This document shows positions 1 through 64,000 of a DNA stretch of 64,000 nt, one piece after another. Source of the stretch: Aurantiochytrium sp. KH105. Lineage: Eukaryota; Sar; Bigyra; Thraustochytrida; Thraustochytriidae. Position numbers and translations under genes: made by a program. Location of the stretch: contig BGKB01000229.1 in the NCBI GenBank assembly GCA_003116975.1, forward strand, positions 1 through 64,000, read 5' to 3'. The stretch's first letter is position 1. Each line of letters begins with the position of its first letter. Under the pieces are notes generated by a model. That model saw nothing but the letters and a program-made list of their open reading frames with translations. It was not told the origin of the DNA and made no database searches.

Positions 1-429
1 AGTCTGCTCGCGACGTTTTGATACTCTAAACCTAGGCTCGAGCTTGTGGTGCGGATCGCTTTCTCTTTTATGTCGCCACTAATGTGTACACACCGACAGG
101 ATGCGCGCACGCGGGCGCGCGTACTCGCTCGATGGTGTGTACCTTGAGCGAGCAAGCGGTGACACTTCTGTTTGCGCAGCGGTACATGTCTCAACAGCAC
201 GTTCCAAGCTATTTTTGTCGTGCATGCCCTTTCTCTTGCCATCAATTCTCAAAACCAGTATCATTCCAGATCAGGCCTGTTGCATACGCATTCTTTGTCG
301 AGCTACTGCGCCAAATTCTCAAGCTCGTGCCAGCTACGTAAGCTCAATTTTCTGCCAGCATAACGCAAGATCTTCAGCATGAGCTGAAGGAGAAGTATAA
401 CACAAGAGTCGCAAGCACGTCTCTTGCGT

Positions 430-2100
430 GAAGCATAGGACTTCAGCCTTGCGAGCCACGCTGCTGATCAATCAGAATATCCAAGCTGCTGTGCCTGCGT
501 CAGCGAAAATGATGACGAACATCTTGAACCCAGGACAAAAGAACCAGCGATCCCTGGCTGACTCACATTGCGCGTCTTGGCTTTACACGCACCAGCCACG
601 AGCCAGCCTCAAGAGGCCTTCTCTGCCGCCGCTCTTCCTCTCGATGCGTCGCAGAAGCCTGAGACGGCAAGCTGCCTTTAGCCAATCATGGCCAAAAGTG
701 CGATATGGCGCAAAAACGCGACGACGATGACGACACAGGCCTCGCATACACTCAGATCAAGCAAGCCACACTCATACGCTCGTTTGCATCGCTTGATCGC
801 ATCATCACTGCATCGATCGCACCTCTTAGAGCAGCTCAGACCGGGTCTGCAAGATTCAAATTCCCGCACAGAGACTTCAAGCTCGACAAGGGCTACATCT
901 CGGCCAAGGCGAGCAGAAACCGTTTCCCAAGTCGACAATGGGACTCGTGCCCAAGACCAGCTCCTCTGGCTCCTTTCATTTGGAGGAAATCGGCTACCCG
1001 GATACAGCAAGATGGGTGAAAACAAGACTGGAGGCGACAAAGTGGCCACATGATGCCCGCCTCGGCTCTTACTCAGGTTCGCCGGCCAGTGAGCGGATGA
1101 CAATAATCCGAACACAGCACATGACGCCGACGCCCGCTACAATACTTTTCCATTGATGTTGAAAGATTGACCGTGGGCCATTCTCCCGCTGCGATCGACA
1201 ACAGCACAGCCAACGTCGCCGCACGAGGTCATCCCCAGCACCAAAGTTCTTGCGAGCCTCCGAGCAAAGCAGGAGCAAGCTACACGATCGACACATGGCG
1301 CCCGTGCTTTTGCTTCTTCACGCGACTGATCTTTGCCGCATCAACTTTGGGGGCAGCATCGGCACAGAGGGCGATCGGCAGCAGCAGCCGCGATTCAAAA
1401 AAAGAAAGAAAAACGCTGCACTCGACTCAGCCGTGAGCTTGGTGCGAGGCCATTGCGCGCTCGAGCAGCATCGTGCACAGCACACCTACGCTGCCTCGTC
1501 CAAGCCTTCTTCGACTGCAAGCACTTGCCAGGGCCCTTGGGCGCTGGGGAATCTTCTCTTCGCCTTGCTTGCTAGTGCACGTGAGGTCAAGTCGTCGGAC
1601 AGCGCGAGACCACCTTTTCGACTCGCCTGCATGCGTTCACCGCAGCTCGTCAGACGCAGTCGCAATCCTGAATCCCCGCTTCTCTCGCGGCTTGCTCGCG
1701 CCGCCGACACCCGCCTTCGCGCCTTCGCGCTCCTCCTCGCGCTCCTCCTCGCCCTCCTCATCTTGGTTGGCTCAATCCATCTCCAAGATGCAGAGCAAAA
1801 CGCTGAGGCGAGACCTGCCACGAGCGCGCGTCCGTCTGGGCACCTCAGGGTCTCAACGCCATCCGTTGGCCCCGCGCGCTGCCTTGGCGCACCCTGGCAC
1901 CTCCGTGGCGCCCGGCTTCGTCATTTGTTTGCGGCTGCGACAACAAGACAAAGAGAGACGTTGAGTGCCAACGACCGAGCGCCGCGGTGCAACTTCATAG
2001 TCCACTTTGCAGCGCGAAAAAGTCACTTGACAAGCGCAAGTCTTGGCGCAAGCTTGCAAGAGCTCAAGCTCACCAAGGATGGATAGGTACGCCAGGCGCC
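430..2100 (+). repeat. Diverged dispersed repeat, copy 1
   Basis: This segment aligns with 2640-4190 in the same orientation. The clearest block is 1355-1985 against about 3555-4165. There both copies share, in the same order, runs such as CAGCCGCGATTC, GTCTTCTTTGAT-like text, GACCTGCCACGAGCGCGC, GGCTCTCAACACCATC-like text, GCGCGCTGCCT and GCGCCCGGCTTCGTC. A weaker match extends left, for example GAGCCAGCCTCAAG near 601 against GAGTCAGCCTCAAG near 2788. Neither copy keeps a shared long reading frame and no terminal inverted repeats are visible. It is either an old segmental duplication or two copies of an unidentified degraded non-coding element. Confidence 0.6.
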
Positions 2101-2639
2101 CCGAAACAGCCTCGCCCGCGAGCTAGCCCGGCCTGGCATGCTTGGCACACCTAATGATTGCGACTCATCGAGGCTGCTCGGCATTAGAGTCGAAAGGCGC
2201 AACCCTGCACGATATGCTCAAGCTGGTGCTGGAATAAGCAAGATCATCAAGGCAGACTCCGTCATCGTGGCAAAAATAAGCGTGTACTGGGATGGCCGTG
2301 AGCGATGTTGAAAGCAAAGAATGCTGAGAAGTGCTGCTGCAAATGGCAATTTTTTTTTTTTGGCGGTCCTCTTGCGAAGATCGAAGTGAGGTCCCAGCCT
2401 TCTTCACCTCCGGCCTTGAAAAGTCTCGTGCTACCTCAGACCCAATGCTTACGCTCTAGAAAAGGGCATGAGCTAAGTTGGCGCTGTGTCCATCGCGCCA
2501 GCTCGTGCCGGCTTCTTTTGCCCGACATTTTGTCAGCGCATCGCAAGAATGACAGCAAGCACCAGGAGAGAACAGGATCACGTGATGTGTACGCACGTAT
2601 TGCGTGACACCATGGTCAAGCAGGTATCGTAATCTGGGC

Positions 2640-4190
2640 CTGAAACGTCTCTTCAAGCTAAAGTGTCGGGGCAATCATCAGTATGGGAAAAGATACGCAT
2701 ATCTTCGAAACCATTCAGTCAGCAATCAAGACCAGCAAGTCCCGGCCATCTCTCATTTCCGATCTGACCTTGGCCATATGACCACGAGTCAGCCTCAAGC
2801 TACCTTCTCTGCTACCGTATTGTCTCTGAGATCATCGTTGCGAGCTTCTTCGACAAGCTCGCCAATGCTACTTCAGCTCGGAAACGCGGCGGCGCAATTT
2901 CAGCCTCGCTCAAGTCCAGCAACCAGCACCCGTGCTCGTCGTGCCGTCTTCTTGGGTCGGTTTTCGCATGTTACACGCCTCAACGCAGCACGCCGGCCGG
3001 CCGGCAAGACCCAAACTCGCGCATGCGTACGCACATACATATTCAGGTCAAGAAAATTCAAGTTTTTGGCAAGGTTGGTGGCGACCGTGTCTCGAATCGA
3101 CGACGATGTCCGCTCCTCACGCGAGATTATCTGGCAGACCCGCAGAGAGACTTTCAAAAGATGCCTCTGGCCTGCTCAGCTGAGGAATGCCAGGATGGAG
3201 CGATCAAGATTACAGGCGACCAAGTAGCTCTCACGACGTCGGCCGCAGCACGCGTGGAGCGCTCGGTGTCCACGTTCGTGAGCCAGTGAGCCATTGGCAA
3301 CGACACATGGTCCAAGCACACACCCCAGCCAAGTCTCCTCGCAGGACTTCGATGCCCTTCGGCCTCTCGCTCGTCACCTGAAAGAGCAACAGCACAGCCC
3401 GTTTCGCCGAACGATGTCATTTCCACTGGTCGAGATTCTTTCGCGTGCACGAGGCACAGCAGCAAGCGACGACTTTGACGACATGGCGCCTACAGTTAAG
3501 CCTCTGATGCTAGCGACCATGGCCGCATGAACTTATGTATTGATGCCTCGCGTTGGCCCTCAAGGCAGCATCGACAAAGCGATTGGCGCTAGCAGCCGCG
3601 ATTCTGAAAAACAATCGACTTTGCTGTAGTCAACTTGAACGTGAGCTCAATGCAAGACCGCCACGCGCACGGGTAGCCCATTGTAAATTACATGCACGCT
3701 GCGCCATTCAAGTCTTCTTTGATCACAAGCGCCCGCGAGAGCACCTGGACGCTGCGGCAGCCTTTTCTTCGCCTTCCTCGTTGCTGCGCAAGAGGCCGAG
3801 ACGCCGGGCAGCGCAAGACGGTCTTTCTGACTCGCATGTCTCCACTGCAGCTCACCATACTCAGCCTCCCCGCTTGTCTCCTGGCTCGCTCGCTCGCGCT
3901 GACGGCACCCGCGCCTGGAGACGACGCCCTCGCGCCTTCGCTCGTCGTTTGCATCATCGTTGGATCAATCCAACTCCAAGCCGCTCCGTGCGCCAAAGCG
4001 CTGCGGCGGGACCTGCCACGAGCGCGCCTGCCTACGCACATCGGGCTCTCAACACCATCTGGCGGGCTCGCGCGCTGCCTGGGCGCGCCCCTCGCCTCTC
4101 CGCGGCGCCCGGCTTCGTCGTTTTGTCTTCGACGATGAGACAGAGAGGTCGAGACTGGCCGACGCGTCTGCCTCGCACCCCTCGTTGCCC
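2640..4190 (+). repeat. Diverged dispersed repeat, copy 2
   Basis: Second copy of the repeat at 430-2100, about 2.2 kb downstream and in the same orientation. Substitutions and small indels run throughout, so the duplication is old. The order of matching blocks is preserved, which argues against chance similarity of GC-rich text. I cannot assign it to a transposon family: no protein motif, target-site duplication or terminal structure is visible. The outer limits are approximate because similarity fades on both sides. Confidence 0.55.
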
Positions 4191-4904
4191 GTCTGTCCTG
4201 TCCTGCTTCTTCCACAGTCGCGCCCAGCTGGGCAGCATCTCATCTCTGAGCACGCTTCGGATAATACCCGGCATCCACGGAGAAACTCAGGTCTGCGCAG
4301 GTGTAATGAGAATGTGGAGCCTCGTCTGCCCGACCGATGAGAAAGTTTCCCCGGTCGACCCTCGCGAGAGCGCGATGCGAGCAGAACGCGATCGATCACA
4401 CGTTGGCGGGCTCGGCTCCAGGCAAACGCGCGCGCGCTCGTACGCGCTCGTACGTGCGTGTGGCGCCCCCTCCCGCGCTCACTTCGCTACGCGCCCTTCT
4501 TGCCTACCCTCGACCCGCGCGGCGTGCTGGGCGATCGGCTGACGAACTGAAATTAGACGGTCGTTATCTTCGCCTGTCTGCCTGCTGCGCGCTTGCGTCG
4601 TCGACACCAAGCACGAGACGCTCGTAGAGAAGCCTCGCTAAACGAACAACGCATGCGTCTTGCCCTCGTGCACGTGGCGCCAAGTTTCTCTGGCTGCCGC
4701 GCCGCTGCGGTCTCGACTCCTTTCGCTCGTCGCCTGACAGCGTCCTCGCTCTCGTGGCCAGATTCACGACGTCATCTTGGAGAAAGACGTGTCGACGTTG
4801 TATCAGCTGCAAGCGTATACTGATCCCTGCAGAGCATCAATTTGAAGTTGTACTTTTCGTGAGGAGGCCGCGTAAGAAGCTGTAAGGGCCACGAGTTCAA
4901 GACG

Positions 4905-7900
4905 ATGAATTTTCATGGCGATGGTGCACTTCCAAAAGCAGTTGAGGCGATCGAAAACGGCGCGACAGAAATTGAGTACGTAAACGACAAATTCTGAGAC
5001 CTCCCAAAACAAGAGCTGACCACAACTCACGTACGCGCGCACGCACGCGTGGGATGCGACGGAATGCATCCCTCGGCGCAATTTCGTTCATCTTGGCGTC
5101 TCATGTTATGACGAGCGCAGTCTTCGCAGCAAAAAGATCGGCGACGAGGGCGCCACAGCGCTGGCGAACGCACTCGCGAGCAACGAGTCGCTGCATACGT
5201 TATTGTAAGTCATTGCGACGAAGTGACAATCGGGCCAGAAGCTCTGGAAGCAACAAGAGCTGACCACAACTCACGTCGCATGCACGCATGGGATGCGACG
5301 GAATGCAACCCTTGTCGCGATTTTGTTTATCTTGCGTCTCATATTATGACGAGCACAGTCTTTACAACAGCAATTTCGGCGACAAGGGCGCCACGGCGCT
5401 GGCGAACGCACTCGCGAGCAATGAGTCGCTGCAGACGCTAAGGTAAGTTATTGCGACAACGTGAAACCAGAGCCGAGCCCGAGAAGTAACAAGCGCTGAC
5501 CGCAACTCACGTACGCACGCACGCACGGGGTGCGACGAAACACAACCCTTGGCACAATTTCGTTCATCTTGGCGGCTTATGTTATGACGAGAGCAGCCTT
5601 GAGAGCAACAACATTGGCGACGAGGGCGCCAGTGCGCTGGCGAACGCACTCGTAACAAACGAGGCGCTGCACACGCTTGCGTAAGTCATCACGACAAAGT
5701 GAAGGTGGGGCCCGAAGCCCGATAAGCAACAAGAGCTGACCACAACTCGCGCCCGTACGCACGCATGGGATGCAACCCTTGGCGCGATTTCGTTCATCTT
5801 GGCGTCTCTTGTATTGATGAGCGCAGACTTTGGGAAAACAATATCTGCGATAAGGGCGCCACGGCGCTGGCGAACGCACTTGTAAAGAACGAGACGCTGC
5901 ACACGCTAGCGTAAGTCATTGCAGCAAAGTGAAAGTGGGGCCAGAAGCCCGACAAGCAACAAGAGCTGACCACAACTCGCGTACGCACGCACACGTGAGG
6001 TGCGACGGAACACAACCCTTGGCGCAATTTTGTTCATCTTGGCGGCTTATGTTATGACGAGCGCAGCCTTGAGAGCAACAACATTGACGACGAGGGCGCC
6101 AGTGCGCTGGCGAACGCACTCGTTAAGAACGAGGCGCTGCACACGCTTGCGTAAGTCATTGCGACAAAGAGAATTGGGGCCAGAAGCCCGACAAGCAACA
6201 AGAGCTGACCACAACGCACGCCCATACGCACGCATGGGATGCAACCCTCGGCGGGATTTCGTTCAGCTTGGCGTCTCTTGTATCGATGAGCGCAGACTTT
6301 GGAAGAACAATATCGGCGACGATGGCGCCAGTGCGCTGGCGAACGCACTCGTTAAGAACGAGGCGCTGCACACGCTTGCGTAAGTCATTGCGACAACGTG
6401 AAAGTGGGGCCAGAAGCCCGACAAGCAACAAGAGCTGACCACAACTCACGTGCGCACGCGCGCATGGGGTGCGACGGAATACAACCCTTGGCGCAATTTC
6501 GTTCATCTTGGCGGCTTATGTTATGACGAGAGCAGTCTTGAGAACAACAACATCGGCGACGAGGGCGCCATTGCGCTGGCGAACGCACTCGCGAGCAATG
6601 AGTCTCTGCACACGCTCAAGTAAGTCATTGCGGCAAAGTGAAAGTGGGACCAGAAGCCCAAGAAGCAACAAGAGCTGACCGCAACTCACGGACGCACGCA
6701 CGCATGGGATGCGACGAAATGCAACCGTTGGCGCGATGTCGTTCATCTTGGCGTCTCATGTCACGACGAGCGCAGTCTTAAAGAGAACAAGATCGGCGCA
6801 GAGGGCGCCACGGCGCTGGCGAACGCACTCGCGAACAATGAGTCGCTGCATACGCTAATGTAAGTCATTACGACAAAGTGAAAGTGGGACCAGAAGCTCA
6901 AAAAGCAGCAAGAGCTGACTACAATTCACGTACGCACGCACGCATGGGATACGACGGAATGCAACCTTTGACGCGATTCTGTTCATCTTTGCGTCTCATG
7001 TTATGACAAGCGCAGCTTTGACGGCAACAATATCGGCAACAAGGGCGCCACGGCGCTGGAGAATGCACTCGCGAGGAACAAGACGCTGCAGACGCTAACG
7101 TACGTTTCGAAGATGTGCTGTTAAAGTCTGCGCCATCTTTTTTCTGACAGTCCCAAATCAGCATCGATTACAACAACCCTGCGCTCGAGGCCGCTCTCGA
7201 AAGCAATCGGGCCTTGTACGAACAGAGTCTGACGCCTCTTATGCAAGCGTGCAAGAAGGGCGATCTTGCAAGTGCAAAAGAGCTCGTGGCGGATGGGGCA
7301 CACATCGATGCACGTGACGACCTGGGCCTGACTCCAATGGTCCATGCTTGCGATGCCAGCGATAATGAAAAGGGTCTGATCATAGCCAAGCTTCTTTTCG
7401 AGAACAGCGCAGGCCTTTCGAGCGAGTCCTTCGGGCTGAAGAAGGCCCTTGCGCATGCTTCTTCCAAGGATTGCACGGAAATATACGCCTTTCTTTCTTT
7501 TTTACACTCGCTCCCGCTCGCAAATGCCGACACCAAGTGTGCGCGGAGGGTCGTTCTCAATCTTTTTCAAGCAGACGTGCGCACAGTCAGGACGGCTCGC
7601 GGCCTTTCTTTCTCTCGACTTTCGACCCTTGGAATTTCCGATCTTAATCAGCGAATTTCGTTCGTGACAATATTTGCTATCGAGCCAGAGATGAGCGCGC
7701 TCGAAGCGCTCGCTGCGCAAGCCTCGCTCGCTCGCAAGATGCGTAGCGAGACGCGAAGCGAGATGCGTAGCAAGGTGCGTAGCGAGATGCGTAGCGTGGG
7801 CACATTCGACCAATACTTATCTCTGCAAGACGAAATTGCAAAAGCGATCGGGCCCAAAAGCCCGATCGTTGTTCTTGCAAAGTTCGATGCGCAGCAGTTG

Positions 7901-10795
7901 ATTGCAAAGAAACAAGTCGAAAAATTTGAGACATTTCAAGGGCAAGTTCGAGACGCACCGGAGCGAGCGCCCGAACGGAATCAAGCTCGAGAGGAAGCCG
8001 TAAGATTAATCGAAGAAGCATTGGCAGACGGAAGTGAAGGCGAGCTTGAAAAGCTCAGAAAGGAGTTTGTTTCTGAGAACGTGCTTGACAAGTTTCGAGA
8101 GGTTTGCTCCGCTTTGACCGGCGTCGAACCCACGCTCGACCTTCCACCAGATGATGTGGTCACCCCTGAGCGTGTACATAAGATTACTCAGAAAACCCAT
8201 GATGCCCTCAAGGCATGGATGGAGCAAAATAAGACACGGCTTGCGTATGAGCGCACAGTGGCCGCGATGGACAGACTGAATGAGAAAGCAGCATGTGCGA
8301 CATTTCTCATGTACCCAAAGAAAAGACGCGAGCTGGCGCCCAACATTCGAGCTATCGAAGTCGCTCTTACAGAAGAAGTTAACGTCTTGTGTGCTGCAGA
8401 TACGGATGCGGATGCGGATGTGGCGCAAGACTTTCCTTCTGAGGCACTTCAACTCGAATTGGCAACTATGACCGCATTCTATGAGCGATTTTTAGCGTTT
8501 AGCATCATGCGCTTGATTTCCGCAGCAATGGAACTCGGGCAGTGGCTCTCGCGTCTGAAGCCCGGTCTCTCATCGCCGAGCACCGAAGACGTACAACGTC
8601 TTTTCGATGTTATTCAAAGCAAGACCAGAAAGCGCAAGCGTCTTGCCCTCGATCTTGAAGATGCCCGCGAGGATGCCAGGAGAGGCACAGAAGATGCTAA
8701 GGCGAGGGTTGTACGTCTTGAGGAAGAGCTAACTCAGATAGGGAATGTCTACAAGCTGGACAGTGAGCTTCGCAGAACGCGTGCGCGCGTACTGCGCCAT
8801 GCAGAGGAGCATTATCCCGAACTAATTCATGATCGAACGTGGCTTGAGAGCATTGACGTGACTGATCCTGCCACTCAGAAGTTATCTGAGCTGGGGCTTT
8901 TGCTCACAAACGCAAAACGCAAAGATTTCCAGGAACTCGCACACCTTGCGTCGAGTCCTGGCAAGTCTGTGCAAAAAGTGCGTCGTCCCGATGGCGGCGA
9001 TCTCGTTCTCAAGGCGTTCCATCTTGGCAACAAAGAGGAGAGCAGTCGCTTTTACCGCCAAGTCACAGCGCTTGCTCAACTCCAGTCGGCCTATATAGTG
9101 CGCATTCAGGGCGTGTTCATGCAGGATGCCCATCAGGGCTGCATTTTAATGCCCTTTTACGAAGGCGGCGATCTTGCCAATTGGATCGTCGATAATCCCC
9201 ATGCAGAATTTGCGACGCGTAGACGCATCGCTATCGGTCTTTTGAGCGGCCTGCACGACCTGCACTCGCGAGGCCTTGTGCATTGCGATATCAAGCCAGG
9301 AAACGTCTTTCTTGCAAAGGGTTTATCGCCGGTGCTTGGGGACTTTGACGGCGTCCAGATGCACGACGTGACCATGACCCAGCCTTTGCAGACGACCATC
9401 AGATACATGGCGCCCGAGCTGCGCCACGGAAACGTCGACAAGGTTGAGCCTGCCGTGGACATGTTCTCTGTGGGCGTGGTTCTCGCGGAGCTCTTCGAGG
9501 ATACAAAGATATCTGACGCGACTCAATCGCTTGTTTCGTCTCTGCAATCCGCAGACCCAAGTCAGAGGCCGACTGCACTCGCAGCCTTGCGACACGAAGC
9601 CTTTCAGGTCGAGCCTGTGAAGGTCGCCTCGTGTACAATTTGCCTTGACAATTGGCTCGTCAGAGAGGGCGTCTCTTGCGCTGACGGCCACTTCACGTGC
9701 AGAGAGTGCCTGAGCGAGTCGGTTCGTGCCGCTGCTCAGCCTCAGGCCTGTGTTAACTTGCAACGAGACGGAAGCATGCGATGTGTGACACCAAACTGCG
9801 ACCATGTCGTCTCTGGACGTTCCATTGCAGCCGCGGTTCCAGACGAGGATTTCGCAGCTCTGCTTAACATTGTGCGCGCGCACTTTGAGCAAGACGCTGC
9901 AGCCGAACAAGAGCGCCAGCTCCGTCATCGCGTCGACGCAGCGCTCCGCGAACATGGTCTCGACCCGACGACGCAGAATCACATTCGTACCATTCAAGAT
10001 GAGGTCCTCGCCATATCGTGCCCGCGCTGTTCGGCGGTCTTTGCTGACTTTGACGGCTGCTGTGCTCTCAAATGCGGCGCTTGCTCATGCTACTTTTGCG
10101 CGTGGTGCTTGCAGGATACAGGCGATGACATAGATGCTTGCCATCAGCACGTTGCGAGGTGCGCATCAAAGCCTGCTGGTGAACAGGACCCATTATTTAG
10201 CGAATTTGCTATCGTGCAGCAAGTATGGGCTCGGCTTCGAGCACAGAGTCTTCGTGAATACCTGGCAGATATTCAGGATGCAGGCGTTCGAGCTGACGTT
10301 CAGCGGAGACTGCGTCCTCTCATCACGTCGGCAATTGTTGACGAGACGCCCGAGTATCAGTACGACGCTTTCCTCACGCACGACTGGGGTGAGAACGGCG
10401 CGAATCACGAGTTCGTGAGATTGGTAAACGCGAAGCTTCAGAGCGCGGACAAGGTTACGTGGTTTGATGGGGAACGCCTACGCGGCGACATTGTCCAGCA
10501 AATCACGCACGGCATTGAGAACTCGCGCAAAGTGGTAGTTTTCATCACGGAGCGATATATGCACAAACTTGAGACTGGCGGCAACGACTACTGCAGGGAT
10601 GAGTTCATGACGGCTGTTCGCATTCACACGCCAGCGAGAATGATCGCCGTCGTCCTGGAAGCAGCGATGCTCGACCAGTCGTTGTGGCGAGGACCACTGC
10701 AGTTTAGCCTCGGCGGCCATCTTTACATCGACTTTACAACGCCAGCCAAGCATGAAGAGAACTTTTCTTTCCTGCTGGATTGCATCAATGCTTGA
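4905..10795 (+). CDS. LRR-ankyrin-kinase-RING/IBR-TIR multidomain protein, 11 exons
   Basis: Spliced model of 1,486 residues. Exons: 4905-4975, 5121-5204, 5359-5442, 5597-5680, 5827-5910, 6067-6150, 6296-6379, 6536-6619, 6776-6859, 7016-7099, 7162-10795. All ten introns are phase 2 with GTAAGT or GTACGT donors and CAG acceptors, and the frame holds throughout. The start ATG at 4905 follows an in-frame stop at 4860. Residues 1-293 are LRRs of the ribonuclease-inhibitor type; about 294-390 are ankyrin-like. About 390-870 are charged helices. About 880-1095 are a protein kinase: Lys893 in VLKAF, HCDIKPGN at 983, DFD in place of DFG at 1003, then MAPE. The HCD triad makes it non-RD. A RING-like Cys/His cluster starts at 1100 and an IBR/RING2-like cluster at 1229. 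A TIR domain runs from YDAFLTHDW (1343) with YCRDEF, whose Glu1423 sits where the TIR NADase glutamate is expected. Each domain is a known signalling module. An immune or stress receptor role, ubiquitin ligation and NAD cleavage are inference. Confidence 0.88.
4976..7161 (+). repeat. Tandem LRR exon-intron array
   Basis: Nine 84-nt exons, each encoding one 28-residue LRR, alternate with introns of 145, 154, 154, 146, 156, 145, 156, 156 and 156 nt; a last intron of 62 nt follows. Introns are nearly as alike as exons. They begin GTAAGTCATTGCGACAA, contain a GAGCTGACCACAACTCACG block and an ACGC-rich stretch, and end in variants of GACGAGCGCAG. Repeats starting LES (5597, 6067) alternate with repeats starting LW (5827, 6296) and carry matching 145/156-nt introns. 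This shows that a two-exon unit of about 470 bp was itself duplicated. Every exon is 84 nt in phase 2, so gain, loss or skipping of any one keeps the frame. Confidence 0.9.
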
Positions 10796-11840
10796 GCCTG
10801 ATGTGTTGCGTGGAAGCGAATCAAACTTGATGCAAAGGCTACCGTGAAAATATAAACTCGGCTTGCAGTTGGCCGCAATGAAATGTTATGTTATGTTTGT
10901 TCTTTTTATCTCTGGTTGCAATGAGCAAATGTGAACAAGGCAAGCGACGATTGATACGATATCGTGGAGAGGCCACAACGCTTTCCATGGAACGTGGCCT
11001 TTTCTCCCGAATGAAGATAGCAACAGCGCCAAAGAGGCCAATGAGCATCGGGAAAAGCAGGTTCATGAGCAGCAGCTGTGAAACCGAACTAAGCGGGCCG
11101 AACGCTATCCCGGCTTAAGAAAAACGTAACTGCAGAGCATCTTAGCAGAATGAAGTGCGAGTCCTGCTTCTTGTATCATCGCCCTCCTGAACGTCGATTT
11201 TGATATTCAGATGATAGATGTCATGCAGATGCGCCTTTTTTACACCTTCTGGTGATGATTCCGGGTCTCGTACTTCAATAACCCTCGGTATCTCTTCCAC
11301 GCCCATTCTTGAGACGTAGGCATGCATGTTTATGAGAACGCATATTCCATTTGCCCTCACATTCGATCATACCACGTGGGCAACTCCTCATCTCATTCGC
11401 ACTGAGCAGAGAAGTAACTTAGGGCCGGGTTAGTAGTGTGATAGGGGACTGCACGCGAAGTCCCGGTGTTGAATGTATTTCTACTCTTTTTTTTTTCTCT
11501 CTCTCTTTCCAGATTTGAGAGTGGTAGGGCGTTGCGCAAAAGTTCGACCTGACCTCATCTGGCTGCTTCAATCCTACGCCATTCGTCCGCCAGCAATGGG
11601 GCCGCAATATTTTCGTCGCTGCTGGTCGCTTCGCTCGTACGGCGCAGGTAGCTCCATCTTTTTAACTTTTTTCTCCCTCCTTAGCTTCGTTCTGGCCGTC
11701 GCCGTCGAAGTCGTGCCGGCAGGCCTGACACGCCTCGCCCACGGCCATGATCGCGGCGTCACGCGGAGACAAGGTCCCGAAACATTCGATCTTTCTTAGA
11801 TAAACAGTGGTGTTACTTTTGCGCCCTGGCGCCAACATGT
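10796..11840. other. Intergenic region with weak minus-strand ORF fragments
   Basis: This gap is AT-richer than its neighbours. Two short minus-strand frames look mildly coding. One at 11142-11360 has no family match and contains VEEIPRVIEVRD. One at 10839-11066 has a hydrophobic stretch, LLFPMLIGLFGAVAIFI, and is preceded by a possible acceptor TTTCACAG. I could not join them with credible splice sites, so no gene is called. A pyrimidine-rich tract lies at 11485-11512. Confidence 0.35.
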
Positions 11841-12210
11841 TGCAGGATGCGTTTCAAAGCTAGACGGGGAAGTCAACCGATTTCGTACAACAAGCATGGA
11901 TTCGGGATTTCAGCGCTGCGCCATTGTGCCATCGTTCGAGTTGGAAAAAAAAAAGATACCTGGATTGAAAATGACATCATAGGGCAGGTTTACCAAGCGG
12001 TCATTCGAGTTGCAGGATGCGTGTCAAAGCTAGACGGGGAAGTCAACCGATTTTGCCCTCGCGTGCACAACAAGCATGGGTTCGGGATTTCAGCGCTGCA
12101 CCATTGTGCCATCGTTCGGGTTAAAAAGGAAGATTCTAAAAATATTACCTGGATTGATAATGACATTGTATTATATCAGTAGTGCAGGTTTGCGAAGGGG
12201 TCATTCGAGT
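11841..12210 (-). repeat. Tandem duplication covering the 3' end of the SH3/coiled-coil gene
   Basis: Unit A (11841-12010, 170 bp) and unit B (12011-12210, 200 bp) are direct repeats. They share TGCAGGATGCG, CAAAGCTAGACGGGGAAGTC, CAAGCATGG-TTCGGGATTTC, CCATTGTGCCATCGTTCG and CCTGGATTGA-AATGACAT. The right end of B (12185-12210) is the last codons of the neighbouring minus-strand gene. The same text is copied at 11985-12010 with substitutions. The unit therefore includes the coding terminus plus about 170 bp of 3' sequence, and the distal copy has diverged. Confidence 0.85.
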
Positions 12211-12576
12211 TAGGATGTTGCTGTTGCTGTTGTTGAGGAGCTCCCGGGGGAGGCGGTCGCTGTTGCTGTTGCTGCTGAACGCCGGGCGGAGGGTTCTGGC
12301 CATAGTATGACTGTTGAGGCTGTTGCTGCTGACCGTACTGATTGGGAGGAGGTCCACCATAATACTGCTGCTGCTGCTGCTGCGGCTGGGAAGAACCATA
12401 CGAAGGCCCTGGGGCTTGACGCTGCGGCGCAGGAGCGTGGCGCTGCGGTTGCATAGACCCGCCCCCCGAGGGTGGAGCCTGGCGCTGCGGCACATTAATG
12501 GGTGCCGGGGTCGCATACGTGTTACCATATGCAGGTGCAGGCTTCCACGAAGCAGGCGTGGCCGGAGGCGGCGGAC

Positions 12577-12607
<31 letters not shown>

Positions 12608-14620
12608 CTGCTCCTGGTAACGACGCTGTTGCTCCATTTGCTGCTGCTGCTGCTGGCGTTGCTGCTCCTGCTGACGGCGCTGCTCTTCCTGCTGACGCTG
12701 CATCATCGAGGACTGGCGCTCCATTTCAAGACGCTGCTTGTCGCTCATGAGCTGCGCCTTTTCGGCTTCGAGACGATCACGCTCCTGCATAAACTGATGG
12801 TTTTGCTGCTGCGCGAGACGGGCTTGCTCCTGATGGCGACGCGTCTCCTCAATCTGTTGGCTGATGCGAGCGGAAGCGGCGCGCTCGACGTTCTGCCGCG
12901 CTTGAGCCTCGATATCGAGCTTTTGACGAAGATCGTCAGCAACGCGCTTCTGATTGTTCACCTCGGCATGAGCAGCGCCGACCGCGGCCTTGAGCTTTTC
13001 GGTCTCGCTCGACATTTGCGCAATAAGCGCGTTTTGACCCTGCACCTGCTGTGTGAGGCTCTGGATCTGCGCATGCATGCGCTGCTGGTTACCCTGAACG
13101 CCCTGAAGCTGCTGCTGCAGCTCGGTGCGCAGCGCCACGGCACTGGCCTTTTCCTGCTTGAGCTTGTCGATCTCGGCCTGCATTTGACGGTATCGGACAG
13201 CGTAGCCTTGGTTGATCTCGTCGCGCTGGCGCTTGGCAGCCTCTTGCTCCTTGAGAAGGGCCTGCTCGACGCGTTCGCGCTTGGCTTTCTCCTCGACGGC
13301 CATCGCGCGCGCGTTGGAGATATCCTGAAGATCCTTGGCCTTTTGCGTCTCGTATTCGGCCCGCTTGCGCTGCAAGGTCTCCTCGAGTTTCTTGCGGTCG
13401 TTCTGGCGGTTGGCCTGCACTTGCGCGGCAAACTGGGCCTCGGCGAGCTTGCGCTGCTGCTCGACAGCGCTGCGCGCCTTGGCAATTTCCATCTTGGCCT
13501 GTTCCAGGCGTTGCTCGTACGTTTGCCGCATTGCGTCGAGGGCCTGCGCGTGCGAGGCCTTCTCCTGCTCGTACTGGGCCTGCAGGGAGCTGCCCTTTTG
13601 CTTCTCGGCCATGAACATCTCCGCGCGCCGGCGAGACTCCTCCTCGCGCCGCAAGACGTCTTCGCGGTTGCGCTTCTCGTAGTCTTCCTGGAGCTGCGCA
13701 AGGCGCTTCTCGAGGGCCTCCTTCTCCTGCTTGCTGTTGTTGAAAGCGTCTTCAATCAGGTTCGCCGCGTTGCCTTGCTCTTTTTTCAGTTCGGCCTCGA
13801 GTCCGCTTCGTGTCCGCGCGTGCTCCATGCGTTCGGCCTCGAGCAGACGCTCGTATTCCTCCTTGGACGCCTCTGCGTGCTGGAGGGCCACCTTGATGGA
13901 CTCGTTGTCCTGCGCCAGCTTTTGCGACTTTTCGCGCTCCGCCATGAACTGCTCGGCGCGCTTCTGCGACTGATCCTCGCGCGAAAGGGCAAAGTCTCGC
14001 TCGCGGACCTCAAACTCGGAGCGCATTTGGGCCGCCTGCGCCACGAGCCGCTCGTTCTCCTTGAGCACGGACTCGAGCCGTTCCTGCGCGGCCGAGTTCG
14101 CCTCGGCCTGCTTATCCATGAGTTCGTGCTGCATGCTGTGGTCCTTCTCCGCGAGCTTTTGCTCGGCCTGCACGCGCTGCTCCCGCTCCGTGCTCAGTTC
14201 CTCCTGCAGCTGCTTGACGCGCTCCTCGAGGCTGCTCGTTTGCTCGCGAGCCGCTTCGAGTTCGCCCTGCTGGTGGTCCACGGCCTGCTGCCGCATGGCC
14301 GCCTCGTGTTCGGCCTGCGCCTTTTCTAGCTGCGCGCGCTGCAGCTCCGCATCTGCGAGCTGCGCGTCGTGGCCTTCGCCGTCCTCTCCGAAGCCGTCGT
14401 CCACGTCGTCCTCCTCATCCTCGGGAGGCCCTTGCGGCGGCGCGCCCTCGGGGAAGTCCAGGAACGCCGTCGGGAAGATCCCCTCCTGCCCGTCGCCCCC
14501 GACCACCTCGCACCACCCGTCGCCGTAGTCGCACTGCACCTCCACCTCGTCGCCCTCCTGCGCGCCCACCTGGCCCTCCCCGTTCGGCTCGAAGTCCGTG
14601 TTCACCACGCCGCGCGTCAT
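12176..14620 (-). CDS. SH3-domain, long coiled-coil, Gln/Pro-rich protein
   Basis: About 814 residues from the ATG at 14620. The frame stays open upstream only through a TTG start and Arg-rich text, so an upstream exon is possible. Residues 1-57 form an SH3-like fold: NTDFEPNGEG resembles ALYDF, followed by EGDEV, GDGWCEVV and GIFPTAFL. An acidic linker leads into a very long coiled coil (about 80-620, rich in E, Q, K, A and R). The tail (about 620-814) is Gln/Pro/Tyr-rich with poly-Q tracts and ends in DPFANL. Known proteins of this general plan act as cytoskeletal or endocytic scaffolds. I cannot name an orthologue, and the scaffold role is inference. The Q-rich tail looks intrinsically disordered. 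Confidence 0.8.
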
Positions 14621-15840
14621 CTTCTTCGCCTGCGCCTCGCGCGCCTTCCTCGCCTCCAAACGCGCCGCGAACGCGCCTCCGCGGGCCCTCCGCCGCCGTC
14701 TCCGCGCTCTCCGCGCGCGCCTCCGCCGGGTCTGGCCTGGCCTGGCCGCGCTCAACCAGGTCTGACTCGCCTCGAGGCCGGGCGCGACGAGGCAAGAAAG
14801 ATACTAGGGCGAGCGACCGATGGATAGAGACCGGCGAACGCGCCCTCGCCTCGGAGCGCTGCGCGGCCGCGCGGACCTGCCCGCTGCTGCGCCCGGCCCG
14901 CCGCGTGCGCGCGTGCGTGCGTGCGCGCCTTCGCGCCGCGCTTCCCCTCGCCCGCCTGCGCGCCTGAGTCGCGAGCGCGGCCGCGTCGAGCGAGATTGGG
15001 TCTGGATTCGGATTTGGAGCCTCGGTGCAGACGCCGCGCTCGCCGCCGCGCAAGTCGCCTATCCGCGGATAGCCCACTTCGCGCTCACCATTCTCCACTT
15101 GCGCGCACCCGCCGCTGCAACCGAGGCTCTGCCGCCCGCGCCGCCACTGCCGACGCGGCCAATGCGCCACTTGCGCGCGCCGCTTTCGCCACTTGCGCGC
15201 GCGCGTATAACCGACTTGCGGCGGACCGTGCGTGCCGTTGGGCCCGCGGGAGACAAAGCGCACGCTGCCCCGCAAGACATGCACGCACGCGCCCCGCCTG
15301 CGACGGCGAGGCGAGACGAGGCGAGGCGAGGCGAGGCGAGGCACGCCCCGCGCGCGGCGCCTCTGGCCGCGGACGCCGCCGCCTCTGCGGGCTTCGTCCT
15401 CGCCCTCTCGCCCGCGCGCTCGAGTGCCGCCGCGGCGCGACAAACCGCGGGACCTGGATGGAACGCCCACCCGGGGACAAGCAGGGCCGCCGTTCTTTCG
15501 CTGTTCCGGGGCGGATATTTCGGATGGAACGGACATCCGCGACAAGCAGGACACTGTTCTTTCATCGTTCCAACGCGGATATCCTATCTTTCCCTTCTTT
15601 CCTTCGCCAGCGGTGCTAGTAGTAAGTCAGAGAGAAGGAAAGCAAACGGCGAGGCAAGCTGGAGCTCGCCGCGGCACGGACGCGCCAGAAGGCCGCTGGC
15701 GCGCGGCCCTGCTGGTCCGCTGCCTCTCGCGTTGCCCGTGCTGCCACCGCCTAACCACGCCCCCACCCTTCACCTTTTCCCCCCAAAAGCCCCGTCGCTG
15801 GGGACGCTCGCGCTTGCCGTGGTGACGTGCTCGGTCCGAG
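14621..15840. promoter_or_regulatory. Shared upstream region of SH3/coiled-coil and GRASP genes
   Basis: This 1.2 kb gap separates two divergently read genes. It holds three identical CCACTTGCGCGC motifs (15095-15106, 15167-15178, 15189-15200), the last followed by GTATAA at about 15205. A GAGGC pentamer run lies at 15307-15342. Two direct repeats of about 62 bp occur at 15456-15518 and 15522-15582; each begins GGATGGAAC and ends GCGGATAT. Frames crossing it on both strands are Arg-rich and mutually overlapping, so I treat it as non-coding. Which elements act as promoters is not known. Confidence 0.5.
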
Positions 15841-17313
15841 ATGGGCAGCGAGCAGTCCACGACGAACCAAGACGGCGCCGCCGAGGCCGCCGCCAAGAGC
15901 GAAGACCTCCCCGACTTCCTACGCGAACGCCCCTCCGGATACAGGGTGCTCGCGATCCAAGAAAACTCGCCAGCCTGTAGGGAGGGCATCGTCCCATTCT
16001 TCGACTTTATCGTCAAGGCCAACGAGGTGCCACTGCAAATCGAAGATGGAACCTTTGTGCAAATCATCCGCGCTTTTGAAAACAAACCGCTGACCATCAC
16101 GATCTTTAACTGCAAGTGCAAGCAGCTGCGCAAGCTCTCCTTTGTCCCTCGTCGTGGATGGGGCGGCGACGGCCTTCTCGGGCTCACCATCAAGTTCGAC
16201 ACCTTTGCCGACGCAGATGAAAAGGTGGTGCATGTCCTTGATGTTGTGCCCAAATCCCCCGCAAATCTCGCCGGTCTGCAACCTCATACAGACTACCTTC
16301 TTGGCACGCCCTACATGGCCTTTTCAGATCTCGATGAGCTCTTCGATTTAGTTTCCGAAGTAGCTGCCGAGAACGACGCCGCCGAGCCTCGCGGCATTGA
16401 TATCTTCGTCTACTCCACCGCAACAGATACAGTGCGTCGCCTCGTCATTACGCCTCGATCGGGATGGGGCGGAGATGGCATCCTTGGATGTGGCATCGGG
16501 TTTGGATACTTGCACCGGCTTCCTCGTGCAGTGCAGGATACCACTGGCGTTGCGCGCGTCGAAGACCTCATTGCGCTTAGCGCACGCACGCCGCCCCGCT
16601 CCATGCATACAGAGGAGACCAAGGACAACGATGCGGAGCCTTCTGTACCCTCGCAGTCCGTTAAAGAGCTTCCTTCCTCAACGCCTTCAGCGACAAAACC
16701 GGAGCAACCCTCCGCAAACTCTGCATTGCAGTCGCATTCGCCGTCACCTGCACAACCTGAGGCGCCACATCCGACATCGCCAGAGTCAAGCATGGCGTCA
16801 CCACCTCCATCATCATTGTCGTCGCCGCCGCCGCCGTCCTCACCACCACCACCATCAGCACCAATACCACCAACTTCAAAAGAGGAAACAGAGAGCCTGC
16901 CTCCGGAATCGCCGCCCGTTTCGCCGTCATTGTCACCACAGCATCCGACGCAAGATCCTGGCGCAGATCCGGAAATCGCTAGCGGACAATGGGTCATGAC
17001 GCAAAGTGGGCCCGGCGTTGTCCTGGGTCGCCGTGCATCTACGTACGTCATCTCGCTCGATTGGAAACTTGCCAACGGGGCCTCGTGCTTTGCTTTCTTG
17101 CAACGTACAAGCTTTCACGCAATCGCAAATCCAGCAAGACTCAAGTCGGCATCATCCAGCACGGCCAGTCGTCGCAAACTCAATGCCAGCTTTGACAGCA
17201 GTCCTAACGGAGGCAACCAGCACGATCCAGAGCTCGTTTACAGCGATTCGGATCAGGACCAAGATGCTGAGGTCATCGACGTCAATCTTGGCCGACCGCA
17301 GCCTTCGCTCTAA
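15841..17313 (+). CDS. GORASP: Golgi reassembly-stacking protein (GRASP55/65 family)
   Basis: A 490-residue intronless protein. GRASPs tether Golgi membranes and take part in unconventional secretion. It starts MGSEQS, so Gly2 could be N-myristoylated as in animal GRASPs. Residues about 33-215 are the tandem PDZ-like GRASP region: GYRVLAIQENSPA, an RRGWGGDGLLG motif near 102, and its second-PDZ counterpart RSGWGGDGILGCGIG near 215. The rest is a long Ser/Pro/Glu-rich linker, typical of the phospho-regulated tail of the family. Near 380-430 a small conserved-looking segment (QWVMTQSGPGVVLGRR) of unknown role follows. The family call is firm; tail function is unknown. Confidence 0.95.
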   Translation: MGSEQSTTNQDGAAEAAAKSEDLPDFLRERPSGYRVLAIQENSPACREGIVPFFDFIVKANEVPLQIEDGTFVQIIRAFENKPLTITIFNCKCKQLRKLSFVPRRGWGGDGLLGLTIKFDTFADADEKVVHVLDVVPKSPANLAGLQPHTDYLLGTPYMAFSDLDELFDLVSEVAAENDAAEPRGIDIFVYSTATDTVRRLVITPRSGWGGDGILGCGIGFGYLHRLPRAVQDTTGVARVEDLIALSARTPPRSMHTEETKDNDAEPSVPSQSVKELPSSTPSATKPEQPSANSALQSHSPSPAQPEAPHPTSPESSMASPPPSSLSSPPPPSSPPPPSAPIPPTSKEETESLPPESPPVSPSLSPQHPTQDPGADPEIASGQWVMTQSGPGVVLGRRASTYVISLDWKLANGASCFAFLQRTSFHAIANPARLKSASSSTASRRKLNASFDSSPNGGNQHDPELVYSDSDQDQDAEVIDVNLGRPQPSL

Positions 17314-17736
17314 TCGTCTGTGGCCAATACCGACGACCTTCTCCTTTTTTTTTTTCCTTTTCCCGCGCTCTCTCTCTCTCACTCACTCTTCCATTCTCTT
17401 CCTTGATATTAGACTTTACTCAACCAGCACATGTTTCATCAGTTTTGGTTGAAAACAAAACAAAAAAGACATGATGAGGCATGTCTTTTTGCCGACGCCT
17501 CGCTTGAACTTGCTCTTGCTCTTGCACACGGCGCCAAGGACACAGCCGCGGCACAATTACTACAAATAAGCAGTAGTACACACCTTCTCAAGGTGTGTAC
17601 TACTGAAACGGTCACCGTTTCGATTTGCTTTCCGCTGACTATTGCTTGTTTTTTTACGTATACACGCACGCACGCACGCACGCAAGCAACCACATAGCAA
17701 AGCAAAGCAAAGCAACATCAAGGATTGTTAGAGAAG
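17314..17736. other. GRASP 3' region and upstream region of the HU/EF-hand gene
   Basis: Contains a T-rich/CT-rich tract just after the GRASP stop (17344-17395), two adjacent perfect inverted repeats (listed separately) and an ACGC tetranucleotide run at 17664-17686. A CAAAG-type repeat lies just before the next start codon. No coding sequence is seen. Confidence 0.6.
17571..17621. promoter_or_regulatory. Two adjoining perfect inverted repeats
   Basis: 17571-17586 (CAGTAGTACACACCTT) pairs perfectly with 17590-17605 across a three-base loop, a 16-bp stem. It runs directly into GAAACGGT-C-ACCGTTTC (17605-17621), an 8-bp palindrome with one central base, sharing the G at 17605. They lie about 260 bp after the GRASP stop and 116 bp before the next ATG. 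Possible roles are a cruciform, a paired transcription-factor site or an RNA hairpin; the sequence does not decide. Confidence 0.75.
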
Positions 17737-20700
17737 ATGGCGGACGCGTGTGGATGGACCACCGATGAGCTCGTGCAGGCTGCGCACGGATCGCTTCGCA
17801 AGACACGCGTTGAAGGGCGGGTAGTGACGCGAGCCGACGTGGAAAATGTGCTAGAGAACCTGGGCCCCTTCGTGCGCAAGACACTTGACCAAGGACGCGC
17901 GGTGCAGATTGCCAAGCTCGGGACCTTTGTCCCTGCCGCAAGAGACCCGATCGACGCGCGTGGTGCGACGCTGTGTCTCGCCTCCGACTTTCTCGCAGGA
18001 TGCGGCGTGCGCCAGCGCAAGGCCGCCAAGGGGCGCGTTCAAGGCGCAACGCGTCTCAATTTTCTGGCTCTTGCACAATTTGCTCATTTGCCCAAAGACC
18101 TCTGCCGAAAGGTCGTCGATACTCTCGTTTGGTCCATTTCCTTTGCTCTTACAAAAGACAAAGCATACATGCGCCTTGAGTTACCGGGCCTTGGACTCTT
18201 CTCCTGCAGCCGTGGTGTTTGCGATTTTACCTTTGGTGACTCGCACGAGCTACGTGGCGACGTTGAAGATTCCTCCTCTTCTCTCTTTGATGACGTTGGG
18301 CCCGCATCACATTCCCAGAATCAGAGCTACGCTCACAGCAACAACAATCATTTCGAAGAGGATTACGAGGCAGATCATGTTTCTGCTGCTGATCATGATC
18401 ATGATTATGACTATGATGACAGGGCTGAGCGACCTCTTGCTGATGGCGGCCCCGCGCATAGCTCGCGCGCAGCAGCACCTGTGCGACGCGTCGTCATTCC
18501 ACCATCAATGGACAGGCTTCGCGAAAAGGTCAAAGAACGCGGGGGTGCCAATGGAATCAACTCGCTCAGTCGGCTTTTACGCATCATGGATGATTCTGGG
18601 GACGGTTGTCTGAGCCGAACAGAGCTCAAGTACGGCCTGCAAGACTATGGTATCCGCATCAACAACGCAGAACTGGACGAGCTCTTTACTTTTCTCGACC
18701 GCGACCGCAGCGGTAAAATCAGCTTTGACGAATTTCTCGCGGGAATGCGAGGACCTCTCAGTAAGCGCCGTCTGGACCTCATTCACACTGCCTTTGGCCG
18801 TCTCGACCGCACCGGCGACGGCGTCGTTACGTTAGAGGACCTTGAAATGACGTACGACCCGAGCCACGACCCAGACGTGCAGGCGGGCCGCACCGAGCCA
18901 GCAGATGCGCTGCGCGTCTTTCTTGCACAGTTCGACACAATCGATCAGGACGGCATCGTCACCGAGCTCGAGTTCCAGGAATACTACAAGAATGTCAGTG
19001 CTTCCATTGATGATGACGACTACTTTGAGCTCATGATGCGCAACGCCTGGCACATTTCAGGAGGCAAAGGACAAACGGCCAACACCACGAATCGACGCGT
19101 TCTCGTCACTCACGCCGATGGCTCGCAAACGATTGAAGAAATCAAAGACGATCTTTGGGTGGACAAAAACGACCATGTCGAAATAAAACGCCGTCTCGCC
19201 CAGGCCAATGTTCATGCGCAGGGAGATCTTGGCATGTACCATGCTTCGGAAACCACTTCGGCCCCAGCCAGACGCGCCAAGCCCGCCTCGCTTTCCCAGC
19301 GACGCGCAGCATCCAAGCCCCCAAACTCAACACGCCGCCACGAGCCAACGCTCGCCTTTGCTCATGGCAACAAGTCTATTCCTGGAGATCAGGCGCTTCC
19401 TGGCGAGACAGCTCGGCCTGTTGACGAGTCAGCAAGTGTAGAAGACCCCATGAAGAAACTCGGCAAGCTGCTTCAAGCGCGGCGCATGGGCATTGACGAC
19501 TTTCTTCTTCGCATTGGCGCGAATCGCGTCATGGGCAGCGCATCCATTGATGTCGCGGCCTTTATTCGCGGCCTTTCACGCTTTGACCCAACAATGTCTG
19601 AACAGGATGCAGAGGCCATTGCGCGAGCCGCAGACAGCGACAAGTCCGGGTCCATCGATGTCGCCGAGCTCTGCGCATACCTGCAGGGCGCCAGCGCTCT
19701 CGAGCGCGTCAAGCAAGTCGTCACACAGAGAGGAGGCATGAACGGCATTGTGGGCCTCACGCGCATCTTGCGCAATATGGACGTTTCTGGCGACCTCGCT
19801 CTCGATCGTCGCGAGCTCGCCGATGGCTTTGCTGCGCTCAATGTCAAGCTTTCCTCCAAGGACGTCCAGGACCTCTTTGCCTATTTTGACAAGGATCGCA
19901 ACGGCAAAATCAGTGTCGACGAGTTTCTCATCGGACTTCGCGGAGATCTCAACTCCCGTCGAAAGGATCTCGTCGCATTGGCCTTTGCGCGTGTTGACCG
20001 CACCGGAGACGGTATTCTCACCGTCCAAGACCTCGAGCTTTCCTACGATCCTTCGCAGCACCCTGATTTCAAGGCAGGCACCAAGACCAAGACGCAGGTC
20101 TTGCGCGAGTTTCTTGATAGTTTCGATGGTCTGGAAAAGGACGGCGTCGTTACGCAGGATGATTTTTTCGACTACTACAAGGGTCTCAGTGCATCCATCG
20201 ATGACGACAACTACTTTGAGCTCATGATGCGCAACGCCTGGCATATTTCGGGCGGGACGGGCCAGTGCGCCAACACGGCCAATCGTCGCGTTCTCGTCAC
20301 GCAAAAGGACGGTCGCCAGACGGTAGAAGAGGTTCATGATGACCTTTACATGGACAAGCACCAGGCGCATGCCCAAGTACGAGCGCGGATGGGGAAGGAA
20401 AAGGTTGCCGAGGTCTCATCGTACTTTGCATCGGACGCCACCGAAAAGCCGCGCCGTGCTGGGCCTCCACCAACAGCAAGTGTGCGCGGCGCACAGAAAG
20501 TGGCAGCTGCGCGTGCGCAGCCTCGCGGCGGGTCGAGGCAAGGTCAGCAGCAAAAGCAACAGCCAAAACTCGCACATCGCCTCGGGCCCTCTCAGAGTCA
20601 ATCGCAGCTTGCCTGGGGTCGTAAGCCCTCTCACGCACGAGAAAAGGCGTCCACTCCCGACTTTTCGCAGACTTTCGTGGGCGATGAAGCCATGCCTGGC

Positions 20701-21831
20701 GTTGCGCCTCCCCGGTCTGTACAGTCTCGAGTGAGCCAGAGCCTCGCGACGTCAACGTTTTCCGCAACCTCGCGCAAAGAGCCTCGTGCCTTGATCGACC
20801 TTCGCGAACGAGTCATTGCGCGCGGCGGCACAAACGGAATCCACACGCTGGGACGCGTTCTCCGGATCATGGACGATTCTGGAGACAAGAGTCTTGACCG
20901 AGACGAGCTCAAGTATGGCCTCGAGGACTACGGGGTCAAGTGCTCGGCTGCGGAATGCGAAGACCTTTTCGCGTTCCTAGACAAGGACAAGAGCGGCAAG
21001 ATTAGCTTTGACGAATTTCTCGTGGGATTGCGAGGTCCTCTCCCGGCGCGCCGACGCGATCTCATCGGACAGGCCTTTGCCAAGCTTGATCGGACGGGCG
21101 ACGGCACCGTCACCGTCGAAGATTTGGAAATGACCTATGACCCTTCCTTTCACCCCGACGTTCGCAGCGGCAAGCTCTCCAAAGCGCAGGCCCTCCGTGA
21201 ATTCTTGACGCAGTTTGACACGATTGACCAGGATCAAATCGTCACGCAGCAAGAGTTCGAAGAGTACTACAAGAACGTGAGTGCTTCCATCGACGACGAC
21301 GACTATTTTGAGCTCATGATGCGTAATGCGTGGCACATTTCCGGCGGCAAGGGCCAGACCGCCAACACGTCAAATCGCCGCGTGCTCGTCACCCATGAGG
21401 ACGGCCGCCAGACTGTCGAAGAGGTTCCCGACGATCTCTGGGTCGACAAGAACGATCATGCCGAGATGAAGCGGCGTCTCGCCAAGGCCAACGTTCGCGC
21501 CAAGGGTGCTCTGGGCATGCACTACGCTTCGGAAGACACCGCGCCTCGGTCCAGGAGCAACCAGGGCACGCTCTCGCTGGCCTGGGACGAGCCCGACGAC
21601 GCGCGCGCCTCCCAGGCGCAGCTGCACGCCAAGCGCGCGCGCGAGCGCAAAATCCGCGCGGGCGCCGCTGCGCGCGTGCAGGCCGCCGCGCGCGCTCACC
21701 GCGCCAAGCGCCAGGTCGACCTCGCCAAGCGCGCCGCCAGGTCGCGCGACGCCCGGGCCCGCGACGCCCAGGCCGAGCGCGACGCCCAGGCGCGCCGCAT
21801 CCTCCGCCCCGCGGGGCCCAACTGGTACTGA
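17737..21831 (+). CDS. HU(CCDC81)-like and triple calcyphosin-like EF-hand protein
   Basis: 1,364 residues from ATG 17737, single exon. The N-terminus (about 5-165) resembles the paired HU-like domains of CCDC81-type eukaryotic proteins (VENVLENLGPFVRKTLDQGR, IAKLGTFVP, ELPGLGLFS). Three long repeats follow at about 258-500, 654-905 and 1019-1268. Each has the calcyphosin plan of four EF-hands: a degenerate or canonical DDSGD loop, DRDRSGKISFDEF, DRTGDGVVTLEDLE and DTIDQDGIVTELEFQEYY. Each ends in a module with WHISGG and NRRVLVTH. An extra EF-hand (DSDKSGSIDVAEL) precedes repeat 2. The C-terminus is Arg/Ala-rich and IQ-like. Ca2+ binding is well supported by the loops. CCDC81 and calcyphosin relatives are often centriolar or flagellar, so a flagellar scaffold is inferred. 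Confidence 0.85.
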   Translation: MADACGWTTDELVQAAHGSLRKTRVEGRVVTRADVENVLENLGPFVRKTLDQGRAVQIAKLGTFVPAARDPIDARGATLCLASDFLAGCGVRQRKAAKGRVQGATRLNFLALAQFAHLPKDLCRKVVDTLVWSISFALTKDKAYMRLELPGLGLFSCSRGVCDFTFGDSHELRGDVEDSSSSLFDDVGPASHSQNQSYAHSNNNHFEEDYEADHVSAADHDHDYDYDDRAERPLADGGPAHSSRAAAPVRRVVIPPSMDRLREKVKERGGANGINSLSRLLRIMDDSGDGCLSRTELKYGLQDYGIRINNAELDELFTFLDRDRSGKISFDEFLAGMRGPLSKRRLDLIHTAFGRLDRTGDGVVTLEDLEMTYDPSHDPDVQAGRTEPADALRVFLAQFDTIDQDGIVTELEFQEYYKNVSASIDDDDYFELMMRNAWHISGGKGQTANTTNRRVLVTHADGSQTIEEIKDDLWVDKNDHVEIKRRLAQANVHAQGDLGMYHASETTSAPARRAKPASLSQRRAASKPPNSTRRHEPTLAFAHGNKSIPGDQALPGETARPVDESASVEDPMKKLGKLLQARRMGIDDFLLRIGANRVMGSASIDVAAFIRGLSRFDPTMSEQDAEAIARAADSDKSGSIDVAELCAYLQGASALERVKQVVTQRGGMNGIVGLTRILRNMDVSGDLALDRRELADGFAALNVKLSSKDVQDLFAYFDKDRNGKISVDEFLIGLRGDLNSRRKDLVALAFARVDRTGDGILTVQDLELSYDPSQHPDFKAGTKTKTQVLREFLDSFDGLEKDGVVTQDDFFDYYKGLSASIDDDNYFELMMRNAWHISGGTGQCANTANRRVLVTQKDGRQTVEEVHDDLYMDKHQAHAQVRARMGKEKVAEVSSYFASDATEKPRRAGPPPTASVRGAQKVAAARAQPRGGSRQGQQQKQQPKLAHRLGPSQSQSQLAWGRKPSHAREKASTPDFSQTFVGDEAMPGVAPPRSVQSRVSQSLATSTFSATSRKEPRALIDLRERVIARGGTNGIHTLGRVLRIMDDSGDKSLDRDELKYGLEDYGVKCSAAECEDLFAFLDKDKSGKISFDEFLVGLRGPLPARRRDLIGQAFAKLDRTGDGTVTVEDLEMTYDPSFHPDVRSGKLSKAQALREFLTQFDTIDQDQIVTQQEFEEYYKNVSASIDDDDYFELMMRNAWHISGGKGQTANTSNRRVLVTHEDGRQTVEEVPDDLWVDKNDHAEMKRRLAKANVRAKGALGMHYASEDTAPRSRSNQGTLSLAWDEPDDARASQAQLHAKRARERKIRAGAAARVQAAARAHRAKRQVDLAKRAARSRDARARDAQAERDAQARRILRPAGPNWY

Positions 21832-22391
21832 TGCGAGCTCTCCTCGCCCCGTGGATACGTGTACACATACATGCTACAGGCATCGATAGATAAACAACGA
21901 CCAACGCACGCAGACTTCCGTCTCTTCCTCCTTGCTTGCCTGCCCGCCCAGCTTCCATTCGCCGCTGGCCTCATCGTCAACGCCGCGCTCACGGACGCGG
22001 CGCGGCTTGCGTCGGCCTCGCCCGCCTTGCCTCGCCTTGCTCGGTTCTGTCGAGACTCGCCAAGCCCGCGCAGGAGGCCTCAAAGAGAGAGAAGAAAATC
22101 CGCAGTCCGCTGCCGGCGCTCGAGTTGCTCGCTCGAGCAGCGAGAAGCAAGGGATTCCCGGGCGGTTCCAAGATGCGCCGCCGCGTCGGTCCGACGAGTT
22201 CGTGGGAGTTTGCGGTCGCGAACAGGGGCCGCGCGAGCGGAGATGAGCGGAATTCGGCCGCTCGACCCGGCCAGGCCCCGCCGGAGCGAGCAAAGCCGCA
22301 TCGCGCGCCACGGCGCTCGGCACCCGGACGGCGGACAGGCAGGCGCGCGAGGGCGAGAGAGACGCGGCGGCGCACGTGACGCGCGGCAGCG
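21832..22391. other. Intergenic region before the ABC transporter
   Basis: A 560-bp GC-rich gap between two plus-strand genes. Several Arg/Ala/Ser-rich frames cross it without family motifs or a shared start, so I see no gene. It should contain the 3' end of the EF-hand gene and the promoter of the transporter. Confidence 0.5.
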
Positions 22392-25300
22392 ATGGCTGCG
22401 AGGCTCGCGCCCGAGGACGACGGCGGAAGCAGCGCCGCCGCGCTGGCGGAAGGAGGAGGAGGAGGAGGATCGAACAGCACGCTCGAACTCGAAGAGGAAG
22501 ACGTCGAGCTCCTCGTTGACGAGATTGTCGAGGCGTCAAGCGAAGGAAACGGCGCCAACGAGCATGGCCAGGGACACACGGAAGATCTTGAACGAGCCGC
22601 CGAGAATGACAGCGTCAACAGAGCGACGCCCGAAGAGGTCGTGAGGATCCGCGAGATGCTAGGACGCCTGCAAAAACAGGTCGCCAAGCGGAACAGAGAT
22701 CCCGCGCAAGCCGCCCGCGAGCGGGTGCCCGTGATGCTGACAAACGAAGAAGTGGAGCTACTCAGCCATCTTCTCGGTCGTGGCCTCATTCGCGCGCCTT
22801 CCACCTTGCGCGGTTCCACAGAGCTGCTCCAGCGAAGACTCTCCGCTGTACAGTACTCGGCACTCGTCTCGCGTACTCGTGGCGATGGCCACTGGCCCGT
22901 GCACGTGGGATTTCGCGACCTCGAGTACACTGTGAGCGTGCCCAAGGCCGATGTGGGCATCGCAACCGTCGCCTCGGCCCTGATGAAGCTCGTGTCACCC
23001 ATTTTAAGCCTCTTGCAGTGCAAAAGCCGCGACCGCATCCAAGTTCCCGTGCTGCGCAAGATTTCTGGCGCATTTGACGCTGGCGTGTCAACGCTCGTGC
23101 TGGGGCCGCCCGGTTGCGGCGTCTCCACGCTCTTTAAGGTTCTCAGCGGGCGAGCCAAAGTCGGAGGTCGCTACAAGCGCAGTGGAGACGTTTTTTACTC
23201 TGGCTTTCGACCCGAAGAACTCCACGTGCGGAAGCTCGCCATGTACGTGGACCAGCTTGACCAGCACACGGCCGTTCTGTCCGTTCGGGAAACCCTGCAC
23301 TTTGCCTACGAGTGCTTTGGCGGGGCCGAAAAGGCTGCGCGCGTAAACGCCTCTGCCGGCGCCGAGGAGCACGCCACCGAGGAAGAAAAGGCAAAGATCC
23401 AGGAGCAGCTCGAGCGCTTCCCTGAATTTGTCATCCACAACTTGGCGCTCGATCGCGCCGCCGACACCATCGTAGGAGGCATGATGCTGCGAGGCATCTC
23501 GGGCGGCGAACGCAAGCGCGTCACCTCGGGCGAAATGTTCATGGCGCGTCGTCCGCTCACCTTTTACGACCAGATCTCCACGGGGCTCGACAGCGCAGCC
23601 ACCTTTGACATTTGCCGACGCATTACAGGCGTGGCCAAGAACCTGAACTTGACCCCAATTGTGGCGCTCTTGCAGCCTCCGCCCGAGGTCTACAATCTCT
23701 TTGACGAGATTCTCGTCCTCGCGCTCGGCCACATCGTCTATCACGGTCCGCGCGCCGACGTCTTGCCCTACTTTTCCAGCATTGGTTTCGAGTGTCCTTT
23801 CGATCGGGACATTGCCGACTTTATTCAAGAGGTGACCACCCCCGCACGCGTTCGGTTTCAGACGCGCGCGGATGCGCCACGGGACGAAGAGCAAATGGCG
23901 CGCGCCTGGGAGGCGTCTCCGTATTCGCAGGCCAAGCGCGATGCTGTCAAGAAACGCTGCGATCCGGAAAACAAGGTCGACGGCGCGACGCGTCGCGAAC
24001 TCTACGCGCGGGGAACGCCCGTGTACGCCAATTCCATGGGCCGCGAGTTCGCGCTCGTGCTTCGTCGCCAGGCTCGTCTCGTGTTTCGCGACCCGGCCTT
24101 TGTCAAGGCACGCCTCTTTCAGTCCATCATCATGGGCATTGTCATCGGTACCGTTTTCATTCGGATCGACCCCAACCTCCCAACGAGCTCCGCGGCGGCC
24201 AACTTCACGCCCATCACCCAGCGCTATGGCGTCATGTTTTCCACGCTCATGCAGTGCACACTCTCGGGCATGGCCCAGGTCCCGGTGGTGCTCAACCAAC
24301 GCCCCGTCTATTACAAGCAGAGCAACGCTTTTTTCTTTCGGACCGTCAATTACATTGCAAGCGAGGTCGTTTCTGTTCTACCCATGGCCATTATCGAGAC
24401 TGTGATTTTGTGCTCGCTCGTTTTCTGGATTACTGGCATTGTGCCTTGGGGAGACGCATCCCAAACGGGCGAGTCCGACGTCGGATCACGATATCTCATC
24501 ATCCTCGTCGTCATGATCAGTCTCAACGTATCCTTTTCAGCCTATGTGCGTGCATTCACCTCCATGGTTCCCTCGCCTGCCATTGGCCAGGTTGTAGCAG
24601 CCATTTCCATCTCGGCCTCGGTCGTGTACAGCGGATTTATTGTTGTGCAAAGCTCCATGGAGCCATGGTTCATTTGGATCTACTACCTTTCTCCTATTGC
24701 GTGGGCTTACCGCGCGGCCATTCTCACAGTCTTTACATCCTCCGCCTTTACGCCAGAGCAGTCGGCCTTTGCTCTGGAGCTCTTTGACTTTCCGCAGAAC
24801 AAGGACTACATCTGGGCCGGTGTGCTCATGCTCATGGCTTATCTAGGAGTGAACGTGATGTTGGCTTATTTCGGCTACACAATGGTGCGATACGAGTCCT
24901 TTGGCGGTCGCCAAACGAAAGTTTCTCCCGACGCCGAAGACGTACAAGATCCGGAACTCGTCGAGGTCGAACGCGTCCTCGCAGAGCGCAACCAGCACGC
25001 TGAAGAGTCCCTGCTAGGCAATGAAAATCTTGTGCAAGATTCAGACGCTGCTAGCTCAACCGAAAAGGACAAAGGAGAGGGCGCTGCAGCTAGCAATGAG
25101 GACGGCCCCGAGGCCAACGATGACACCAAGACGAACGCGCAAAGCGGTGGAGCCAGAGACTCCGCAGTGGCCCCGCCACCATCGCGCCCCCTCGTTTCTG
25201 GGCCAGGCGAGTCGAGATTGCGCATCGAGACGTCGTTGCAAAGTCAGCACTTTATTCCCGCTGATTTGGTCTTTCGCAACCTGTGGTACGCAGTGCAAGG

Positions 25301-27086
25301 TCCTGATGACAAAAAGGGCAAATTTGGTCTTGACCTTTTAAAGGGCATTTCTGGCTTTGCCGAGGCTGGCACGCTTACAGCGCTCATGGGAAGCAGCGGC
25401 GCCGGCAAGACCACCTTGCTCGACGTGTTGGCGCAACGCAAAACCAGTGGAAGCACGCGTGGTGAAATCCTCGTCAACGGGCGTCCACAGGAAAAGATTT
25501 CCTTTTCGCGCATCGTTGGATACGTGGAACAGGACGATATCCACAGTCCATCCGCCACAGTGGAGGAGGCCTTTCGTTTTTCGGCGTTTTTGCGCCAGCC
25601 TGCAGATGTCTCGCGAGAGGAAAAGGAAAGATTCGTCAATGGCGTCATTGATACTTTGAACCTCGAGCGAATTCGCGACTTCAAGATTGGGTCCAAGTTC
25701 TCGGGCGGTTTGACGACGGAGCAGGTGAAGCGCGTGACAATCGGGGTGGAGCTGGCTGCAAATCCGGCCATCATTTTTGCGGACGAGCCGACCTCGGGTC
25801 TCGACGCCTTGTCTGCCCGCGTCGTCATGCTGGGTCTCGAGCGTATTGCGCGCGCTGGTCGCACGGTCATTTGCACCATTCACCAACCGAGCAAGGACAT
25901 CTTTCTTCGCTTCGATCGACTTTTGCTCTTGCGCCGCGGCGGAGAGACCGTCTACTTTGGGGACCTTGGTGTCAAGGCTCAGCTCCTGCTCGACTATCTT
26001 GAGGCCATTCCAGGAACGGCGCCCATGGCCGATGCGCGGTACAATCCGGCGACGTACATGCTCGAGGCCATTGGCGCTGGCGCGGGTGAGGAATCTCTGG
26101 TCGACTATGCCCACGAATACCGTGAGAGCGAGCTGCGTGTCGCAAACGAAGACAAACTGGACGAGCTTATCTCGCGCAACATTGACGAGAGGCCGGAGAT
26201 CAACTTTGATCAGCGTTTTGCAAGTGGTTTCGGGGTACAGCTGGAAATGCTCATGCTCCGCTGGATTCGCGGGTACTGGCGCAATCCAGGGTACAATGCA
26301 ACGCGCTTTGTCATGGCGGTCTTCATTGCAATGTTTTTCGGATTTACCTTTTTCCAGCAGGCTGCGAATCCGTCGCGCACGCAAGAGGTGCAGAGCTTTT
26401 GCGGCCTGCTCTACATTGGGACGAGTTTTATGGGCGTCATTAGCGTAAACACGGCCATTCCTACAATTTTCGAGGAGCGTGCGGCGTATTATCGTGAGCG
26501 GGCTGCCTCATATTATGGAGTAGCTCCCATGATTGTAGCCGTCACTTCGGCAGAGGTTCCCTACGTCTTTGCCGCTGCCGTGGTGCACATTCCCATCTTT
26601 TACTTTCTCGTGCATTTTTATCACGAGGCGCGAACCTTTTTTCTCTATCTGGGTGTCTACATTGTGTATCAACTGGCCATGACGTTTTGGGGGCATTTAC
26701 TGGCCAGTTTGTCTCCAAATCAGGCCGTTTCGGGAATCATTGGCGCCATTTCGATTGGGCTCTGGGTGCTGACTGCAGGCTTGACGATTGCGGTGAGGGA
26801 TATACCCATCTTCTGGTATTGGTTGAGCTGCATTAATCCGATCCGCTATGCCTTCAACGCGCTTGTCGTCATTCAGCTAGCGTGTGACGATCCTGCTGAA
26901 CGACCAGGCGCGCCGGGCTGCAACGAGCTGTCGAATGGAAGCACGGCCTGGGGCTTTGTGCAAGACAACTTTGGCTTTCAGGCGGACGACTGGATGTATT
27001 GTATTGGCGCACTCGCAGGATTTGTCGTGGGCTTTCGCGTGCTCACCATTCTTGCGTACACATATGTTTCATATCTCAAGCGCTAA
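22392..27086 (+). CDS. PDR-type (ABCG full-size) ABC transporter
   Basis: 1,564 residues, single exon, NBD-TMD-NBD-TMD as in pleiotropic drug resistance pumps of fungi, plants and oomycetes. These export lipophilic compounds and lipids across the plasma membrane. NBD1: GPPGCGVST at 238-246, where the Walker A lysine is Val; canonical signature ISGGERKR near 368; then FYDQISTGLDSA, with Gln at the catalytic Glu position. NBD2: canonical Walker A GSSGAGKTT at 1000-1008 and IIFADEPTSGLD near 1130, but a degenerate signature (SGGLTTEQVKR). One ATP site is therefore complete (NBD2 Walker motifs with the NBD1 signature) and the other is degenerate, a known PDR asymmetry. Each NBD precedes a hydrophobic block of about six TM helices. 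Substrate unknown. Confidence 0.95.
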   Translation: MAARLAPEDDGGSSAAALAEGGGGGGSNSTLELEEEDVELLVDEIVEASSEGNGANEHGQGHTEDLERAAENDSVNRATPEEVVRIREMLGRLQKQVAKRNRDPAQAARERVPVMLTNEEVELLSHLLGRGLIRAPSTLRGSTELLQRRLSAVQYSALVSRTRGDGHWPVHVGFRDLEYTVSVPKADVGIATVASALMKLVSPILSLLQCKSRDRIQVPVLRKISGAFDAGVSTLVLGPPGCGVSTLFKVLSGRAKVGGRYKRSGDVFYSGFRPEELHVRKLAMYVDQLDQHTAVLSVRETLHFAYECFGGAEKAARVNASAGAEEHATEEEKAKIQEQLERFPEFVIHNLALDRAADTIVGGMMLRGISGGERKRVTSGEMFMARRPLTFYDQISTGLDSAATFDICRRITGVAKNLNLTPIVALLQPPPEVYNLFDEILVLALGHIVYHGPRADVLPYFSSIGFECPFDRDIADFIQEVTTPARVRFQTRADAPRDEEQMARAWEASPYSQAKRDAVKKRCDPENKVDGATRRELYARGTPVYANSMGREFALVLRRQARLVFRDPAFVKARLFQSIIMGIVIGTVFIRIDPNLPTSSAAANFTPITQRYGVMFSTLMQCTLSGMAQVPVVLNQRPVYYKQSNAFFFRTVNYIASEVVSVLPMAIIETVILCSLVFWITGIVPWGDASQTGESDVGSRYLIILVVMISLNVSFSAYVRAFTSMVPSPAIGQVVAAISISASVVYSGFIVVQSSMEPWFIWIYYLSPIAWAYRAAILTVFTSSAFTPEQSAFALELFDFPQNKDYIWAGVLMLMAYLGVNVMLAYFGYTMVRYESFGGRQTKVSPDAEDVQDPELVEVERVLAERNQHAEESLLGNENLVQDSDAASSTEKDKGEGAAASNEDGPEANDDTKTNAQSGGARDSAVAPPPSRPLVSGPGESRLRIETSLQSQHFIPADLVFRNLWYAVQGPDDKKGKFGLDLLKGISGFAEAGTLTALMGSSGAGKTTLLDVLAQRKTSGSTRGEILVNGRPQEKISFSRIVGYVEQDDIHSPSATVEEAFRFSAFLRQPADVSREEKERFVNGVIDTLNLERIRDFKIGSKFSGGLTTEQVKRVTIGVELAANPAIIFADEPTSGLDALSARVVMLGLERIARAGRTVICTIHQPSKDIFLRFDRLLLLRRGGETVYFGDLGVKAQLLLDYLEAIPGTAPMADARYNPATYMLEAIGAGAGEESLVDYAHEYRESELRVANEDKLDELISRNIDERPEINFDQRFASGFGVQLEMLMLRWIRGYWRNPGYNATRFVMAVFIAMFFGFTFFQQAANPSRTQEVQSFCGLLYIGTSFMGVISVNTAIPTIFEERAAYYRERAASYYGVAPMIVAVTSAEVPYVFAAAVVHIPIFYFLVHFYHEARTFFLYLGVYIVYQLAMTFWGHLLASLSPNQAVSGIIGAISIGLWVLTAGLTIAVRDIPIFWYWLSCINPIRYAFNALVVIQLACDDPAERPGAPGCNELSNGSTAWGFVQDNFGFQADDWMYCIGALAGFVVGFRVLTILAYTYVSYLKR

Positions 27087-27438
27087 ATTCCAAATTCAAA
27101 AGCTTTTCTCCTTTACTTTTTGCACATGAATGCTCGCAGGACCTCTCGTTTTTGCTGGTTCATTTTGGCAAGAGAAGCACTCGCCTTTCTCATCAGCAGC
27201 CGCAAATGTTCGAAAGCTGATTTTACATGAAGGAGACGAGGCCAAGCTCGAGGTCCTGCCGTGCAGACTTTGCCACTGTTTGCACAATCAATGACGATAA
27301 AGATCGCTTCACAATTTCTCGAGCCACGCCACTTTACAGCAGCATCACACCCGTGAATCTCTTTACAACGTCATGTTCTCGAGTCACTCTCCTACATCGT
27401 CACATCCGCGGATCACTTTATAGCTTCACGTCCTCCAT
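27087..27438. other. Short convergent intergenic region
   Basis: Lies between the 3' ends of the ABC transporter (plus) and the first FRAG1/DRAM gene (minus). It carries a loosely repeated CATCAC/ACGTCATG/TCGTCACATC pattern at about 27345-27435, followed by CTTCACGTCCTCC at the end of the gap. I see no gene. Confidence 0.5.
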
Positions 27439-28302
27439 TTAACCCAGCGTCACGTCCTCCGACACAGTGCCGGCTAGTTTACCCGTCGTTGCATTACCGG
27501 GATCGTCCTTGGCGTTGCTCACATCTCTTGGGTTGCAAGGATGCGGGTCAAAAGAGTACATTGCGATGAAAACCATGAGAGAGACGATGCAGACGAATTG
27601 CGCTGCCGCACGCATGTCGTTGACGGCGCTGCACTCGTCGTAGCTCCATAGTAGAGTCAAGGTGGGGTCCTCGGGAAGGGCGTTGGACTCGCAATAATCT
27701 ACATCCCCAACTTCATCGATGCACTCATCCATTGGAAGACGAGACCACGAACAAACGAGGCCGAGACCCACGGGAATGTAAATAATAAAGGCGATCATCA
27801 AGAGGCCGAGCGTAATGTATCGTGGAAGCATGAGCTTGGCAAAACGCTCATGTTGGGGGCGCAGAGTGCGATAAATGCTGATACTTACGCAAGCGTGCCC
27901 AACGACAAAGACAAAAAACACGTACGCCGAGTACGCGTGGAGGGCCTCGTGCTTGCTCGTGTCGAAAATGGAAAGAAGAGTGCTGGCGATTGCAGCTACA
28001 ACGCCGAGTACTGAAGCTGCAATGTTCCTGCACTTGACCTCACTGCCGGGGATCCAGTTCAGCACGTACACGAATTGCAGCACGTGAAAGCCGATGAATA
28101 GCACGCTGGCCGCCGTGATGAAACTCGCAAAGACGTAGTACGCGGGTTTGTCGCGGCCCGTGTCAGAAAAGTAGGGCAGAGTAAGGCCACCTACATAGGT
28201 ATTCCTGCTCGCAGCGATGCAGATGCACGTCACGTATGCCAGCACGATGAGGCTTGCCCCCGCTCCGGCGAGCGCGGCTCGCACCGTCCACAAGCTCACC
28301 AT
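27439..28302 (-). CDS. FRAG1/DRAM/Sfk1-family six-TM protein, copy A
   Basis: 287 residues from ATG 28302. The N-terminal TM helix (about 9-31) is followed by the family's luminal segment with LPYFSDTGRDKPAYYVF, then five more hydrophobic helices. Four Cys occur in the luminal loops around CSWSRLPMDECIDEV and DYCESN. Family members sit in the plasma membrane, Golgi or lysosome and act in autophagy (DRAM), GPI-anchor remodelling contexts (FRAG1) or phosphoinositide homeostasis (Sfk1/TMEM150). Which applies here cannot be read from sequence. It is a tandem paralogue of the gene at 29202-30038, same strand, with the same motif order and length. Confidence 0.85.
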   Translation of the reverse strand: MVSLWTVRAALAGAGASLIVLAYVTCICIAASRNTYVGGLTLPYFSDTGRDKPAYYVFASFITAASVLFIGFHVLQFVYVLNWIPGSEVKCRNIAASVLGVVAAIASTLLSIFDTSKHEALHAYSAYVFFVFVVGHACVSISIYRTLRPQHERFAKLMLPRYITLGLLMIAFIIYIPVGLGLVCSWSRLPMDECIDEVGDVDYCESNALPEDPTLTLLWSYDECSAVNDMRAAAQFVCIVSLMVFIAMYSFDPHPCNPRDVSNAKDDPGNATTGKLAGTVSEDVTLG

Positions 28303-28720
28303 GCTGCTGTGCTGCTGGTGGCTGCCGCGGTTGCTGTGGCCTCTTGCCTCCGGGGGTTGGAGTCCGTCAGTCAGTCAGTTGCTTGCACGCGCTGACCAGA
28401 TGCAACGTCTTGGAACACGTCGAGCCGCTCGACAAGGTTCACCAAGACAGTGGAATCGGGTCTGCTGCATGCTTGCTTTGCTTGCTTGGTTGATGGCCAA
28501 CTCACTCGAAAGGTCCCAAGAGGTATTGCATTGCACACCCGTCCCACGCTCGCTAGGGCCGTGGTAGACGTAACGGTAGAGTCATCGACCGATGTGTTGA
28601 GCTGGCTCGCGATGGGCTTGAGGAGGATGGGGGATCGGCCCATGCATCAACGCTCATCATGATATCTCCGCGTTGTCCCTGCGGGCTGCATACCGATTAC
28701 CGTGTCTGATGGGCAGGCAA

Positions 28721-28752
<32 letters not shown>

Positions 28753-29201
28753 TCTGACAGGCTGGCTGGCTCACTCGCCGGCGATCCCATCATGGTCACC
28801 TCCGGTAATGTCCCCTCAAGTTAAACGCGTTGACGAGCCGCGGATCGGTGGTCTTGCCACGCGTACGTAAAGGGCGGTGAGGCTTATACATCATTTCTTA
28901 CTTGTAATTTTTTTGAGGGGAGAAGCCCAATTATTACTGATCAGGAAAGCGACGATCTCGTCGTAATCGGTCAAGAATGAAATGTCACACGCACATCGGC
29001 GTGTCGTGCTTGCGCTGGCGACTCGACGTCGAATAATTGAGAGTGAGATGAAGGTTTGGCTCGACCGTACAAAGCGTAAGCCGTCTCTTCTTCTCCTTCT
29101 CTTTCTCTTGTTCGATGCATGGACGATACATGTTTCGAACGTACAAACAGGAGACGCTTTGTCGAGATGAACAAAAGTCCCAGCATACATGCGCAAAGCA
29201 A
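28303..29201. other. Spacer between tandem FRAG1/DRAM genes with GGCT microsatellite
   Basis: Upstream region of copy A and 3' region of copy B. A (GGCT)n microsatellite covers about 28721-28752 with a second short run at 28759-28772. CAGTCAGTCAGTT lies near 28368. Short frames on both strands have no recognisable features; no gene is called. Confidence 0.55.
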
Positions 29202-30038
29202 CTACACCTTGCCATCTTCCGTACGTACCTGCGGCGCAGGATCGAGCGCGTATAGGAAGATGTAGGCCAAAAGACTAACGATGGAGATGAATTGGGTCAC
29301 AGCGCGCATGTCGTTCACCTCCGTGCAGTTATCGTACGCAAATAGCGTAGTGAGAGTTGCGTTGGACTCGTAAATCTTGTCCGTGCAATACTCCTCATCA
29401 CCAACAATGGTGATGCAGTCGTCGAGGGGAAGGCGTGTCCACTCGCACGCCAGCGCGAGGCCAACAGGAATGTAGCCGATAAAGCCAACGATCAAAGTGG
29501 CCATGACAATGTAGCGCGAAATAATAAGGCAGCCGCCGTGCGTCTCGGGAAAGCGCGCAGCCAAGAATCTACAAATGGCGATACTGAAGCTACAGTGCAG
29601 GATAATGAGAATGAAGAAAACGTAGGCCGAGTAGGAATGGAGGGCGCTGTAATTCCCCGTGTCAAAGATGGACAACAGGATGCTGCCGATGGGCGCGATG
29701 CAGCCAAAGATGGTGGCCGTGATGTTTCGGCACTTGACTTCGCCCCCAGGGACCCACGCCTGAACGTAGTAGTACTGCATGATCATGAAAGGGAACATGC
29801 ACACGCTGGCCACTGTGTTGAGCGTCGCAAAGATGTAGTACGCCGGTTTGTCGCGCCCCGTGTCGGAAAAGTACGGAAAGGACAAGCCGCCAATGTACGT
29901 GTCGCTCGCGATCGCGATCGCGATGCACGTCACGTACGAGATGAAGATAAGTCCCGACGCGATGGCCGCCATGGCCGTCCGCGCCTTCCATACGCCAGGA
30001 GACATGGTACTTGAAGGCGTCCCCTCGTCCGCGAGCAT
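29202..30038 (-). CDS. FRAG1/DRAM/Sfk1-family six-TM protein, copy B
   Basis: About 278 residues if started at ATG 30038; ATG 30005 (MSPGVW) is an alternative that aligns better with the start of copy A. The frame continues left only through GTG. It shares with copy A the order of six TM helices, LSFPYFSDTGRDKPAYYIF, GGEVKCRNI, LLSIFDTGNYSALHSYSAYV, CEWTRLPLDDCI, and the C-terminal NDMRA-TQFISIVSLL. The pair arose by tandem duplication, followed by clear amino-acid divergence. Localisation and activity are as uncertain as for copy A. Confidence 0.85.
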   Translation of the reverse strand: MLADEGTPSSTMSPGVWKARTAMAAIASGLIFISYVTCIAIAIASDTYIGGLSFPYFSDTGRDKPAYYIFATLNTVASVCMFPFMIMQYYYVQAWVPGGEVKCRNITATIFGCIAPIGSILLSIFDTGNYSALHSYSAYVFFILIILHCSFSIAICRFLAARFPETHGGCLIISRYIVMATLIVGFIGYIPVGLALACEWTRLPLDDCITIVGDEEYCTDKIYESNATLTTLFAYDNCTEVNDMRAVTQFISIVSLLAYIFLYALDPAPQVRTEDGKV

Positions 30039-30222
30039 CTCTGGAGGTCTGTCTTCACACACGCTCGTCGGACTCGTCTACTCAGCTATACCCCTAGCGG
30101 TGCGAGCTTAAAAATGAGGTTAGAGTTTTGCTGCACTTCCATCACCACTACGTGCCCTGCTTATTCGCAGCCAGCAGCAGGCTGTTAGTTTGCAGTGGCG
30201 TAGAATGTGATGGATCACGCCA

Positions 30223-30257
<35 letters not shown>

Positions 30258-30366
30258 CCCCAGCCAGCCAGCCACAGCATCGACCTGCTGCGAACCGGAC
30301 TGGACCGGACCGGACCCGACCGGACCGACGCGCGTGACGTTTTCTTTCACGCCCAAACACATCAGC

Positions 30367-30397
<31 letters not shown>

Positions 30398-31310
30398 AGG
30401 GAAGAGGGAGAAGCGACGTGTGTGTGTGCGCAGTATGATGGATGGATCACGGTGCTCGGGATTGCTATCGCGGCCTGCCGTTGCACCTGCAGGCTGCAGC
30501 TGCAAGGTTCCATTTTTCGCAAACTTTTACGGGGGGCGTCAAGCAGGGGAGCGTTGTCCTCCTCCTCCTTCTCGTCGTCCTCCTCGTCGTCGTCCTCTTT
30601 CTTCTCCTCTTTCGCTTCCCCTTTGATGTCATCTTCGACGCACGCGCTGTATGCCCCAACCCATCGCCAGCTGCAGCTGGAGCTGCGGCGGCGAGCTTGA
30701 CTATCGCTCGTGCCAGGCGCCAGGGGCCGTATCGATGGCAGCGGCAAGGCGTGTAGCGGCGGTATACTTTGCGAAAACCAAAGCGGCCCACGGAGCGATA
30801 ATGATGATGCTGATGTGTCCTGGCTGAAAGGACTCCGGCCCGACGCGATTGCTGTTGGCCTAGTGAGGAGAAAACGGACCCAGGGCCAGCCTGAGGGGGG
30901 AGAAGGGCAGAGGGAGGTAGGGGAGGGGACGAGGAGGTGTCCCCAGTGGCAGTGGACCCACAGCTATGGCCGCCGGTGTCCTGGGCGGTGGCGGGTCCGC
31001 CCCGCAGACCGGTAAAAAGAAGACTTTTGAAAAGTTGCGGGCTTCGCTTCCACGACCAACGCGGTGCCCAAGTTGCGGCCATTGGTCGCGGGCTGGCCAT
31101 GGTGGCTGGCTGCGACCTCGCAGCTGCCATACTTGCACTCGCACCCGTCATGACAGCATGCAACGCGCCGGGTCTACCAGGCTGCACAGGCTAACTTGCA
31201 GAGCTGCAGCGAGGTGGGCGGCCAACTCGGGGAAACTGGCTTTTACTGTTATACGTTAGTAGGTATACTGCCTAGTTGATGGGCGGTGAATCAAGTAGCC
31301 ATGGACAGAC

Positions 31311-31353
<43 letters not shown>

Positions 31354-31661
31354 CCCTGGTAGCTGCAGCCACACCAGCAGCCATGGCAGCTGCCACTGCA
31401 ACGCCAGGATCGGCCGCTTAACGATTGGCCAGCCATCTCGACGCGAACCCCGCAAGACAGTAGAAAAGACGCTGCAGCAAGTGTTGTGCGATGATCTCGC
31501 GCGTGTAGAGCACAAAATGTTCAAAAAGAAGAGAAAGGGCGGGGGGCAATGGTCGATCGAAGAAAGCGAAAAATCATCTAGAATATACAGTGCCGGAGCG
31601 GCACGCGGTGAATCAAAAAGGGTTAGCGCATGCTACGCGGAAGGGAAAAAGCGTGGCATGC
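30039..31661. other. Repeat-rich spacer with several microsatellites
   Basis: No supportable gene in 1.6 kb. It holds a CAGC/CCAG tetranucleotide array (about 30220-30275), a CGGAC-type run (30293-30330), (GA)n runs at 30372-30399 and 31313-31350, and a CTC/CGTC-rich stretch at 30560-30620. Frames of 100-240 codons on both strands overlap one another and are Arg/Pro or low-complexity, with no family motif. Confidence 0.55.
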
Positions 31662-32606
31662 TTACTTGGTCTTGTCGCCAACGACCGGGCAGTTCTTGTC
31701 CTCACCGGCGACGGACTTGTAGGCCTCGGCGGCCTTCTCGTGCGTGGCCTCGGCAGCCTCGTTGGCCTTCTCCTTGGCGTACTCCTTGTCCTCCTGAAGA
31801 GTGTGCTTGGCGCTCTCGAGCTTCTCGGAGGCAATGTCGGCAGCCTCGTTGGCCTTCTCCTTGGCGTACACCTTGTCCTCCTGAAGGGTGCTCTTGGCGC
31901 TCTCGAGCTTGTCCGAGGCGACATCGACGGCCTCGTCCTTCTTCTCAAAGAGGGTCTCGCGGACGCTCTCGACGGTCTCCTTGACGTACTCGACGGCCTC
32001 GTCCTTCTTCTCGAGAAGCTCCTCGGCCTTTTCCTGGGCGTACTCGGACCAGGTCTCGGCCTTGGCGTCGGCCTCCTTCTTGAGCTCCTCCTTCTTCTCG
32101 GCGCCCTGGTCAGCGAGCTCGCTGGCCTTGTCCTTGGCCTGCTCGGCCTTGTCCTCGGCGGTGGACTTGGCGTCCTGGGCCTTGTCCTTGGCGGTCTCCT
32201 TGAGGTCCTCGGCCTTGGAGGACGCCTCGTTGGCCTTCTCGTCGGCGGTCTTCTTGGCCTCCTGGGCCTTGTCCTGGGCGTCGCTCTTGAGCTCCTCCTT
32301 CTTGTCGGCGGCCTTGTCAGCCTTGTCGTCGGCGGTCTTCTTGGCCTCCTCCTTCTTGTCCTCGGCGTCCGACATCATGCTGTTGGCCTTGTCCTTGAGC
32401 TCATCCTTCTTCTCCGAGGCGTAGTTGGTCCACTCCTCCTTCTTCTCCGAGAGCTCGTTGAGGGCCTTGTCCTTGTTCTCCTGGGCGCGGTTCGAGGCCT
32501 CGGTGAGGTTCTCCGAGGCGCGGTTCTTGGCGGCCTGCGCGGTCTCCGAGATGTCGTTGCCCGTCTTCTTGAGCTGGGTCTGCACGTTGCTGTCGTCGTA
32601 ACCCAT
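31662..32606 (-). CDS. LEA-like Ala/Lys/Glu-rich amphipathic protein
   Basis: 314 residues from ATG 32606, single exon. After about 20 residues almost the whole chain is built from Lys, Glu, Ala and Asp in repeating 11-residue-like segments (KAxDKAQEAKK, EKANEA, EKKDEAV). Two near-identical blocks occur near the C-terminus (VYAKEKANEAADIASEKLES, EYAKEKANEAAEATHEKAAE). There is no signal peptide or TM helix. This composition matches group-3 late embryogenesis abundant proteins, which protect membranes and proteins during desiccation, freezing or osmotic stress. Strong use of GAG, AAG and GCC codons suggests high expression. The family assignment is compositional, so apolipoprotein-like or perilipin-like lipid-surface roles remain possible. 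Confidence 0.8.
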   Translation of the reverse strand: MGYDDSNVQTQLKKTGNDISETAQAAKNRASENLTEASNRAQENKDKALNELSEKKEEWTNYASEKKDELKDKANSMMSDAEDKKEEAKKTADDKADKAADKKEELKSDAQDKAQEAKKTADEKANEASSKAEDLKETAKDKAQDAKSTAEDKAEQAKDKASELADQGAEKKEELKKEADAKAETWSEYAQEKAEELLEKKDEAVEYVKETVESVRETLFEKKDEAVDVASDKLESAKSTLQEDKVYAKEKANEAADIASEKLESAKHTLQEDKEYAKEKANEAAEATHEKAAEAYKSVAGEDKNCPVVGDKTK

Positions 32607-34533
32607 CTTGCTTGTCTTGTCTCGACTTTTCTACTCTTCGCTGAGTGCTTTCGAGTGTTTTCCTTGGCTTTGTGTTTTGGCTTTTGCTTTTGGTTTGCTT
32701 TCGAGTTGCGGTTCTGCTGCTGCGTTTCCCGCCCCTCCGCCCGGGGCCTTCGCCTCCCTCCCCTTCCCGCCATGGCCGTGCCGCTGCTTCCGCCTCGCGC
32801 GCCTGACACTCACGCCGCAGAGCTTCGTTCGCGAGCCAGAACCGTCCTCGCCTTGCACGGAAGGAACGCGCGGAGAAGCTCTGCGTTTCTGGGCACCAGC
32901 AATGCAAGGTGCAGCGCGCGCGAGACGAGAGCGGCCGCGCAGGAGGCGCAGGCGCTGGCTGGCTGGCCGGCCGGCCGGCCGCCACGCTGTCCGGGCCGCC
33001 TTGGCATGCCGAGCCTCGCCGCCACGCCAAGCCAAGCCTCTGCCCGCGAGTCTCAGCCTGCAGCCGCTGCCGCAGCGGCGGCTGCGCCATGCGCCTGATC
33101 TTCGTCATCCGAGCTCGTCGCCAGAGCCGCCTGGCCGCTGTCGGCTGATCAGCACAGAGAGCGAGCGCGGCCGCTCAGCAGCACAGAATGCCAGCGCTGG
33201 TGCGGCCGATGAGCCTCAGGCCGCTCAGCAGCAGCAGCAGCGGCAGCAGCAGCAGCAGCAGCTGCGCTGGCAGCAGCAGCAGCAGTGCAGCTGGCTGCAG
33301 CAGGCCGCTCTCGGCACCGCACGAACGCCTTCATCCTCGGCGTACTGCCACTGTGGCTACACCGTGCACCCCGCACCTGCGGTATGGGACGCACGCTCGG
33401 TGTCCCCCGCCTCGCTGTACTATACCTAGGTCGGCGCGGAAGCGATGAGGAACGAACGAGCAGCTCCGTGGTTGCTGCCAGTTGCTTGCTGTAGCTTGCA
33501 CGGGGCCCCGGGGCTGGGAGTCAGCGGTGACGGCGCGGTCGCGATGGCGCTGGCGCTGCACGCGACGGCGAGACCGCGACAGCGATGTAGGCGAGGGAAA
33601 CGAACGAATGAATGAACGAACGAATGAACGAATGAGCGAACGCCTGCGCAGCGAGAGACGCGAGTAACGGGCCAGGCTCGCGGTTTGGACAGCGGTCGCA
33701 CGCACGATGGGGCGAGCGAGACGAGGCGTCGTTCAGCAGGCCGGGTCGTCCTGGTCGGAGGCGAGGCCTCTTGGCAGCGAGCTGCCACTGCTGTTCTTTC
33801 CGCAAACAGTGCCGACGAGAACTTCGAGAAAATCTAGACCCTTGTAGACAGCTTCCTAACTTCTTATGATCTCGCTGACGCTCCCATCGCGGCCGCACCG
33901 CGCGTCCGTCGGTCTTGGCCTCAGCGCTCCAAAAAGCCTGGCCAACCGCCACACTCCGGCCCATGCGGCGAAGCTCAGATTTGAGCCTCTGACGCTGGCT
34001 AGAACAGACGGTCTCGCACCGCACGGGACCGCACGTACACCGCACCTGCCCTTGATCCGTGCGGTGAGAGGCCGTGCCGCCGGAAACGAGGCGAAACATG
34101 CTGTCTGTCCGAATCACTCCTTCGAGACTTCGTGCGTGCGGGTTTACATGTTAATGGCGTCAGAAGCTCTGCTGCTGGCACTATATGCCTGCACTGCAAT
34201 GGCTACACAGGGCGACGCTCTGCGCGGCAGCGGCCAATATGGAGATAAAGAACCAAAGAGACCTTGCTTTCTTCCTTCCCTGACCTTGCAAACAAAGCCA
34301 TGGGTGTCATTGTCAGCAGCATGCAGCCAGAGAAAAGGGAACTAGGAAATAATAATCGTGCTTGGATTGGAAAAATTACACTGGTCTAATTGTAGGCCTA
34401 GGTAGCTGCAGCTGATCAAACGCTGAGCGTCAAAGGGCAATTGGTCTACAGGCATGCAGGGACCCGCACCGCAGGTTTGAGAGCGTAGGAACTCTGGAAA
34501 AAGGCTACTGCTTACCGTTCAAAACGCCGAGGA
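32607..34533. other. Gene-free region with CAG and GAAC/GAAT repeats
   Basis: No gene supported in 1.9 kb. The first few hundred bases are the upstream region of the LEA-like gene. CAG trinucleotide tracts lie at about 33225-33300, GGCCGGCC-type palindromic text at 32961-32980, and a GAAC/GAAT tetranucleotide repeat at 33598-33643. TAGGCCTA occurs at 34393-34400. Frames crossing the CAG tracts are poly-Gln, poly-Ser or poly-Ala in turn and are artefacts of the repeat. Confidence 0.55.
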
Positions 34534-35124
34534 CTAATTCGAGGTGATCCGGTTCTCAAGGGCGCCCTTGGGCAGGGTCGAGAGCGCTATGGCGCCAATG
34601 TGCTCCTCGTAAGTCTTGTTAATGAGGATACGTGCAGCGCTGTCCGTACCGTCGCTCGGATACCACCGGAGCGTGACCTTACCCGTGCCAGACCCGTCCT
34701 GCGGAGATAGCCAGCTCTGCATGCCGACGATCTCCACGCAGCGTGGACGCGTCGTGGGTCGTTCAAGCGCCTGCATCTGGTCGTAGTGGATGCGCGTGTA
34801 CGGTGCGAAAGACTCAACGTCGATGCCTAGCGGCGCTGCAACCTGCGTCAAGGCCGGTTTGTCTAGCAGCGTGTATACCGCCTGCGAGGTCACCACGTAA
34901 ATCTCGTGCTGCATCCGCAGCCGCGTTGCTTGCGCCTTTTTGCCGCCGCCTCCGAGACACCCGAGACATCCTTGCATGCGCTGCACGACCTCGTCGATCT
35001 TGACATCCAAAGGACGGAACACGTCAATGATGGCTTCCCCCGAGCTCGAGAGCTTGCCGCTGAGCAGGGTCTCCACGCGTCGCAGGAGCTCCGCGCTTCC
35101 CTGCTGATGGCTTGTCATGGCCAT
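34534..35124 (-). CDS. Conserved-looking small protein of unknown function
   Basis: 196 residues from ATG 35124 (MAMTSHQQG); the longer frame starts at GTG. The N-terminal third is helical and ends in a Cys/Gly cluster (CLGCLGGGGKK). The remainder looks globular, with beta-rich stretches (EIYVVTSQAVYTLLDK, CVEIVGMQSWL, GKVTLRWYPSDG), and could be a PH-like fold. No motif I can name and no TM helix. Codon use and balanced composition favour a real gene over a chance frame. The leader just upstream carries a repeated GTCTT/GTCCT tract (35134-35165). Confidence 0.6.
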   Translation of the reverse strand: MAMTSHQQGSAELLRRVETLLSGKLSSSGEAIIDVFRPLDVKIDEVVQRMQGCLGCLGGGGKKAQATRLRMQHEIYVVTSQAVYTLLDKPALTQVAAPLGIDVESFAPYTRIHYDQMQALERPTTRPRCVEIVGMQSWLSPQDGSGTGKVTLRWYPSDGTDSAARILINKTYEEHIGAIALSTLPKGALENRITSN

Positions 35125-36085
35125 CCTTCTTTGTCCTGTCTTGTCTTGTCTTGTCCTGTCCAGTCTTGCCCGCACCCGGACTACCTTGTCGAGCTCGCGG
35201 CTGGTCTACACGCTGGTGTTGTTCGCACGCGCCGGGCCCTCGCGCTCTCCTGGCGCTAACCCAAACTCGAATGAAGACGGGTCGAGAGGTAGGTTTGGAT
35301 GCTTTCTCTCGTGCATCCACGCGTGCGTGCGCGTGCTCGTGCAATGCACAACGCAACGCTCGCTATCATTACTACTATAGGCCTATGTGCGCTGGGCTGT
35401 ATAACAGGTCAGGACACGCCACGGTGTTTATTTGTCGCCCGATTTACTCCACTGTATCAAAATGCCATTCTTCACTTGCAAAAGAGAGCGGCATCCCAAG
35501 CATGTGCGGCCGCGTCGCAGCGTGCAATACGGTTCCGCTTGGTGCTTTAATACCAAGAAATGTTCATCAAAGCTTGGGGGTGCATACAAATGTTTTTCGT
35601 ATTAAAAATCCACTTTACGTCATTATGGAGCAATTGAGCTGGGGGGGATCCGAGCGAACGACCGGCGGTCGAGGCAGCTCAACTTGACTACCAGGGAAAG
35701 GAGGCGCCAATCTTTGATCGCGATCGCTACAGAGTTCGTGCGCGCTCCTCTCGCCGCTTAGCCTTCCGCTCGCTCTCTCGCTCGTCCCTACTACGTACGT
35801 TTCGCTTGCGCCCGCAAGCTCTATCGCTCGCTCGCTCGCACGCACGCACGCACGCACCACCCACGAGCGAACGGGCGGCTCACAGCCCGACTCTCGATCC
35901 GAGGCAAAAGCAAACGCGGCCCCTCTCGCCGCCGCCTCTGGCAGACACTACCACTACTGCCGCCGCCACCGCAGCGCAAGCACGTGAACGCGGACGCGGA
36001 TAAACACTCAAACGAGAAACCAACTAACAGCCGGACGACATCCTCGCGCGAAAAACAGCCCCTTAAGGCAGAACAACAAGCCAAA
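35125..36085. promoter_or_regulatory. Shared upstream region of the unknown gene and OLA1
   Basis: Divergent spacer of about 960 bp. It contains TAGGCCTA at 35378-35385, an AT-rich stretch at 35550-35640, and ACGC repeats at 35838-35857. The frame of OLA1 stays open upstream of its ATG as far as a GTG at 35984, but that stretch has no family similarity and is read as 5' leader. No other gene is seen. Confidence 0.5.
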
Positions 36086-37479
36086 ATGGCGCCCAAGAAG
36101 GCCGAGGAGGCGCCCAAGCGCGTGCTGCTGGGCCGGCCCGGTAACAACGTCAAAATGGGCATTGTGGGTCTCCCCAATGTGGGCAAGTCCTCCATGTTCA
36201 ACATCATGTCCAAGCTCTCCGTGGCGGCAGAGAACTTTCCCTTTTGCACCATCGACCCCAACGTGGCGCGCGTCCCCGTCCCGGACAAGCGCTTCAAGGA
36301 GCTCTGCACCATGTACAAACCCTCCAGCGAGGTCCCGGCCATGCTCACCATTACCGACATTGCCGGTCTCGTCAAGGGTGCTGCCGAGGGTGCAGGCCTT
36401 GGTAACGCCTTTCTCTCGCACATTCGCGCCGTCGACGGCATCTTCCACGTCTGCCGCGCCTTCGAAGACAAGGACGTCACCCACGTCGAGGAGAGCGTCG
36501 ACCCCGTGCGTGATCTCGAAATCATCCACTCGGAGCTCCGCAAAAAGGACATGGAGCAGTGCCAGACCTTCATCACCAACAACAAGAACCTTTACGAGAA
36601 AAAGGTCGGTGGCAAGGAAAAGCAGTTCGAGTACGAGACCATCCAAAAGGCGCTCAAGGTCCTCAGCGAGGATGGCAAGGACATTCGCGCCGTCGAGTGG
36701 GAGGCCAAGGAGATTGAGATTCTCAACACCATGCAGTTTCTCACGGCCAAGCCCATGATCTACCTCGTCAACATTTCCAAAAAGGCTTTTATCGCAAAAG
36801 GCAACAAGTGGCTTCCCAAGATTGACGAGTTCGTCAAGGCGCGCGACTGCGGCGATCTCGTGCTTCCCTTTTCTGTCACCTTCGAGCAGGAGTGCATGGA
36901 TGCGGAGCTCGCTAACGGCCCCAAGGGCAAGCAGGAGTTCATGAAGACGGCTGGCGCCCGTACCATGATTCCCAAGATCATCAAGAGCGGCTACGAGGCG
37001 CTCAACCTCATTCACTACTTGTACGTTTTCTCTTTTCCCTTTTGTTGTTGTCTGATGCCATGTGTCGTCGTCATCTCGCTCGTTTTCTCGCATACTCACA
37101 CTCATTTACACTTTATTCTTTTGACGAACACAGTACTGCCGGCAAGGACGAGGTTCGCGCCTGGTCCATCAAGGTTGGCACGCTCGCACCCAAGGCTGCC
37201 GGTATCATTCACACCGATTTCGAAAAGGGCTTCATCTCTGCCGATGTCATGCAGTTCGACACCCTCGTCGAGCTCAAGACTGAGGCTGCCGTCAAGGCTG
37301 CCGGCAAGCTCCAAATGAAGGGTCGCCAGTACGAGGTACGTGTTTCGTCAACTTGCTTGCGTCCCCTTGTACTTGCTTTTCCAATCAACGCCGAAATCTA
37401 ACATGCAACATCCTTATTGTATCATTCACGCACACAGGTCCAGGACGGTGATATCATGCACTTCAAGTTCAACAACTAA
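36086..37479 (+). CDS. OLA1: Obg-like ATPase OLA1/YchF, three exons
   Basis: 392 residues from exons 36086-37020, 37134-37335 and 37438-37479. Introns of 113 and 102 nt have GTACGT donors and CAG acceptors, phases 2 and 0. The length is close to human OLA1 (396). Seen: P-loop GLPNVGKSS, switch region and [18 protein letters not shown], and LVNISKKAF in place of the NKxD guanine motif, as expected for this ATP-preferring branch of the TRAFAC GTPases. The C-terminal TGS domain starts around [11 protein letters not shown] and ends [16 protein letters not shown]1 binds ribosomes and modulates translation and stress responses in the cytosol. The last exon has only 14 codons including the stop, so the intact family C-terminus confirms the splice model. 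Confidence 0.97.
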
Positions 37480-38827
37480 GTTCGAGAGCCAGATTAAGCC
37501 CCCACCCATCATAACGTAGTAGTGTTCTGAGGCTACCTGGTTCGTCAGCTTGACCATGTCGACTGCGTGGCGGAACATGCGACATCGACAAAGAAAGAAA
37601 CAACACAAAAGAATGGAAATAGCACGAACCTAATTTGAAACACATTCTCGTTCTCTCTGATTTCCCCGTTTTCTCCTGTTGATGTAGTACCCATGTAGGC
37701 CTAGGTAGGCCTACTACTCGTATACCCACGAGAATTATTCATGGACCACTTGGCTGATTTTCGAGTGCCGTCCCATTTTTTTCTTCCGAGGCGCCAATAC
37801 TACACGTGCTCACCTTCTCTTCTAGCAAACGAAACCACAGAAAAAAGCTCCATTACAACATTGCAGAATTTAAAAGCAGAGCACCGAGTGCTTCGCGTAT
37901 GATGCGGAATATGGTGTGTTCGCCGAACAGGTAGGGTACACATCTGAGGAGTGACAAGAACGAAAAGGTGAAGTTGCTATTCGACTCGATGACACGCAGG
38001 AGACCCAAAACTTCCTAATTAAAGACATTCCCATCCGCATTCCCACCGCCGATCCTGACAAGTAGTAATGATAAGCACGCCGCACGGATCGTATGTTGTC
38101 GGCCCGACGATGCCGACTGCCGCTCTGTTATTAAAATTCGGGGTCAAGGCCAAAAAAACAGAAAGGCATGGGAAACAGACCCCAAAAATAACGTGCGCTG
38201 TTGCCTGTGTGGTTATCGATGCATACATGAGTTAGGGTGGGGGAGGGGGAGGGAGCATCTTTTTGACCAAACACAAGTGACAAAAACACCATTTTGCAAC
38301 GCGCGGAAGAGGTGGAGTTCATGAATGACGCAGGGGCTTGGTTGTTCTCTGGCGCGAGCGCAAGCAGTAACAAATCCGCTCGCTGATGAGTGACAGTACA
38401 GCAGGCGATAGAGCTCCACTAGGCCTCAACTCAATGCAATCGCAATGCGGCCACGTGGTCTTTGAAGCGTGCACGGTGACCCGCTGCGATTGCCCTGGCT
38501 GCGATCCCACAAGAAAAGTACCTCACGCTGCATGGCGAGCAGCTGCAGCTTGATTCCGAGATGCAGGAGCGCTTTGATTCGGCGGTAGCTGAAGCCAAAA
38601 CGCTCACCAAGGTTATGAAAAGGACAAAGAAAACACGCTGCGGCGATGTGAAAGAAATCAGCAGCAAGGTAGACTTGGACCAGCTTCCACGCCTCGACAT
38701 CCGCCAAGAAGAGAGAAAGAGAGAGAGAGAGAGCGAGAGTGAGAGCCAACAAGTCAAGCCGTACCTCGACGCTCGTCAAGCGACCTTGCTCGCGCAGTCG
38801 CTCGCTCGCGCGTGGCCTTTGGCCGAG
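37480..38827. other. Intergenic region with TAGGCCTA motifs
   Basis: Contains two TAGGCCTA copies (37696-37703, 37706-37713) inside a longer motif shared with 41328-41349, and an AT-rich stretch around 37840-38180. A (GA)n run lies at about 38710-38740. A plus-strand frame near 38480-38760 reads like a charged helix (QERFDSAVAEAKTL) but has no start, splice support or family match. I call no gene. Confidence 0.5.
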
Positions 38828-38986
38828 CTACGCCAGAGCCTGGTTCGCCGCGTAAAAGATGAAAGCGATCCAGAGCGCAAGGACACCTCCCAGCACCACC
38901 TGTACGAGCACGCAAGGGTCCACGTACCAGCCTCCGACCCGCTTCACCTCGAAGACGCCCTGCGCCTCGAACGGCGTCCTCCTCAT
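38828..38986 (-). CDS. Possible 52-residue single-pass membrane protein
   Basis: ATG at 38986 in a good context (GACGCCATGA). The product has about 28 soluble residues (MRRTPFEAQGVFEVKRVGGW) followed by one hydrophobic helix (LVQVVLGGVLALWIAFIFYA) and a short tail. The in-frame stretch upstream starts with TTG. Size and topology resemble small accessory subunits of membrane complexes, but I recognise no family. It is divergent from the gene at 39612. It could be spurious, and short length limits the evidence. Confidence 0.4.
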   Translation of the reverse strand: MRRTPFEAQGVFEVKRVGGWYVDPCVLVQVVLGGVLALWIAFIFYAANQALA

Positions 38987-39611
38987 GGCGTCCAGCCCTG
39001 CGCCGCGTCGCGCTGTCTCGACTTTGCTTTGCTCTTTCACGTTGGACCAGACCAGCTGTTCCAACTCGCCCCACGTTCAAGTTGTTGTCGTCGCCACACC
39101 TAGTTACCGTGCGGGACCTTCTGCACTTCGCGCGGAGTGTTCGGCGGGCGAGGGTCTCGCGCATCAGATTCCGCGCATCATTCGGGTCCGCGCGTCAGCC
39201 GCCTAGCCTTGCGCCGCGGCGTCGCGTCTTGCCGCCTCTTGTTTGGCGCCGGGCCTCCGAGGCGCGGCCCATCGTCAACTCCTTCGTAGACACTTACTTC
39301 TCCACGCACCCCACTGCTGCGCGACCGGTGAGAGCAGCCAGCAGGAAGCAAGCGCAAGAGCAAGCACGCAGAGCAAGCAGAGCAAGCAAGCAAACCGACT
39401 TCTTGCGCGCCGCAAGCGCAAGCTCGGCCGCAAGCCTCGCCGCGGCGGCCCGGCTCGCTCGCGCGGAGAGACCTTGTTCTGCGCCGCCGCGCCGCGCCCC
39501 GCCGCGCTGCGCGTAGAGAGCGAGCAGCGTATGCGGCCTGCGCAGCGCGTGAGGGCGCCAAGTCACGTGATTCGGCCATTTTAGGAAAGCAACCCCGCGA
39601 CAGCGAAAACG
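38987..39611. promoter_or_regulatory. Upstream region of the SGNH-type gene
   Basis: A 625-bp GC-rich spacer before ATG 39612. Its long frames are Arg/Ala-rich on both strands and overlap. A repeated GCAAGC/GAGCAAGCA pattern occurs at 39345-39395. If the small gene at 38828-38986 is real, this is a shared divergent promoter. Confidence 0.4.
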
Positions 39612-41102
39612 ATGGCTCAAGGCAGGGGCGACTTGGGCGACGGGGAGAGCGACCCCGGCGCCTCGGAAGTCGAGAGCGCAAGCGCAGGACGCATGCCGTA
39701 CGTGCTGCTGCGCGGAGCCTTGATGCTCTCCGTGATCTGGGTCATGGTCATCATCAGCGCTGACATCGACCCGCTCTCGGTTAGTCTCCGGCCCCATGGA
39801 GACCGCCTCCCGCTCCTTGGCGCAAATGACGCCCCGCTGGGAGAAGCTGACGAAAAGGCCGTCGCATCATCGATGGACAATCAAGCGCAGGAGATTGACG
39901 CCAATGAACCCGGACAAGCGCCAGAAAACCAAGCTTTGCACGTGGACGCCGAAGGCTTTGACATTTTCCAGCTCGCCATCGATTCTCCGTTTCCAAAGCC
40001 AGTCATCTTTGTCCGTGTGAGCGGATCTTGGTGCAATGCGAATGCGCTCGAGTGGAAACGCGTCTTTCTTAGCGACGGCATGACGCTTGGCATCGAGAAC
40101 ATGGAAGTCGTCAAGCGAAAACGAAAAAGCGCATCGCACTGGAAGCTGCGCTACCAAATTGCGCTCAAGGCGCCTTGCCCCGGGGAGACCCACGTATTCT
40201 GGCGGCTCGAGTACTCTTCGCTCAAGGACGCGCTTGCGGACTATCCGGCGCCTCGCCGCAGCTTTATTGGGGCTCCTTCGGGTACCGGCGTCATTTCCAT
40301 CGCTCCGCCAAGCGGCCTCGAGGATCCTGTCTCGCAGCTTGAAGCAGACAACACCTGGCTCGTTCGTAAAGCCGATCAGCGCTCCTGGCAGTGGCCGTCG
40401 ACCGCGCGCCGCAAGTGTGCCTTGCGCGACAAGTTGCCCGTCACCGTGATTGGCGACTCGCAGCCCTCGTACATGTGCGCGCAGTGGCGATCGCACAGAC
40501 CAAACGTATTCTGCGAGCTTGTCAAGGGACCGCTCAGTAACCACAGCATCGTGGAAAAGTATGTCGCCGTCTTGGATAATGCCGATCGCGGCGGCGCCCT
40601 CGTTATCAATGCAGCTGGGCTGTGGGAAGCGGCTCTAGGCACCATTTCGCTCTATCGCACCCGCATCAGGGAGATCCTCGACGCGGCGATGCGGGCTTCC
40701 TTTGAACATGTATTCTACATTACTACCACCATGGTGCACCCCATTCACTATGCAGGACTTTACAATGACAGTCGCAAATGGGCCATGACCGCGCCTCGCG
40801 TCCATGAGCTCAACAACGAAGCGATCGCTCTTCTCTCGACGCCAGCCTATGCGAACAGAGTCCACGTCATCGACCTCGAGTCCCTCTCCCTTGGCAGCGA
40901 AGACGATCCCATGACGGCAACTGACATGCGTCATTTTGGCGATATCACAAACGAGGCACTGGCGCATCACCTGTCGTGCGCAATGATTGACGCGGAGCCT
41001 TCGCTTCGCCGACCCATGTGGACGTCTCGACACGTTGCCACGATCGCTTCGGAGCGCGCGCGCTCATCCTCCTCGCATCCCGAAGGCTCATTTCCCCCGT
41101 AG
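39612..41102 (+). CDS. Type II membrane SGNH/PC-esterase-like protein
   Basis: 496 residues, single exon. A short cytosolic N-terminus precedes one signal-anchor helix (about 30-50, LMLSVIWVMVIISA), placing the rest in the Golgi/ER lumen. About 115-225 is a beta-rich domain. The catalytic-type region starts at VIGDSQPSYMC (GDS block near 280), with Ser as the likely nucleophile. It ends at TDMRHFGD (near 438), the DxxH-like block that supplies Asp and His. This arrangement is that of GDSL-like PC-esterase/acyltransferase domains (NXPE, CAS1 and plant TBL relatives), which O-acetylate glycans. Substrate and whether it transfers or removes acyl groups are unknown. Confidence 0.75.
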   Translation: MAQGRGDLGDGESDPGASEVESASAGRMPYVLLRGALMLSVIWVMVIISADIDPLSVSLRPHGDRLPLLGANDAPLGEADEKAVASSMDNQAQEIDANEPGQAPENQALHVDAEGFDIFQLAIDSPFPKPVIFVRVSGSWCNANALEWKRVFLSDGMTLGIENMEVVKRKRKSASHWKLRYQIALKAPCPGETHVFWRLEYSSLKDALADYPAPRRSFIGAPSGTGVISIAPPSGLEDPVSQLEADNTWLVRKADQRSWQWPSTARRKCALRDKLPVTVIGDSQPSYMCAQWRSHRPNVFCELVKGPLSNHSIVEKYVAVLDNADRGGALVINAAGLWEAALGTISLYRTRIREILDAAMRASFEHVFYITTTMVHPIHYAGLYNDSRKWAMTAPRVHELNNEAIALLSTPAYANRVHVIDLESLSLGSEDDPMTATDMRHFGDITNEALAHHLSCAMIDAEPSLRRPMWTSRHVATIASERARSSSSHPEGSFPP

Positions 41103-41638
41103 CGTTCCCAAATGTCGGTAGCATTCCTTCTTTTCTTGGCAAAGAGTTGGGCGGCTTCATCCTCGGACGTTCTGAATTGTACTCCTCTTGTTTGTTATTG
41201 ATCATTCACCAAGCGCAAGCATGTGCTCTTCTCTTCTTTCACGTCGTATCTGCATGGTAGTATTGATGATTTTTTTAACTTAATTGCATCTTTTCTCTTT
41301 CAAAGTTTGTCTCCGTCGGTACCTTTCGTAGGCCTACTACCGGTATACCTGCTCATCCGGCGTCACCCTCTTCGTCTCGCCAATGCGAGATCCCAAGTTC
41401 TACCCGCCACCATGGAGCATCGAGGCACCCCCCCAACTCTTCTCCGCACGGACAACTGCGAACCGGAAAAACCTCCTCCTTCCCCAACGCACATGCCAGA
41501 GAGGAGAGGTTCCGCCGATTCTCCGGCCAGCTGCGTGGACGCCATGGACGAGAGAAGAGGAGAGCGGCGTGCAGCGCGGCGCGCAGACCACGAGCACACG
41601 CGGCGGCGGCGGCGACAGCAGCAGCGGACGGAGGCAAG
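41103..41638. promoter_or_regulatory. Spacer upstream of mitochondrial uS5
   Basis: Separates two plus-strand genes. The first half is T-rich (3' region), then TAGGCCTA lies at 41329-41336 inside a 22-bp motif shared with 37705-37726. The last 250 bp are GC-rich, with a GGCGGC run just before the start codon. No gene seen. Confidence 0.5.
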
Positions 41639-42385
41639 ATGCTGGGGCTCGGACTGCTTGCGAAGCGCAGCGCCGCCGCGAGCGGCGCGATGGGCGTCGC
41701 GGCGCGGCCCTGGGGCGTGGGCGCGACCATGTGGAGGGCGCTGAGCACGACGTCCTCCGGCAGCTCCGCGCCCGGCATTGTGTCGCAGCCGCAGCGCGCC
41801 GGCAAGGCGTTGCCCATGACGAAACAGGCCGACAGGGAACCGCTCGCGAAGCGCAACAAATACGCCAACATGAACAACCGCGCGCCGCGCATGGAGATCG
41901 TCTCGAGGGTCGTCGCCGTCGACTCGACGCGCAAGACGACCAAGGGCGGCCGCATCAACAGCTTTCGCGCCATGGTCGTTGCCGGCAACGGAAACGGGGC
42001 TGGAGGGTTCGCTGTCGGCAAGGGTCGCACTGTTCGCGCTGCGATCGACAAGGCTTACCGGCACGCGCTCACCAACTGGGTCCCCGTTGATCTCTCAGAG
42101 GACAAGGGCGTCTTCTACGATGTCATTGGCAAGAAGAACAACACTCGTGTCCTGCTTCGGGCATGCAAGCCGTACAACGGTCTCACCGCGAGCCCGCTCA
42201 TCAAGTGCCTTTGCGACACTGTTGGAATTGAGAACGCGACCACCAAGATCCTCGGCCGAACGACCACTTCGAGCGTCGTCTACGCGTTTTTTGATGCACT
42301 CGGAAAGCTTCACTCGCCAGAGGACCTTTCGCTCGCTCGCGGCATGAAGGTCAAGCGCATCACTCGCTTCAGACATCGTGGCTAA
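41639..42385 (+). CDS. MRPS5: Mitochondrial small-subunit ribosomal protein uS5m
   Basis: 248 residues, intronless. The first 35 or so residues (MLGLGLLAKRSAAA...RALSTTSSG) are Arg/Ala/Ser-rich with no acidic residue, as in a mitochondrial presequence. The body has the uS5 N-terminal double-stranded RNA-binding-type fold (SRVVAVDSTRKTTKGGR, FRAMVVAGNGNGAGGFAVGK, AIDKAYRHA). It continues into the C-terminal domain (RVLLRACKPYNGLTASPLIKC, GIENATTKILG). It helps build the decoding site of the mitoribosome. The presequence distinguishes it from a cytosolic uS5. Confidence 0.95.
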   Translation: MLGLGLLAKRSAAASGAMGVAARPWGVGATMWRALSTTSSGSSAPGIVSQPQRAGKALPMTKQADREPLAKRNKYANMNNRAPRMEIVSRVVAVDSTRKTTKGGRINSFRAMVVAGNGNGAGGFAVGKGRTVRAAIDKAYRHALTNWVPVDLSEDKGVFYDVIGKKNNTRVLLRACKPYNGLTASPLIKCLCDTVGIENATTKILGRTTTSSVVYAFFDALGKLHSPEDLSLARGMKVKRITRFRHRG

Positions 42386-42818
42386 TTCGTAGACAAAAAC
42401 AAAAAAAATAAAAAATCGATTATTCAAAGTACATGCAATCTCTTCTCTTTCGTAGCAGGTCCTCGCTTCTTGCGATGCATGCGAATCTCGTATCATGGCA
42501 ACACACTCTTCTTTCGCAAGACGAAATCGGATCAGATGCAGATCGCGTGTTCGAATCAAGGAGAAAATAAGATACTCCTTGCTGAAGTTAGGCTCAATTT
42601 TCATTTATTATAAAAAACGGAAAATACAAGTTGATTGCAACACGGAGATTGACTCATGCGGGCGTGTAAATGATAGAAAAAAAGGATCAAATGATACAGC
42701 TCGAACGCTTCCTAGTAGTTATAGTAATTGATTTTGCTGCCCGCACCCAACACTGGAATTGAAACGTTTTACACATCTCTTCTTCGTAGAATACTTTGCT
42801 CTTGGGCCTCGCTGGCAT
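42386..42818. other. Convergent AT-rich intergenic region
   Basis: Lies between the 3' ends of uS5m and the CTFxP-repeat gene. It is A/T-rich with A runs just after the uS5m stop (42395-42420), consistent with 3' processing signals for both genes. A tRNA-like GTTCGAATC at 42550-42558 has no matching arms. No gene seen. Confidence 0.6.
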
Positions 42819-45365
42819 TTAGCGCCAGTCCGGACGCGAATTCTGCTGCGCCGCAGCAGCCTGCGCGTCGCGAGCAGGTTTGGCCAACGCCAGCGAGCGC
42901 ACGATGCGCTTCACATACGCCGGCGAATCGTGAATCTGCGGTCGAAAGGTACACTCCTCGAGCTCCTTCATCTCCTGCTCCTGAGCGGCCTTGGTCTGCT
43001 TGTGCGAGTGCAAGGTGTCCTTGTGCTGCAGACGCCGAATATAAGTGTCCGGCTCCGAGAGAATCCGCAATCGACTCTCCACGCCTGCACGCGCACGTGC
43101 CTGCATTTCTGGAGCAAAAGTCAGCTCCTGCAGCTCCTCTTGTTCTGCGCGCAGCTTCATCAGCCGCGCATTCGTCTCTTTGCGGAGGCTGTCCCCGCGG
43201 CTCATTTCAAGCGTGGATCGCGCCGGTCGCGACTGCGCAACCTTGGTAATCTTGGGCTGAAAGGTGCACTCCGGATCGAGGCTGTTCGACTTGCGGCGTA
43301 CAGCCTCGTGTTCTCTGCGAATCGCGCCCTTGGCAACGCGCTGCAAGAACGTGCCCTTGGCGCGCCGGTTCGCCATCTCCACAGATTTGGCACACAGTTT
43401 TGGCTTGTGCGAAGGATTCGTCCGCTGCGCGACCTGGGCAATCTTTTGCTGCTTTCGCGTCTCCGTTTGTCGCTGACGCGCAAGGAACGATTCAAAGGAC
43501 TGCCGCCGCTGCGCGCGTTCCTCCTTTGACAGAGGTTGCCCTCCCTCTGCGGTTGAAGGTCTCTGCTGCTCGGCCTGTGGGCGCACGCCAGACGCCGACG
43601 AAGGTCTTCGGCCTGCCGGGCTTGCCTTGCTACCCGTCCCAAGACTCGCCATAAAGGTTTCCATGTCCATCACGCGTGCCCCGCTGCTGCTAATACCCAT
43701 GTCTTCATACTCGAGTTCTTCGCCGTCTTGCGCCTGGTAGAGCGCTTCCCTCGGCTGGGACAAACGCGTGAAAATGTCATTCGACAAGTAAACTTGTGCG
43801 GCTTCCATCTTTGGATGCACGGGATTGGTCTGCGGGGTGAACGTGCAATTATCATCCCAGCCCATCTTGCGCCGCGCCCGCGACGACGCTGCGGACGAGC
43901 CACCCTCCGACATTGTGTCAAGCCCTCGTGAACCTGCGCGAGCCGACCCCGGTCGCGACGCCGTGCCCGCCATGTAACGGGATCGTCCCGCAACGTGCGC
44001 CGTCGCCGACAGCTGCGGCTTAAAGGTACACTCTTTCTGCAAGCGGGCTTCTTCCTCGGCACGAGCCTTGGCCTGCAACTCGGCCAGCTTCTCGGCGTGG
44101 TTTTGTCGGTACAGGCGCTCATAAGGGTCGCGGTCGCGCCGTGCCGCACTCGTCTCGCTCGCAGTCTCGCTCACAGCATCGCTGTCGTCATGTTCAAAGG
44201 CGCCGCCATGGCGAGTGGCGGGCGAGCCCGCAAAAGAGGACCCGCCGTCGCTGCGACGGCCTGGAGTGCCGGGTCGACGCCCGTTCTTGCGATTGATGCG
44301 TGGTTGGAATGTACAACCCGCGAGCTCAGCCTCTTGTTTCTCGCGCTGCTTGCGCTCCGTTTCCTCTGCCTTGCGCCGATTCCACATTTCCACACGGTCC
44401 GTAAAGCTGGTGCCTGTACGCGGGTGACGCCCTGTCCCGTACTCGGCAGGGAGGTCCCGGATCTTGGGCTGAAACGTGCACTCCTCCAGCTGTTTCTCCA
44501 AGAGATCTTGTTGCATGCGCCTTTTACGAGACTCATACCAAAAACTCGTGCCCCCTCGCTGCGTGAGATCGGGACGCCGGCCTCCCCGTGGCGCAGATGC
44601 AGGTCTCGGCACGCGACCTTCCTCGCGCGCCGAACGCGGATCACCATTGCTTCTTCCCTGGTGACGATCGTGCTGCCGTCGCATGCGCTCAAGCACCAAA
44701 TGTGTATCGTCGCGAATTCCGCCGGCGCTGTCCATGCCGTTTGAAAGTTCCCAATGTGCCCAGGAGCCCCCCGCCGAGGACGTTTGAGCACTCCGCGGCG
44801 AGCTGCTTAGAGGCCCTGACACTGTCGACGGGGCCTCGCTCACATGCGAATCTGACTGTGATTGTGACTGTGAGTGTCCGCCATGCATGTGGCTGCCTGC
44901 GTGACTTGCTCCGGCGCCTCCGGCAGCTTCCTCCCTTTTTCGCTGCCGCTGCCGCTTCTTTTCGTCGAGCAGTCGCTGGACGATTTGCGCTCTTCGTTCT
45001 GGAGTCGACCCACGTGCCCCAAAGCCCAGGAGCTTGCTCGCGCCCGACGAGCCTTCGGTAGCAAAGGTGTTTGGGGTCTCGCTCACCGAGTCAGCCTCCG
45101 AGGCGTCTTCGCCGAACGAAGACGCCGAAGAGCTCGAAGATGAGGACGAAGCTCCTGCCCTTGGCGTACGCGATCGAGCCGACGATCTCTGCAGCAACGA
45201 GAGCTGCGTAAAGAGCTCGCTTTTGGTAATGTTGCCACTCTTCATCTGCCGAACGAGTTCCTGGATGCGCTCAGGTTTGCTCTTGCCCTCGCCTTCGCCA
45301 GACATTTCGGAACCCGTCATAAAAGGTCCCGTTTCTGATGAGGACAAGGCCTCTGCGGACGCCAT
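42819..45365 (-). CDS. CTFxP-repeat, probably flagellum-associated protein
   Basis: 848 residues from ATG 45365, single exon. Seven dispersed copies of a short motif, consensus [E/N]CTFxPxI, occur: EECTFQPKI, AGCTFQPRI, KECTFKPQL, DNCTFTPQT, PECTFQPKI, QELTFAPEM and EECTFRPQI. Charged helices and Ser/Arg-rich disordered linkers separate them. There is no TM helix or enzyme motif. Proteins with repeated CTF-P motifs are known from flagellated protists and are often axonemal or basal-body linked. The role here is inferred from that and from divergence with the IFT54 gene. The first 70 residues contain a short helix (ERIQELVRQMKSGNITKSEL). Confidence 0.75.
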   Translation of the reverse strand: MASAEALSSSETGPFMTGSEMSGEGEGKSKPERIQELVRQMKSGNITKSELFTQLSLLQRSSARSRTPRAGASSSSSSSSASSFGEDASEADSVSETPNTFATEGSSGASKLLGFGARGSTPERRAQIVQRLLDEKKRQRQRKREEAAGGAGASHAGSHMHGGHSQSQSQSDSHVSEAPSTVSGPLSSSPRSAQTSSAGGSWAHWELSNGMDSAGGIRDDTHLVLERMRRQHDRHQGRSNGDPRSAREEGRVPRPASAPRGGRRPDLTQRGGTSFWYESRKRRMQQDLLEKQLEECTFQPKIRDLPAEYGTGRHPRTGTSFTDRVEMWNRRKAEETERKQREKQEAELAGCTFQPRINRKNGRRPGTPGRRSDGGSSFAGSPATRHGGAFEHDDSDAVSETASETSAARRDRDPYERLYRQNHAEKLAELQAKARAEEEARLQKECTFKPQLSATAHVAGRSRYMAGTASRPGSARAGSRGLDTMSEGGSSAASSRARRKMGWDDNCTFTPQTNPVHPKMEAAQVYLSNDIFTRLSQPREALYQAQDGEELEYEDMGISSSGARVMDMETFMASLGTGSKASPAGRRPSSASGVRPQAEQQRPSTAEGGQPLSKEERAQRRQSFESFLARQRQTETRKQQKIAQVAQRTNPSHKPKLCAKSVEMANRRAKGTFLQRVAKGAIRREHEAVRRKSNSLDPECTFQPKITKVAQSRPARSTLEMSRGDSLRKETNARLMKLRAEQEELQELTFAPEMQARARAGVESRLRILSEPDTYIRRLQHKDTLHSHKQTKAAQEQEMKELEECTFRPQIHDSPAYVKRIVRSLALAKPARDAQAAAAQQNSRPDWR

Positions 45366-46424
45366 GTTCGCTTTGCAGAGCGGCTCTCACGAGACCTCCA
45401 GCGCGCGCCAGCAAGCGTGACGCGTCCTCTTGCTTGCAGGTTCGAGGGCGAAAAAAAAAACAGCACAAACAGCCCCAGCAGCAGGAGCAGCTAGAGCAAC
45501 CCGCAGAGGGCAAAGGTCCTCGTTGGTCTTGCAGCCCGCGGACCCGCGCTGCTTCGCACGCCCGTTGACGCAGACCTGAACAGGAAAGGCGTCCGTCCAA
45601 GTTTGCCTGGAGCCTTTTATTCAAAACTTGGACCCTGCCTGGAGCTCGTTCCTTTCCCTCCTTCTTTCACGAGGCTGCGCGGCGCCGCCCGGAGGACGAA
45701 GCGCGCTGGCCGGACGGGCGGGCGGGCTCTCCGCCTCCCTGCCGCCGCGCTGCGAAGCTGCCGCGCCAGACGCGGCCGGGGCAAGGCCTCGCTCCGCCAG
45801 ACAGGGAAGGAAGGGGTCTCGGAGTTTGTTTTGTTTCGAGTGTTTGAACTCGGTCTGTCTACGGACAACACGTCGGTTTCAATGTGGAGCGTCTGGAACT
45901 CGCACAACGCGTTTCCGTCAACGGTAAAATGGGTCGCGAAGAAGGAAAGAAAGAAAGGAAAGAAAGAAGGGAAGAAGGAGGAGGTCCAGGCGCAAGCGAC
46001 AAAGGCGAACAAGAGGGGAGAGGGAAAGAGGATAAAGCAAGGGAAAGGGACCGAGGAGGGAGGGCCAGGCAGGCGTGCACGCCGGCGAGGCTTGCCGGTG
46101 AATCGAAGTCGCCTGGCAAAGTTGAGTGGAGCGCGGCACGCGGCGCGAGAGCAAGCGCGAAGCTTGACGTGAGGGGGGGGGAAGAAGACCTCGAACGTCC
46201 GTGAGCTCGTCCCTCGAAGGCAGCAAGGACGGGGCGAAAGGAGAACACAAAGGTCTACCTGGGGTAGACGAGAGGGTAGGGCGAACGAAAAGGCGAGCAG
46301 GACTCGCGTTCTGCAACAAATTGAAGGAGCGAGCTGGAGAGCTGCGTGCGGCCAGCTACATAGTGTCGCTTGAGAAAGAGGACCTGTATCAAAGCGCGCA
46401 AGAACAACAGAAACAGTTACGACA
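45366..46424. promoter_or_regulatory. Shared upstream region of CTFxP-repeat and IFT54 genes
   Basis: About 1.06 kb between two divergent genes with probable flagellar roles. It holds a GAAA/GGAAG purine tract (45936-45990) and GC-rich leaders at either end. GTCGCC-T-GGCAAA at 46108-46120 is one base from an RFX X-box, but such near matches are expected by chance. No gene is supported. Confidence 0.45.
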
Positions 46425-48581
46425 ATGACGGAGTCCTTGGAAGATGCCATCGCAGAGACCAAGACGCTCGTGAGCGGCCTTATCCGCAAGCCCAAGATGA
46501 CAGAAAAGCTCCTCGCGAGGCCGCCCTTTCGCTTCCTTCACGACACAATCATGGCCATCAACGCGAAAACCCAATTCGTCGATGCTTTGATCGGCGAAGA
46601 GGAGCGCGATTCGGCAAATATCAAGGACAGCAAACAAGGCAAGCTCGACTTCCTCCGCAAGGTGATCGCCTTTGCAGGCATTTGCAATGGGGAGGCCATC
46701 GACGTTCGCGAAGCCAAGATTGTCGCCGGAGCGGAGCCAATCAACACCAACGCACTCCTGCAAGCTCTCGCCAAGGCCGCCATGGACGAGTCTATTGACT
46801 ATGCCGCGGCCGCCGGGCTGGCCCTGGATGGGGTTCCCCCAGGTCGCGTTCCGCGCAGAGGCATGTCTTCGGCCACCCCTTCAGAGTCAAAGGCCTCGGA
46901 CCGCGAACAAGAGCAAGAGCAGGCGCCGCGCACCTCGACGAGGAAAGCGGATTCCGAGGAAGAAAAACAAGACGTAGACGATGGTGCGAAAGAAACAAAG
47001 GCCCCCGAGCCTTCGCGGGCTTCGCGGTCTTCGCGGCCGGCAGAGGAGACAAAGGCAGCCGAGCAGCCGGCTGCAAGCGCTGGCTCTGGCAGCGGTGTCT
47101 TTGCAGAGGTTGACGGCGATGTCGAAACCACGATGCGTCTCTATGACGGTTTGGTTCGCAAGCCGAAACTCACGGCCAAACTTCTCGGTCGTCCACCGTT
47201 CCGCTTCCTACACGATGTCATGACCGGCTTGCGTGGTGCCACGGGCGTTCTTGAAGGACTTTTCCAGGATGAAGAGCTCGATTCAAAGCAATGCACCAGC
47301 AAGGAAGCCAAACTTGGCTACCTCGAAAAGCTGATTCGCTTCACAGAAATTTGCAGCGGCGCTCCTGTGGAGGCGCGCGCGTCGCGGATTGTGGCGGGTC
47401 AAGAGGCAGACAAAACGAACATGTTGATGCAAATGCTCGCCATTGTGGCCCGCAATCCAGCCGCATGCGCAACGTCGCCTGCGCAGGCTGTTCAGCAAGT
47501 TCTTGGGAATGACGGTGGCAATGCTGCCGAAGACCAAGATGCGACTCGAACAGGCTATCCTCCGGCCACAGAGCAGGTCCAGCTCAAGGGAGGTTCTGAT
47601 GACGAAGGAGACCACGGACATGACAGCCGTCGCAGATCCTCAAGGGGTCAAAGTGATGAGCTTGCTCGCAAGTCAAGCTCCAGCTCTGCATCGGGCCGTC
47701 GCGCAAGGGGATCGCGTGCCGAGGGCGCTTCCCACGCTGACGATGGAGAAACCAAAGCTGCTGACGCCGAGGAAGATGAGGAGAACGATGCTGGAGCCGA
47801 GGCCAAGGAGGACGTTGACAAGCATGTAGATCGCAAAAAACTTGCTCGTCCCCAGACCGCCCGCAAGCGACCGCCCAAGATTCGCGAGCGCACTGCGGGA
47901 GCTCTCGAAAAGCCTCCCTCGCGCGGCCAAGGTGCCCCAATCGGCGTCATGCGAGAGGGTGAAGAGGACTCCGATGAAGACGAGATGGACGAGATGAACG
48001 GCGCCGCCGGTGCCGCCATCGATCGTCAGCGCAACGATGAGAACGCTGATCCTGACCACGGTCAGCGTCTCAAGAGCAAGCTTGTTCGCGATATTCTCGA
48101 TGACGAGCAAAAGCAAGAGGCCGCAGACGCAGGTCAACCAGAGAGCCACGGCGAAACCAAGAAATCTGACGAGCGACCCGCTTCACGCGGTATTACCATG
48201 GGCAAAATTGGACGCGGCCTGCACAAGAGCGGCAAGGGCAAGCCGGCGGGAGCTGTTGACGTTGATAAGATTAGGGACGCCATTCAGCTCGTGTGTCAGA
48301 GCACAAATCCGCTGGGCAAGTGTATGGACTTTGTGCATGAGGATCTCAGCGCAATGTCAAAGGAGCTTGACAAATGGAGAAGTGAGTACCGCAAGTGTTG
48401 CGACGCCATGGAAGACGAGAAGCGCATCACATCAGAGACCCTTCTTCCGCTTCGCGGCAAGCTGACAGAGGTAGACGAGAACATTCGCGACAAGCACGCT
48501 CGCATTGCCACGCTCAAGGCATCGATCGCCAAGAACGATCAGCGCATCGCCGAGCTTCTCCGGGACATGGTCCTTCATTAG
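46425..48581 (+). CDS. IFT54: Intraflagellar transport protein IFT54 with duplicated N-terminal domain
   Basis: 718 residues, single exon. IFT54 (TRAF3IP1/MIP-T3) belongs to the IFT-B2 complex and binds tubulin and IFT20. Residues about 1-125 match its calponin-homology-type N-terminus (TEKLLARPPFRFLHDTI, IVAGAEPINTNALLQAL). The same domain recurs at about 235-350 (TAKLLGRPPFRFLHDVM, IVAGQEADKTNMLMQML), whereas animal and algal IFT54 have one copy. A Lys/Glu/Ser/Asp-rich linker leads to the conserved C-terminal coiled coil (about 605-718, VCQSTNPLGKCMDFVHEDL...). The order domain-linker-coiled coil is diagnostic. Divergent neighbour of the CTFxP-repeat gene. Confidence 0.95.
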   Translation: MTESLEDAIAETKTLVSGLIRKPKMTEKLLARPPFRFLHDTIMAINAKTQFVDALIGEEERDSANIKDSKQGKLDFLRKVIAFAGICNGEAIDVREAKIVAGAEPINTNALLQALAKAAMDESIDYAAAAGLALDGVPPGRVPRRGMSSATPSESKASDREQEQEQAPRTSTRKADSEEEKQDVDDGAKETKAPEPSRASRSSRPAEETKAAEQPAASAGSGSGVFAEVDGDVETTMRLYDGLVRKPKLTAKLLGRPPFRFLHDVMTGLRGATGVLEGLFQDEELDSKQCTSKEAKLGYLEKLIRFTEICSGAPVEARASRIVAGQEADKTNMLMQMLAIVARNPAACATSPAQAVQQVLGNDGGNAAEDQDATRTGYPPATEQVQLKGGSDDEGDHGHDSRRRSSRGQSDELARKSSSSSASGRRARGSRAEGASHADDGETKAADAEEDEENDAGAEAKEDVDKHVDRKKLARPQTARKRPPKIRERTAGALEKPPSRGQGAPIGVMREGEEDSDEDEMDEMNGAAGAAIDRQRNDENADPDHGQRLKSKLVRDILDDEQKQEAADAGQPESHGETKKSDERPASRGITMGKIGRGLHKSGKGKPAGAVDVDKIRDAIQLVCQSTNPLGKCMDFVHEDLSAMSKELDKWRSEYRKCCDAMEDEKRITSETLLPLRGKLTEVDENIRDKHARIATLKASIAKNDQRIAELLRDMVLH

Positions 48582-49189
48582 GTAACTTTTTAAATACGAG
48601 CAAAAGATAAGAGGGAGAATAACGTCCATTGTTATTCGAGAAGCAGCGCGATCATTAGCGAAGTTCGCAACTTGATCACCCGGGTTGGTTGACTGCTTTG
48701 CAAGATTTGAGTAGAGTTGGATGTCTTGACCATCAACAGTGGTACTTTTTCCCTGCTTACTTTGATTGCCATTCGTACAGCTCAACGTCCATGGCATGGG
48801 CTCAGACGTTCCAAGTTGCTGATTCTGTCCAGCGCCTTTGGTCTCCGAGCTTCGAGCTTTTATTGTCTTTTTTCCGTCGCTTTTTTCTTTTCTTTTCTTT
48901 TTTTTGCATTATCGAGAGCTCGAGCAAATCGGCATCTGAAGCACGCGCGCGCGCCCCGTTATTCCAAGGGGCCGGGCGCGTCGCAGCGCTGCTGCTTGTG
49001 CCGCTCGTCCGCGCTTAAAGGCCTCGCTTATCCTCGCGGGATCAGCAGTCTGTTTGATTCCTTCGCCGAGGCGAAGGCGAACGGAGGAGACGTGCTTGTC
49101 GTCGTTAGGTCGTCCTCGTCAAGGATCTTCGCCAGCTCCCGACGTTAGTCGAGACGCGCGTGCCGCGAGGCGGGACGAGGCGAGCAACC
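48582..49189. other. Intergenic region before RFC1
   Basis: 608 bp between two plus-strand genes. AT-rich 3' text (48582-48640) is followed by a T/C-rich run (48860-48905) and a GC-rich leader. The RFC1 frame extends left of its ATG only to a GTG at 49160. No gene seen. Confidence 0.55.
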
Positions 49190-51832
49190 ATGACAAAGGA
49201 TATTCGGTCCTTCTTCAGCAAGCCTGCGCATAACCCAGCAGCACCAAAGAGTACATCGCCGACCTCGAAGACAGCTACGAGTAAGCGAAAGGAGATCCCC
49301 AGCCCTGCAAAGGAGAGTACGAAGAAAGGACGCACGACAAGCCCAAGGAAGCGCGAGAAATCGAGTGCAAAACACTCGAGCTCGAGCAAAAAGGCCATCG
49401 ATATCGAAGATCTCGAAGACGATAACGACTTTGAGGTCGACGATGATGACGATGACGACTTTGAGGATACAGACGACATTGTTGTTGTAAGCGCATCGAA
49501 AAAGAAGGAACCACGGACGCGAGGGACAAACAAGGTGCAAGCGCCGACTCCTGCGTCGAACAAACGTGCGAGGGACCCCGTGACCACAAAGGACGAGGAG
49601 CGTCCAGCGAAAAAGGCAACGACTCCGAAAAGCAAAGCAAAGGCCAAATCACCTCGGAAGGCCTCGACAGCGTCCACATCCCAAACCGCCGATCCACGTC
49701 TCCCCCTCGCTAATCAGACCATCGTCATTACTGGCGAGCTAGACAAATTCTCTTCCCGTGAAGAGGCGGCGGAAGAGCTGCAGCGTCTTGGCGCCAAGGT
49801 CACGACCTCTGTGAGCGGACGCACATCTTATCTCGTGGCGGGCCATGTTCTTGAGGATGGCCGCCCTACCTCGCAGTCGAAAAAGTACAAGACTGCGCAA
49901 GAAAAGGGTACGACGATTCTTGACGAACCGGCGTTCCTTGAATTCCTCGAGGAGGCGCGAGCCAAAGCCGATGCTGCAAATGCTGCTCATGCAGCGGCCC
50001 AGCCCCGAGCACCCACTACCGCTCCAAAGGCTCCGTCGTCGAGCTCGTCATCGTCTCAGACCTCAGCAGCAAGGTGGACAGCGACATCAAGCTCATCAAG
50101 CGCATCGGGTCTGAGGAGTGTCGATGAAGACAACATTCTCTGGGTTGACAAGTACAAACCCATGACCGTGGCTGACCTTGTCGGCAACACCAAAGCCGTG
50201 GCAGATCTCACGCGATGGTTACGGGATTGGGACGCCGTGCACATCAAGAAGACGCTCCAGATCAAGTACAACAAGCAAAACCCAGGCGCCAAAGCCGCGA
50301 TTCTCTCAGGTCCCCCGGGAATCGGAAAAACGTCCGCGGCCACGATTGTGGCTCGTGCCACGGGTTATGACGTGATCGAACTGAATGCAAGTGACGCGCG
50401 GTCGAAAAAAGTCGTTCGGGCCGTAGTGGGCGACGCTGCGCACAGCGCCAGTGTCATGGCGCTGGGTTCGAGGTCCGAAGCAGAGGCCAAAAAGAAGGCC
50501 AAGCGCGTCATCATCATGGACGAGGTCGACGGCATGTCGTCTGACGACCGTGGCGGAAATCAGGAGCTGATTCAGATCATCAAACAGTCGCGGGTGCCAA
50601 TCATTTGCATCTGCAACGACCGGCAAAAGAATGCTGTGCGATCGCTGTCGAATTACTGCTTCGACTTGCGTTTCGCTCGACCTAGTCTTCCTTCCTTGAC
50701 GAAGCGAGTCATCGAGATTGCCCAAAAGGAAGGCATGGACGCCATGCCCAACGCTGTCGAGCGTCTCGTCAAGTCCTCGAATGGCGACGTGCGTCAAGTG
50801 ATTGGCCTCCTGCAAATGTGGAAAGCAACGTCCAATACGATTACCTTTGACGACGTAGGTCGTCAAGAGGCCTCGCTGAAAAAGGACCAGACGTTTGCAC
50901 TCACCGCCTTTGACGCGGCTACCTTTCTCTTTGGGACAGCTTCGAAGCCGGCCTCCTTTGATTTGCGGTACAACGCCTTTTTCGTGGACTATGACCTCAT
51001 CCCGCTCATGGTGGCCGAGAATTATCCAAAGTCTGTCGGGGCGGGCTCGCGCCATCCGCCGAGCTCTTTGGAGACGCTCAAGCAGCTTTCGGCTGCCGCC
51101 GATGCCTACTGCGACGCCGATATTGTTTCGCAGCAGATCCGCGGAGCGCAGCAATGGGGCCTATTGCCTCTTTCTGCCGCCTTGCACCTTCGCGTGGCGA
51201 ACATAAGCGGTGGTTCCATCGGATTTCCGGGATTTCCAGAGTGGCTTGGCAAGAACTCGGCGCGCGGCAAGAAGAAACGTCTTCTCACCGAAACGGCCAT
51301 GCACATGCGTCAGAAAACCATGATGAACAGCCAGACCCTCCGACTCGACTACATGGATGCGCTCCGGAACAGCATTGTGCGGCCCCTTCACAATGGTGCG
51401 CCTGAGGACATTGATGCCACCATCGAGTCCATGCAGAGCTACGGGCTTAGCCGCGACGATGTCTTTGAGACCATGCAAGAGGTTCGACTCGAAAATGCTG
51501 ACCCAAAGCTCTTTGAGATACCCACCAAGGTCAAGAGCGCCTTTACGCGCAAGTTCAACAAGCTTGGTCACCTTTCGCAGGCCCTCGTGCACGAGCAAGG
51601 AATTGTTGGTTTGAAGCCGACAAAGCGCAAGAAGCAAAAATCGCTTGATGCATCTCAAAACGAGGGCGGGAGCCAAGGTAGCGCCGATGACGACGATGAC
51701 GATGATGAAGATGACGATGACATGGACGCGCTGTTGCAAGCCGGCGCTTCTAAATCGGGTGGCAAAAAAGCCGCAGCCAAGTCCACATCCAGCAAGAAAG
51801 CGAATGGCAAGCAGCCTCGGAAGAAACGCTAG
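49190..51832 (+). CDS. RFC1: Replication factor C large subunit
   Basis: 880 residues from ATG 49190, single exon. The clamp loader RFC opens PCNA at primer-template junctions. N-terminal MTKDIRSFFSK resembles a PIP-box-type PCNA contact. A basic/acidic linker leads to a BRCT domain at about 172-260 (IVITGELDKFSSREEAAEEL, RTSYLVAG). The AAA+ module starts with Walker A GPPGIGKT at 374-381 (Lys380), then ELNASDARSKK, Walker B IIMDEVDGM and a sensor region CICNDRQ. The RFC1-specific C-terminal domain follows, ending in an acidic run and a basic tail (KKANGKQPRKKR) that should act as a nuclear signal. Domain order and length fit RFC1 and exclude the small subunits. Confidence 0.97.
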   Translation: MTKDIRSFFSKPAHNPAAPKSTSPTSKTATSKRKEIPSPAKESTKKGRTTSPRKREKSSAKHSSSSKKAIDIEDLEDDNDFEVDDDDDDDFEDTDDIVVVSASKKKEPRTRGTNKVQAPTPASNKRARDPVTTKDEERPAKKATTPKSKAKAKSPRKASTASTSQTADPRLPLANQTIVITGELDKFSSREEAAEELQRLGAKVTTSVSGRTSYLVAGHVLEDGRPTSQSKKYKTAQEKGTTILDEPAFLEFLEEARAKADAANAAHAAAQPRAPTTAPKAPSSSSSSSQTSAARWTATSSSSSASGLRSVDEDNILWVDKYKPMTVADLVGNTKAVADLTRWLRDWDAVHIKKTLQIKYNKQNPGAKAAILSGPPGIGKTSAATIVARATGYDVIELNASDARSKKVVRAVVGDAAHSASVMALGSRSEAEAKKKAKRVIIMDEVDGMSSDDRGGNQELIQIIKQSRVPIICICNDRQKNAVRSLSNYCFDLRFARPSLPSLTKRVIEIAQKEGMDAMPNAVERLVKSSNGDVRQVIGLLQMWKATSNTITFDDVGRQEASLKKDQTFALTAFDAATFLFGTASKPASFDLRYNAFFVDYDLIPLMVAENYPKSVGAGSRHPPSSLETLKQLSAAADAYCDADIVSQQIRGAQQWGLLPLSAALHLRVANISGGSIGFPGFPEWLGKNSARGKKKRLLTETAMHMRQKTMMNSQTLRLDYMDALRNSIVRPLHNGAPEDIDATIESMQSYGLSRDDVFETMQEVRLENADPKLFEIPTKVKSAFTRKFNKLGHLSQALVHEQGIVGLKPTKRKKQKSLDASQNEGGSQGSADDDDDDDEDDDDMDALLQAGASKSGGKKAAAKSTSSKKANGKQPRKKR

Positions 51833-52271
51833 AGCTACAAAAGACGATTTTAGAGTGCATTTTATTTTTTGGTGGACACACATCTTTCAAGTATCTAGAA
51901 AACAAAGGACGCCCTTTTTCGAGGCTACGTCTTCTGATCTTTGACCTAAGTACACTTGATCCTCTCCTTCATTCCATACAAAAAAAGTCAGTTCGCTTAA
52001 TGACGATTGGGGTATGAATAGGACATGTACTCGCAGTATGTCGGAGTAGGCGACATGGGGCACGCAAAAAGAATCAGAAGTTGACATTTTTGGGGATTAA
52101 AAAAAAAAAAGGAAACTAGCTCAGTAGGTCGCGTGAGCTGAGCTCGCCTTTTGGAAAGAAAAAAAGGAAAACTTGCGATGGCGCGGCCCGAGCGCCCTCG
52201 CAAGCCACCGTTCACAAGCTGACCGGCGCTTTCAGGTGACACCGAAAATCTTGCACAAGACCTTTCTTTGC
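51833..52271. other. Convergent intergenic region
   Basis: Between the 3' ends of RFC1 and the zinc-knuckle gene. AT-rich, with A runs at 52097-52110 and 52157-52166. No coding sequence supported. Confidence 0.6.
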
Positions 52272-53396
52272 TCACCTCCGACGCCGCTTTGAGTCTCGCC
52301 TATACGACTCACCACCGTAGCTTTTACGTTTTCCGTACGATTGATTGCGACTGCCAGCAAAGCCGGTGGGCTGACGATAATACGAACCACTTGGCGCACT
52401 ACGTCGCCGGCCTCTCGAGGAAGGCCGCGGGCACATGGCAGCAATATGACCCTGTTGTCCACAATTGTAGCACGTTGCCAAAGCAGCTCCATGAGACTCT
52501 TGCTCGCTCGCGCGAGGCTCTGGGCAACTCTCGTCGAAATGAGCTCCCGCACAATTAGAGCAACTGCCATTGGGCACTCGACTTCGCGACTGGCCCTCGA
52601 GCCCCTTCGAGTACGAGGTCTGGTGGCAATTGACGTGACCAAGCTTGAAGCATTGCATGCATACTACACTGCGCAGTTCCGAAAAGTTGACGCGACGGCG
52701 AGGTTTAAGAAGTTTTTCGTGAATGACGACCCCGACTGAGCTTGTACAATCCCTGGAAAGGTGACCGGTCCGCCCGCACTTGTAGCAAATGATTTGCGGG
52801 CAATCTTTCTGCTCGTGGCCCGTCTCGCCGCACAAGAGACAACTCCGTGCCGCGGGGGCCTGCAAACACTCGGCTTGCATATGGCCCTTTTCTCCGCAGC
52901 GGCGGCACGTCGGAGCCTCAAAGTAGCGGAAGGCGCCACCGCTTTGCCTTCGAGCTTGGCCGTTCACTGCCCCAAACTCCTCCTCCTCGTCGTCATCATC
53001 GTCAATTGCGTCGTTTTTTGCGTCGTTGTTGCTCTCATTCGATTCGACAATCTGGATGTCGTCGTCGTCGTCGTCGTTGTTGTTGTTGTTGTTGTTGTTC
53101 TCGTCCTCTTCGCGAGGGCGTTTTGCAGAGCTGGCGGCGGCGGCGGCGGCGGCGGCAGCAGCCTCGGCGTCCACGGCCTGGCGCTCCGCCCCATCTCCCT
53201 GCATGGCGGCCTTGTCCTCCTCGCCAAGCTCTTCCTGGTCCTCCTCGTCGGACCCTTCGCACACGTTCACGAGCTTGTACTTGTTGCGCGCCTCGCCGGC
53301 CCCCTCCTCCTCGTCCTCCTCCCCGCGCCGCGCGCCGCGCGCGGCCCCGCCCGCCTCGCTCTCCGACGACGAGTCCTCGCCGTGGAAGACCGCCAT
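52272..53396 (-). CDS. CCHC zinc-knuckle protein, AIR1/2-ZCCHC7-like
   Basis: 374 residues from ATG 53396. The N-terminal half is highly acidic with low-complexity runs (poly-Ala, poly-Asn, poly-Asp). The C-terminal half has six Cys/His knuckles. Four are canonical CX2CX4HX4C (CRRCGEKGHMQAEC, CLLCGETGHEQKDC, CYKCGRTGHLSRDC, CYNCGQQGHIAAMC). Two are altered (CMQCFKLGHVNC, CSNCAGAHFDESC). The basic tail is RS/RR-rich. Knuckle number and spacing resemble yeast Air1/2 and ZCCHC7, RNA-binding subunits of the TRAMP complex that feeds nuclear exosome substrates. The stop codon lies in GAGGTGAGC, a perfect donor sequence, so an extra 3' exon is possible. Divergent from the DUF1764 gene. Confidence 0.82.
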   Translation of the reverse strand: MAVFHGEDSSSESEAGGAARGARRGEEDEEEGAGEARNKYKLVNVCEGSDEEDQEELGEEDKAAMQGDGAERQAVDAEAAAAAAAAAASSAKRPREEDENNNNNNNNDDDDDDIQIVESNESNNDAKNDAIDDDDDEEEEFGAVNGQARRQSGGAFRYFEAPTCRRCGEKGHMQAECLQAPAARSCLLCGETGHEQKDCPQIICYKCGRTGHLSRDCTSSVGVVIHEKLLKPRRRVNFSELRSVVCMQCFKLGHVNCHQTSYSKGLEGQSRSRVPNGSCSNCAGAHFDESCPEPRASEQESHGAALATCYNCGQQGHIAAMCPRPSSRGRRRSAPSGSYYRQPTGFAGSRNQSYGKRKSYGGESYRRDSKRRRR

Positions 53397-53622
53397 GCCG
53401 CGCGGCCCGCCTCGTTCCCGCTCTGCGCTGCCTGCGCTGCAGACGCCGCCGCGGCGTGCCGCGGCGTGCCCGGCCCCGGTCGAAGGGAAAGCGCCATGGC
53501 CACGAACCAGTGACCCAGGCCTTCTCCTCCTCCTGCGCAGCCGCCGCAGACCCGAGCCGCAGACCCGAGTCGCCCGAGCGGAGCCCGAGCGCGGGTCCGC
53601 GGGGCCGCGAGCCGCGGGCGCG
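53397..53622. promoter_or_regulatory. Compact bidirectional promoter region
   Basis: Only 226 bp separate the divergent ATG codons at 53396 (minus) and 53623 (plus). The segment is very GC-rich with no clear TATA box. Both transcripts must start within it or overlap, so a shared promoter is likely. The zinc-knuckle frame stays open through it but loses family-like content upstream of its ATG. Confidence 0.5.
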
Positions 53623-54039
53623 ATGGGGCGCAAGCGCGCGCGGCGCGAGGCGGCGGCGGCGGCGGCGAATGAGGACGAGAAGGCGGCGCCGGAGAGGGGC
53701 TCCGGGGAGAAGGGCAAGGGGGCGAACAAGGGCGCGGCGCTGAGCGCGCTCGACGAGCTCTTCTCCGACGCCGGCGCCAAGGTGCGCGAGCGCAAGAAGA
53801 AGGAGCGGGAGCAGGAGGAGAAGGACGCCGCCGAGGAGCGCGCCGAACGCGAGGCGCGCAAGAGGAGACGCAAGGAGGACGAAAAGGAGGCCAAGGCCAA
53901 CAAGTTCTACGTCGACGACCTCACGCCCATTCGCCTCGATCCCGAATCAGGGTTCCCCGTGTACCGCGAAGAAGACTTGCGCATTGGACAAGGCGGAGAC
54001 ACTGCGGACTGTCCCTTTGATTGCAAGTGCTGCTACTGA
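53623..54039 (+). CDS. DUF1764-family small basic protein
   Basis: 138 residues, intronless. The first 85 residues are Lys/Arg/Glu/Ala-rich and probably helical or disordered. The C-terminus carries the hallmark block of DUF1764: a PIRLDPESGFPVYREEDL stretch, then IGQGGDTADCPFDCKCCY, where four closely spaced Cys end the protein. The function of the family is not established; the basic composition suggests nuclear or nucleolar location. The conserved Cys-rich terminus fixes the frame and stop. It shares a 226-bp upstream region with the zinc-knuckle gene. Confidence 0.88.
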   Translation: MGRKRARREAAAAAANEDEKAAPERGSGEKGKGANKGAALSALDELFSDAGAKVRERKKKEREQEEKDAAEERAEREARKRRRKEDEKEAKANKFYVDDLTPIRLDPESGFPVYREEDLRIGQGGDTADCPFDCKCCY

Positions 54040-54344
54040 GGGGGCGGAATTTCTCGTGAAAAAGAGAGAGAGAGAGAGAGAGATACATCTGCCCCGCGCT
54101 GCATGCGCTGCACTGCAATGCACTGTACTGCAATGCATGAATCATGAACTAAAAAATCGATGTGGCTGCTGTTTGTTTCGTGCTTGGATTGATTGGTGGA
54201 CAGCTCCGTCGTGGGCTTGGGCTTCCGCGGGTGGACAAATAATGAAACGTACGCTCACACTCGCTCGGCTGCCAACTGCTTGCTTGGCTCGTGCCACTTG
54301 CGTTCTACTCACTTGCTTGCTACGTGATCGCTTGCATGCCGGAA
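54040..54344. other. Convergent spacer with GA microsatellite
   Basis: Between the 3' ends of the DUF1764 and acid phosphatase genes. Contains (GA)n at 54060-54083 and a GCATGCGCTGCACTGCAATG imperfect repeat near 54100-54130. No gene. Confidence 0.6.
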
Positions 54345-55995
54345 CTATTTCTCGGCAGGAAGCTTGCAGGCCTCCTCAATCTGGTGCTCAGCGAGCACAA
54401 AGGGTTCGAGGGCGTCGTGGAGACTCTCCTTGGTGTACAGGGACGGGTACTTGGGGTGAGGGACGAGATGGTGCAGCTTGAGGGCCTCGCCATTGAGAAC
54501 GACGCGCACGTACTCCTTGCCGGCCTTGGCATCTTCCCAGCGCTCAAAGACGAGGTCCGAGCAAAAGGGCGGCCAGTCCCGAGTACGCGCATCGGTGCCC
54601 TCCGGATCGAGTCCCATCAAAAGCATAATGATTGTCCAGTCGTGACCCGAGTGCACAATGAGACGATGCGCCTCATCCGGAGCGGCGTTGAGACTTTCCA
54701 CGATTCGAATAAGCATGCGTCCTGCATGAAGTCGTGTTGCCTCGTCACGCGTGGCCGATGAACCGCCAGAGAACATGCTACGAATGCGCGCGGCATCCAA
54801 GCGCTGAAGGCGACCAAGGAGGTCTTTGACCTCGTCGGCGCCTTCCGGGAGAGGCTTGCCGTGAGCATCGCGTGCGAAGAATTCATCGCGAAAGACTGAC
54901 AGCATAAAGGCACCAAATCGTTTCGCAGGAACTTCCATTTCGACCTTTTCCTGTAATTCTTTGAGCAAAGCGGCAGCTTCCTTGGTATACTCGTTGCTAA
55001 GTCGACTCACGCCTTCCTTGAAAAAAGACTTGAGACGCGGACACCATTTACCAAAGTTCGGTGCACCCCACTCTTCTTCACTTTCATCGCGCAAGTGAAT
55101 GGTCGCGGGGCAATCTTCTGTAATTTGCGCGGGAAACATGCCCGAGAGAACGCCTTGGACAGTCTCGATGGTGCGTTCTGTCGACGTCGACCGCACATAA
55201 ATGTGCTCTCTGGCCGTCTTCCAGTCGGTGCTGAGAAATCCCTGGTCAAGATAACGCACACGCAGACGCTCGCCAAGGTCGACACCCTGCTGCATGCCGA
55301 CCTTTGTCAGGCGCGCGGGAAGCGCGCCTCCCTGCAGCAGGAATAAGACAACAGATAGTCGGCCAGTAAAGCGATCCGTCAGCTATGCGTACCAGGACAA
55401 AAGAATATGAAAAGGGCTCGCATCGAAGTGGAGCGAAGCAAAGTGAAGTAAAGCGAAACGCAACGTACCTTGAGAGCGCCTTTGCCACGATGCTCGGAAC
55501 GATCGATCGTGGAAACTTCCTTTGCAGAAACATCTTGCGTCTCTCCTGTCTCCTCGTGACGACGAATGACCTTGATGGCAGCGAGATTGAGCTTGTCCTT
55601 GTCGGAGATCTCAGACTCGAGCCACGTCACGGCGCATGGATCATCTTCACTGCGAACACCTGCGCAAGTAATCGTGCGACACAAGGCAAATCAAGCAAAG
55701 TTGGATATATGCACTCGTCAGCGGTTGTTGTGAATGCCATAGGCGCCCGTCGTTGTCCATTTCTCTGCCAGGGATGGATGCATCGTGAAGCTGGTCACCG
55801 GGTCGACTTACTGAATGGTGTCCGCGCGCCATGGCGATGAACAACACAGAGTTGAACGAGGTCAAGACCCGGTCCGGGCTGCAAGCGTGGCGGCGCTTCG
55901 GCGCGCGCGCCCGCAGGCGTCCAGACCGCCGCAGCGCCACCAAGGAGCGCAACGCTCGCGCAAGGCAGCGCTTGCCGCGCAAGAGAGCGGAACAT
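54345..55995 (-). CDS. Histidine acid phosphatase, three exons
   Basis: 453 residues from exons (minus strand) 55995-55812, 55659-55469 and 55331-54345. Introns have GTAAGT and GTACGT donors and CAG acceptors, phases 1 and 0. The N-terminus (MFRSLARQALPCASVALLGG) is a signal or mitochondrial targeting sequence. The catalytic HRHGARTP motif lies near residue 53 at the end of exon 1; His of RHG is the phosphorylated nucleophile of this superfamily. The partner motif SGHD lies in exon 3 (LIVHSGHDWTIIMLLMGLD). The substrate-side arginine is probably in YVRSTSTERT, matching the family RSTD-R-T block. Size and motifs fit lysosomal/secreted acid phosphatases and the ACP6 lysophosphatidate phosphatase group; the substrate cannot be fixed. 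Confidence 0.9.
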
Positions 55996-56326
55996 CCTGG
56001 GAAGCCGAGCGTGAAAGTATGTATATCTTGTCTGCTGGCACTGTGTGAGTCAGTCTCCCTGTTGCATCTTCGAGGGGGCGACCGGCTGCGGAAGCAACAA
56101 TGCCGGAACGAACATCGACGACTCGAATGAGATCAAATAAAGTGGGACACAATGAGAGCGATTGCAACGTTTAAAGGTGGAGGAACAGGGAGTAGAGTAG
56201 AGTAAAGTGGAGTAAAGTCGATTGGGATGAATTACACCAGAGTAGTTCGTGAACTTATTCGTACGTTGCATGCTTGGCCAAGCTGCGAGGAAATTGAGCG
56301 AGCTCAAGAAAATGTCGACTTGGAGG
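55996..56326. other. Short intergenic region
   Basis: 331 bp between two minus-strand genes, so it holds the 3' end of the upstream gene and the promoter of the phosphatase. A GAGTAGAGTAGAGTAAAGTGGA run lies at about 56190-56215. No gene. Confidence 0.55.
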
Positions 56327-57325
56327 CTATTTGGGGCAGGACTCAGCAAGCTTAATTTCCTCCGCAGTGAGCGTAGGCTCGAGGCCAAGAATGTCGAGGC
56401 AGTCTTGCAGTACTTGCGAGCCGCGCGATGAGTACAGTTTTTCGGCCCTGATCCAGCGCGAGGACTGGAGGTGATCAGAATAGCCAAAGGCGCGCATGAC
56501 GTCGTCCTTGGACCACTCAATGGACTTTGGCTTGTCGATTGGCGTGAGCAATGGGAAGCCCACATTGTTTTTGCTCGTTCCACCCATGGAGAAACTGAGA
56601 CGCTGCCAAAATCGGTCCGCCTCGGCCTTGCTAACGATCCGCGTTTCCTTCACGCGCGCAATACGATTAAATGCACCGGCCCCTGAGCTTGTCATGAGAA
56701 AGATGTCGCCCGGTCGCACATGGGTAAAGATACGAGTAAAGAGTCCCTCGCAGAATCCCCAGAGATGCTGATTGTCGACATCCTTGACGGGGTGGTCCAG
56801 AGTGTGGTCGTTGACGCCCACGCGGCCAGTGGGCACAAGAAAGAGTCTACGGCGCGCGTCGTGCTCGCTTGGATCCATGTCCACGAGCGCTTGGTGTGTT
56901 TGTTTCCAGGCCTTGTACCTGGCTGTGAGCGCGGCGGCGCTCTCCTCGTTGTCGTTGTCGTTTTCAAAACTTTTGCCGGGCTCCGCGGCGTCATTGTTCT
57001 CTTCGGCGTAGCTGACCTCTTCTTCGCGAGGTCCGACGTCGCTGCCTTCGAGCGCGCCGTTAGCGGCCCCTTGCTGCAAGCGTGGCGACTTGCGCCGCGG
57101 CACCCTGGTTTTCGCAAAGCGTGTCCTGCTCGCCACGCTGGCTGCTTTCCTCCTCGCGGGGCCCGTTCGTTGGCGCTTTGTCGCCCTCGTCGCGCCTTGC
57201 GCGGTCCTCTTGGCTCCCGTTGCCGCCGTTGGCGCAGCCGGGACCTCGATGCCGAGGTCCGAGAGCATGCGCTGGTTCTCCTCGATCTGCGCGCGTCGCC
57301 GCTCCTCGTACGAGAGGTCGGGCAT
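56327..57325 (-). CDS. Probable nuclear protein with EVE/PUA-like C-terminal domain
   Basis: 332 residues from ATG 57325. It opens with a helix, YEERRRAQIEENQRMLSDLG, of the kind found at the start of some chromatin proteins. A Lys/Arg-rich region (KRQRTGPARRK, PRRKSPRL) follows that should act as a nuclear signal, then an acidic stretch. The C-terminal half looks globular (about 185-320). VRPGDIFLMTSSGAGAFNRI, VKETRIVSK, and FGYSDHLQSSRWIRAEKLY suggest an EVE/PUA-like fold, a class that reads modified bases. That fold call is tentative: it rests on pattern only, and I know no named orthologue. Divergent from RRP40. Confidence 0.65.
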   Translation of the reverse strand: MPDLSYEERRRAQIEENQRMLSDLGIEVPAAPTAATGAKRTAQGATRATKRQRTGPARRKAASVASRTRFAKTRVPRRKSPRLQQGAANGALEGSDVGPREEEVSYAEENNDAAEPGKSFENDNDNEESAAALTARYKAWKQTHQALVDMDPSEHDARRRLFLVPTGRVGVNDHTLDHPVKDVDNQHLWGFCEGLFTRIFTHVRPGDIFLMTSSGAGAFNRIARVKETRIVSKAEADRFWQRLSFSMGGTSKNNVGFPLLTPIDKPKSIEWSKDDVMRAFGYSDHLQSSRWIRAEKLYSSRGSQVLQDCLDILGLEPTLTAEEIKLAESCPK

Positions 57326-57975
57326 CCTGGCGACCTTTTCGGGACGCAGCGCAGCGCAGAGCAGCACAGGGCGACGCAACGTAACGTAATGCAGCGCAGC
57401 GCAGTGCCAGGCCGCTCGGCGGGCAGTGCAATCAATCGGTACTGGCAAACCTTGTTGGCAGGCCCACCAGCTTGCATTAGCTAGCTGCAAACGGCGCGCT
57501 GTTTTTCCCTCGCCCTTTGATTTCCCTTTTATTCATCTTACAAAGCGGCAGCCCCGAATTTGCGTTGCGCAAATCACTTTTTTCTTTTTTTGCTTTTTGC
57601 TTTTTGCGTTGCGCAGTGGGCTTGATGGCGGGTGGTGAGTGAGTGCGATGAGTGCGCAGCGACCACCGCGCGTGAGCGAGCGACCATTCACGCCAAGGTG
57701 CCGCCAGAGAAAGCAGTGGCACGGGGAGCTTGACGAAAGGGCCGGAAGCCACGCGCAGGGCGCCGGCGGAGCGGATCCGCGCGGGTTATAACAAGTGGCT
57801 CTGCGTGCGCCAGCGGGCCCGAACGCGAAAGTAGGCGTGGGTGGAGCAGGCATCGGTTGGCTGGAGCGAGGAGGAGGACGACGACGACGACGACGACGAC
57901 GACGACTACTTAGAATCTCAGGTTGCTCGACCTCAGCCAGCTTGCTTGACTCCGTCACCACATCAGAGGTTCACC
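57326..57975. promoter_or_regulatory. Shared upstream region of the nuclear-protein and RRP40 genes
   Basis: 650-bp divergent spacer. It includes a T-rich TTTTTGC repeat (57579-57610) and a GAG/GAC trinucleotide run at 57870-57906. The RRP40 frame is open through that run back to a stop near 57832 and would encode an acidic stretch (EEEDDDDDDDDDDYLES), but only a GTG is available as start. I treat it as 5' leader. Confidence 0.5.
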
Positions 57976-58809
57976 ATGGCGGGCGATAGCACCAAGACCG
58001 CAGATAACTTTTTGGCGGGCCTCGAAGGGGAAATGGGCGGCGTGCCAGCAAATTTTGCAGAATTCAAGCCGACGGCAGTCTTTGTGGGCCAGGATGTCAC
58101 GCAGGAGCTCTCGCGCTTTGGCAAGCAGGTCCAAACAGGGAGTGGACTGCACCAGCTGCGCGACAAGGTCGTGGTGACGCAGGCTGGTGTTCTCCACTTT
58201 GAGCAGCCCAACATTTACTGGGTCGAACACTACGATCACCTCTACCGGCCACGCCTCGAAGACAATGTCATTGCGGTCGTCACAGAAACCTATGCGGAAT
58301 CATACCATATGGACATGCGTTGCGGCTCGATGGCACAACTGCCAACACTCGCCTTTGATGGTGCTAGCAAGCGCAACAGGCCTACGTACAAGGTCGGGAC
58401 CCTCGTTTACGCACGCGTGGCCCAGGTTCACAAGGACATGGATCCGGAGCTCAGCTGCATGGTGCTCAGTGGCCCCAAGAAAGATTGGATGACCGGCGAG
58501 TCCCTTTACGGCGAGCTCAAGGGAGGATATGTATTTACGTGCTCGCTCGGCCTCGCCAATCGACTCTTGGACGAGCGCTGCGCGATTCTCCCAACGATCG
58601 CGAGCCATGTGCCCTATGAAGTTGCCGTCGGTGCCAACGGCATGATTTGGATCAATGCGCGGCGCTCCGAGGAGATTGCGCTCATTTGCAACGCAGTTAA
58701 GGCTTGCGAGTTTTTGCCAGATGCTCAAGTGCCTGCACTTATTCGAGACCTCGTCAAGACCGCCGCTCTTAAGCCCAAGGAGGACGCGGAAAAGGGGGAC
58801 AAAAACTAG
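57976..58809 (+). CDS. RRP40: Exosome subunit RRP40 (EXOSC3)
   Basis: 277 residues from ATG 57976, in the good context CACCATGGC. RRP40 is an S1/KH cap protein of the RNA exosome and guides RNA into the complex. An N-terminal domain (to about 105) precedes the S1 region (NVIAVVTETYAESYHMDM, LPTLAFDGASKRNRPTYKVG, LVYARV). The KH region has YVFTCSLGLANRLL, VPYEVAVGANGMIWINA and KACEFL. The KRNRP and GxNGxIW blocks separate RRP40 from RRP4 and CSL4. No intron. Together with the AIR-like gene and SEN2, it gives this window three nuclear RNA-processing genes. Confidence 0.93.
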   Translation: MAGDSTKTADNFLAGLEGEMGGVPANFAEFKPTAVFVGQDVTQELSRFGKQVQTGSGLHQLRDKVVVTQAGVLHFEQPNIYWVEHYDHLYRPRLEDNVIAVVTETYAESYHMDMRCGSMAQLPTLAFDGASKRNRPTYKVGTLVYARVAQVHKDMDPELSCMVLSGPKKDWMTGESLYGELKGGYVFTCSLGLANRLLDERCAILPTIASHVPYEVAVGANGMIWINARRSEEIALICNAVKACEFLPDAQVPALIRDLVKTAALKPKEDAEKGDKN

Positions 58810-59096
58810 TTACGCGCTGACTGCGTGCGTTCCTGTCAGGGATGCCGTTTGAATGTCTGCAGCTTTGATTTTATAATTAAAAACAGGGGATGCTTGCACA
58901 CATGCATGCACGCTTGCGCGAAAACATGCACAGCAGCGCTCGATGACACAACGGGGTCCCGCATTAACTTAGTGTACACTTTCTCTTTTCTCCTTTTTAT
59001 TTGTCTTTTCGAAATACAAAGAAGCTAACGCGCTGGCTGCAGACCGACCTGCAGGGGCATATGCAGCAGCTTTGCGCAGCGATGCTAAGAAGTCTG

Positions 59097-60187
59097 CTAC
59101 CTTGGTGGCTCTGGCACAGGTGTGGCGTCTTCATGCACCTGCGAAGCCCCTTGCCCTTCATTAGCGCCCTGGCGTTTCTTCGCCTGTTTGTCGAGTTTCG
59201 CCTTCTTCCGCCGCGCAACTTTTTGTGCGGGATCCACAAGCTTTTGGGCAAGTTTGCGGTGTGGTGCGCGTTCTTTTCCGACCTGCTCGTGCTGAAGAAC
59301 CCAGCGCAGCATGATGGAGAACTCCACGTCGGCACACGTTCCACCCTCTTCGATATTGCCAAGGTTGCGCACCTCGCACAGCATGAGCTCCTTTCCCGTC
59401 TGGTTTGCGACGCGCATCTCACGCGTGACATCAATCCAGGGCCCTTACGCACGCCAACCACATGAATGTCAGTGTTTTGTTTTGTTTTGTTTTGCTTCTC
59501 TTTCCTTTTCTTTTTCCCCATGATCTCGTGTCTTCGCACGCAGGAACAATGATCAAACTTACATGCATCATCTGCGTCGTCCCGGATGAGAACGCAAAAC
59601 TGTGAGTGGAAAAAGTCGGGATCTCCCTGGTAGATTGCAAAGTGACCACCATAGGTTTGGCCCATTTTAATGACCCAGTTCTGTTTGCGCAAGTGCCTGT
59701 ACGCAGCGTACATGACGGCGAATCGACGCGGACTCGAAAAGGAAGGCGAATTTGCAAAGAGGTTCCATGCCTCTTGCTTGGAAAGCGTGACACTGCGGTC
59801 CGGGTCCCCCGGGCGTGCAACATGTAAGACATCCTCTGCAATGAGATGATACGCTTCGAGGAGTGTGAGCTTCCAGGGCTCGACGTGATTCGCGTCTGCG
59901 TCTAGGTCTCTGAATCTTCGGCGCTTCTTGCGCATGAACAATGGCTTCAGGGAGGCCGTCGTCGCGGACGAGCCATAGCATCCCAGTTCATAAATCTACG
60001 AGCCATCAACATCATCCATTCATCCATCGTGAGTGGAAAGAACATTCCGGATTTTTTGCACATTTCTGTTGATTGGCGCACTTACTCTACGAATATCCTC
60101 GCGTTTGTGGATGACGACATTGCCCGCAGCATACACGCCTTGCGCTGGGCCCGCCTCGCCACTGGTCGTCGTCGTCAGTGTTGTCAT
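59097..60187 (-). CDS. TSEN2: tRNA-splicing endonuclease catalytic subunit SEN2, three exons
   Basis: 293 residues from exons (minus strand) 60187-60086, 59995-59563 and 59443-59097. The introns are 90 and 119 nt with GTAAGT donors, phases 0 and 1; the second acceptor is AAG, so that junction is slightly less certain. Exon 1 gives VVIHKREDIRR, which joins to IYELGCYG, as expected in the SEN2 N-terminal domain. LTLLEAYHL follows. The nuclease core has the Tyr-His-Lys triad: Tyr in GQTYGGHFAIY, His in FFHSQFCVLI and Lys in NQTGKELMLCEV. SEN2 cuts the 5' splice site of pre-tRNA introns. The C-terminal 60 residues are basic and Lys/Gln-rich, suiting RNA contact or nuclear targeting. Confidence 0.9.
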
Positions 60188-60865
60188 TTGTCGTGTTTTA
60201 CGTGGTGTCCACGCTCGCCCGAGCCACGCTCGCTAGAGACGCCTTTGTCTAACGGTGGCGTGCTTCGTCTCCCGTCACGGCACGCCTTTGGCGTTGTCGG
60301 TTCGAGTGCGGAGAGCTCGTCCGTGGGGACCCTGTTCACCCGCTCGCCCAGCCTGCAGCGGCGGACTCATTGACTGACTGGGTGACTCTGCGCAAGCTTT
60401 CTTCAGTAGACAATGGGTACACACCTTGAGTCCCCGGATTCCATGCGCGTACCCCCTCTCCTTCTTCATGTTGGGCCACGAGTGACAAACTTGCAAGTTG
60501 TGTTGCAAGAAAAGTCCATCTTGAAGAAGGAGCACCAAGATCATCGCGCGCACGAGAAAGTGCCCGTGCTTCGTGCAATCGTTTGCGCAGGCCTCGTCGC
60601 TCGCAAGACCTCGACCCGCTGCGAAACACTTGAGGGACCAGGCTAACACGGGAAGGGAAGGGAGGTAGTAAAATAACGAACCGGAAACGAGGCAGAGAGC
60701 AAGGGGTGGGCGGGCCCTCCTCCATCAGCACCGCGAGCAAGAACGCAACTCGGACGAATACGTGCGTGCGTAGCACTACTAAATCCAGAGCTGGGCACGC
60801 GGAAGAAGTTGACAAAGGGCAGCTACTTGCCTGCGTGCGCGGGTGCGCATCGTAAAGAAAACAAG
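60188..60865. promoter_or_regulatory. Shared upstream region of SEN2 and ABHD18-like genes
   Basis: 678-bp divergent spacer. Frames across it are short and overlapping. The ABHD18-like frame extends left of its ATG only to a TTG at 60809. No gene and no distinctive repeat seen. Confidence 0.5.
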
Positions 60866-62035
60866 ATGTTTTGGGACCTTCTGAGCCGTGCCGCCGGCGC
60901 TGTGGACCTGACGGTGCCGTACTTTTTGACGAGCGGGCTCATGTGCGACGGATGGGGCGACGTGGACGATGACACGGACCAGCTGCTTGCTCATGAAATG
61001 CGAGAGCGGGGCACGGGCATGTTTCCAGATATCAAAGAGCTCACGTTTGCGGACGGGAGTAAGCCGCACGACGAGACACGCATCGGCTCGTTCACCTCGC
61101 CATGTGCCGCATGGCTGCCTCAGGAAAGTCAAACGGGCTACGTCATGATCGTGTCACCGCCGGCCACCAAAGGTCCTGTGCGAGGTGTCGTTGTGCTCGT
61201 CGCCCCAATCAGCGATGAGGGCTTCACCTTTCGTCATAGACTTGTGGCGGCACCTCTTGCTCGACAAGGCTTTGTCTCTTTGATTCTGCAAAGCCCCTTC
61301 TTTGGCCGTCGTCAGCTCAATGGCCAAAAGAACTTTTTTATGCGAACAGCCAACATGATGCTACTACAGATCCCGACAGTGAGTATCGAGGCTGCAAAGC
61401 TTGTCAAATACGCACGACTTGCTTTCCCAGGTGTGCCCCTTGGACTTGCCGGGATGAGTGTCGGTGGCTGCTCGGCAGCCTCTGCATTCCCCAGCGCCGT
61501 CAAGGAGATTCAGAGCATTGACGGAAGTGGAGAGTCGACCCCTCTCGTATTGTGCGGCTTTGTGCCGCCATCGCAGTGCAGCATTCTCTTTTCCAGTCGC
61601 TTTTCACGTCTTTTTGACTATGGCGCTCTCACTCTTGATAGGCCTGGCTATCGCACCGTTGAGGACGTCAAGGCGCGGCTTGCGGAGCGCTTTCAGACCC
61701 ATGACGCGACAACATGCTTTGACCTCCTTCGCGGACAGGACTTCTGCCCCTCGCCGCGCCTGACCTTTTCCCTTTTATGCGCGAAACATGACTATGTTGT
61801 CGTTCGCGAAGATACCATGCGGCTCTACGAAGCAGGTCGCGCTGTCATTGCAGACATCCGTCTTCGTTTCTTGTCAGGCGGACACCTGTCGAATATTGCA
61901 CAAACCTCTCAGATCATGCCGCACGCAATCGTGGAATCCTTTCAAGCACCAGACCCTTCCTTTACGAATGCTGCTGCAGTTGCAGAAAAGGTGCAGGACG
62001 ACAGCCAGCAGCTTTCACCCCGGAGCAGACTTTGA
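60866..62035 (+). CDS. ABHD18: ABHD18-like alpha/beta hydrolase, copy A
   Basis: 389 residues from ATG 60866 (MFWDLLSRAAGAV). The family signature is clear: an N-terminal block with DGWGD and MFPDIKELTF, the core strand RGVVVLVAPISDEG, and APLARQGFVSLILQSPFFGRRQ. The nucleophile elbow is GMSVGG, with Ser as catalytic residue, and the final histidine is in FLSGGHLSNIAQT. The acid is probably the Asp in LLCAKHDYVVV. Animal ABHD18 is a mitochondria-associated lipid hydrolase; the substrate here is inferred only from the family. The gene is tail-to-tail with a paralogue at 62159-63526, 123 bp away. Confidence 0.88.
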   Translation: MFWDLLSRAAGAVDLTVPYFLTSGLMCDGWGDVDDDTDQLLAHEMRERGTGMFPDIKELTFADGSKPHDETRIGSFTSPCAAWLPQESQTGYVMIVSPPATKGPVRGVVVLVAPISDEGFTFRHRLVAAPLARQGFVSLILQSPFFGRRQLNGQKNFFMRTANMMLLQIPTVSIEAAKLVKYARLAFPGVPLGLAGMSVGGCSAASAFPSAVKEIQSIDGSGESTPLVLCGFVPPSQCSILFSSRFSRLFDYGALTLDRPGYRTVEDVKARLAERFQTHDATTCFDLLRGQDFCPSPRLTFSLLCAKHDYVVVREDTMRLYEAGRAVIADIRLRFLSGGHLSNIAQTSQIMPHAIVESFQAPDPSFTNAAAVAEKVQDDSQQLSPRSRL

Positions 62036-62158
62036 GCATCTTTGTTGCCTTTTGTTCTGTACAAAATACTAAAATTGAAGCACTGCAAGCTAGCTGAGAC
62101 AAAGAGAGAAGAGAAAATTGATTCAATTCCAAAGAAAAGAAACTCATTCCGTGGATTC

Positions 62159-63526
62159 CTATTGAACGGAGGCGCGACGCTGCTTCAAGCGACAGCTTAG
62201 CGCGATTGGCGACGTGAAGAGCTTGTACAAAAAAGCCAATCGCCTTCGTCTGCCAGCACCTGATGTCTTCTTGCTCGCGCCCTTGAGCCTAGCCAATTCG
62301 CCGAGGCTGCTTGCTGGCGGAGAGCTGCTAATCATGCGAGCCTCGACGCCATCGAGCCTTGAAAAGGTCTCCAGAATGGCATTGGGAAGGAAACGATACG
62401 TTTGCGCAATGAGCGAAACATGTCCGCCTGGAAGCGTCTCTTGTCGCGCACTCGAGACGAACGGTCGGGCGATGTCAAACGTGTCTCCAGCGTGCTCATG
62501 CGTGACAATGCGGTCGTCCTGGCCTCGGATGCAGGTAAACGCGGTTTTCGTCGGAACGCCATCAAGTGGGAGAGTAAAGAATTTGGCCGTGTCGCGCTCA
62601 TCGAGGACCTCTATGAGGCGCGCCTTGGCCTCTTTTAGCGTGCGAAAACCGTCTTCGTCCTTGATGAGAGACTTGAAATTGAACATTGGAGCTATTGCGC
62701 TGTCAACCATGCATCGTCCATGTGAAGGCGGAAGAAAAGAGCAGATGGCCAATGCAGTTGGCTCCCGGCCTTGGGCTTCATCGAGAGCTTGAAGCTCTCT
62801 GAGAACGGAAGGTAGCACTCCAATGATCACGCCGCCGCCAAAGCTTGTACCCGAGAGTCCAAGCGGGACGTCAGGAAATCTCATTCTGGCAAACTTGAGA
62901 AGCTTGGTCACTTCAATCATCATCGTGGGTAACTGTGAGAAAAAGCGTGCAACAGTACGGATAAAAGGACCTGTCTGTCCTAAAGGCCTCCGCATGCCGT
63001 AAAATGGACTCTCCAAGATATACGAAACGTAGCCTTTCGCGGCCAGTGGACTGGCAACACAGTGTTGCCGCATGAGAAAGCCCTCTTCAGCGGTTGCTGC
63101 GACTTGGATGAGTACGCCTCGGATCGGGACGTCTTCGGGTGGCGAAATCACGAGAACGTATCCGGTCTTGCTCTCCTCAGGTAACCATTGGGCAGCAGGC
63201 GAAGCAAATGAGGCGAGGCGGTTGGTGTCCCCGTATTGCGTTCCATCGTCAAAGCTCAGGTCCGCAATGTCGGGAAAGCATTCGGTTCCTTCACTTTCGA
63301 TGATGCGAAGCAAATTTTAGTCATTTTCTAGGTATTCTGCTTCATCCCCCCATCCGTCTTGGAAAAATTGATTGAAAGCGGTCTTCGCCCAAATGCTGTC
63401 GAGTGAACCAAGCATGCTGCTCGCGAAAGAAGCCGCCGACCTACGTATCGATGCTGTTCGCTCAGGGGAGGAAATGCTCTCTCCCGGGAAAGGGGATGGC
63501 GTTGGCGGGGGCACAACCGTCGTCAT
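62159..63526 (-). pseudogene. ABHD18-like hydrolase, copy B, interrupted by one in-frame stop
   Basis: Paralogue of the gene at 60866. The coding frame runs from ATG 63526 (or ATG 63415, which matches the start of copy A) to 62159. One in-frame TAA at 63317-63319 lies between FFQDGWGDEAEYLEND and LLRIIESEGTECFPDI. Both sides align with copy A without a frame change. No GT-AG pair nearby would remove the stop. Downstream, everything is intact for 384 codons: SPFYGMRRP, the elbow GTSFGG and the final LPGGHVSLIAQT. Reading: a recent pseudogene, stop read-through, or a sequencing error. Translation from a downstream Met would lose the first third of the core. Confidence 0.7.
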
Positions 63527-64000
63527 TGTCGTCCTTGGTCAAGTCTTTCGGGTTTGCTCGGCCTCTCCTCCGCCTTGACTATTTGTCACTGCCCTTTTCA
63601 ATGAAATTGTGTAAAGTGCCTGGTCGCTGGCAACTGGAAGTAGAAAGCTAGAGGCTGCTTGCCAAAACATCAACGTTTGTCATCGACGTTGTAATGCTTT
63701 ATCATCATATTCGTGTCGAAGACGAGGCCGCGGCGCATCGTCCAATCGACAAACTCAGGCAAGACGCCCTTCCCCCCAAAAAAAGAAAAGCCCTTCATCT
63801 ATTTCGCTCCGCGCCCCCACCCCGCCGGCCGCGAGACGTCACCACGCGATCGAGCCAGTCTCAAGGTTCGTAGCCCATGCAGGCGCGAAGACGCACAAGC
63901 CGCCCCCGTTTATGTTCGTTCCTGTCCGTTCTCCCAGGCGGCGACCAAGGTCGAAGACTTTCCTTTTTCCGGATTCACCGTCTCTTGCCGTCCGCTTGGT
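63527..64000. other. Right flank, upstream of ABHD18-like copy B
   Basis: GC-rich at the end, with CCCC-AAAAAAA text at 63771-63789. Likely promoter of copy B and perhaps of a gene beyond the window. No coding sequence supported. Confidence 0.45.

Follow-up and report, generated by a model that had tools for sequence, protein, structure and literature searches.

A predicted LRR, ankyrin, kinase, RING-like and TIR protein of Aurantiochytrium sp. KH105 with a variable concave LRR face

Introduction

NLRs are cytosolic proteins in which an LRR sensor is coupled to a signalling domain, and in plant TNLs the output is a TIR domain. In choanoflagellates, two types of proteins combine a kinase with a TIR domain: the Kinase TLRs, which have the order LRR-transmembrane-kinase-TIR, and the Kinase TIRs, which consist of kinase and TIR without a membrane segment, as described in eLife 2018;7:e34226 (PMC6040629). 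The architecture of the Kinase TLRs is proposed in the same account to bypass the recruitment of a kinase. The LRR-ROCO genes of brown algae are another case, in which LRR exons are shuffled (Teng et al. 2024, PMC11378527; Zambounis et al. 2012 cited there). According to the former report, each LRR of the brown-algal ROCO proteins is encoded by its own phase-2 exon, and four sites under selection are situated on the concave face of the repeats.

A gene predicted at positions 4905-10795 of a 64-kb window, that is, of the whole stretch of Aurantiochytrium sp. KH105 DNA that was analysed, has features of all these systems. Coordinates below refer to the forward strand, which carries the gene, unless indicated otherwise.

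Comparison with described systems

As in the choanoflagellate Kinase TLRs described in PMC6040629, an LRR region, a kinase and a TIR domain follow each other in the same order on one predicted protein. Unlike in the Kinase TLRs, no transmembrane segment is seen between the LRRs and the kinase, and an ankyrin region and two zinc modules are extra. The protein resembles the Kinase TIRs in having a kinase and a TIR domain but no membrane segment, and differs from them in possessing LRRs. No transmembrane segment was seen in a simple hydropathy scan of the whole protein, in which the top 19-residue value, 1.35, falls in a zinc module. The initial annotation stated that no described family has this order of domains. 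This is too strong with respect to the LRR-kinase-TIR order, which is known from choanoflagellates (PMC6040629), but ankyrin and RING-like additions to it were not found described. The order is not wholly new; the predicted ankyrin and RING-like parts and the apparent lack of a membrane segment are differences from the Kinase TLRs. Among the titles and abstract openings listed in literature searches, with 15 of 225 papers covered in one case, none mentioned a protein combining LRR, ankyrin, kinase, RING and TIR parts, which is weak evidence, as the subscription literature is mostly outside the reach of such searches. No literature pairing a thraustochytrid with a TIR domain was found.

Similarly to the brown-algal LRR-ROCO genes as reported in PMC11378527, the gene has tandem phase-2 exons encoding one LRR each, with an excess of change at concave positions. 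The brown-algal exons are 72 bp long and accompany a ROC-COR core, whereas those of the present gene are 84 bp long and accompany kinase, RING-like and TIR parts; neither ROC nor COR had a Pfam match in this protein. Alternative splicing of LRR exons has been shown in brown algae (PMC11378527), whereas the exons described here are predicted from the genomic sequence.

The likeness to NLRs consists of a predicted cytosolic location and the combination of an LRR sensor with a signalling domain. The LRRs are N-terminal here, unlike in NLRs. NB-ARC and NACHT domains were absent from the Pfam results, with thresholds of E <= 1 for exon 11 and E <= 10 for five pieces. The protein was not classified as an NLR because it is without a nucleotide-binding domain. 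Bacterial toxin names (E >= 0.16) and effector names that covered the ankyrin or the kinase part only were dropped as well.

Gene structure

A splice model rebuilt from the sequence consists of 11 exons (4,461 nt, 1,486 codons) in a single frame, terminated by a stop codon at 10793-10795. The original reading of the locus, one gene with one frame running through eleven exons, turned out to be mostly right: as a prediction, the gene model stands up, and both the single frame and the Pfam matches place the LRR array and the TIR end on one predicted polypeptide. Exon 1 (4905-4975) contains the ATG and an N-terminal cap, comprises 23 codons and 2 nt, and exits in phase 2 at a GTACGT donor. It is followed by nine LRR exons (5121-5204, 5359-5442, 5597-5680, 5827-5910, 6067-6150, 6296-6379, 6536-6619, 6776-6859 and 7016-7099), each of which is exactly 84 bases long and symmetric in phase 2, and encodes a single 28-residue LRR. 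Exon 11 (7162-10795) encodes everything else, namely the ankyrin stretch, a central region, the kinase, the RING-like and RING2-like modules, the TIR domain and the stop codon; by itself it constitutes one open frame of 1,215 codons from stop to stop.

All ten introns have GT..AG ends, with eight GTAAGT and two GTACGT donors, and phase 2 is found at every exon junction. Read-through at any of the eight GTAAGT donors would lead immediately to an in-frame TAA. None of the 55 possible forward exon junctions creates a stop codon, and the exon lengths preserve the frame. The last intron (62 nt, GTACGT donor) is shorter than the other nine, which are homologous to each other, span positions 4976 to 7015, measure 145-156 nt, share 76-92% pairwise identity and are located one 5' of each LRR exon.

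A 22-nt block, CAAGAGCTGACCRCAACTCRCG, recurs in all nine of these homologous introns with 0-2 mismatches (nine copies versus 0.00 in shuffled sequences). The copies lie at 5010, 5254, 5490, 5730, 5960, 6199, 6429, 6669 and 6909. The block coincides in part with the 22-nt window in which the introns are most conserved, and an equally conserved window occurred in 236 of 5,000 shuffles. A CTGAC resembling a branch point is contained in the block, 87-101 nt from the acceptor.

Duplication and variation of the LRR exons

The LRR_6 profile matches nine stretches of the protein (E 1.5e-38, passing the Pfam cut-off), and the nine repeat units are in register beyond chance. The duplicated unit comprises both exon and intron, with a start-to-start distance of 229-240 bp. 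Taken as a pair, units 3-4 are about 90% alike to units 5-6 and therefore look like a duplicated pair. The sequence of these units shows that the array has expanded through tandem duplications of an element of about 240 bp, composed of exon plus intron. The mean pairwise identity of the nine introns preceding the LRR exons is 83.1%, compared to 79.4% for the nine LRR exons, and the exons are more alike than the introns in only 8 of 36 unit pairs.

The differences between the exons are concentrated in the LxLxxN motif, the exposed x positions of which face the concave side of the LRR horseshoe. Unit positions 1, 3 and 4, which are the exposed ones, have undergone 5-6 residue steps each, versus only 1-2 at positions 2, 5, 6 and 7 of the motif. 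Outside the motif, positions 21 (4-5 residue steps) and 24 (3-5) are also variable. The orientation of the x positions towards the concave side is likewise supported in PMC11378527, and three of the four selected brown-algal sites reported there appear to be the same LxLxxN positions.

Change was counted as parsimony steps rather than with PAML, and the intron baseline was formed by 114 gap-free columns from which splice ends were excluded. At codon positions 1 and 2 of unit positions 1, 3 and 4, the rate is 3.0-3.2 steps per site on three trees, compared to 0.74-0.78 in the introns and 0.44-0.54 in the other codons of the LRR exons. The exposed codons of the motif thus change at about four times the intron rate. 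Draws of intron sites, which treat sites as independent and use trees built on nine short units, reached the rate observed at the exposed positions in 0 of 20,000 cases on each of the three trees; permutations within the exon did so in 2, 0 and 1 per 20,000. Out of the 3,276 possible combinations of three unit positions, 10, 1 and 3 on the three trees equalled or exceeded positions 1, 3 and 4, counting this combination itself.

Pooled across all pairs of units, dN/dS amounts to 0.66 and is not above 1. Constraint in the rest of the LRR exon does not clearly exceed that in the introns, since 1,470, 105 and 776 of 20,000 draws were as low. Eight fourfold sites at invariant LRR residues (5121-7099) show 0.125 steps per site, which is below the introns and suggests that gene conversion may preserve the LRR core. 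Either an exonic splicing signal or gene conversion might be the cause of these quiet sites. What conversion leaves unexplained is the excess of change at the presumed concave codons relative to the introns. The pattern itself is plain from the counts, and we infer selection as the cause of the diversification of the concave, putatively ligand-binding face. In our view, the best indication that the protein is a receptor is the combination of one predicted LRR per symmetric exon, change that peaks on the concave face, and introns that are more alike than the exons, on which the original reading had made no comment. It is this pattern in the LRR exons that raises the case above a plain list of domains.

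Ankyrin region and kinase

The ankyrin stretch extends over 7232-7495. The repeats named in the earlier reading are confirmed in one instance (7232-7321), where Ank (PF00023) scored 24.6 bits compared to a cut-off of 21.1 (E 2.9e-05); the others are weak, and Ank_2 narrowly missed its cut-off (27.2 versus 27.3). The central region, between the ankyrin stretch and the kinase, contains an in-frame short tandem repeat at 7739-7795, which gives MRSETRSEMRSKVRSEMRS.

The Pfam stretch of the protein kinase domain (Pkinase, E 1.6e-30, above the cut-off) occupies 8966-9502. The expected Lys, HxD, Asn and DFx residues are all kept, being K893 (9011), D985 in the motif HCD (9287), N990 and D1003 in the motif DFD (9341). 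Since HCD replaces HRD, the domain is a non-RD kinase, as proposed. A Gln is found in place of the alpha-C Glu in both kinase alignments shown, which makes the catalytic output of the kinase less sure than was originally implied, and no GxGxxG glycine loop could be discerned by eye. In view of these two features, the domain may be a weak kinase or a pseudokinase. The best PADLOC model for the kinase (8969-9499) is MAD6 (E 3.6e-36), which belongs to an anti-phage system of bacteria. Membership in MAD6, as named by PADLOC and NCBIfam matches, was set aside, because general kinase similarity may explain the scores.

Zinc modules

A 'RING/IBR' module had been proposed to follow the kinase. The RING half of this proposal finds a counterpart in a complete RING1-type Cys/His series, C1100-x2-C-x11-C-x3-H-x2-C-x2-C-x24-C-x4-C1155 (9632-9799), with an extra C1139 inside the x24 gap. 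The best Pfam RING scores on an 88-residue piece were those of Sina_RING (E 0.00088) and zf-RING_2 (E 0.0027), and both are under the cut-off. Matches of this first module to the Protein Data Bank are weak, the best being RNF4 (E 0.00024), with the RBR ligase RNF216 at E 0.29.

The second module, C1229-C1276 (10019-10162), resembles RING2/Rcat and contains a candidate catalytic cysteine, C1242 (10058-10060). Its best phmmer match in the Protein Data Bank is RNF4 (E 0.094), and the next is RBCK1 (E 0.16), which we take to be HOIL-1. In this alignment C1242 stands opposite the GC-motif cysteine of RBCK1/HOIL-1, a position at which the otherwise similar entry 9egv has an Ala. The active-site cysteine of HOIL-1 is C460 (PMC9834252), to which C1242 may correspond.

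The IBR half of the proposal did not stand. IBR had no Pfam match on the 201-residue zinc region; IBR_1 remained sub-threshold both on a 74-residue piece (E 0.094) and on the shortest, hand-picked piece of 41 residues, which counts towards the second module (E 0.0011). Not a single Cys occurs in the stretch of 73 residues that separates the zinc modules (1156-1228), so that the middle IBR is absent and the protein is not a canonical RBR. A full RBR assignment was therefore rejected. The RING1-like series and the RING2-like module with C1242 may correspond to parts of RBR E3 ligases such as HOIL-1 and RNF216, as these are presented in PMC9834252. Unlike these ligases, however, the predicted protein has no IBR zinc module between the two, and its profile scores are sub-threshold.

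TIR domain

The C-terminal TIR domain (10355-10792) is recognized by TIR_2 above the Pfam cut-off (E 4e-13), and its predicted fold is TIR-like, in agreement with the original assignment. The glutamate expected at the NADase position was also found where it had been placed: E1423 (10601-10603) lies in the motif YCRDEF and aligns with the Glu of WCWDEL in the CRISPR-associated protein Cat1 (phmmer E 0.0053). The alignment of E1423 was taken from phmmer, as MAFFT misplaces the three columns just before it (alignments A2 and A3). The Glu at this WCxxEL position is catalytic in TIR NADases. The conserved Glu of SARM1 is likewise described as catalytic (PMC6040629).

The model of the TIR domain folded from its single sequence had a pLDDT of 40.5 and was discarded. 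Adding 12 divergent TIRs of viral contigs, with identities of 18-27% to this TIR, resulted in a TIR-like model with a pLDDT of 74.7 and a pTM of 0.72. These 12 came from at least 40 viral-contig loci fetched by pattern; 23 of the 40 listed reach E 0.001 against this TIR, and the fold input comprised 11 of those 23 together with locus L007 (E 0.12), which was judged to be a TIR by eye. The other 12 of the 23, which are identical or almost identical copies as far as their first 90 residues are concerned, were left out, as were the 16 remaining loci, which are not TIR-like. With the model as a Foldseek query against the Protein Data Bank, 28 matches had E <= 0.001, of which 27 are TIR domains or proteins that contain one (TLR1, TLR2, RUN1, AbTir, SARM1 and others), the sole exception being the reductase SsuE. 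Normalized to the length of the query, the TM-scores are moderate, with 0.54-0.69 for the TIRs and 0.53 for SsuE, and the identities are low. In its predicted fold and the position of its glutamate, the domain resembles the TIR NADases SARM1, bacterial AbTir and CRISPR-associated Cat1, and NAD+ cleavage by it is putative. The TIR_2-like matches given by PADLOC include PDC-S66 (E 2.8e-08).

Relatives and the genomic neighbourhood

None of the viral-contig scans that used a single protein as query, be it the TIR domain, the LRR part or the kinase-RING-TIR part, confirmed a relative, nor did scans of genome contigs with the RING-TIR part or scans with alignments. DNA-pattern scans of the viral contigs for the intron block and the LRR core gave 0 matches. 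The collections searched consist of viruses and prokaryotes, so that these misses say little about other protists. There is no second copy within the 64-kb window, where all tblastn matches of the protein (E <= 1) lie inside the gene itself.

Judged by its genes, the window belongs to a nuclear protist genome. The ten introns of the LRR gene stand out beside the RFC1, MIP-T3, ABC transporter and EF-hand protein genes. Several conserved genes of the window are each contained in one long open frame, as in the case of RFC1 (907 codons from stop to stop) and MIP-T3 (735 codons), the latter presumably being IFT54. The ABC transporter is also one long open frame, of 1,568 codons, with two ABC and two membrane parts. 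A single 1,377-codon frame at 17698-21828 encodes CCDC81-type HU domains and several EF-hand pairs. Domains named among the 23 other frames scanned are those of RFC1, RRP40, MIP-T3, GRASP and similar proteins. On the reverse strand, a tandem pair of genes of the Frag1/DRAM/Sfk1 family is located at 27442-28374 and 29205-30077, and one frame at 52275-53906 contains three CCHC zinc-knuckle stretches. Two convergent frames, at 60677-62032 (forward) and 62162-63316 (reverse), each match roughly the initial half of the profile for the hydrolase ABHD18.

Proposed function and alternative explanations

The gene is best explained as encoding a single cytosolic receptor-signalling protein, an LRR sensor with built-in outputs and a diversified concave face, that would probably serve in the intracellular recognition of non-self or danger; we put this reading at about an even chance. 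Its immune role is putative, as are the activities of its enzyme domains and any alternative splicing. The N-terminal horseshoe of nine LRRs would be the sensor. Binding of a ligand would cause the protein to cluster, upon which the kinase might phosphorylate the protein itself or a partner. The pair of RING-like and RING2-like modules may transfer ubiquitin, perhaps via a thioester on C1242 as its weak alignment suggests. The C-terminal TIR domain could self-associate and then either cleave NAD+ using E1423 or scaffold a complex. By analogy, the protein would condense into a single chain what an NLR or TLR pathway does, although it has no nucleotide-binding domain. The earlier proposal that one polypeptide couples recognition to several outputs thus stands in so far as LRRs, kinase and TIR are on one predicted chain, and is weakened by the sub-threshold RING/IBR part and by a kinase output that is less sure. 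A more elaborate version is rather unlikely: a combinatorial receptor, in which the nine cassette exons (any subset of which stays in frame, giving up to 512 forms) would be alternatively spliced, the signals for their choice residing in the conserved introns, and every form would be linked within the same chain to a kinase, an IBR-less cysteine-dependent ligase and a TIR NADase.

The protein could instead be a large scaffold or housekeeping regulator, in which the LRRs would have a small, fixed set of host partners, each repeat being specialised for its contact. The kinase and the zinc modules would then be inactive or have a regulatory function, and docking would be the only task of the TIR domain. 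LRR arrays of this sort are also present in non-immune proteins, and the Gln in place of the alpha-C Glu and RING modules below the profile cut-off are what such a protein might be expected to have. Furthermore, no immune-type domain was found in the 23 other frames of the window that were scanned, out of 133 with at least 150 codons. The exposed concave codons, however, change at four times the intron rate, which fits a change of specificity better than fixed contacts, and the TIR domain retains E1423; a scaffold is considered unlikely, but well worth bearing in mind. Another origin of the variable sites would be unequal crossing-over and gene conversion, which homogenised the introns and the LRR core and spared part of the exons, no selection being involved. 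The introns and the fourfold core sites are indeed very alike, and the similarity of about 90% between units 3-4 and 5-6 implies that duplication or conversion was recent. Yet homogenisation does not proceed codon by codon, and the contrast within the seven codons of LxLxxN, where the steps are few at positions 2, 5, 6 and 7 and many at 1, 3 and 4, speaks against this explanation, which we regard as improbable.

The model might also have joined two genes, a decaying or separate array of LRR exons and a gene for the ankyrin, kinase, RING and TIR parts whose start lies inside exon 11. The join between the LRRs and exon 11 is a genomic prediction, the last intron with its GTACGT donor is the short one, and exon 11 alone is a long open frame. 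Nevertheless, all nine LRR exons are open and equal in length and phase, and the ninth runs in frame into exon 11. A decaying array, moreover, would not focus its change on the concave codons, and a fusion of two genes by the model appears improbable.

Significance

Intracellular recognition of non-self by unicellular eukaryotes is poorly known, and the gene is a concrete candidate for it, with sensing and three possible outputs on one predicted chain. The internal pattern of change singles out the likely binding face. If the receptor reading is true, the diversification of LRRs by exon cassettes would extend beyond the genes of brown algae, and fusions of LRRs, kinase and TIR would occur with ubiquitin-ligase-like additions and without a membrane segment.
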